Below, piece by piece: positions 1 to 22,230 of a stretch of DNA of 22,230 nt. The position numbers were made by a program, and so were the translations under genes. The notes below the pieces were generated by a model. The model was not told the DNA's origin. It worked only from the letters and a program-made list of their open reading frames with translations, and did no database searches. The stretch is from a virus. The stretch's first letter is position 1. Every line of letters starts with the position of its first letter. The stretch covers positions 1 through 22,230 of IMG/VR virus record IMGVR_UViG_3300042545_000646, one strand, 5' to 3'.

Positions 1-2045
1 TTGATGCACCTGTTGCTGTACGTGAATGGATTCAAGAAAACGACTGGGACGAAGAAGACCTTATTGAACGTGCGTTAGATGATGAATACAGCGAAGATCG
101 TGTAAAAGAGATACTGGCAGCCATGGAACGACGGGTCAGGGGTACTGGCACTGCTGCTGATGCTGACTTAGTAGAAGAATATGTGGGTGCCAGACAAGAA
201 GTTGAACGACAGCTGGATGAACGTGTAGATCTGGCCATAGAAGACCAAAACAGCGATTACGAAAGTGCTCTAGACGAATTTAGAGAAAACTGGGACCGGT
301 CCGAAAGCGACTGGTTGCGTGATCGCGGCTGGACCAACATGAGCGATTTAGCTTATAACTTTGATTTTGCATGGCCACACATGACCATGTCGGGTGGCAG
401 CTCCGAAGGTGGATTCAACGAAGAAGCAGCACAACAACTGGCTGACAGCTTGAGTGAAGCTCTAGGAGTTGAAACCACTGTCAGCACTGGTTATCACGGT
501 GCTACTCGCGATACAAGTACTTGGATTTTTGAACCCGACGGCAGCTTAGATGCCGACGATGATGCCAACATGCCGGTGGAGATTGTGAGTCCGCCTATGC
601 CACTAGCAAAAACTCTAGAAATCCTGCCCAAGTTTTTTGAGTGGGCTGAAGAAAATGGTGCTTATGCCAATAGCTCAACTGGTTTCCACATGAGCGTGAG
701 CATGCCCGATCACGAAGGCAACCTGTTGGACTATACCAAGTTGGCCTTGTTCCTGGGTGACGAATATGTGCTGCAACAGTTTGGACGCGAAGCCAATACC
801 TATGCCAAGAGTGCCTTACAGAAGATTCGCGAAAAGAAAGGAAATGTCAATGCCGAAGAAATTCTTAGTACAATGCGAAAACACCTGGGTCATTTTGCTT
901 CACGTGCGTTAGCACAGCCAAGTGGATTTGGCAAATACACATCGATTAATCCCAAGACCAATTACATTGAATTTCGTTCAGCAGGCGGCAGCAACTACTT
1001 TGAGGACATGGATCGGATACAAAACACCCTGATGCGTTATGCTCGTGCCATGGACATTGCGTTTGATCCTGACGCCGACAAACCCGAATACGCCAAGAAA
1101 CTGTACAAGTTGTTGACCGATACAAAAACACAACAAGTAACGGATCCTAAAACTGGTACCAAACGTACAGAAGTTGTGCCTGGGCTTGACAACGATGCTA
1201 TCAGTATATTCAGTCGTTTTGTAGCAGGAGAGTTGCCCAAGTCAGAACTCAAAGGGGTTCTCAAGAAACTACAGTACGGTCGCGAAGTGGCCAAAAATCC
1301 ACCCAAAGAAAAGATTCAGTGGCAAGTAACTCACCCCAATGGCAGTTCTCTTATTAAGGTATCGGCCAGTTCATCTGAGGAAGCTATTAAGATAGCCAAA
1401 CAAGAGTGGGGCGATAGTTTGCGAGTCTGGCCTGATTCTGCTTATCGTGCAGAGCCAGTGGTACCTGCCACACAGACTCCGGCAACTGATCAACTCAATG
1501 CACCAGCAGCAGATGATCCCGGTGGCAACTATGTGCTGAGACGTAGAGAAGGCAGCGAAGGTGTAGGTCCGGTGGTACATAGATTCTCAGCCCCAAACAA
1601 CATGGCAGCAGTAGAAGCATCTCGACAATGGACCACTGCTCGTGGCGTTGAACGCCGTAGTGTTTGGTTGGATCATATCTCAGGTGTGCCACCTGAGATA
1701 TTAAATGCAAGACCTGTCAGTGCCACACTGGGAGAACCTCGTCCGGCGTTTACTGAGCCACGATCCAGTTCTATTCCTGAAGTACCGCTTGACATAGCAC
1801 AGAATTTCCAGGAACCACCTGCCAGTTGGGACAGTGGTTCACCAATTGTGTCAGAACCTCAGAATTTCCCGGCCGCTGGCAATTCTTTCTCCGGTGAATG
1901 GAAAGTGGTGGATGGTCTGGGACGAGAAGTTCATAGATTCGGCGGTATTGGCAACAGTCAAAGCGATGCCAATCGAGTAGCAGCTCAGTGGGCTAGACAA
2001 ACTGGGTTTGACGGAAATCTGGAAGTATATCCAGTGATGAGATAA
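1..2045 (+). CDS. Amidoligase-like protein (5'-truncated) with three C-terminal repeats
   Basis: The frame is open from the window edge (first full codon at base 3) with about 40 codons before the first ATG at 123, so the start lies outside the window. Residues below count from that ATG. The core resembles the Amidoligase_2 family (glutamine-synthetase-like COOH-NH2 ligases that form amide bonds using ATP): WIFEPDGSL at 134-142, VEIVSPP at 152-158, TGFHMSV at 186-192, and NPKTNYIEFRSAGG at 276-289, matching the family's EfR motif. After the catalytic region come three related units of about 45 residues (roughly 399-438, 469-518, 591-638) with the pattern W/Y-x-V...G...A...W...V-W/Y, joined by Pro-rich linkers. 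The upstream part is strongly acidic. The next gene starts two bases after this stop. The substrate is unknown. Amidoligase homology is fairly secure from motifs; activity is inferred. Confidence 0.72.
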   Translation, partial: DAPVAVREWIQENDWDEEDLIERALDDEYSEDRVKEILAAMERRVRGTGTAADADLVEEYVGARQEVERQLDERVDLAIEDQNSDYESALDEFRENWDRSESDWLRDRGWTNMSDLAYNFDFAWPHMTMSGGSSEGGFNEEAAQQLADSLSEALGVETTVSTGYHGATRDTSTWIFEPDGSLDADDDANMPVEIVSPPMPLAKTLEILPKFFEWAEENGAYANSSTGFHMSVSMPDHEGNLLDYTKLALFLGDEYVLQQFGREANTYAKSALQKIREKKGNVNAEEILSTMRKHLGHFASRALAQPSGFGKYTSINPKTNYIEFRSAGGSNYFEDMDRIQNTLMRYARAMDIAFDPDADKPEYAKKLYKLLTDTKTQQVTDPKTGTKRTEVVPGLDNDAISIFSRFVAGELPKSELKGVLKKLQYGREVAKNPPKEKIQWQVTHPNGSSLIKVSASSSEEAIKIAKQEWGDSLRVWPDSAYRAEPVVPATQTPATDQLNAPAADDPGGNYVLRRREGSEGVGPVVHRFSAPNNMAAVEASRQWTTARGVERRSVWLDHISGVPPEILNARPVSATLGEPRPAFTEPRSSSIPEVPLDIAQNFQEPPASWDSGSPIVSEPQNFPAAGNSFSGEWKVVDGLGREVHRFGGIGNSQSDANRVAAQWARQTGFDGNLEVYPVMR
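1675..1701. repeat. Perfect 12-bp inverted repeat, 3-base spacer
   Basis: ATATCTCAGGTG (1675-1686) and its exact reverse complement (1690-1701) flank TGC. It lies within the amidoligase-like gene, just after the second C-terminal repeat unit. There is no downstream T-tract, so it is not a typical intrinsic terminator. It could be an RNA hairpin, a protein-binding palindrome, or chance under coding constraint. Confidence 0.8.
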
Positions 2046-2047
2046 CA

Positions 2048-2248
2048 ATGAGAGCAAATGAATTTGTAACTGAAAACTTTGCAGATGGCAAGGTCCGAGG
2101 CAAGAGTCGTCCTGGGCGTGTGAAACGTGCAGGTGCCAGTTGTTCTGGTTCTGTAACTGCCTTGCGTAAGCGAGCCAAAAATTCTTCTGGTGAACGTGCA
2201 AAGATGTATCACTGGTGTGCCAATATGAAGTCAGGTAAAAAGAAATGA
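2048..2248 (+). CDS. Small basic protein with capsid-targeting-like N-terminus
   Basis: A 66-residue, strongly basic protein that opens MRANEFVTE, resembling T4 internal-protein targeting peptides (MKTYQEFIAE type), which direct proteins into the prohead core and are cut by the gp21 protease after (I/L)xE. Here the matching site would be VTE at 7-9. The rest is dense in Lys, Arg, Gly and Ser, with two Cys and an aromatic MYHWCANMKSG near the end, consistent with nucleic-acid binding. The ATG is two bases after the amidoligase stop, and the TGA overlaps the next ATG (ATGA). Packaging inside the head is an inference from the N-terminus and neighbourhood. No enzymatic motif is visible. Confidence 0.75.
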   Translation: MRANEFVTENFADGKVRGKSRPGRVKRAGASCSGSVTALRKRAKNSSGERAKMYHWCANMKSGKKK

Positions 2249-2856
2249 GAGCAAACGAGTTAACAGAATACAGCAAAACCAGTAACAAGATCGACAAGAT
2301 CCTGAAAGCCAAAGGTTACAAACGACTGGGTGCCGGTGTTGATCAAACAGCTTACTTAGAGCCTGGCACAGGATACGTACTCAAAGTATTTGGCACAAAA
2401 GGCGGCGAATCATTCAGTGCTGACCATAAAATGTTTTTTGCCTGGGCAAAATACTGTATGAAAAACGCCGACAACCCGTTCCTGCCACGCTTTGGTGGTT
2501 ACGAAAGTTTTGTACTTGACGGCGATCGGTATCTACAGATACGTCAAGAACCACTCAAGCCCCTGGGAGTTGTCGGGCACGTACTGGAATTGTTGGCAAC
2601 TGCAATTGAGGACAACGGCATTCGAACGTTAGAAGAGGCCGAGGAGTTCATCGAAGACTTTAATGAAGGTTATGTTCCAGCTTTAAAAAAGTTAAAGCAA
2701 CAACTGGGCCCAGGTGGTGTAGAATTGATGTTCAGCACCATACTGAGATTGTATTTGGTTGGCAAAAAAAATGGTTGGTTGTTTGACCTGCATGCTGGTA
2801 ACTTTATGCGGCGTGCCGAAGGTACTCCAGTGATAGTGGATCCCTGGGTGCTGTAA
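2245..2856 (+). CDS. Kinase-fold (protein kinase/APH-like) protein, possible capsid-packaged effector
   Basis: A 203-residue protein with a compact kinase layout. It has a glycine-rich segment LGAGVDQTAY at 28-37, a candidate ATP-binding lysine in YVLKVFG (K47), a catalytic-loop motif DLHAGNF at 181-187 (D181, N186) and a metal-binding aspartate in VIVDPW (D199). This HxxN...D order is typical of aminoglycoside-phosphotransferase-like and small Ser/Thr kinases. The chain ends four residues after D199, so the usual substrate-binding C-lobe is almost absent. The N-terminus MRANELTE looks like a T4-type capsid-targeting and cleavage site (LTE at 6-8), which would allow delivery with the DNA. It is translationally coupled to the gene before (ATGA overlap). 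The substrate is unknown. The kinase fold is well supported by motifs; packaging is inferred. Confidence 0.68.
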   Translation: MRANELTEYSKTSNKIDKILKAKGYKRLGAGVDQTAYLEPGTGYVLKVFGTKGGESFSADHKMFFAWAKYCMKNADNPFLPRFGGYESFVLDGDRYLQIRQEPLKPLGVVGHVLELLATAIEDNGIRTLEEAEEFIEDFNEGYVPALKKLKQQLGPGGVELMFSTILRLYLVGKKNGWLFDLHAGNFMRRAEGTPVIVDPWVL

Positions 2857-2857
2857 A

Positions 2858-2865
2858 CTAAATAC
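2858..2865 (+). promoter_or_regulatory. CTAAATAC motif, candidate late-promoter-like element
   Basis: CTAAATAC sits 3 bases before the ATG at 2869, in a gap with no Shine-Dalgarno sequence. It resembles the T4 late promoter core TATAAATA. The same octamer lies 3 bases before the start at 3086. The distance to the ATG is shorter than expected for a promoter of that gene. Confidence 0.35.
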
Positions 2866-2868
2866 ATC

Positions 2869-3078
2869 ATGCGTATTTTTGAAATTGCACAACCTAAGAA
2901 ATCTAAAATCAAATCTTACTCAGTTAAGATTAAAATACCTGGGCTTGGCGGGTATGTCAATATAACTGACACTATTGTAATGGCAGTAAATCCACAAATG
3001 GCACGTAAATTAGTACAGGTACAATACAATGTTCCTCATGCCATGATTGGTCAACCGCGTGAAGTAAAACTACGCTAA
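2869..3078 (+). CDS. Small basic protein with capsid-targeting-like start
   Basis: A 69-residue basic protein starting MRIFEIAQPKK. The opening resembles the targeting peptides of its neighbours, but the expected glutamate is glutamine (IAQ at 6-8), so cleavage there is doubtful. The body (about 20-69) alternates hydrophobic and charged residues (KIKIPGLGGYVNI, then TIVMAVNPQMARKLVQVQY, then GQPREVKLR), suggesting one small alpha/beta domain. No catalytic motif is visible and I do not recognise a named family. There is no Shine-Dalgarno sequence before the ATG; the upstream bases carry CTAAATAC instead. It lies between the kinase-like gene and another small gene and probably belongs to the same accessory module. 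Confidence 0.65.
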   Translation: MRIFEIAQPKKSKIKSYSVKIKIPGLGGYVNITDTIVMAVNPQMARKLVQVQYNVPHAMIGQPREVKLR

Positions 3079-3082
3079 ATAC
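3075..3082 (+). promoter_or_regulatory. CTAAATAC motif, second copy
   Basis: The same octamer as at 2858, again 3 bases before a start codon (GTG at 3086) and overlapping the preceding TAA. No Shine-Dalgarno sequence is present. It is a candidate T4-late-like promoter core or an unusual initiation context. Confidence 0.35.
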
Positions 3083-3085
3083 AGC

Positions 3086-3376
3086 GTGACCAAACAATTT
3101 ATCAAAGCCCAAATCGACATTCACTGTAAACACAAAGGCAAAGAGTCGCCTTCTTATCGTGTGTTTGTCAACGACGAATTATTTGTCGAACGTACATGGA
3201 TTTGGCCAGGATATTATCTTAGCGAAATGCTACAAATTGAAGCCGAACCCGGTGAATATCATGTGCGAGTAGAGGCAGTTCAGCCCATTGGTGGAAAATT
3301 TAAAACACGTAACCATCGTGTAGAATATGGTCCTGCACGTTGGATCGATGAACAAACATTGGAAATACTAACATGA
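3086..3376 (+). CDS. Hypothetical phage protein, probable beta-sandwich
   Basis: A 96-residue protein read from a GTG at 3086; no nearby ATG would serve. The sequence alternates in a beta-rich pattern: a YRVFVNDELFVERTWIWPGYY stretch (about 24-44; first part YRVFVNDELFVERTW), then PGEYHVRVEAV, then NHRVEYG near the end. This suggests a small immunoglobulin-like or other beta-sandwich fold. It lacks the capsid-targeting-like N-terminus of its neighbours, has only one Cys, and shows no signal peptide or membrane segment. The TGA overlaps the ATG of the next gene (ATGA). The function is unknown. The reading frame is supported by tight spacing and by the overlap on the 3' side. Confidence 0.65.
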   Translation: MTKQFIKAQIDIHCKHKGKESPSYRVFVNDELFVERTWIWPGYYLSEMLQIEAEPGEYHVRVEAVQPIGGKFKTRNHRVEYGPARWIDEQTLEILT

Positions 3377-3528
3377 GAGCCAAAGAATTTGTTAGAGAAA
3401 ACGCATCAGCAGGTGCCACAAGTAGCGGTAGTGTTGCTGCAGTAGCACAACCCATGGGTGCAGTAATTACTCGCACACAAAACCGCAAACCTGGTAAATA
3501 TAAAAACAGTTTAACACGGACCAAATAA
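3373..3528 (+). CDS. Tiny basic protein with capsid-targeting-like N-terminus
   Basis: A 51-residue ORF, easily missed because of its length. The start ATG overlaps the previous stop (ATGA) and the TAA at 3526-3528 lies one base before the Dps gene. The product begins MRAKEFVRENASAG, matching neighbouring targeting-like leaders (VRE at 7-9). It continues with a small-residue segment (AGATSSGSVAAVAQPMGAV) and a basic tail (TRTQNRKPGKYKNSLTRTK). If cleaved after E9, a 42-residue basic peptide would remain. No known domain. It is supported by position, coupling and the shared leader. Confidence 0.66.
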   Translation: MRAKEFVRENASAGATSSGSVAAVAQPMGAVITRTQNRKPGKYKNSLTRTK

Positions 3529-3529
3529 C

Positions 3530-3973
3530 ATGTTATCAGACGATCTAAAAACTTTATTGGCTACACAATATGCATTTGCGGTAAAAGCACAGTACTCTCA
3601 TTGGAATGTGGAAGGACCTGATTTTGCTCAACTGCACAAGTTCTTTGGTAAACTGTACGAGGAAGTCAACGACAACAGCATTGATCAAACAGCAGAATTC
3701 ATACGTGTGTTGGACGAATACACTCCAGGTAGTTTTGAACGTTTTCAAGAACTGAGTCTGATTCCGGGACAGACTAAGGTACCCCGTGCTCGACTCATGA
3801 TCGAAGAACTCTTAGCCGACACCCAGGTCTTGATCGACCTGCTAAATCAGTGTTTTGTGTCAGCTGAACAAGAAAACCAGCAGGGCATTGCTGACTTTGT
3901 GAGTCAACGCCTGGCGGCCATGGGCAAACATGCTTGGATGTTGCGTAGCTTCCTGAAGGACAACAGAGCATGA
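3530..3973 (+). CDS. dps: Dps-like ferritin (DNA-binding protein from starved cells)
   Basis: A 147-residue protein, close to the size of the Dps core. It has the family signature SHWNVEGPDF at 23-32 followed by QLHKFFGKLYEEV at 34-46. Conserved ferroxidase ligands are H24, H36, D52 and E56. The H36-D52 distance looks one residue longer than the usual 15. The C-terminal helix KHAWMLRSFL is also typical. Dps proteins form 12-subunit shells that oxidise and store iron with peroxide, protecting DNA. There is no long basic tail, so direct DNA binding is not evident. It has no capsid-targeting-like leader, unlike its neighbours. It lies one base after the previous stop and overlaps the next gene by ATGA. 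Protection of phage or host DNA during infection is inferred. Confidence 0.85.
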   Translation: MLSDDLKTLLATQYAFAVKAQYSHWNVEGPDFAQLHKFFGKLYEEVNDNSIDQTAEFIRVLDEYTPGSFERFQELSLIPGQTKVPRARLMIEELLADTQVLIDLLNQCFVSAEQENQQGIADFVSQRLAAMGKHAWMLRSFLKDNRA

Positions 3974-5181
3974 AGATAAAAAATCTGTTTGAGGGGTTAA
4001 ATGCTCAACAGCGTTCGGTACCTCAATTGCCTGCTATGGCCAAAGCTAAACATATCAGTGTGTTGGGTGCTAAAACAGATCCTCAGCATCCATTTGCAGG
4101 ATATGCTGTTGGTGCTGACGAAAGTGCCGAGCCAGATCGGAAAAGCATTGGTCCAGACCGGAACGATCCTTTTGAGAAAGGCTGGCGTGCTCAACCCGAT
4201 GCTACTAACCCTTATGCAGCTGGCACACCCGAACATGCAAAATGGCAAGACGGCCGAGATGAGCGTGAGGCACAGCCTAATCATTACGACGAAGATGTAG
4301 CGGAGGCAACAGGTGACGTAAAATTTGATAAGATGCTTAAAGGTATCACCGGTAAAAAAGCAGTAGCTAAACAACAAAAAACAGACACAAAGCAACAGGT
4401 ACGTGATGCGTTTGGTGGTATGTTTGGTGGAGGTAATCCTGCTGATAAACTCAGCATCAGAAACAAAGGTGTGGCGGAAGCTGAGCGTAATGAAATGGAT
4501 ACCCCTGCTGTGCAAGCAGCATTGGCCAAAATGGCCGAGCGTCACCGAGGTGAGAAGTGGACCAAAGAACAGTTAGCAGCCTTAGGCAAACGTATAGCTG
4601 CACGTGGACAAGCCAAGAAAGATGTAGATGAAACTGTGTCTACGCACAAAGGCGGAAAAATAACCAAGACCCCCACTGGTATTAAACATCAAGCTGCACC
4701 CGGTAATTATGGAGGGTACGAACCCGAATTTGACCATTTGCAAACTCTTGATAAAAATACCACAGGCAGGATTGAAAGATCAATGGATATTAAACACAAG
4801 AGAGAAAAAGCCTGGCAAGGTGGAATCGAGTTAGACGAAGCTGTAACCAAAGAAGATATCATCAGTAAACTAAAAGCCCGGTTAGGCGATTACCTGTCAG
4901 ACATTTCTAAAGAAATCAAAAAAGATCCTGACCTGATCGACAAGTTGGCAGCTAAACCTGCTGGAGATCAAATGGGTCCTCCAGTTAAAACCGTCACCAC
5001 AGACGACGGCCACCAAATCTCAATTCACGGCAACGAAGATGACGGATTCCGTATCTCGATCAAGAACAAGCAGGCACCCAGCCAGTTTGCCAACTTGGAT
5101 GAAGCTGTAATGGCCTGCGAAATGTACTGTGCTCGACGCCGTACTCAAGCATTGAACGCTGACTATGTAGAGGAAGCCTGA
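3970..5181 (+). CDS. Large hydrophilic protein with repeated prohead-protease-like sites
   Basis: A 403-residue, highly charged, Gly/Ala/Lys-rich protein with long apparently disordered segments. It starts MKIKNLFEGLN, similar in layout to the targeting-like leaders nearby (LFE at 6-8). Hydrophobic-x-E motifs recur: VAEA at 110-113 and 168-171, VDE at 219-221, LDEA at 288-291 and 376-379, and VEEA at the extreme C-terminus (400-403). These resemble T4 gp21 recognition sites and could divide it into peptides, as happens to scaffold-core and internal proteins. A predicted folded part is a basic helical segment at about 177-215 (PAVQAALAKMAERHRGEKW and following). Residues 292-385 look globular. 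No enzymatic family recognised. It is coupled to dps by ATGA and overlaps the next ATG by one base. Confidence 0.7.
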   Translation: MKIKNLFEGLNAQQRSVPQLPAMAKAKHISVLGAKTDPQHPFAGYAVGADESAEPDRKSIGPDRNDPFEKGWRAQPDATNPYAAGTPEHAKWQDGRDEREAQPNHYDEDVAEATGDVKFDKMLKGITGKKAVAKQQKTDTKQQVRDAFGGMFGGGNPADKLSIRNKGVAEAERNEMDTPAVQAALAKMAERHRGEKWTKEQLAALGKRIAARGQAKKDVDETVSTHKGGKITKTPTGIKHQAAPGNYGGYEPEFDHLQTLDKNTTGRIERSMDIKHKREKAWQGGIELDEAVTKEDIISKLKARLGDYLSDISKEIKKDPDLIDKLAAKPAGDQMGPPVKTVTTDDGHQISIHGNEDDGFRISIKNKQAPSQFANLDEAVMACEMYCARRRTQALNADYVEEA

Positions 5182-5495
5182 TGAGATTTAGAGAAATTAC
5201 CGAAGCTTGCTGGTCAGGATATGAACAGAAAGGCATGAAGAAAAAAGGCAATAGACAAGTTCCAAATTGTGTAAAGAAAACTGACGAAAGCCTAGAGAAG
5301 TATGTGGATAAGGGCGAGTGTCCCAACTGCGGTGGTGAAATGGTCGCAGAAGACCAGATCACGGAAAAACAAGATGCCTGTTATCACAAGGTCAAAGGCC
5401 GTTACAAGATTTGGCCATCAGCTTATGCATCCGGTGCGCTAGTTCGTTGCAGAAAAGTAGGTGCTGCCAACTGGGGTAACAAGAGCAAAAAATGA
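5181..5495 (+). CDS. Basic Cys-rich small protein with targeting-like N-terminus
   Basis: A 104-residue basic protein starting MRFREITEAC (ITE at 6-8, candidate protease site). Three modules follow: CWSGYEQKGMKKKGN...PNCV (10-31), a CPNCGG half zinc-ribbon (47-52), and a C-terminal block DACYHKVKGRYKIWPSAYAS...ALVRCRKVG...NWGNKSKK. The last block resembles part of the DUF5872-type motif (WPSAYASG followed by basic residues), known to me from large viruses and phages; this assignment is from memory. Cys, aromatic and basic residues together suggest a nucleic-acid or metal-binding role. It is part of the overlapping chain: its ATG overlaps the previous TGA by one base, and its own TGA overlaps the next ATG. 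Confidence 0.72.
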   Translation: MRFREITEACWSGYEQKGMKKKGNRQVPNCVKKTDESLEKYVDKGECPNCGGEMVAEDQITEKQDACYHKVKGRYKIWPSAYASGALVRCRKVGAANWGNKSKK

Positions 5496-6154
5496 GAGCC
5501 GCAGAATTCATCTCCGAAAAATGGAGTCAGAAGTACAAGAGCTCGATCAATTGTGCCAATCCCAAAGGCTTCTCACAAAAGGCACACTGTGCTGGCCGTA
5601 AGAAAAACGAGGACCTTGCTGAGAATCTGCGAGACTGGTTCGGCAAAGGCAAAGGCGGCGGAGCCGGTGGCGGTGGCTGGGACAGATACAACACCAAGGG
5701 CGAAAGAATTGGCAAATGCGGTGATCGCAAACCAGGCGAAGGCAAACCCAAATGCCTGAGCAAGAGTCGTGCTGCCAGCCTACGTGCTTCGGGCGGCAAG
5801 AGTGCTATAGCCGCAGCAGTGCGTCGTAAACGTGACAAAGATACCAATCCCGAACGATCGGGTGCAGCACGAAACGTACCAAATAAAAAACAAAACGAAA
5901 ACAAAGATATAGAAACAGAATTATTAAAAAAACAGTTAATGGCACGTCATCCGCAGGCAAAGAATCTCAGTAATGCAATGGCGTTAGATTATTTTAAAAG
6001 TCAACAACAGGATCGCCGAGATATTGTTCGATTAGATCGCGAAAATGATCAAGAGGAAGCAGAAATTGAAAGACTTGACCAAGAAAACGATCAAGAAGAA
6101 ACAGAAATTGAACGTCTTAAAAGAACTATCAATCAACTTACACGAGGGAGTTAA
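5492..6154 (+). CDS. Basic Gly-rich protein with targeting-like N-terminus and C-terminal coiled coil
   Basis: A 220-residue protein. It begins MRAAEFISEKW (ISE at 7-9), the closest match in the window to the T4 targeting/cleavage pattern. Next come a Cys-containing module SINCANPKGFSQKAHCAGRK (19-38), a Gly-rich stretch, and a basic module GGGWDRYNTKGERIGKCG through CLSKSRAASLRASGGKS (about 56-105), which resembles the second half of DUF5872-like proteins. A basic linker follows, then a C-terminal coiled coil with two 14-residue repeats (RLDxENDQEExEIE). The N-terminal half is strongly basic and the C-terminal quarter acidic and helical. ATGA overlap couples it to the previous gene. Head packaging and DNA binding are inferred; no enzyme motif is seen. 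Confidence 0.72.
   Translation: MRAAEFISEKWSQKYKSSINCANPKGFSQKAHCAGRKKNEDLAENLRDWFGKGKGGGAGGGGWDRYNTKGERIGKCGDRKPGEGKPKCLSKSRAASLRASGGKSAIAAAVRRKRDKDTNPERSGAARNVPNKKQNENKDIETELLKKQLMARHPQAKNLSNAMALDYFKSQQQDRRDIVRLDRENDQEEAEIERLDQENDQEETEIERLKRTINQLTRGS
6029..6112 (+). repeat. Two tandem 42-base coding repeats (coiled-coil)
   Basis: Units 6029-6070 and 6071-6112 encode RLDRENDQEEAEIE and RLDQENDQEETEIE. The DNA has diverged at third positions more than the protein. A partial third unit (RLKRTINQL) follows. Confidence 0.8.
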
Positions 6155-6157
6155 TAC

Positions 6158-6382
6158 ATGAAACCTATTCTTATAGTATTAGCAGCGACAGCAGCATTAA
6201 CAGGTTGCGTGATATCAGATCCTTACTATGTACAACCACAGACAGTATATGTTCAACCGCGTCCAGTGTACATTCCACCTCCGGTATATTATAGACCACC
6301 GCCACCAATACCACAGTGCTATTGGGTACAGCGTTGGAATCCACAGTATCGCACGTATCAGAATGTCAGGGTATGTAGATAA
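6158..6382 (+). CDS. Pro/Tyr-rich small lipoprotein
   Basis: A 74-residue protein with a lipoprotein signal peptide: basic start MKP, hydrophobic stretch ILIVLAATAA, then lipobox LTGC with lipidated Cys at 17. The mature part is dominated by Pro, Tyr, Val and Gln (repeats of the YVQP/VYIPPP kind) and ends with CYWVQRWNPQYRTYQNVRVC, whose two Cys could form a disulfide. It is probably anchored in the cell envelope of a Gram-negative host. Phage lipoproteins of this size include outer-membrane spanins (Rz1 type, also Pro-rich) and superinfection-exclusion proteins; no partner inner-membrane spanin is seen next to it. A good Shine-Dalgarno sequence (GAGGGAG) precedes the ATG. The stop overlaps the next small ORF (TAATG). 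Confidence 0.78.
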   Translation: MKPILIVLAATAALTGCVISDPYYVQPQTVYVQPRPVYIPPPVYYRPPPPIPQCYWVQRWNPQYRTYQNVRVCR

Positions 6383-6453
6383 TGCCATATCCTGTATATC
6401 CAGAACTTCCAGTTGACAGCGATTGGAAACGCAATCCTTACGCACCCACATGA
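6382..6453 (+). CDS. Possible 23-residue Pro-rich micro-ORF
   Basis: A very short frame encoding MPYPVYPELPVDSDWKRN and a few more residues. Its ATG shares a base with the lipoprotein stop (TAATG), and its TGA overlaps the ATG of the next ORF (ATGA). That double coupling is the arrangement used by real genes throughout this region, and without it there would be an unexplained gap. No homology can be claimed from 23 residues, and it could be chance. Confidence 0.4.
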   Translation: MPYPVYPELPVDSDWKRNPYAPT

Positions 6454-6659
6454 CCAGAGAATATAGAATACGTTCAGAGTCCTACAGCAAAGATACCACA
6501 GATGACTGTTATCTCGATCCCAGCGATCCCATATATGAGATAAAACAGCAAGCAGGATTGAAAGATCGAGTAGTCAATAAATTTACTACGCAAGAAATAC
6601 AAGATCAAGGACTACAACCCGGTACTACCAAGTGGTTCCAAATGATGTTTGGAAGATAA
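6450..6659 (+). CDS. Small acidic hypothetical protein
   Basis: A 69-residue protein read from the ATG at 6450, which overlaps the stop of the preceding micro-ORF. An in-frame TTG at 6423 is less likely because it lacks a clear ribosome site. The sequence is hydrophilic (MTREYRIRSESYSKDTTDD, then CYLDPSDPIYEIKQQAGL) and ends with PGTTKWFQMMFGR. That hydrophobic end suggests a short binding peptide or a helix that packs on a partner. No known family, signal peptide or membrane segment. The stop is one base before the next gene. Confidence 0.55.
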   Translation: MTREYRIRSESYSKDTTDDCYLDPSDPIYEIKQQAGLKDRVVNKFTTQEIQDQGLQPGTTKWFQMMFGR

Positions 6660-6660
6660 C

Positions 6661-6852
6661 ATGAGAGCAACAGAATTTGTTTCCAAACGCAGAAAAAAAG
6701 TCAACGAATTAGATTTCTTAGGCAGTCCTTGTACCAAAGACTGTTCGGGTCATCGTGCCGGATATGCATGGAGTAAGCGTAAAGGAACAGTGCCTGCTAG
6801 CCGTAGCCCCAGTTTCAACAAAGGTGCAGCATTACAGGCGGCAGGAAAATAG
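6661..6852 (+). CDS. Small basic Cys-containing protein with targeting-like leader
   Basis: A 63-residue basic protein starting MRATEFVSKRRKK at the ATG at 6661. The leader matches its neighbours for six residues (MRAxEF), but the glutamate of the cleavage motif is Lys (VSK at 7-9); NEL follows at 15-17. The central module PCTKDCSGHRAGYAWSKRKG (23-42) has two Cys and a His spaced as in a small metal or nucleic-acid binding knuckle. The C-terminus is Ser/Ala-rich and basic. It is the last gene of the accessory run before a structured intergenic region. Packaging is inferred by analogy with the neighbours. Confidence 0.68.
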   Translation: MRATEFVSKRRKKVNELDFLGSPCTKDCSGHRAGYAWSKRKGTVPASRSPSFNKGAALQAAGK

Positions 6853-6858
6853 AATACA

Positions 6859-6889
6859 CTTAGGACCGTCACAGTTTACTGTGCCTAAG
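6859..6889 (+). terminator. Hairpin after the accessory-gene run, terminator-like without T-tract
   Basis: CTTAGG (6859-6864) pairs with CCTAAG (6884-6889), and CACAG (6870-6874) pairs with CTGTG (6879-6883) around a TTTA loop; five bases bulge on the 5' side. It starts seven bases after a stop codon. No T-run follows, so it may be an RNA-stability or processing hairpin instead of an intrinsic terminator. Confidence 0.45.
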
Positions 6890-6895
6890 GCGTCT

Positions 6896-6951
6896 GGGTG
6901 CCCGGCTACCCGTGAATTGGACTCGCTACCCTAATTTTACAAAATGCCGGG
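6896..6951 (+). other. Possible RNA pseudoknot or structured leader
   Basis: GGGT (6896-6899) can pair with ACCC (6908-6911). The 8-base loop between them contains CCCGGC (6901-6906), whose exact complement GCCGGG lies at 6946-6951, giving a pseudoknot-like layout. GCTACCC is directly repeated at 6905-6911 and 6925-6931. The GC-rich block stands out from its surroundings and is not obviously coding. No tRNA could be folded from it by eye. Confidence 0.3.
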
Positions 6952-6968
6952 ACTTTGCCAAATATCTA

Positions 6969-6996
6969 TTGCATTCTACAACAACTCATGTATAAT
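6969..6996 (+). promoter_or_regulatory. Sigma70-like promoter upstream of dsbA-like gene
   Basis: TTGCAT (6969-6974) and a perfect TATAAT (6991-6996) are separated by 16 bases. A GGAG Shine-Dalgarno sequence at 7011-7014 lies six bases before the ATG at 7021. This is the best host-type promoter in the window and would drive the dsbA/membrane-protein/polymerase group. Confidence 0.6.
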
Positions 6997-7020
6997 AACA
7001 CTTTAACACTGGAGTTATAC

Positions 7021-7281
7021 ATGTCAGATCGCACATTTTCCACAGAACAAAAAGCTAAACTCACTGCCATTATCAACGAAGGCATGCAGGTCATGCACGA
7101 AGTAGAAACACTCAATGCCGGCTTGTCAGACACCATCAAGGCCATTGCTGAAGAAATGGAAATCAAACCCAACATCCTTAAAAAAGCCATTCGTTTGGCA
7201 CACAAAGCAGAATTTGGCAAAGAACAACAGGACCACGAACTGTTGGAAACAATCTTGACCACAGTAGGAAAAACTCTGTAA
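7021..7281 (+). CDS. dsbA: DsbA-like small dsDNA-binding protein (T4 late-transcription accessory type)
   Basis: An 86-residue all-helical protein, close to the 89 residues of T4 DsbA, a double-stranded DNA-binding protein linked to late-gene transcription. The pattern LNAGLSDTIKAIAEEMEI (about 36-53), then KPNILKKAIRLAHKAEFGK, then LLETILTTVGKTL, matches my memory of DsbA-like proteins in T4 relatives. This is the bacteriophage DsbA, unrelated to the oxidoreductase of the same name. The ATG at 7021 is chosen because of the GGAG six bases before it and the promoter upstream; in-frame codons before it overlap the promoter. Its stop shares one base with the next ATG (TAATG). Moderately sure of the family, less of the role. 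Confidence 0.62.
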   Translation: MSDRTFSTEQKAKLTAIINEGMQVMHEVETLNAGLSDTIKAIAEEMEIKPNILKKAIRLAHKAEFGKEQQDHELLETILTTVGKTL

Positions 7282-7580
7282 TGGATCAGGCATCCAATGT
7301 TGCCAGTGACGTCTATGCATGGATCAAAAAGGACTTTCGCGAATGGCCCTTGCGTTTTGTGCTGGAAGTCACGGCTTGGATAACCAGCATTGCCTGTTCT
7401 ACAATTATGGCGTTTACTTTGCCGCATCCACCATTCTTGTTACTGTATCCCATGTTCATTGCTCAGTGCAGTATATTTGCCTGGGCTGCATGGACTCGGC
7501 AAAGTCTTGGAATGTTGGGCAATTATATTTTGCTAATAAGTATCGATATAGCAGCCTTGATTAGATTAGTCACGCTGTAA
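7281..7580 (+). CDS. Small inner-membrane protein, 2-3 transmembrane segments
   Basis: A 99-residue protein. Residues 1-24 are soluble and charged (MDQASNVASDVYAWIKKDF). Hydrophobic helices follow at roughly 25-46 (FVLEVTAWITSIACSTIMAF), 50-69 (PPFLLLYPMFIAQCSIFAWA) and 76-97 (LGMLGNYILLISIDIAALIR). No catalytic motif. It is coupled to dsbA by TAATG and lies 63 bases before the polymerase start. Its function is unknown; holin-like size and topology are possible, but the position among replication genes does not favour a lysis role. Confidence 0.7.
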   Translation: MDQASNVASDVYAWIKKDFREWPLRFVLEVTAWITSIACSTIMAFTLPHPPFLLLYPMFIAQCSIFAWAAWTRQSLGMLGNYILLISIDIAALIRLVTL

Positions 7581-7585
7581 GCGTC

Positions 7586-7630
7586 GCCCACTCTACGGGC
7601 AAGTACACGGCTAGGTGAGCCACAAGTCAC
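7586..7630 (+). promoter_or_regulatory. Hairpins in DNA polymerase leader, candidate translational operator
   Basis: GCCC/GGGC (7586-7589 with 7597-7600) forms a 7-base-loop hairpin. GGCT/AGCC (7609-7612 with 7618-7621) forms a second, which is mutually exclusive with GTGA/TCAC (7615-7618 with 7627-7630). The last lies next to the ribosome site GGGAG and the TTG start. T4 and RB69 gp43 repress their own translation through a leader hairpin, so a similar role is possible. The stems are only 4 bp. Confidence 0.3.
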
Positions 7631-7643
7631 TGGGAGAAGCAAA

Positions 7644-10310
7644 TTGAGTTATGTAGATGCCCTGTTCGATCGAGACAAAGATCGAATCCACGTAGTTGAA
7701 CGCATCAACGGCGTTCGCAAATATCAAGAGTATCCAGCAAATTATATTTTCTATTACGACGACCCCCGCGGTAAGTTTCGTAGTATCTTCGACACACCGG
7801 TTGCACGTTTCAGCACAAGAAACAACAAGGAGTTTCGCAAAGAAATTCGCATGCACACCGGCAAACAACTCTTCGAAAGCGATATCAATCCTGTATTCCG
7901 TTGCCTAGCAGAAAACTTCCTAGGTGCTGATGCTCCTAAGTTACACACAGCATTCTTCGACATTGAAACAGACTTCGATCCTGTGCGTGGATTCTCCAGC
8001 ACAGAAGAAGCTTTCAACAAAATCACAGCCATTACAGTTTACTTGGATTGGTTGGATCAACTGGTTACACTAGCTATCCCACCCAAGTCAATGAGCATGG
8101 AGACTGCTAGAGAGATTGCAGCTGAATTTGACAACACATTCATGTTTGAAAAAGAAGCAGACTTGTTGGATTCGTTCCTGCATCTAATTGACGATGCTGA
8201 TGTGCTGTCGGGCTGGAACAGTGAAGGTTATGATATTCCTTATACTGTGAATCGTGTTACACAAGTATTGAGCAAGGATGATACCAGACGTTTTTGTCTA
8301 TGGGGACAGATGCCCAAGGCTAGAACCTTTGAACGCTTTGGTAAAGAAAGTCTAACATTCGACTTGGTAGGTCGTGTGCATATGGACTATATGCAACTGT
8401 ATCGCAAGTACACATATGAAGAGCGTCACAGTTACAGCTTGGATGCCATTGGCGAGTACGAAGACCTTGGTTCAAAGACCGCATTCGAAGGCACACTGGA
8501 TCAACTGTACAATCAAAACTTCCGCACGTTTATTGAGTACAACAGACAAGACGTGTTGCTGGTTAACAAGATTGATAAGAAACTAAAGTTCTTGGATCTT
8601 GCCAATACCATTGCACACGAAAACACAGTGCTGTTGCCAACCACAACAGGTGCGGTTGCAGTAACCGAGCAGGCCATCATTAACGAAGCTCATGCACGTG
8701 GCATGGTTGTTCCAAATCGTCGCAGCTACGGTGATGATGACAACACTCAAGCAGCTGGTGCTTATGTGGCATATCCTAAAAAGGGTCTATGGCAAGACAT
8801 TGGATCCATTGACATCAACAGCTTGTATCCATCAGCTATTCGTGCCTTGAACATGGGACCAGAAACCATTGTGGGGCAACTGCGTCCCACAGCTACAGAT
8901 GCCTTAATCAATGAACGCATGAGCAAGGGCATGAGCTTTGCAGCAGCCTGGGAAGGTTTGTTTGCAACCTTGGAATATACCGCTGTGATGGAACAGAATC
9001 GCGGCTTTGAACTCACTGTTGATTGGCAAGATGGCACCAGTACCACCATGTCAGCTGCGGAGTTTTGGCCCATTATATTCAACAGCAACAAGCCCTGGAT
9101 CATCAGTGCCAATGGCACTATCTTCACATACGACAAGGAAGGAATCATTCCGGGCTTGCTGGCACGTTGGTATGCTGAACGCAAAGAAATGCAGGCTACA
9201 CTTACTCGAGTAAAGGAAGAAGGCAATGCTGAACTGGAAGAATACTGGGACAAACGTCAGCTTGTTAAAAAGATTAACCTCAACAGCTTGTATGGTGCTA
9301 TTCTTAATCCTGGTTGTAGATTCTTTGACAAACGCATTGGACAATCAACAACACTGACTGGTCGGAGCATTGCCAAACACATGGATGCTTATGTGAATGA
9401 GTGTATCACTGGCCGATATGATCACGTAGGCGACGCCATCATTTACGGCGACACAGACTCGTGCTACTTTACAGCATATCCTGTACTGAAGAAAGAAATA
9501 GATGCAGGCCGCATGGTCTGGAACAAGGATACAGCCATTGCGTTGTATGACAGCATTGCTGATCAAGTCAACATCAGCTTTCCTGGCTTCATGGAACAGG
9601 CTTTTCATTGCCCCCGTGAGATGGGTGCTATCATCAAGGGTGGTCGAGAAATTGTTGCCAGCAAGGGCTTGTTTATTACCAAGAAGCGTTATGCTGTGTT
9701 GTTCTATGACAAGGATGGCAAACGCTATGATGTGGGTGGCAAACCTGGCAAGGTCAAGGCCATGGGCCTGGATCTCAAACGTAGCGATACTCCTAAGGTA
9801 ATTCAGGACTTCTTAAGCGATATTCTCAACGATGTACTCAACGGCGTTGGGCGAGATCCTATTATAGAAAAGATTCGTGATTTCAAATATCTTTTCAAAG
9901 AACGTCCAGGTTGGGAAAAAGGTTCGCCTAAGCGTGTCAACAACTTGACCATGTACGGCAATAAAGAAATCAAAGAAGGAAAAACCAACATGCCTGGTCA
10001 CGTGCGAGCAGCTATTAATTGGAATAATCTTCGACGCATGAACAGTGACAACTACAGTCTAGCAGTCACAGACGGTATGAAAGTTATTGTGTGTAAATTA
10101 AGGCAAAATCCCTTGGGGTGGACGTCAATTGCTTATCCCACAGATGAACAACATTTGCCCAAATGGTTTACAGAACTACCATTCAATGATGCCGAAATGG
10201 AAGCCACTGTTATTGACGGAAAGGTAGACAACTTATTAAGTGTATTGGAATGGGACTTGGCATCCGCAACTAACACAGATAATACTTTTGAAAATTTATT
10301 TGAGTTCTAA
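7644..10310 (+). CDS. 43: T4-type family B DNA polymerase (gp43-like)
   Basis: An 888-residue replicative polymerase, close to T4 gp43 (898). Exonuclease motifs are DIETDF (106-111), GWNSEGYDIPY (190-200) and YNRQD (299-303). Polymerase motifs are A DINSLYPS (390-397), B KINLNSLYGA (543-552) and C YGDTDS (601-606), followed by KKRYAV. All catalytic carboxylates are present, so both synthesis and proofreading should work. The C-terminus ENLFEF resembles the clamp-binding tail of T4 polymerase, fitting the sliding clamp gene downstream. The start is TTG at 7644 with GGGAG eight bases upstream; an in-frame stop lies at 7578 and no ATG intervenes, so a non-ATG start is forced. The stop directly abuts the next ATG. 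It is GC-richer than the following gene (55% in 9001-9060, counted by hand). Confidence 0.96.
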   Translation: MSYVDALFDRDKDRIHVVERINGVRKYQEYPANYIFYYDDPRGKFRSIFDTPVARFSTRNNKEFRKEIRMHTGKQLFESDINPVFRCLAENFLGADAPKLHTAFFDIETDFDPVRGFSSTEEAFNKITAITVYLDWLDQLVTLAIPPKSMSMETAREIAAEFDNTFMFEKEADLLDSFLHLIDDADVLSGWNSEGYDIPYTVNRVTQVLSKDDTRRFCLWGQMPKARTFERFGKESLTFDLVGRVHMDYMQLYRKYTYEERHSYSLDAIGEYEDLGSKTAFEGTLDQLYNQNFRTFIEYNRQDVLLVNKIDKKLKFLDLANTIAHENTVLLPTTTGAVAVTEQAIINEAHARGMVVPNRRSYGDDDNTQAAGAYVAYPKKGLWQDIGSIDINSLYPSAIRALNMGPETIVGQLRPTATDALINERMSKGMSFAAAWEGLFATLEYTAVMEQNRGFELTVDWQDGTSTTMSAAEFWPIIFNSNKPWIISANGTIFTYDKEGIIPGLLARWYAERKEMQATLTRVKEEGNAELEEYWDKRQLVKKINLNSLYGAILNPGCRFFDKRIGQSTTLTGRSIAKHMDAYVNECITGRYDHVGDAIIYGDTDSCYFTAYPVLKKEIDAGRMVWNKDTAIALYDSIADQVNISFPGFMEQAFHCPREMGAIIKGGREIVASKGLFITKKRYAVLFYDKDGKRYDVGGKPGKVKAMGLDLKRSDTPKVIQDFLSDILNDVLNGVGRDPIIEKIRDFKYLFKERPGWEKGSPKRVNNLTMYGNKEIKEGKTNMPGHVRAAINWNNLRRMNSDNYSLAVTDGMKVIVCKLRQNPLGWTSIAYPTDEQHLPKWFTELPFNDAEMEATVIDGKVDNLLSVLEWDLASATNTDNTFENLFEF

Positions 10311-11675
10311 ATGAAACTAAGTGAAATTATTGCCTATAAAAATTTATTAGAAGGAATTACTCCTTTAAATTCTACGCCATTGGTACACGAAATATTAAAT
10401 CCAGTATTGAAAGTAATAGAAAACAATGAAATACAATTTCAATACCTTACGCAACAACTACAAGAAAATTATCATTGCGTACATAGAACGTTAAATGATT
10501 TTGAAAATACAATAGAAAACATTAAAATTTCAATACTCAAATTAATTGAACAACAGGAAAAATCTTATTATAGTAACTGTGCTGATTTATATACCACAAG
10601 TACAAATTTTGAAACGACCGAATACATTTTAAATCGTAAATTACCAGTATTTAAAGAAGTCGTCGGCCAATTGGTTACACGTATTCAATCACTTAACAAC
10701 TGGCAACACGCAGGAATGATTATACGACCTGGCCACGAAGAGTGGATCAAATATTTGGTTGGCTGCGATCCGTTGTATTTGGTAGATTATTCTGATGAAT
10801 TAATCGAGCCAGCAGTATTGAGATTCAATGATCAATATCAAAGACGATTGCGTACCTATGTAATTCAGGAATCGTCACACGCTCCTATGTTTAGTTGTAT
10901 TCCAGATGCTCAATTAGGCGTTTGTTTAGTTTGGAATTTTTTTAATTATAAACCTATTGATATCATAGAACAATATCTTAAAGAACTATACAATAAGTTA
11001 AAACCAGGCGGAACACTAGCCTTAACCTTTAATAATTGCGATCGTGCTGCCGGAACAGAATTGTTTGAACGTCATTTTATGAGTTATACCCCAGAAAGGG
11101 AAGTTTTAGCTAGGGCTGAAGCAATTGGTTATATTGTTACCTATAATTTCAGAACTGATTCCAGTAATACTTGGTTAGAATTGCAACGTCCAGGACAGTT
11201 AAGTTCCATTAAAGGTGGACAGTCATTAGCAACTGTAATAGACCCAGCTGATGAAATACGTAAACAACAAGACGAAATACGTAAACAACAAGACGAAATA
11301 CGTAAACAACAAGAGCAGCAACTACGCAACGAAGAATTACGAAAAGATGCAAAAAATCTAAATATAACTGATTGGGAAACATTACCAATTGATGAATTAA
11401 AATTATTAATTAGACAGAAAGAACAAGTTATTTTTGAAACAGAACAAAAAATTCGCCGCGAAGCCCAACATCTAAAAATATCCGAATGGGAAACATTACC
11501 TATGGATGAATTAAAGCAAAAAATGCAAGCGGCATATGATCTTAATGAGATCAATGAGCTCAGAAAGAAGGCCATAAGGTTGCAACTTGATCGGACTGAG
11601 CGTATACTAAGCAGTAAGTATTATCCTTTAGAAAAACTAAGAGAACTTATTAACCAATGGAGAAAAACACAATGA
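10311..11675 (+). CDS. Methyltransferase-like protein with C-terminal helical repeats
   Basis: A 454-residue protein. Residues about 1-130 are helical. Residues 130-295 look like a class I SAM-dependent methyltransferase fold: LVDYSDELIEPA (157-168, acidic strand end), DAQLGVCLVWNFFNY (199-213), and LKPGGTLALTFNN (230-242), typical of the strand 5 region. The usual N-terminal GxGxG loop is not obvious, so SAM binding may be altered. EIRKQQD is repeated three times at 315-334. Three related helix-turn-helix-like units follow (about 343-370, 381-408, 416-450; e.g. ITDWETLPIDELK), similar in style to SAP/HeH DNA-binding motifs. It is very AT-rich (27% GC in 10321-10380, counted by hand) compared with the polymerase, suggesting separate acquisition. 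Its stop overlaps the clamp ATG. The substrate is unknown. Confidence 0.55.
   Translation: MKLSEIIAYKNLLEGITPLNSTPLVHEILNPVLKVIENNEIQFQYLTQQLQENYHCVHRTLNDFENTIENIKISILKLIEQQEKSYYSNCADLYTTSTNFETTEYILNRKLPVFKEVVGQLVTRIQSLNNWQHAGMIIRPGHEEWIKYLVGCDPLYLVDYSDELIEPAVLRFNDQYQRRLRTYVIQESSHAPMFSCIPDAQLGVCLVWNFFNYKPIDIIEQYLKELYNKLKPGGTLALTFNNCDRAAGTELFERHFMSYTPEREVLARAEAIGYIVTYNFRTDSSNTWLELQRPGQLSSIKGGQSLATVIDPADEIRKQQDEIRKQQDEIRKQQEQQLRNEELRKDAKNLNITDWETLPIDELKLLIRQKEQVIFETEQKIRREAQHLKISEWETLPMDELKQKMQAAYDLNEINELRKKAIRLQLDRTERILSSKYYPLEKLRELINQWRKTQ
11253..11315 (+). repeat. Three tandem 21-base repeats
   Basis: GAAATACGTAAACAACAAGA plus C is repeated exactly at 11253-11273 and 11274-11294, with a third copy at 11295-11315 differing only in the last base. 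It encodes EIRKQQD/E in a helical linker. Near-identity at third positions points to recent slippage expansion. Confidence 0.95.
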
Positions 11676-12403
11676 GAGATCACCTGTTAGATTTAGTAGA
11701 ACACACATATGACCTGGGCTGTATCGACACCATCAAGATCACTGGCGATGCCACAGAAACCACAATCAGCGGTGCAGCAGAAGACCGTTCAGTTGTGATC
11801 AGCAGCAAGTTTTTAGTGCCAGTAGCAGACTTTGTTGGCGTATTTGGTATGCCTAACTTGAGCAAACTCAAAGTGCTATTAAACTTAGGCGAGTACAAAG
11901 AAAATGCTCAGATTGCTGTAGTGCGTCAAGATCGCAATGGTGTACAGCAACCCGTGGGCTTGCACTTTCAAAATGCTGCTGGCGACTTTAAAAACGACTA
12001 TCGCTTTATGACTGCGGAGATTGTGGAAGAAAAACTCAAGACTCCCAAGTTCAAAGGAGTCACGTGGCACATTGAATTTGAACCCACTGTGGCTGGTATT
12101 CAGAGATTGAAGATGCAAGCACAGGCTAACGCAGAAGAAATGAATTTTAAAGCCAAGACAGATGGCACAGACTTAAAGTTTTTCTTTGGCGATCATTCTA
12201 CACACGCAGGCGAGTTTGTGTTTCAACCCGATGTTACTGGCGTATTAAAACATGCTTGGTCGTGGCCGGTCAAACAGTTTATCAGCATTATGGATCTCAC
12301 TGGCGACAAAACAGTTAGAATCAGCGACGACGGTGCTGCACAGATTACTGTGAACTCGGGCATTGCTGAATACAACTACATCTTGCCTGCACAGCAAAAA
12401 TAA
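11672..12403 (+). CDS. 45: Sliding clamp (gp45-like DNA polymerase processivity factor)
   Basis: A 243-residue protein, near T4 gp45 (228). Its strand-rich sequence has a clamp-like first domain with SKFLVPVADFVGVFGMPNL, a central linker, and a second domain ending EYNYILPAQQK. Clamps of this type form trimers around DNA and tether the polymerase; the polymerase tail here offers a matching peptide. I chose the ATG at 11672 because it forms the ATGA overlap and has GGAG nine bases upstream; an in-frame ATG at 11657 would place that ribosome site inside the gene. No clamp-loader genes are in the window. GC content returns to the level of the polymerase. The next gene starts directly after its TAA. 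Assignment rests on overall pattern and context, without an invariant active site. Confidence 0.78.
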   Translation: MRDHLLDLVEHTYDLGCIDTIKITGDATETTISGAAEDRSVVISSKFLVPVADFVGVFGMPNLSKLKVLLNLGEYKENAQIAVVRQDRNGVQQPVGLHFQNAAGDFKNDYRFMTAEIVEEKLKTPKFKGVTWHIEFEPTVAGIQRLKMQAQANAEEMNFKAKTDGTDLKFFFGDHSTHAGEFVFQPDVTGVLKHAWSWPVKQFISIMDLTGDKTVRISDDGAAQITVNSGIAEYNYILPAQQK

Positions 12404-13927
12404 ATGACCGAACAACACAATCTCACAGCTAACCAAAAAGACTACGCTGTATTCCTTCCGGCCATCAGCAGTTTCTATGCCAATTATGTGGGCCGTCAAC
12501 GTACTGAAAACTACATTGACGCCACACGTATGCCTGCTGGCATTCCCGACATGGAACAACTCAACTGGTTAAATCCACAGAAAGGTCTGTTCCCGTACAG
12601 GTACAGTTTGTATAGTGCAGGACACGCAGACTTGGATTTGACCAAGTTTGTGCCCAAAGAAGACATGGTTCGCAACAGAGACCCCAACACCATCATGTTG
12701 GCTGACTCAGGTGGGTTCCAGATTGCCAAGGGTGTATGGCCCGGACGTTGGGCTGATCCTACAGATAAGGCCGCAGAAAAGAAACGCGAAGCTGTGCTTA
12801 AATGGCAGATGGGCATTGCCACACACGGCATGACCATGGATATTCCCACTTGGACTTATCGAGATCCCAAAGCCGCTGCCTTATGTGGTATCCACAGTTA
12901 TGACGATGCGGTCAATGCAACCAAGTTCAACAACGAATACTGGATGGCCAATCGCTACGGTGAAACCAAGATCCTAAACGTGTTGCAGGGTGGTAACCAT
13001 ACGGAAGCAGATCTTTGGTATGACACAATGAAAGACTACTGCGATCCCAGCAAGTACAAAAAGCATTTCAACGGCTGGGGTATGGGAGGTCAGAACATGT
13101 GCGACGTCGAACTGGTTCTCAAACGCTTGGTACACTTGATTCATGATCGTTTGCTGGAGCCTGGCATACACGACTGGATGCACTTCTTGGGTACAAGTAA
13201 ATTGGAATGGGCTGTGTTGTTGACAGTTATTCAACGTAGTGTTAGACAGTATCACAACCCTGGCTTTACCATCAGCTTCGACTGTGCCAGTCCGTTCTTG
13301 GCCACAGCTAACGGTCAGTTGTATCACAACATTACAACTGAAAATCGTAAAAAGTGGAGCTACAACATGAGCCCCACAGCCGATGATAAGAAGTATGCGG
13401 TAGACAACCGTTTGTTTGGCGACGCAGTAAGACAAGACGGCATTCATCCCATGTTTGAAGACAGTCCTTTAAGCAGCCGTTTGAAGATTTCGGATATCTG
13501 TTATTACAAGCCTGGAGACCTAAACAAGATTGGCAAAGAAGGTCGGACCAGTTGGGACAGTTTCAGTTATGCTCTGCTTATGGGTCACAATGTTTGGACA
13601 CACATTGAAGCTGTACAACGTGCCAATCGTATGTTTGATTCGGGTGTATGTCCGGACATGATGGTGCATCCGATCAATCCCGATTATGACGTGGCCAAGG
13701 TTATTGATCGTGTTTTCGCTGCTCGAGATCGCTCAAAGAGCTTGCAAATTATTGCAGACCATGCTAAAGTATGGGAACGGGTAGTAGGAACACGTGGGTT
13801 TACTGGCAAGCGAGCAGTTAACTCACACAGTCAATTCAACAACCTATTTGACATGGAAGAAGAGGAAATCCCAGTGGATGATCTCGATGAAGGTCAATTA
13901 GACAAACTAGAAAATAGTATAGAGTGA
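12404..13927 (+). CDS. dpdA: DpdA-type DNA-guanine transglycosylase (TGT superfamily)
   Basis: A 507-residue protein with the tRNA-guanine transglycosylase active site in order: DSGGFQ (101-106), D146 in MDIP, LQGG (194-197), GWGMGG (224-229, base-binding glycines), and SFDCASP (291-297), where D293 matches the nucleophile. The bacterial TGT zinc motif CxCxxC is not visible, and the protein is longer than TGT (about 375-385). That layout, in a phage replication region, fits DpdA, which swaps guanine in DNA for a 7-deazaguanine such as preQ0, blocking restriction. The C-terminal tail is acidic. Translation probably follows the clamp directly (TAA then ATG). Its TGA overlaps the GTG of the next gene. 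A tRNA or other substrate cannot be excluded; the subfamily cannot be set here. Confidence 0.82.
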   Translation: MTEQHNLTANQKDYAVFLPAISSFYANYVGRQRTENYIDATRMPAGIPDMEQLNWLNPQKGLFPYRYSLYSAGHADLDLTKFVPKEDMVRNRDPNTIMLADSGGFQIAKGVWPGRWADPTDKAAEKKREAVLKWQMGIATHGMTMDIPTWTYRDPKAAALCGIHSYDDAVNATKFNNEYWMANRYGETKILNVLQGGNHTEADLWYDTMKDYCDPSKYKKHFNGWGMGGQNMCDVELVLKRLVHLIHDRLLEPGIHDWMHFLGTSKLEWAVLLTVIQRSVRQYHNPGFTISFDCASPFLATANGQLYHNITTENRKKWSYNMSPTADDKKYAVDNRLFGDAVRQDGIHPMFEDSPLSSRLKISDICYYKPGDLNKIGKEGRTSWDSFSYALLMGHNVWTHIEAVQRANRMFDSGVCPDMMVHPINPDYDVAKVIDRVFAARDRSKSLQIIADHAKVWERVVGTRGFTGKRAVNSHSQFNNLFDMEEEEIPVDDLDEGQLDKLENSIE

Positions 13928-14751
13928 TTTGTATTGTTTACCCCAGTGGTGCACACGGACATTTTTTGAAGCTCATGCTGAATTCAATGGTCGGGGTCGA
14001 CTATAGTGTAGCAAATTCTAGAGTATACGATTTTGTTAAATTCAAAGGAAATGTTGAGTTTGTTACCAAAGACCATTATGATCCCACGTCCGATGATCAT
14101 ATTATTAATATACAGGTAAGCCCCAGTTCGTACCTAAAGTATGCAGCCATGTGTTTGACTAGAACATCTGGTTTGGATATAGTATTAGAAAGTTTATCAA
14201 TCGACACTTTTAAAAAACTAGAACAGCACTGTATATTCAGTCATTTTTTGCCGGCATTGTCTTCAATCAGTGGAAAACTATCTGGCGATGTAGACATTAT
14301 GTATTTGAGAGAATGGACAAGACTTGTATTGTTTGCTGATAAAGGTATTACTATTTCTCAATGGATAGCACCTGATGTTGCAATCGATGCAGATTATGTA
14401 GTAGATTTTGAAAGTTTTTATAATGGTACTCTAGAGGATACTTGCAGTCAGATTTTAACACATTATGGATTTGCTGTATCTTCTGATAAGATTAATTCTT
14501 TGTTAGAACACTTTGATCAGAATAACAGATATCGTTTGATTGATTCAGATATACCAGCTATTTTAGAACATATTAAGATGGGACAATCTTATCCAATCAA
14601 AAATACTAATTTTTTATCTCAAGCATATATTGATAATTGGTTGGTTGAAAATTACTATGTTGATCCTTTGCTACGCAATGAATACTTTACTGATACCAAA
14701 GAAATTATTGAAACTTATGGTCTTTTGACTAAATCAAATGTTGCTTATTAA
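13924..14751 (+). CDS. Unknown protein coupled to dpdA, possibly sulfotransferase-like
   Basis: A 275-residue protein starting with GTG that overlaps the dpdA stop (GTGA). The N-terminus MICIVYPSGAHGHFLKLMLN looks like a beta-strand, glycine/histidine loop and helix, as in the PAPS-binding start of some sulfotransferase-like phage proteins, but no second PAPS motif is clear. A later VVDFESFYNG followed by a helix (about 159-190) also recalls the end of sulfotransferase domains. No membrane segment or signal peptide. It is AT-rich (30% GC in 14401-14460, counted by hand), unlike dpdA. The overlap implies co-expression with dpdA, so a role in modifying the inserted base is a hypothesis. Family assignment is weak. 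Confidence 0.4.
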   Translation: MICIVYPSGAHGHFLKLMLNSMVGVDYSVANSRVYDFVKFKGNVEFVTKDHYDPTSDDHIINIQVSPSSYLKYAAMCLTRTSGLDIVLESLSIDTFKKLEQHCIFSHFLPALSSISGKLSGDVDIMYLREWTRLVLFADKGITISQWIAPDVAIDADYVVDFESFYNGTLEDTCSQILTHYGFAVSSDKINSLLEHFDQNNRYRLIDSDIPAILEHIKMGQSYPIKNTNFLSQAYIDNWLVENYYVDPLLRNEYFTDTKEIIETYGLLTKSNVAY

Positions 14752-14769
14752 CACAAATTCTGCTACAAT
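14741..14769 (+). promoter_or_regulatory. Sigma70-like promoter candidate
   Basis: TTGCTT (14741-14746) and TACAAT (14764-14769) with 17-base spacing, beginning in the last codons of the previous gene and 30 bases before the ATG at 14800. It lies at one of the few real gaps in the gene chain. The -35 match is partial. Confidence 0.4.
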
Positions 14770-14799
14770 TAGATATCAATCACTATTAAATTAATTAAA

Positions 14800-15321
14800 A
14801 TGAATAGAAAAGGCCACGAAGATGTAAAATTCTTCATAGGTGCCGAAGTTGAACAGACTCCTGCATTTGGTGCCAACACATTGTTTGTGATAGGTGTTCA
14901 GCCCAATGGTGATATCATGCATCATGTACAAACGCACCCTATAAGGATTGAGCATATCTATTTTGGTGCCAACATGAGTTTTCCTAATCCTGCTACCAAT
15001 GATTTTCACACATGGAATTCATGGGAAGATATGATTTGCCCTTTTCTAGAGGCAGGCATGTGGTGTACGCTAGACTTGGATGTTAAGTCAGTAGAGGGAT
15101 TGGCGGAATCACGCATGATCGAATATCATCACTTTATTCCCATGATCTCTGTCAAGTTACCTTATATCAAGCAGCTGGGATATAACGCTACAATCAAGCT
15201 GGATGATCGAGATTTTGCAGCAACCAATCCCGGTGTATGGTGTCACAGCTTACACACTCTACAAAATCGTGAGGTGTTTACACCTTGGTCTCGATACACA
15301 AAGGACACGGTAATCAAATGA
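14800..15321 (+). CDS. Hypothetical phage protein, mixed alpha/beta
   Basis: A 173-residue soluble protein with no family I can name with confidence. It opens MNRKGHEDVKFFIGAEVEQT. Hydrophobic strands alternate with helices (TLFVIGVQP, RIEHIYFGANMSF, WEDMICPFLEAGMWCTLDLD, FIPMISVKLPYI, YNATIKLDD), suggesting a repeated beta-alpha or TIM-barrel-like fragment. Conserved-looking residues include FGANMSFP, W-x-x-W-E-D and LDLD. No Cys triad for radical SAM is present. No good Shine-Dalgarno sequence precedes the ATG, but a promoter candidate does. The stop overlaps the next ATG (ATGA). Its place after dpdA makes a nucleotide-related role possible but unproven. Confidence 0.6.
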   Translation: MNRKGHEDVKFFIGAEVEQTPAFGANTLFVIGVQPNGDIMHHVQTHPIRIEHIYFGANMSFPNPATNDFHTWNSWEDMICPFLEAGMWCTLDLDVKSVEGLAESRMIEYHHFIPMISVKLPYIKQLGYNATIKLDDRDFAATNPGVWCHSLHTLQNREVFTPWSRYTKDTVIK

Positions 15322-15686
15322 AATTTTTCGATCGATGGTTTTATCGTAAAGCACGTTGGTGCTGGCATCGTGCAGGAGTTGAGCACCCTGAACTCAAAGC
15401 CGAACAGGATTACCTGGACAAGAAGATCAAAGGTCTAAACAGTATAAACAGCGACATGCTGGAAAGAGACTGTGTTGTTTCTACCAGTGACGATATTGAC
15501 CTGGCACGTCCTATCCGTTTCAAAGTGGCAGCAGCTGAAGGTGGCATGATTGTAGAAGTACAAACATATGACAGCAAGAAAGATCGCAGCATTACCAAGC
15601 ATCACATTATCCCAGACGAAACTGAGGATAAAGCTGCTGCTATTGCTCGAATTGTATCCTGGGAATTTTTACGGAGACCTGACTAA
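15318..15686 (+). CDS. Small hypothetical phage protein
   Basis: A 122-residue protein read from the ATG at 15318, which overlaps the preceding stop (ATGA); a longer frame from 15285 would overlap the upstream gene by 37 bases and is not preferred. The N-terminus MKFFDRWFYRKARWCWHRAG is aromatic and basic and could lie on a membrane surface or bind nucleic acid. A charged helical middle follows (LKAEQDYLDKKIKGLNSI), then strands (IRFKVAAAEGGMIVEVQTY) and an acidic helix. No known motif. The TAA shares a base with the next ATG. Confidence 0.6.
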   Translation: MKFFDRWFYRKARWCWHRAGVEHPELKAEQDYLDKKIKGLNSINSDMLERDCVVSTSDDIDLARPIRFKVAAAEGGMIVEVQTYDSKKDRSITKHHIIPDETEDKAAAIARIVSWEFLRRPD

Positions 15687-16150
15687 TGATTAATACAGAA
15701 CGTGAACAAATAGAACGTATTAAAGAAGCAGCACAGCGACAAATCTGGGTAACCTTCCAAAAAGAAGGCATTCATAAATATCCTGCGGCCTTGACAGATC
15801 CCATGTTGGCCACAGGAGATGAATATGATGTATCGTTTCTTGGCTATCCTCATCGCCACATCTTTCATTTCAGGGTGTGGATCGATGTATGGCACAACGA
15901 CAGGGATCTCGAGTTTATCCAATTCAAACGCTGGTTGGAGAACCTTTACCGTACAGCCGATAACAATACTGCGAATACCGTTTTAAGTTTAGATTACAAA
16001 TCATGCGAAATGATTGCCGACGATCTGTATCTACAGATTGCCGCACGATATTCCGGACGCAGTGTCTGGATAGAAGTAGCCGAAGATGGTGAGAACGGCT
16101 GCTTGATAAAATACAATACTCACCGCCCTAACCAAATCGTTTCAATCTAA
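15686..16150 (+). CDS. T-fold protein, possibly QueD/6-PTPS-like
   Basis: A 154-residue protein whose histidines and acids follow the order of 6-pyruvoyltetrahydropterin synthase/QueD enzymes. VTFQKEGIH (22-30) could supply the first zinc His, then PHRHIFHFRVWIDV (55-68) with H56-x-H58 and a beta-strand, DRDLEFIQFK (72-81) resembling the M-x-x-D-F helix, SCEMIADDLY (106-115) resembling PT-x-E-x-x-A, and WIEVAEDGENG (128-138) supplying a terminal Glu. QueD makes carboxy-tetrahydropterin, a step toward preQ0, which would serve the DpdA-like enzyme about 1.8 kb upstream. No catalytic Cys at the usual place is evident, so it could be inactive or act on another substrate. The start shares a base with the previous stop. 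Confidence 0.48.
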   Translation: MINTEREQIERIKEAAQRQIWVTFQKEGIHKYPAALTDPMLATGDEYDVSFLGYPHRHIFHFRVWIDVWHNDRDLEFIQFKRWLENLYRTADNNTANTVLSLDYKSCEMIADDLYLQIAARYSGRSVWIEVAEDGENGCLIKYNTHRPNQIVSI

Positions 16151-16159
16151 GGAAGTCGA

Positions 16160-16372
16160 ATGGCCAAGCCATCAATTAAAACCAATCCCAAAGTAGCACA
16201 AATTTTTGAAGACCTAGAACAATATCTAGACTTTTGTCGCAGATACGGTTATAAGTTTAACGAAGCTGATCTGTACAATTGGAAAAGCTATGCCTATCAA
16301 CAATTCAACAAGAGTCTGCAGGGCAAACATGTCAAAGACATGTGGTTCCAAGACAGCCCACGGAGCCGTTGA
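16160..16372 (+). CDS. Small helical hypothetical phage protein
   Basis: A 70-residue protein with ATG preceded by AAGGAAG that overlaps the previous stop, a strong ribosome site. The sequence is helical and charged (KVAQIFEDLEQYLDFCRRYG, then YKFNEADLYNWKSYAYQQF) and ends with a basic tail. No enzymatic motif, membrane segment or signal. Its TGA shares one base with the ATG of the glycosyltransferase gene, so the two are probably co-translated. It could be a small partner or an unrelated regulator; the sequence does not say. Confidence 0.65.
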   Translation: MAKPSIKTNPKVAQIFEDLEQYLDFCRRYGYKFNEADLYNWKSYAYQQFNKSLQGKHVKDMWFQDSPRSR

Positions 16373-17598
16373 TGCGTAAACTCTACTACATGGGTTTGGA
16401 GTCTTACGAGGCTCGTTATACCCTACAACTGACAGAATGGAATCAACGTGTATTCGAACGTCGAGGACTTGATGTAGTTTATGTACCGGGTGTTAATCTT
16501 GACAATACTAAGAAGATTAGTGTAGGCCAAGTCCTAGACGCACATGGCCGCAGTTACTTTGGTATGAGTCAGATGATGAATCTGGTCAAACTGATGCAGC
16601 AAGGTGAAGTTACCAATGAAGATGTCATCTACTTTGAGGACATGTTTCAACCTGGCATTGAAAGTTTGCCTTACATTATGGACCAAGTTCCTGAACAGCA
16701 CCGCCCTCGCATATACGTTAGATGTCTTGCACAGAGTATTGATCCTGATGACTTTGTTCATGTGTGCGGTATGCAAAAGTGGATGGGACTATATGAAAAA
16801 ATGGTCAATGAGTTTGTAACAGGTGTACTTGCCACCAACGAAGAAATGGTAGCACACATGAAGATTGCAGGTTGGACAGCTCCAATCTATAATATTTCAG
16901 GCTTGGCCTTTGGCAAAGACGAAGTGCTGGAACGCATCGGTGGTGCAGCTAACATTCGACCATTTGCAGCACGTCGACGCAGAGTAGGCTTTGCTGCTCG
17001 TTTTGATCAGGAAAAGCAGCCCGGGTTCTACATGGACTTGGCCGAACGTTTCCAGGAAAATAATTCAGATGTAGTATTTGCTGTGTTCTCCGGCGGTCCA
17101 TTGCGTAGTAACAATCCAGAATATGTCAAGCGAGCTCGTGCCATGGAAGCAGCGGGCAAGTTGGAAATTCACGAGAATCTAAGCAAGAATCAATACTACG
17201 AGTTGGTCAACGACAGTCGTGTGCTGTTTAACTGTGCATTGCAGGACTGGGTTTCCAATACTGTAAGCGAAGCTGATACCCTGGGTTGTAATGTGTTGTA
17301 TCCTGCGTATAGATCATTTCCGGAAACCTTTGCCAATGATCACGAACGCATGTATGTGCCTTGGTCAATGGAGGATGTTACTGCTAAGTTGACTACGTTG
17401 TTAAATTCTCCGCATCGTAACATTGGCTTGATTAGCGACTGGAACAACGGCACAATTGATCGCGTTGTTGACATATTAGTAGGACTTGATCCTCTTAGCA
17501 AAGATGCCCGCGATCGAGCCTTTAAATGGATACGTTCAGATACAAAGTATCGCGACCATGTTGCCAAGGCCAAGTACCCGCTTATTAAGAAATCGTAA
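16372..17598 (+). CDS. GT-B glycosyltransferase (family 4-like)
   Basis: A 408-residue protein read from ATG 16372, which overlaps the previous TGA by one base; the longer frame from 16279 would overlap a real gene and is rejected. The C-terminal half has the GT4/GT-B nucleotide-sugar domain: RRVGFAARFDQEKQPGFY, DVVFAVFSGG, LEIHENLSKNQYYELV, and SRVLFNCALQDWVSNTVSEADTLGCN, where the EAD...G region fits the donor-binding E-x7-E-like site with the second acid changed. The N-terminal half is the acceptor domain. No membrane segment. It heads a run of sugar-type genes. Acceptors could be modified DNA bases, as in T4, or a surface glycan; the sequence does not decide. Codon use is closer to the replication genes than to the AT-rich genes after it. 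Confidence 0.72.
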   Translation: MRKLYYMGLESYEARYTLQLTEWNQRVFERRGLDVVYVPGVNLDNTKKISVGQVLDAHGRSYFGMSQMMNLVKLMQQGEVTNEDVIYFEDMFQPGIESLPYIMDQVPEQHRPRIYVRCLAQSIDPDDFVHVCGMQKWMGLYEKMVNEFVTGVLATNEEMVAHMKIAGWTAPIYNISGLAFGKDEVLERIGGAANIRPFAARRRRVGFAARFDQEKQPGFYMDLAERFQENNSDVVFAVFSGGPLRSNNPEYVKRARAMEAAGKLEIHENLSKNQYYELVNDSRVLFNCALQDWVSNTVSEADTLGCNVLYPAYRSFPETFANDHERMYVPWSMEDVTAKLTTLLNSPHRNIGLISDWNNGTIDRVVDILVGLDPLSKDARDRAFKWIRSDTKYRDHVAKAKYPLIKKS

Positions 17599-17622
17599 TC
17601 CTTGGAGCCATATATTATTTGG

Positions 17623-17630
17623 TTAAATAC
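17623..17630 (+). promoter_or_regulatory. TTAAATAC, late-promoter-like motif before the radical SAM gene
   Basis: It differs at one base from the CTAAATAC copies at 2858 and 3075. It lies in the 75-base gap before the gene at 17674, the best-placed of the three for driving a downstream gene. A T4-late-like element is possible; no -35 box is needed for that class. Otherwise this gap holds nothing clear. Confidence 0.3.
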
Positions 17631-17673
17631 CCATGCAATTATCTTGCACCACTTCCAAAAAACTGAATAATAA

Positions 17674-18702
17674 ATGTATACATCCGCAACTGTAGTTCAT
17701 TGGTTAAAACACCCCAGGGACAAAGTTATACTTCCTGCATCAGTAGACATTGATCTTACAAATATTTGTAATCAAGATTGTTTTTACTGTAACAGCGCAG
17801 AATTTAGGGCCGAATCACCGGGAGGTCCTGGATATCAAACTTATATCAAATTGCTGGATCAATTAGCGACGTGGCGAGCTCATAGTCCAGATAGTGTGGG
17901 CAGTTTGCAGACTGTTACTTTTCCTGGCGGTGGCGAACCAACACTACTTAAAGGTTATGAATATGTATTAGAAGCAGCAGTTGATCATGATTTCCTTACC
18001 AGTATAACTACCAATGGATTTAAATTAGATCAACTAATTGATAATGTATCGCATGATAAATTAAGACGACTAGGATGGATAGGCATTGATGTTGATGCTG
18101 GTAGTGCAAGTCTGTACGAAGAAATTCGCAGGACTATTACTGGTAAAACAATATTTTATCAAATGCAGGATAATGCCCGGACATTGCGGAAGATAGGAGT
18201 CAATGTAGACTTTAAGGTTTTATTATGCGAACTTAATACCAGTGAATCGGCACTGCGAGATATCTTCAAAATGGCCAGAGATGTTGATATACGTTTGTTA
18301 TACTTTAGATCAATGATCTTAAATTATAAAACATTTCCGGTTAGTGACGAATTGTTGGCATTGATCAATCAATTAAGTCAAGAGTATGGCCAACCTATCA
18401 AGGTAAACTTGGGTAAAAGTGATACTAGAAATTACAGCAGATGCCACCAGATGTTTCAATTTCCTGTATTTTGTGCAGACGGAAACATTTACACTTGTTG
18501 CGAGAATAAGGGTAATCCGCAATTCAGTATTGGAAGTTGGCTGGAAGGTGATTTTAGAGACTTGTGGCTTTCTGACCGGCATTGGAATGTGTACAATAGC
18601 ATTAATACTCATCTATGCCCTCCGTGTCGTCCCAATGGCGACAATATAGAAATACAAAATATTATGAACAATCCAATTTTAATAGAGAAGCTTTATCTAT
18701 GA
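17674..18702 (+). CDS. Radical SAM protein with SPASM-like C-terminus
   Basis: A 342-residue protein with the radical SAM [4Fe-4S] motif C32-x3-C36-x2-C39 after DIDLTNI, GGGEP at 85-89 for SAM binding, and ITTNGF at 111-116. The C-terminal part has C257, C267, C275/C276, C315 and C318 around ADGNIYTCC, GSWLEG and CPPC, typical of a SPASM/twitch auxiliary iron-sulfur region. Such enzymes use a 5'-deoxyadenosyl radical on peptides, sugars or small molecules. No precursor peptide is visible nearby, while sugar-type enzymes are, which favours a sugar or small-molecule substrate. It starts at an ATG without a clear ribosome site, 75 bases after the glycosyltransferase, and ends overlapping the next gene (ATGA). 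AT-rich. Confidence 0.85.
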   Translation: MYTSATVVHWLKHPRDKVILPASVDIDLTNICNQDCFYCNSAEFRAESPGGPGYQTYIKLLDQLATWRAHSPDSVGSLQTVTFPGGGEPTLLKGYEYVLEAAVDHDFLTSITTNGFKLDQLIDNVSHDKLRRLGWIGIDVDAGSASLYEEIRRTITGKTIFYQMQDNARTLRKIGVNVDFKVLLCELNTSESALRDIFKMARDVDIRLLYFRSMILNYKTFPVSDELLALINQLSQEYGQPIKVNLGKSDTRNYSRCHQMFQFPVFCADGNIYTCCENKGNPQFSIGSWLEGDFRDLWLSDRHWNVYNSINTHLCPPCRPNGDNIEIQNIMNNPILIEKLYL

Positions 18703-19679
18703 TATTTCCTGCAATTGAACTGATTGACCGTTATGCAATTGCATTAGTTAAATTTGAAAAGACTAGTGCCAACTCCGACGAACTAAAATTTTATGTTGAA
18801 CAATTACAACACATGCCACAAAATGTGGTTGAATTATATACACAACAGCTAGTTAGTATACACAAAGAAATTTGGAGCTTAGAGGCAGAACTTAAAACAT
18901 TTAACGAGCAACATTTGCCGTTAGAAGAAATAGGTCGTCGAGCTATCCTAATACGCAATTGGAATGCCAAACGCATCGAAATTAAAAACAAATTTGCCGA
19001 GGCGGTTAACTGCATAGTTAAAGAGACCAAAGTTTCTCACTTGAGTCAGAATAACCCAACTGTTGCTTTCCTGCCCAAATTCAACATGACTGGAAATAGT
19101 ATAATGTACAGTAAACTTTTCAATTTTGAAAAAGCATTAGCTGAGTACACCGGTGCCCCTTATGTAGTTGCAACCGACGGATGTACTCATGCTATGGAAT
19201 TATGTTTACAGTACGATCAAGTTAAAGAATGTTCACTTTCAGCATATACCTATCTTAGCATACCGATGCTAGTACATCGACTAAATATTAGCTATACATT
19301 AACTGATGAGCAATGGGTTGGCGAATATCAATTGCATGGTACCAGGATCTGGGATAGCGCACGTAGATTAGAGCGAGGTATGTACAGATCAGGTCAAATG
19401 CAATGTTTGAGCTTTGGTAACACAAAACCATTGCAATTAGGCAAAGGAGGTGCTATACTATTAGATGACGCCAATGCTTATAAAGAACTAAGTATGATGC
19501 GAGGCGATGGTAGAGATTTTAACATTTCTCCGTGGCCACAGCAGAAAATATTCAAAGCTGGATATCATTTTTGTCCAACGTTAGAATTATGCGAGCTAGG
19601 CACTAATTTATTACCTTCTATTAACAAAGCCCCCGAAGCTGTTTCATACCCCGACTGTAGGTTACTTACAATTTTATGA
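18699..19679 (+). CDS. Fusion: DUF6165-like helical domain plus short DegT/DnrJ-type PLP aminotransferase
   Basis: A 326-residue protein from ATG 18699 (ATGA overlap); the longer frame from 18615 overlaps the radical SAM gene and is rejected. Residues about 1-112 form a helical domain (IELIDRYAIALVKFE, HKEIWSLEAEL, NWNAKRIEIKNKF) resembling DUF6165. Residues about 125-305 match DegT/DnrJ/EryC1/StrS sugar aminotransferases: YVVATDGCTHAMELCL near the cofactor phosphate site, IWDSARR with D219 for the pyridine nitrogen, and SFGNTKPLQLGKGGAILLDD with K243 as PLP lysine. The aminotransferase part is about 200 residues, against about 370 usually, lacking much of the C-terminal domain, so it may need a partner or act differently. 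AT-rich (25% GC in 18781-18840, counted by hand). Overlaps the SDR gene by ATGA. Confidence 0.7.
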   Translation: MIFPAIELIDRYAIALVKFEKTSANSDELKFYVEQLQHMPQNVVELYTQQLVSIHKEIWSLEAELKTFNEQHLPLEEIGRRAILIRNWNAKRIEIKNKFAEAVNCIVKETKVSHLSQNNPTVAFLPKFNMTGNSIMYSKLFNFEKALAEYTGAPYVVATDGCTHAMELCLQYDQVKECSLSAYTYLSIPMLVHRLNISYTLTDEQWVGEYQLHGTRIWDSARRLERGMYRSGQMQCLSFGNTKPLQLGKGGAILLDDANAYKELSMMRGDGRDFNISPWPQQKIFKAGYHFCPTLELCELGTNLLPSINKAPEAVSYPDCRLLTIL

Positions 19680-20605
19680 AAATATTCATTACTGGTTCTT
19701 CTGGATTCATTGGTTCGCACCTTAGCCCATTGCTAATGCCTACAAATGAAATACATAACATGGTTAGTGATTTAACTGATCATGATAAAGTACAACAAGA
19801 GATCTTAGAGTTTAATCCTGACATTGTCATCCATTTGGCTGCTAGGACTGAAGTCGAGAAGAGTTTTTACGAGCAAGTAAGTTTTAGTGATGTTAACTAT
19901 GTTGGCAGTGTTAACTTAATCGAAGCTGCTAAAAAATGCACAAATCTTAAAAACTTTATATTTGCTAGTACAATGGAAGTGTACGGATGGCAACCAATCA
20001 GCGACGAAGTCGAAGGAATTGGTAGACCAGAAACTCCGATTGCATTTGATGAACATACCGCACCAAATCCAAATGCACCATATGCAGTTGCAAAATATGC
20101 TGTGGAAAAATATTTAGAGTATATGCATCGTAGCCAAGGGTTTCCCTTTACTGTTATTAGACAAACTAATGCATATGGTCGCAAGGATAATAATTTTTTT
20201 GTTACTGAACAAATTATTACCCAGATGCTTGAAAATCCCATTGAGATCAACTTAGGCTATGGCGAACCTTATAGAAACTTTATTTTTATTAGTGACTTGC
20301 TTAACGCATGGGTCGAAGTTATCAATAACTATGAAAAGTGCCAAGGATTAATTTTTACTCTAGGCCCCGACCAGCCGATCAAGATCAAAGATTATGTAGA
20401 TATCATTGCCAAAAAAGTTGGCTGGACTGGTACAGTTAACTGGAATACTAAGCCTAAACGCCACGGCGAAATTTATTGGTTAAACAGTAACAATAATCTT
20501 ATTACAAAAACACTAGGATGGCAACCTGTAGTTAACCTTAGCGATGGGCTAGATTATACGATTAAGATTTGGAAAGACAAGTATGATAACGCAAGGAAAC
20601 ATTGA
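19676..20605 (+). CDS. Extended SDR, NAD-dependent nucleotide-sugar epimerase/dehydratase type
   Basis: A 309-residue protein with the Rossmann motif GSSGFIGSHL (7-16), HLAARTEV (53-60), catalytic FASTMEVYG (96-104) and YAVAK (136-140), giving Ser/Thr-Tyr-Lys, then RQTNAYGRKDN and a GYGEPYRNFIFISDL substrate-site region. This is the family of UDP-glucose 4-epimerase and dTDP-glucose 4,6-dehydratase; substrate choice cannot be read from motifs. It overlaps the DegT-like gene (ATGA), and SDR plus DegT aminotransferase is the classic pair for making amino-sugars. Its 3' end overlaps the next gene by 23 bases. All catalytic residues are intact. Confidence 0.88.
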   Translation: MKIFITGSSGFIGSHLSPLLMPTNEIHNMVSDLTDHDKVQQEILEFNPDIVIHLAARTEVEKSFYEQVSFSDVNYVGSVNLIEAAKKCTNLKNFIFASTMEVYGWQPISDEVEGIGRPETPIAFDEHTAPNPNAPYAVAKYAVEKYLEYMHRSQGFPFTVIRQTNAYGRKDNNFFVTEQIITQMLENPIEINLGYGEPYRNFIFISDLLNAWVEVINNYEKCQGLIFTLGPDQPIKIKDYVDIIAKKVGWTGTVNWNTKPKRHGEIYWLNSNNNLITKTLGWQPVVNLSDGLDYTIKIWKDKYDNARKH

Positions 20606-21089
20606 AGTTACTTGGTCAAAAGCCGACGTCGAAAATATTCCGTATGTAACTAGATACTACACCGATGCATTGGCAATGCCTGCGTCAACTGCACTTGACC
20701 AATATAAAGAGATGACAATAGTTGATCACTATTCATCTGATCAACTATATTCAAAATTTATCAAGCCAGAGTATTTTACTTGGCTAACAAATAAAGTAGG
20801 TGCTATACATAGAATGCAACCTGGGTATGTGTTGCCGTGGCACGAAGATAACTATGTTCGTTATAGACAATCGCATGGCATACAAGACGTAAATCAAATT
20901 ATACGTGTTATTGTATTTCTCGAAGATTGGAAAATTGGTCATATCTTCCAGCTGACAGATCGTTTGCTAAGTGGATGGAAAGCAGGCGACTGGATATGCT
21001 GGGCCGGCAATAACCTACATTTGGCTGCAAACTTAGGCATAGAGAATAGATATACATTTCAAATTACTGGATTTTTAGCCGCTCAATGA
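20583..21089 (+). CDS. Fe(II)/2-oxoglutarate-type oxygenase, Asp/Asn hydroxylase-like
   Basis: A 168-residue protein with the cupin-type facial triad: H87-E-D89 in LPWHEDNY, distal H146 in NNLHLAAN, and R156 in IENRYTFQITGF as a likely 2-oxoglutarate ligand. The strand pattern between them (IIRVIVFLEDWKIGHIFQL, GWKAGDWICWAG) fits a double-stranded beta-helix. Enzymes of this kind hydroxylate amino acids, nucleobases or small molecules. It is unusually short, close to the minimum fold. The gene starts inside the end of the SDR gene and ends overlapping the next radical SAM gene (ATGA). In this cluster it may oxidise a sugar or amino-acid unit; that is inference. Confidence 0.75.
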   Translation: MITQGNIEVTWSKADVENIPYVTRYYTDALAMPASTALDQYKEMTIVDHYSSDQLYSKFIKPEYFTWLTNKVGAIHRMQPGYVLPWHEDNYVRYRQSHGIQDVNQIIRVIVFLEDWKIGHIFQLTDRLLSGWKAGDWICWAGNNLHLAANLGIENRYTFQITGFLAAQ

Positions 21090-22230
21090 GAAACGTGTAT
21101 CTGTTTCAGCCTCAGTATGCAGTAGAATTCAGACAAGAAATTAATTATTGGTTACCATATAGTGCGGCATGTGTATGGACGTATGCCGCACAACATGCCG
21201 ACATAACAGATAACTTTAATCTTAAAGATATTTTCTTTAAACGTACCCCCATTGACAATGTGTTGGATCAACTCGACAATCCTGCTGTATGCGGTTTTAG
21301 TTGTTATATGTGGAACGAACAATACTGCTTAGAGATGGCTCGATGTATTAAAGACCGTTGGCCCAATTGCATAATAGCATTTGGTGGTGCACAAACTAGT
21401 TCAGCAATGTTAAAGCATCAATACATTGATTGCATTATGTTAGCAGAAGGGGAGAAAAGCTTTCTTAGTTTGTTACGTGCAATACTAACTGGTACCGTAC
21501 CGGACACAATATATCCGCAGGCAAGACTAGAAGATCTTAACATTCCTAGTCCATATTCTACAGGAGTCTTTGACAAAATTATTGCAGAAAATCCCGATGC
21601 AATTTGGGCAATGTCCTTAGAAACTAATCGCGGATGTCCGTACGCTTGTACTTTTTGTGACTGGGGTGGCACCACATACAGCAAAGTTAAACGATTTAAT
21701 CTAGATCGCATCGAAGCAGACTTACACTGGGCAAAAACACACAACGTTGCTTACATATTTGTAACCGACGCTAACTTTGGAATCTTTAAAGAAAGAGATT
21801 TAGAAATAGCCAAGATGATGCGAGCAGCAGCAGAGGGATCATGCATCGAGTCTATTAATTTACAGTACGCAAAAAATAGCACAGATGTAGTCTTTGAGAT
21901 TGCTAAAATCATCGGTCCATACGGTCGAGGAGTTACAGTTAGTGTACAGAGCATGAACGAACTTACTTTAGAGTCTATTAAACGAAAGAATTTAGACATC
22001 AATAATATAGCAGAGTTAATGCAGTTAAGCCATCGGCATAATGTAGGTACGTATACCGAAGTGATCTTAGGGTTACCAGATGAAACTAAAGATACTTGGA
22101 TCAATGGATTAAATCAATTGCTTGAGCTAGGCCAACATCAAAGTATCGATATTTGGTTTGCACAGCTACTCGAAAACTCTGAGATGTCCACTATCAACAG
22201 TAGGCAAATGCATGGCATAAAAAGTATTCG
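21086..22230 (+). CDS. B12-binding-type radical SAM protein (3'-truncated by window)
   Basis: Open from ATG 21086 to the window end, 381 codons and continuing. The N-terminal about 150 residues look like a cobalamin-binding-like Rossmann domain: VYLFQPQYAV, VCGFSCYMWNEQYCLEMA, IIAFGGAQTS and IMLAEGEKSF, in the order of class B radical SAM methylases and related enzymes. The DxHxxG base-off B12 motif is not visible, so B12 may not be ligated. The radical SAM motif C-P-Y-A-C-T-F-C follows SLETNRG, and VILGLPDETKDTW is also typical. These proteins methylate or rearrange unactivated carbons. It overlaps the oxygenase gene (ATGA), placing it in the same transcript. Confidence 0.85.
   Translation, partial: MRNVYLFQPQYAVEFRQEINYWLPYSAACVWTYAAQHADITDNFNLKDIFFKRTPIDNVLDQLDNPAVCGFSCYMWNEQYCLEMARCIKDRWPNCIIAFGGAQTSSAMLKHQYIDCIMLAEGEKSFLSLLRAILTGTVPDTIYPQARLEDLNIPSPYSTGVFDKIIAENPDAIWAMSLETNRGCPYACTFCDWGGTTYSKVKRFNLDRIEADLHWAKTHNVAYIFVTDANFGIFKERDLEIAKMMRAAAEGSCIESINLQYAKNSTDVVFEIAKIIGPYGRGVTVSVQSMNELTLESIKRKNLDINNIAELMQLSHRHNVGTYTEVILGLPDETKDTWINGLNQLLELGQHQSIDIWFAQLLENSEMSTINSRQMHGIKSI

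Follow-up and report, generated by a model that had tools for sequence, protein, structure and literature searches.

Genes of the Cassette

The window, that is, the whole analysed stretch of 22,230 nucleotides, comes from a freshwater T4-like phage of an uncultured group. Eight of its genes between positions 2048 and 6852, all open frames with the N-termini that the original prediction had ascribed to them, start with a short shared sequence, hereafter the leader; the genes without it in this region are 3086-3376, 6158-6382 and 6450-6659, besides dps (3530-3973). Genes were called by a simple script of our own, so that the numbers of genes are approximations and some starts may be misplaced. 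The features are as follows:

2048..2248, + strand: leadered protein 1, 66 aa; MRANEFVTE, then basic module A (NFADGK...MYHWCANMKSGKKK); body of net charge +15
2245..2856, + strand: leadered protein 2, 203 aa; MRANELTE, then a protein-kinase-like domain (DLHAGNF...VIVDPW)
2869..3078, + strand: leadered protein 3, 69 aa; MRIFEIAQ, with Q instead of E at P1; body of net charge +9
3086..3376, + strand: 96-aa gene with a GTG start, no leader; counterparts in contigs G001 and G002
3373..3528, + strand: leadered protein 4, 51 aa; MRAKEFVRE, then NASAGATSSGSVAAVAQPMGAVITR (putative copy of the mature capsid N-terminus), then a basic tail
3530..3973, + strand: Dps/ferritin-like protein, no leader; Pfam Ferritin, E = 2.7e-19
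3970..5181, + strand: leadered protein 5, 403 aa; MKIKNLFE, then a body of net charge -1
5181..5495, + strand: leadered protein 6, 104 aa; MRFREITE, then Cys-rich modules D (CWSGYEQKGMKKK..VPNCVKK) and E (DACYHKVKGRYKIWPSAYASGALVRCRK)
5492..6154, + strand: leadered protein 7, 220 aa; MRAAEFISE, then modules B (KWSQKYKSSINCANPKGFSQKAHCAGRKK) and F (KPKCLSKSRAASLRA..KRKRDKDTNP)
6158..6382, + strand: 74-aa gene, no leader; possible lipoprotein signal (ALTGC, by eye)
6661..6852, + strand: leadered protein 8, 63 aa; MRATEFVSK, then module C (SPCTKDCSGHRAGYAWSKRKG); start taken as the ATG at 6661 (the program's frame listing starts at the TTG at 6649)

As had been predicted, most of the bodies are small and basic: the net charge of six of the eight mature bodies is +7 to +15, and that of the 203-aa protein is +1. 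The leader is also absent, again as predicted, from the polymerase, clamp and dps genes of the window. A dps gene occupies the equivalent place in six related contigs (G001, G002, G003, G008, L410 and L411); the cassettes of G033, G034, G035 and G037 showed none.

Several of the bodies recur elsewhere. In G001, G002, G003 and G008, module A is found again at the C-terminal end of longer proteins that carry a leader. Counterparts of leadered protein 3 begin with MRLIEIAQ (G008), MRYKEIKPV (G001) or MRLSEISLP (L411), and those of leadered protein 5, which has no match in PHROG or Pfam, with MRIKNLVEG (G008) or MRIKNLIEG (L411). Leadered proteins 6 and 7 both match phrog_727 (E = 7.7e-28 and 8.2e-14, respectively), and blastn matches were found in the window at about 5371-5606 and 5636-5752. 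Among cyanophage proteins, module E occurs in S-RIM50, S-B68 and Bellamy, and module D in S-RIM50 and Bellamy.

The 203-aa protein matched a PHROG kinase family (E = 1.1e-9, residues 7-82) and had no Pfam match. The best of its AlphaFold2 models, which were built from 3 sequences, had a pLDDT of 81 (64-68 in the four others), with leader residues 1-11 disordered (pLDDT <50). A Foldseek search of the PDB gave 45 matches at E <= 0.001 (best E 1.2e-4; TM <= 0.45), and the 50 PDB matches listed were all kinases, pseudokinases or small-molecule kinases. By structure comparison, the predicted model has a protein-kinase-like fold; that the protein is a working enzyme is no more than a presumption.

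The Leader in the Window and in Other Phages

The strict leader pattern, ^M[RK]..E[FLI][VIL]?.E, fits five of the eight cassette leaders (genes 2048, 2245, 3373, 5181 and 5492). When the N-termini of the 33 genes called in the window were shuffled, it occurred 0.01 times on average (maximum 1 in 500 shuffles), and none of the 147 internal Met residues of the window genes fits it. A looser pattern, found 7 times in the window versus 0.43 in shuffles, was dropped as a count, since in most other sets it was little above shuffles.

The strict pattern was found in 51 of the 3,182 called genes of 85 related contigs (shuffle mean 0.54, maximum 6 in 300) and at only 1 of 13,987 internal Met residues, with at least one strict leader in 26 of the contigs. 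Because overlaps of stop and start codons (ATGA), which occur at some leadered gene starts, make R or K likelier as the second residue, we also restricted the comparison to genes starting with M[RK], and 51 of 635 were strict versus a shuffle mean of 1.06 (maximum 5 in 1,000). The 51 leaders sit on 16 body clusters, and net-positive bodies were more frequent behind them (42/51) than in the other genes (1,084/3,131). That 45 of the 51 lie near the polymerase gene is partly a matter of ascertainment, as most loci were fetched around this gene.

Could the leaders lack a function and merely remain from a recent duplication, or from a hot spot of recombination where genes start? The leadered genes do adjoin one another, the overlapping starts by themselves favour M-R/K, and the bodies share modules in different combinations. 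Nevertheless, the five MRA leaders of the window show synonymous codon differences at several places with no change of the residues, strict leaders persist in contigs at 62-67% polymerase identity, and they are also present on head-cluster proteins 66-73 kb from the polymerase gene (MRLTEILTE at 82279 in G033 and MRINELLTE at 114226 in G037). We regard such an origin as very improbable.

The original prediction also held that the leaders end in hydrophobic-x-E or a near match. By eye, this ending is present in six of them (VTE, LTE, VRE, LFE, ITE and ISE), and the remaining two, IAQ of gene 2869 and VSK of gene 6661, lack the P1 Glu; contig L002, with 97% polymerase identity, reads MRATEFVSE in place of the latter. 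Between the window and its relatives the E/hydrophobic/E positions are constant and x is variable (MRANEFVTE/MRAHEFIQE; MRAKEFVRE/MRAREFIKE). The two leaders without Glu would suit a docking tag that attaches to the prohead core, or to some other complex of the phage, and is never cut, as would the use of different residues for targeting and processing in the capsid-targeting sequence (CTS) of T4 IPIII (PMC9026906). A tag of this kind does not account for the conserved Glu next to a variable x, nor for the junction with the capsid protein described below, and we consider it improbable.

Outside this group the tag is uneven. Owing to the one extra residue of the T4 CTS, the strict pattern fits none of the 292 genes of T4; a widened pattern was found in 4 T4 genes versus 0.24 in shuffles. 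The widened pattern was absent from the 825 genes of Phosso and present in one gene of S-RIM50 and at least one of Bellamy, where gene 122 was missed by the gene caller. Together with the lack of the strict pattern in G035, these counts indicate that the tag varies across the superfamily. In Atu_ph07 the widened pattern occurred in 12 of 942 genes versus 0.44 in shuffles, and nine of the 12 adjoin at 41.8-50.6 kb, within the block of CDS 31-76 (numbered by our own count), of which 29 proteins have been reported in virions, a figure for the block and not for individual leadered proteins. The YRG proteins of Atu_ph07 might be read as ADP-ribosyltransferases, a reading on which nothing here relies; for one of these proteins Pfam gave no match.

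Head Genes and the Predicted Cleavage Junction

If the leaders are capsid-targeting sequences cut by a prohead protease, they should end at the cleavage motif of the phage's own head proteins. No gp21 or gp23 was found in the nearest contigs of the window's phage, which are fragments (one of the searches covered gp23 only): Pfam Gp23 and Peptidase_S77 had no match in the 17 longer ones among the first 80 contigs found, and a search with the Phosso capsid protein was equally negative. The capsid search was run with narrow patterns and then widened, and the widened result comprises the best 80 matches. Among records carrying both gene types, the scan was confined to G033, G034, G035 and G037; besides Atu_ph07 and others, a further seven large polymerase-bearing records, at 48-59% identity, were left out. 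The four scanned relatives all carry a polymerase (62-67% identity to that of the window), a gp21-type protease and gp23, and the idea of a lineage without T4 head genes was dropped.

The capsid proteins of these four relatives share a cut site, LxE↓xATAG(A/G)TSAGN, predicted by alignment to T4 gp23 and not measured. In three of them, G033, G034 and G037, a small cassette protein repeats this junction and the residues that follow it. In G037, the capsid protein reads YLAE↓SATAGATSAGNVATLN and the cassette protein MKISELLE↓TATAGATSAGNIATVANP; the latter was found by blastp of the Phosso capsid protein (E = 8e-6, 65% over 34 residues). The leader of the junction-copying protein fits the strict pattern in G033 and G037, and in G034 it has 14 residues and ends in INNE, with a P3 residue that is not hydrophobic. 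The proposed check, that leader ends match the head-protein cleavage motif, is thus borne out at predicted sites in G033 and G037 and, with a longer leader, in G034, but not significantly in G035; for the window's phage it can only be inferred from these relatives.

Judged from sequence, it is established that the leaders exist, that they recur on different bodies more often than chance allows and that they resemble the capsid junction in three relatives, and this enrichment and likeness support the predicted T4-like capsid-targeting and prohead-protease type of the leaders.

A Copy of the Capsid Arm

The 51-aa protein encoded at 3373-3528 (body net charge +7) scored 55-67 against six jumbo-type gp23 arms, compared with 29 +/- 4.5 for shuffles, none of which (0/200) reached the best score of 67. 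These arms come from relatives, not from the window's own gp23, and tblastn of the protein against phage records gave no match, so its capsid likeness rests only on relatives. Within these limits of sequence comparison, the test for a capsid-arm copy with a basic tail was met. The copied part corresponds to residues 66-91 of T4 gp23, the 'N-fist', a term used in at least two open-access papers.

T4 gp61.1 (54 aa), for which no function was described in the open-access literature, is built alike, with a CTS-like leader, a copy of the gp23 N-fist and a lysine-rich tail. When all ORFs of each phage were compared with the phage's own capsid arm, the best non-capsid ORF had a z of 11.7 in T4 (gp61.1), 8.6 in G033, 11.8 in G034, 10.6 in G037, 10.3 in Atu_ph07 (a 778-aa protein) and 12.6 in S-RIM50 (gene 192); for S-RIM50 and Phosso, the background included the capsid protein itself. 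The Phosso copy was marginal (47 versus 46 for the next ORF) and scored higher on other arms than on the Phosso arm. The copies in G035 and G002 were not significant (27/200 and 50/200 shuffles reached the score), and none was found in Bellamy by ORF scans with its own capsid arm.

In T4, seven T4-likes and S-RIM50, the arm-copy gene either adjoins the primase gene or is separated from it by a single gene. As the window gene lies beside dps and not by the primase gene, we call it an analogue or distant relative and have not filed it as gp61.1 proper.

For T4-type, cyanophage and most jumbo-type copies, the best capsid-arm match is that of their own lineage group (compared without dhaeg, phiP4-3 and P19; the Ah1 arm, only 7 residues, was unusable), and the arm mimicry, as read from these alignments, follows lineage group. 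The same pattern would be left by a passive duplicate of the gp23 start kept alike by gene conversion. Such a duplicate does not explain why the copy lies near the primase gene in the inspected T4-likes and S-RIM50 and elsewhere in the jumbo relatives and the window group, nor why the cases printed have a Lys/Arg-containing tail and none continues into the capsid fold; we give this explanation little credence. Somewhat less easily set aside, though still unlikely, is that the copy serves the prohead protease as a decoy substrate, by titrating it or setting its timing, and is not a capsid ligand, since it begins at a cut-site-like Glu in T4 gp61.1, G033, G034, G037 and the window. Yet the similarity goes well past the site, to gp61.1 residue 39, and the S-RIM50 copy starts directly after Met with no preceding cut site. 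A point against a cut leader before every copy is that those of six T4-likes and Atu_ph07 are C-terminal, with no N-terminal leader directly ahead of them, and that the S-RIM50 copy has none either.

Proposed Role of the Leadered Proteins

We consider it likely that the shared N-terminus is a T4-type CTS, cut by a gp21-type protease, and that the bodies are kept in the head; targeting, cleavage, retention, ejection and docking are all inferred. The 8-9 residue leader would draw each protein into the prohead core, and the phage's gp21-type protease would cut after the terminal Glu of hydrophobic-x-E. The mature bodies (Cys-rich basic modules and the kinase-like protein; GNAT and GH19 in relatives) would remain inside the head alongside the DNA and probably be ejected together with it. 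Cutting of the 51-aa protein would leave at its start a copy of the newly formed capsid N-terminus, the N-fist, followed by the basic tail, and the protein may dock at capsid sites that normally hold the N-fist, most plausibly at vertices without a supplied N-fist, with the tail towards the DNA.

More tentatively, and with doubt prevailing, proteins of the 51-aa type, T4 gp61.1 included, could form an unrecognised class of virion proteins in a large part of the T4 superfamily: in T-even phages and their relatives, in at least some cyanophages, in jumbo phages of Agrobacterium and probably of Sinorhizobium, and in the freshwater group. They would consist of a free N-fist copy and a basic tail, with the leader cut where present, fill empty N-fist sites at gp24/portal vertices, and tether DNA or internal proteins to the shell.

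The small cassette proteins share a short tag, probably a removable one, which may load them into the virus head. If so, head-imported proteins, worked out in T-even phages, extend to an uncultured freshwater group, and genome sequences alone suffice for a rule that lists candidate payloads (kinase-like, acetyltransferase, GH19 and Cys-rich basic modules). If the capsid-arm idea also holds for T4, gp61.1, overlooked next to the primase gene, would belong to a very well-studied virion.

Comparison with Known Systems

T4 internal proteins with a capsid-targeting sequence were reportedly treated by Mullaney and Black in 1996. IPI, IPII, IPIII and Alt of T4 carry this sequence (PMC9026906, PMC9958956); the background literature also includes PMC7136217, PMC12373910, PMC3468402, PMC12895675, PMC9697503 and PMC6102473. 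Like the T4 proteins, among which the leader MKTYQEFIAE is present on two, those of the window group have an N-terminal leader of about ten residues and basic bodies, with several per genome. In contrast to T4, the leader is usually one residue shorter, often M-R-A, the bodies differ (kinase-like, GNAT, GH19, Cys-rich modules), and the lineage is nearer to Agrobacterium/Sinorhizobium jumbo phages than to T-even phages. The propeptides of SPN3US/phiKZ head proteins, removed by a prohead protease and with a proposed targeting role (PMC5694885), are mostly long (several >100 residues) and have other cleavage motifs.

The depositor's label of S-B68 QBP06184, structural (T4-GC0119), was not accepted as proteomic proof, as T4-GC119 is termed hypothetical in PMC3037559. 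This protein, Bellamy 122/123 and S-RIM50 108/109/192 share modules B, D, E or F with the window. CTS-like leaders are present in Bellamy 122 (MKSFKQFQE), where the leader is followed by module B of window gene 5492, and in S-RIM50 109 (MKSYNEFISE), and arm copies in S-RIM50 192 and S-B68. In S-RIM50 and Bellamy the module proteins, including those with CTS-like leaders, sit between the terminase genes, and cyanophage modules are mostly fused in longer proteins, whereas those of the window are separate small genes beside dps and the polymerase gene. T4 gp61.1 and its homologs resemble the 51-aa protein in the CTS-like leader (in T4), the copy of the mature gp23 N-terminus and the basic tail; they differ in that gp61.1 copies a T4-type arm and its gene lies by the primase gene, whereas the window protein copies a jumbo-type arm and is encoded beside dps.

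A Leader Shared by Many Proteins Near the Polymerase Gene

Among isolate records, the DNA polymerase of this 22.2-kb virus record is nearest to those of Sinorhizobium phage Phosso (51%) and Agrobacterium phage Atu_ph07 (49%), whose capsid proteins are 73% identical; the accessible part of PMC6102473 places Atu_ph07 among T4-superfamily jumbo phages. A polymerase-based scan of viral contigs gave the best 80 loci (74–97% polymerase identity to the window's), and a kinase gene identical to the window's is present on a 55-kb contig. The neighboring genes in the window are:

1-2045, amidoligase-domain protein, apparently cut by the window start
3530-3973, Dps-like gene without a leader, mid-cassette
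7644-10310, DNA polymerase gene
12404-13927, 507-aa protein with ADSGGFQ

The amidoligase-domain protein has a 1,467-aa counterpart in the related contig G008 (N-terminus MDIKELQDYRLSDAIKFHNSLNPRIW), and starts alike in three others (G001, G002, G003), upstream of the cassette. The 507-aa protein had no PHROG match; its ADSGGFQ recalls a tRNA-guanine transglycosylase motif. The unleadered Dps-like gene lies mid-cassette in the window and in G001, G002, G003, G008, L410 and L411; no such gene was observed in the cassettes of four relatives with head genes (G033, G034, G035 and G037).

The eight leaders claimed by the original prediction are all real, and five match a strict pattern (M[RK]..E[FLI][VIL]?.E at the N-terminus), as compared with a mean of 0.01 when N-termini of the same 33 called genes were shuffled, and with none of 147 internal methionines. 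In a wider count over 85 contigs (2.3 Mb, 3,182 called genes), the strict leader occurred in 51 genes spread over 26 contigs (shuffle mean 0.54; 1.06 when only the 635 genes starting M[RK] were considered), and at 1 of 13,987 internal methionines. The 51 bodies fell into 16 clusters (blastp, E 1e-3), indicating that the leader is carried by many different proteins; 42 were net positive, as compared with 1,084 of 3,131 other genes. All 51 leadered genes share the strand of the polymerase gene, and 45 lie no more than 12 kb upstream of it (background, 738 of the 3,160 genes that polymerase-bearing contigs contain), but this nearness is partly ascertainment, as the polymerase gene was the anchor around which most loci were retrieved. 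The claimed absence of the leader from replication genes and dps holds for the window's polymerase, clamp and dps, none of which matches the pattern; the 51 leadered genes are not all annotated. In L411, whose kinase is 70% identical to the window's, the leaders read MRAHEFIQE, MRAAELTE, MRAREFIKE and MRIKNLIE, and in L002 (97% polymerase identity) MRATEFVSE takes the place of the window's MRATEFVSK. The E, hydrophobic and E positions are constant in these comparisons, and the remaining positions vary.

Leader Ends Resemble the Predicted Capsid Cleavage Site

The prohead protease gp21 and the major capsid protein gp23 were not found in 17 longer contigs among the first-found relatives, nor was gp23 found in four of the window's nearest contigs. 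A wider capsid search, followed by a polymerase check of 16 records, yielded G033, G034, G035 and G037. Each has a polymerase 62–67% identical to the window's, a capsid protein 71–73% identical to that of Phosso, and a Peptidase_S77 protein (T4 was positive as control). According to the portions available of PMC7136217 and PMC9958956, T4 gp23 sheds 65 residues. Alignment with T4 gp23 placed the predicted site of the four capsid proteins at YL(A/S)E↓(S/Q/T)ATAG(A/G)TSAGNVATLN (↓, predicted cut). Small cassette proteins of G037 (MKISELLE↓TATAGATSAGNIATVANP), G033 (MKIREIFE↓TATAGATSSANIATVVSP) and, with a longer leader, G034 (MKINEIIIRRINNE↓QATAGATAAGNIAALNNP) repeat this junction, so that in each phage the end of one leader equals the predicted capsid cut point. 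Leadered proteins are also encoded in the head cluster (G033 82279, MRLTEILTE↓SQELEEG; G037 114226, MRINELLTE↓SQQVELQEG).

As to the expected gp21-like protease and its head sites, the protease is present in all four relatives and the junction likeness in three; in the fragmentary contigs nearer to the window, neither gp21 (17 contigs searched) nor gp23 was found. As far as sequence allows, the capsid-targeting and cleavage reading is supported by the demonstrated pattern, its recurrence and the junction likeness in three relatives, while import, cleavage, retention, ejection and docking of the leadered proteins are inferred.

With a widened pattern, which also fits T4's longer leader, 12 of 942 Atu_ph07 genes matched (0.44 expected). 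Nine, mostly MRWEQLTE-like, are clustered at 41.8–50.6 kb, within CDS 54–63 by our own count, and hence inside the block CDS 31–76, from which 29 proteins were detected in virions (PMC6102473, as far as its available text goes). At 39484-50592, about ten similar-looking genes stand in a row, most with an MRWEQLTE or MKWEQLTE start and an early YRG motif; the one at the end of the row additionally contains a Zeta-toxin-type kinase domain and, C-terminally, a capsid-arm copy.

Copies of the Capsid Arm

T4 gp61.1 (MKTFKEFIKE↓DMVAGDSGGNPENISIGTTSGAVVNKGP and a lysine-rich tail) consists of a leader followed by a likeness of gp23 E↓AEIGGDHGYNATNIAAGQTSGAVTQIGP, as seen in the T4 control; 37 residues aligned with solved gp23 (phmmer, E=0.007). 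This gp23 stretch is the N-fist (residues 66–91), described in the accessible text of PMC7136217 and PMC9958956 as a 25-residue structure that contacts four subunits and is disordered in portal-adjacent ones. The window protein 3373-3528 (MRAKEFVRE↓NASAGATSSGSVAAVAQPMGAVITR), of the same type as the G033, G034 and G037 cassette proteins, aligned to six arms of the jumbo type with scores of 55–67 (for shuffles, 29 ± 4.5; 0/200 as high). The T4 protein MAKINELLRE↓STTTNSNSIGRPNL, which we take to be gp24 by position, has no N-fist-like arm after its 10-residue propeptide, which suggests, by inference only, that N-fist docking sites at the vertices are left empty.

When all ORFs of each phage were compared with its own capsid arm, the best non-capsid match was gp61.1 in T4 (z 11.7), gene 192 in S-RIM50 (z 12.6), one gene away from the primase gene, and a 778-aa protein with a C-terminal copy in Atu_ph07 (z 10.3); G033, G034 and G037 gave z 8.6, 11.8 and 10.6. 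Phosso gene 449 was marginal (47, as against 46 for the next ORF), yet none of 200 shuffles matched its best score. No copy was found among Bellamy ORFs with its own arm, and those of G035 and G002 were not significant (scores matched by 27/200 and 50/200 shuffles).

Most copies track lineage groups. Scores of eight T4-type copies lay between 61 and 105 on the four usable T4-type arms, with a maximum of 37 on others; the copies of the window, L411, G003, G033, G034, G037 and Atu_ph07 reached 42–88 on jumbo-type arms, with no score above 46 on others, and that of G001 was weaker (35–45, with a maximum of 34 on others). The S-RIM50 copy scored 102 against its own arm and 68 against that of Bellamy; no remaining arm gave more than 45.

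In 6 of 7 translated T4-like phages, the copy is the end of a ~120–160-aa protein. In six (L313–L318), an additional N-terminal domain of ~80–130 aa (F..W.A...GII...G...FH..VR.LK) precedes the copy in gp61.1. A tblastn search with gp61.1 gave 1,440 records at E ≤ 10, some with a second match elsewhere, one of them labelled major capsid protein; among 40 matches listed, two are annotated "major capsid domain-containing protein", indicating that annotators have noticed the likeness.

Leadered Bodies and Their Counterparts in Known Phages

The bodies include a kinase-like protein (window gene 2245), GNAT domains (above the Pfam cut-off in G001 and G002, weaker in G008), GH19 with LysM (G033) and GP88 (G001). 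A 595-aa protein of G003 contains the kinase region together with a weak match to GNAT. Internal proteins of T4 block restriction enzymes after their injection, as stated in the part of PMC12373910 available; our data give no indication of the role of the leadered bodies in the host. The Cys-rich modules of window genes 5181 and 5492 recur in cyanophage proteins: Bellamy 122 joins MKSFKQFQE to the module of gene 5492, and S-RIM50 109 starts with MKSYNEFISE. S-B68 QBP06184 has modules from each of these two window genes and opens with an arm copy, which scored 93 on the S-RIM50 arm.

Follow-up and report, generated by a model that had tools for sequence, protein, structure and literature searches.

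The window analysed here is the whole 22,230-nt stretch of the viral record IMGVR_UViG_3300042545_000646 (positions 1 to 22,230), and it contains a gene for a B-family DNA polymerase at 7644–10310, which confirms the placing of dpdA in a phage replication region by an earlier reading of the sequence alone (the sequence-only reading). Beyond the polymerase gene lie the following features:

12404–13927, plus strand: DpdA-type DNA-guanine transglycosylase, 507 aa, predicted from fold, motifs and a profile link to DpdA2
13924–14751, plus strand: orf275, a 275-aa accessory ORF of low GC (33%), apparently a recent insertion between dpdA and orf173
14800–15321, plus strand: orf173, conserved dpdA partner, in 44 of 44 window-type loci with both flanks
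15318–15686, plus strand: orf122, a small variable ORF, in 24 of 84 loci and not in all relatives
15686–16150, plus strand: orf154, a QueD-like T-fold paralogue of 154 aa (phrog_17812), assigned from fold and residues
16160–16372, plus strand: small conserved 70-aa ORF between orf154 and the glycosyltransferase gene, in 63 of 84 loci and 9 of 13 cassettes
16309–17598 (alternative start 16279), plus strand: GT4-type glycosyltransferase (GT), QTMAN-related, a predicted base decorator from profiles and linkage
19676–20605, plus strand: NAD-dependent epimerase/GDP-mannose-dehydratase-like protein (Pfam PF01370, E=1.9e-40; PF16363, E=5e-38)

The ORF at 12404–13927 lies exactly where the sequence-only reading placed it. 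Its product matched no Pfam, NCBIfam or PHROG model, and a PF01702 search of the window record was also negative. The four TGT motifs named by the sequence-only reading are nevertheless all present, DSGGFQ (D101), LQGG, GWGMGG and SFDCASP (D293), and D101, G229 and D293 are invariant in 54 diverse relatives; Asp101 and Asp293 correspond to the catalytic aspartates of TGT. The structure predicted with AF2 (pLDDT 89.8, pTM 0.90) was compared with the PDB using Foldseek, and its best 18 matches were all TGT or DpdA proteins, including 7ui4, the solved DpdA that inserts preQ0 into DNA; a search of PDB sequences with the family profile gave nothing meaningful. By hhalign, the family is linked to DpdA2 with prob 91 and to bacterial TGT with prob 36 (E=4e-4), the FDC and QGG motifs being aligned and SFDCASP being paired with E. 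coli FDCVMP. In hmmsearch on a small set, DpdA2 and the window family matched weakly, with E-values between 1e-3 and 4e-6; neither PA5oct nor Phosso was found with the DpdA2 profile, nor VH7D with that of the window family. Relatives are encoded on 526 IMG/VR stretches, and the gene set as such recurs in hundreds of related phages. Judging from the modeled fold, the DpdA2 profile link and the linkage to folE, queD and queE, the product is very probably a DpdA-type DNA transglycosylase, as first proposed, and the fold and conserved catalytic residues argue for a base swap by the TGT mechanism.

The enzyme resembles DpdA2 of the Vibrio phage nt-1/VH7D type (PMC6884629), likewise a TGT-fold DNA transglycosylase from a large phage, without a Pfam TGT match and linked to folE/que genes, although the two share only ~22% identity over 192 columns and differ in length (507 aa versus about 420–460). 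Unlike DpdA2 of nt-1/VH7D, the window family occurs with a QueD paralogue and a GT4 and mostly without QueC/QueF. The DpdA of phage 9g and the bacterial DpdA (7ui4) have the base exchange motifs in common with it, and 7ui4 also the fold, but phage 9g DpdA shows no sequence-level link (hhalign prob 0.8) and its precursor genes differ.

Immediately downstream, orf275 starts with GTG in a GTGA overlap with the dpdA stop, at exactly the coordinates given by the sequence-only reading, which took it for a sulfotransferase-like gene coupled to dpdA. Neither proposal was borne out. The alignment of the window with the relative L002 breaks off at 13912 and resumes at 14800, and only 8 bases separate the equivalent positions in L002, so that ca. 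887 bases (~0.88 kb) have been inserted in the window; on this comparison, the insertion appears private to the window's phage population. Indeed, orf275 was present only in an identical contig and, at 46% identity and placed elsewhere, in one relative (L086). Searches of Pfam, NCBIfam and PADLOC found no family for it, sulfotransferase profiles from Pfam and NCBIfam gave nothing at E<1 for either orf275 or its one relative, and PHROG returned a single chance-level match, to a family annotated as of unknown function. We therefore discarded a sulfotransferase identity, for want of a profile match and of conservation. The likely partner of DpdA is instead orf173: the two genes overlap by ATGA in the relatives L002, L004–L006 and L008, and orf173 also adjoins DpdA2 in phage ACP17. 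Its profile matched only designed proteins among PDB sequences, with weak E-values.

The precursor genes FolE, QueD and QueE lie outside the window, FolE being situated ~2 kb beyond its end in the identical longer contig. Following the suggestion to look for folE, queE and queC elsewhere, we found FolE in 26 of 26 whole records of relatives, QueD in 24 and QueE in 21, and true QueC in only one of the 26. True QueC was found only in Vibrio 2.275.O and VH7D, accompanied by QueF and without orf154 and GT; the two weak QueC matches beside queE in other relatives were NAD synthetases. Lacking QueC and QueF, the pathway stops short of preQ0/preQ1, and it is likely that the base derives from 7-carboxy-7-deazaguanine (CDG) without passing through preQ0. 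Both the precursor pathway and the base exchange are well supported, and probably some guanines of the phage DNA are swapped for a 7-deazaguanine.

The product of orf154, whose coordinates agree exactly with those given before, had been read as a QueD-like T-fold protein that may supply or further modify the base, and this stands only in part. H30, H56, H58, E76, F77, E108 and E133 are invariant in 60 relatives, in the layout H...HxH...EF...E...E. The T-fold, the three zinc-site His, the EF and the two Glu positions are as in QueD/6-pyruvoyl tetrahydropterin synthase. The AF2 model (pLDDT 90) has E. coli QueD (4ntk/3qn9) as its best Foldseek matches, and hhalign against phage QueD gave E=2.6e-5. 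The PTPS profile PF01242, however, did not match the window protein and reached E=0.15 for one relative, and the orf154 profile retrieved nothing meaningful from PDB sequences. A conserved SCE motif accompanies Leu in the place of the catalytic Cys, a replacement found in essentially all members; CxxxHG was present in 0 of 129 members versus 41 of 41 true QueD. As orf154 lacks the catalytic Cys and coexists with a separate gene for true QueD, we rejected it as the pathway QueD. We consider it fairly likely that orf154 acts on the deazaguanine route, probably processing CDG or a derived base, and decarboxylation would be the likeliest known reaction. In this it may be compared with DpdL, which Cui et al. 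reportedly described in 2023 as a predicted CDG decarboxylase of phages without preQ0. Six isolates have orf154 and FolE without GT, and without DpdA by two profiles, indicating that GT is not needed for orf154; a pattern scan found no phiST-type orf154 relatives in IMG/VR.

The glycosyltransferase gene is associated with this set. Within 55 non-redundant viral loci from IMG/VR, GT was found in 51 (within 1.5 kb of orf154 in 49) and DpdA of either kind in 47, with no queC or queF. Five isolate lineages with DpdA and orf154 contain it (PA5oct, Phosso, ACP17, Xanthomonas X1 and Synechococcus BUCT-ZZ01), and eight other isolate lineages tested do not; in isolates it occurred only with DpdA and the QueD paralogue, and without QueC. 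The order of the genes is gt-dpdA2-orf154-queE in X1, dpdA2-gt-orf154-queE in ACP17, dpdA-gt-orf154 in PA5oct, dpdA2-orf154-gt in BUCT-ZZ01 and orf154-gt-folE in Phosso, suggesting that the genes stayed linked, or became linked anew, as their order was rearranged. PA5oct, Paride and ACP17 are isolates related to the window phage, the first two being jumbo phages of P. aeruginosa.

QTMAN, whose family corresponds to PF12038, is a mannosyltransferase that acts on queuosine in tRNA. Its activity is known from the animal enzyme, and the function of the bacterial PF12038 proteins is putative. Searched against 10 bacterial genomes, the GT family profile matched only PF12038 proteins, and it matched nothing in the six genomes without one; by hhalign, GT is much closer to PF12038 proteins (E=5.7e-15) than to WaaG (2e-3). 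What they have in common is the C-terminal GT4 half, including a PDRLSYPE-type stretch. A PF12038 search did not recognise the N-terminal domain of the phage members, and in window-type GTs Asp stands where EX7E has its first Glu. The substrate would also differ, being predicted to be DNA, whereas QTMAN works on a 7-deazaguanine nucleoside in tRNA (PMC12518689). In each of the 12 relatives' cassettes compared, a member of the epimerase family comes next after GT or no more than two genes downstream of it, and may possibly supply the nucleotide sugar. That GT glycosylates the base is a tentative proposal. Neither orf173 nor GT, the conserved partners, appeared in the sequence-only reading, whose suggestion of an otherwise decorated 7-deazaguanine gains unexpected support through GT, whose gene lies outside the coordinates of that reading, and none through orf275.

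The region is best explained as belonging to a cassette with which large tailed phages hypermodify their DNA, and for the whole we favor, at a little under even chances, a CDG-derived base inserted by DpdA and then glycosylated. The main competitor, appreciably plausible yet less so, is a deazaguanine without sugar, dCDG or dDG, with orf154 as a predicted CDG decarboxylase, possibly DpdL, and with GT and epimerase as mere neighbors acting on the host surface or another target. FolE/QueD/QueE without QueC does end at CDG; FolE, QueE and orf154 occur together, without GT, in phiST, MA9V-3 and other phages; and large phages, jumbo phages included, carry GT/epimerase clusters whose proposed targets are sugars of the host surface (PMC7824862). 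If orf154 only decarboxylated CDG, moreover, C7 would bear no hydroxyl or amine for an O- or N-linked sugar. Against this, GT lies beside orf154 or dpdA in the five unrelated isolate lineages and the 49 loci, in varying order, and among bacterial proteins it is closest to the QTMAN family, not to the LPS enzymes tested.

Ordinary dPreQ0 or dPreQ1 made with host QueC (and QueF), orf154 and GT having other parts, is improbable. Most bacteria have QueC and hosts could supply preQ0, and for DpdA-only phages a reliance on precursors from the host has been proposed (PMC6884629), but these phages bring their own FolE, QueD and QueE, omit QueC in nearly all records, and their relatives with QueC/QueF lack orf154 and GT. 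Action on tRNA, yielding a queuosine-like glycosylated base during infection, is very improbable: TGT and QTMAN are tRNA enzymes and the fold does not tell RNA from DNA substrates, yet the phage homologs diverge from tRNA TGTs, are nearest to DpdA2, which is linked to DNA modification in phage nt-1 (PMC6884629), and adjoin a DNA polymerase. We give hardly any credence to a base sulfated or decorated by orf275; the gene starts at the dpdA stop and its PSGxHGHFL motif is kept in its one relative, but it belongs to a private insertion, and because it is not conserved the sulfated base proposed earlier has no comparative support.

Under the favored reading of a glycosylated CDG-derived base, FolE, QueD and QueE would make CDG, orf154 would process it or a base derived from it, DpdA with orf173 as likely partner would put the deazaguanine in the place of guanine in the phage's DNA, and the QTMAN-like GT4 would add a sugar, with the neighboring epimerase contributing the nucleotide sugar. 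The likely benefit would be DNA shielded against restriction by the host and against other defences aimed at DNA. A little more tentatively, a divergent DpdA and QTMAN-like glycosylation would give these phages a DNA counterpart of mannosyl-queuosine, perhaps in hundreds of large environmental phages as well as in cultured PA5oct-type phages, Phosso, ACP17, X1 and BUCT-ZZ01.

Phage DNA with 7-deazaguanines is known, as are glycosylated pyrimidines (T4); in the literature searched, no description of DNA bearing a glycosylated deazaguanine turned up. These results mark out orf173 as a conserved DpdA partner and turn phrog_17812, annotated as of unknown function, into a widespread QueD-fold family tied to a QueC-less branch of deazaguanine synthesis. 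The cassette also gives a prediction testable in existing isolates, including PA5oct and Paride: if the favored reading is true, phage DNA carries a glycosylated 7-deazaguanine comparable to mannosyl-queuosine.

The open reading frames proposed in the sequence-only reading were present at their positions in the window, a virus record of 22,230 bases, in a segment that contains:

12404-13927, + strand: dpdA, a predicted DpdA-type transglycosylase of 507 aa
13924-14751: orf275, a recent insertion
14800-15321: orf173, the probable conserved partner of dpdA
15686-16150: orf154, a QueD-fold paralogue
16309-17598: GT, a GT4-like glycosyltransferase gene (PF00534, E=2e-5)

The 507-aa product of dpdA showed no match in Pfam, NCBIfam or PADLOC, and a chance-level match only in PHROGs, so its assignment to the TGTs required independent evidence. 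By hhalign, its family profile was related to DpdA2 proteins (ACP17 gp123, VH7D gp012, X1 and BUCT-ZZ01; probability 91, E=9e-7) and to 80 bacterial TGTs (probability 36, E=4e-4; DpdA2 scores 90 against TGT in the identical test), with SFDCASP placed over TGT FDCVMP and LQGG over IQGS. Additionally, the 18 best PDB matches of an AlphaFold2 model (54 sequences; pLDDT 89.8, pTM 0.90) were all TGT, QTRT1 or DpdA, including the DNA preQ0 insertase 7ui4, and residues D101 and D293 are invariant among relatives. These results bear out the DpdA-type enzyme of the earlier reading and indicate that dpdA codes for a divergent transglycosylase, which would perform base exchange. Relatives are encoded by 526 IMG/VR stretches and by 13 of 50,697 phage records (27-36% identity), from eleven PA5oct/Paride-type Pseudomonas phages, Vibrio phage 2.275.O and Sinorhizobium phage Phosso. 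Since a deazaguanine synthesis and incorporation system was already noted in PA5oct (PMC7824862), the enzyme as such is not new.

Gene orf275 had been considered coupled to dpdA, but its GC content is 33%, versus 42-47% in neighbouring genes, and it was found only in an identical contig and, as a 46% relative, at a different position of another contig. The alignment with L002, a related locus whose DpdA is 98% identical to that of the window, runs to 13912 and resumes at 14800; the two parts are separated by 8 bases in L002 but by about 887 bases in the window. In L002 and the related loci L004, L005, L006 and L008, dpdA ends and orf173 begins within a shared ATGA. These boundaries and the overlap indicate that orf275 was inserted recently and captured this junction, and that the conserved partner of dpdA is probably orf173, which also adjoins DpdA2 in ACP17. 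Elsewhere, the window encodes a Ferritin-like/Dps-like protein (3530-3973; PF00210, E=2.7e-19) and, after the DNA polymerase, a fast-diverging 454-aa protein (10311-11675; 28-54% identity) that is weakly similar to methyltransferases and contains EIRKQQD repeats.

FolE was encoded in the whole records of all 26 relatives (23 IMG/VR contigs and three isolates); 24 of them had a PF01242 QueD and 21 had a QueE relative, the exceptions for the last two being short contigs and Phosso, whose QueE was recovered with an iterated profile. A 55-kb contig includes a stretch identical to the window and has FolE at 53435-53968, which corresponds to roughly 24262 in window coordinates, slightly beyond the window end. 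Of the genes that the earlier reading proposed to look for elsewhere in the genome, folE and queE were found in relatives, but true QueC, like QueF, occurred among the 26 only in Vibrio phage 2.275.O. IMG/VR contigs are often fragments, so that single-contig absences carry little meaning; the absence of QueC relies on complete isolate genomes and the longest contigs. Weak QueC matches in six contigs covered the PP-loop part alone, and those adjoining queE, in two of them, are NAD synthetases. Genes for a phosphoribosyltransferase (also in BUCT-ZZ01), HIT, HhH-GPD glycosylase and PRA-PH/MazG-like proteins recur between folE and queE (L095, L098, L092 and other cassettes of relatives); the first could salvage guanine released by DpdA.

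The product of orf154 belongs to phrog_17812, a family of unknown function. Its model (pLDDT 90) has a beta-beta-alpha-alpha-beta-beta T-fold, with E. coli QueD as best match (TM as high as 0.72, normalised to target length), and an hhalign comparison with the true QueD that these phages encode gave E=2.6e-5 (43 columns), modest taken alone. The QueD-like assignment thus holds for the fold. The family conserves all three His of the zinc site and the two Glu positions, and SCE occurs in most members, but the catalytic Cys, kept in the CxxxHG motif of 41/41 true QueD, is Leu in 127/129 members. In all isolate lineages examined, orf154 is close to FolE (ACP17, RHph_I1_18, X1, Ahp1, phiST, BUCT-ZZ01, Bakedbeans, Phosso, MA9V-3 and D479) or, in PA5oct, adjoins QueE. 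QueC matches in these isolates never reached full length (D479 had a partial one and X1 a weak one), and orf154 was not found in the QueC/QueF phages VH7D and 2.275.O. This mutual exclusion in the records examined suggests that orf154 acts on a QueC-less branch, most simply on 7-carboxy-7-deazaguanine (CDG). Besides its orf154-type protein, PA5oct (NC_071039.1) has two PTPS-family genes near folE (169215-169715 and 171534-171944), and the domain is fused to N-terminal extensions in MA9V-3 (L112:7431-8309; HNH-endonuclease-like by eye) and Bakedbeans (L110:7212-8363).

In 55 loci (non-redundant at 90% identity and flanked by 5 kb or more on both sides), GT was present in 51 and DpdA of either kind in 47, and in 49 no more than 1.5 kb separated GT from orf154; neither queC nor queF was found (0/55 each). 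For folE and queE, the counts of 41 and 22 are lower bounds, since the flanks span 8 kb. A tblastn search of the 50,697 phage records with three GT members identified only PA5oct-type phages, ACP17, Phosso, X1 and BUCT-ZZ01, apart from a relative with 24% identity in four PhiXhv/Ep032 phages. In Xanthomonas phage PhiXhv-12, this relative lies in an amino-sugar cluster (L281:7747-10981), adjoining a GlmS-like aminotransferase and a GlcNAc deacetylase and near a Leu/Phe-tRNA-protein transferase gene; the arrangement resembles a hypermodification or sugar cluster of another kind. In whole-record searches, GT coincided exactly with five isolate lineages, those having both DpdA and orf154, and was not found in the eight further ones searched.

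As a rival to glycosylation of the base, GT might decorate the cell surface. By hhalign, its similarity to PF12038 (QTMAN_N) proteins (E=5.7e-15) exceeds that to WaaG (E=2e-3), and WaaB and WaaC gave no match. In ten bacterial genomes, the GT profile matched one protein in each of four, always that with PF12038, and nothing in the six lacking it. In animal tRNA, QTMAN mannosylates queuosine, a 7-deazaguanine nucleoside (PMC12518689). Because independent isolate lineages are few, their correlation is, taken alone, suggestive; the adjacency of GT and orf154 in viral contigs is the stronger evidence. A nucleotide-sugar epimerase gene closely follows GT in relatives' cassettes. Between both, the window has a radical SAM protein (PF04055; 17674-18702) and one with a DegT/DnrJ/EryC1-type aminotransferase segment (18615-19679), shorter in relatives, among which these sugar genes vary.

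Building on the predicted folds, gene linkage, mutual exclusion and GT kinship, we tentatively favour glycosylation of a CDG-derived base, presumably in DNA. The acceptor atom is the weakest link: C7 of decarboxylated CDG lacks an evident oxygen or nitrogen for attachment, so candidate sites for the sugar are the carboxylate, a group introduced by orf154 or orf173, or a carbon atom. Work by Cui et al. in 2023 reportedly describes dDG, dCDG, DpdA3 and DpdL, a predicted CDG decarboxylase. Possibly orf154 is DpdL and the window DpdA a member of a named DpdA subfamily, in which case those two parts would be less novel; to our knowledge, that of the glycosyltransferase link would be unaffected.
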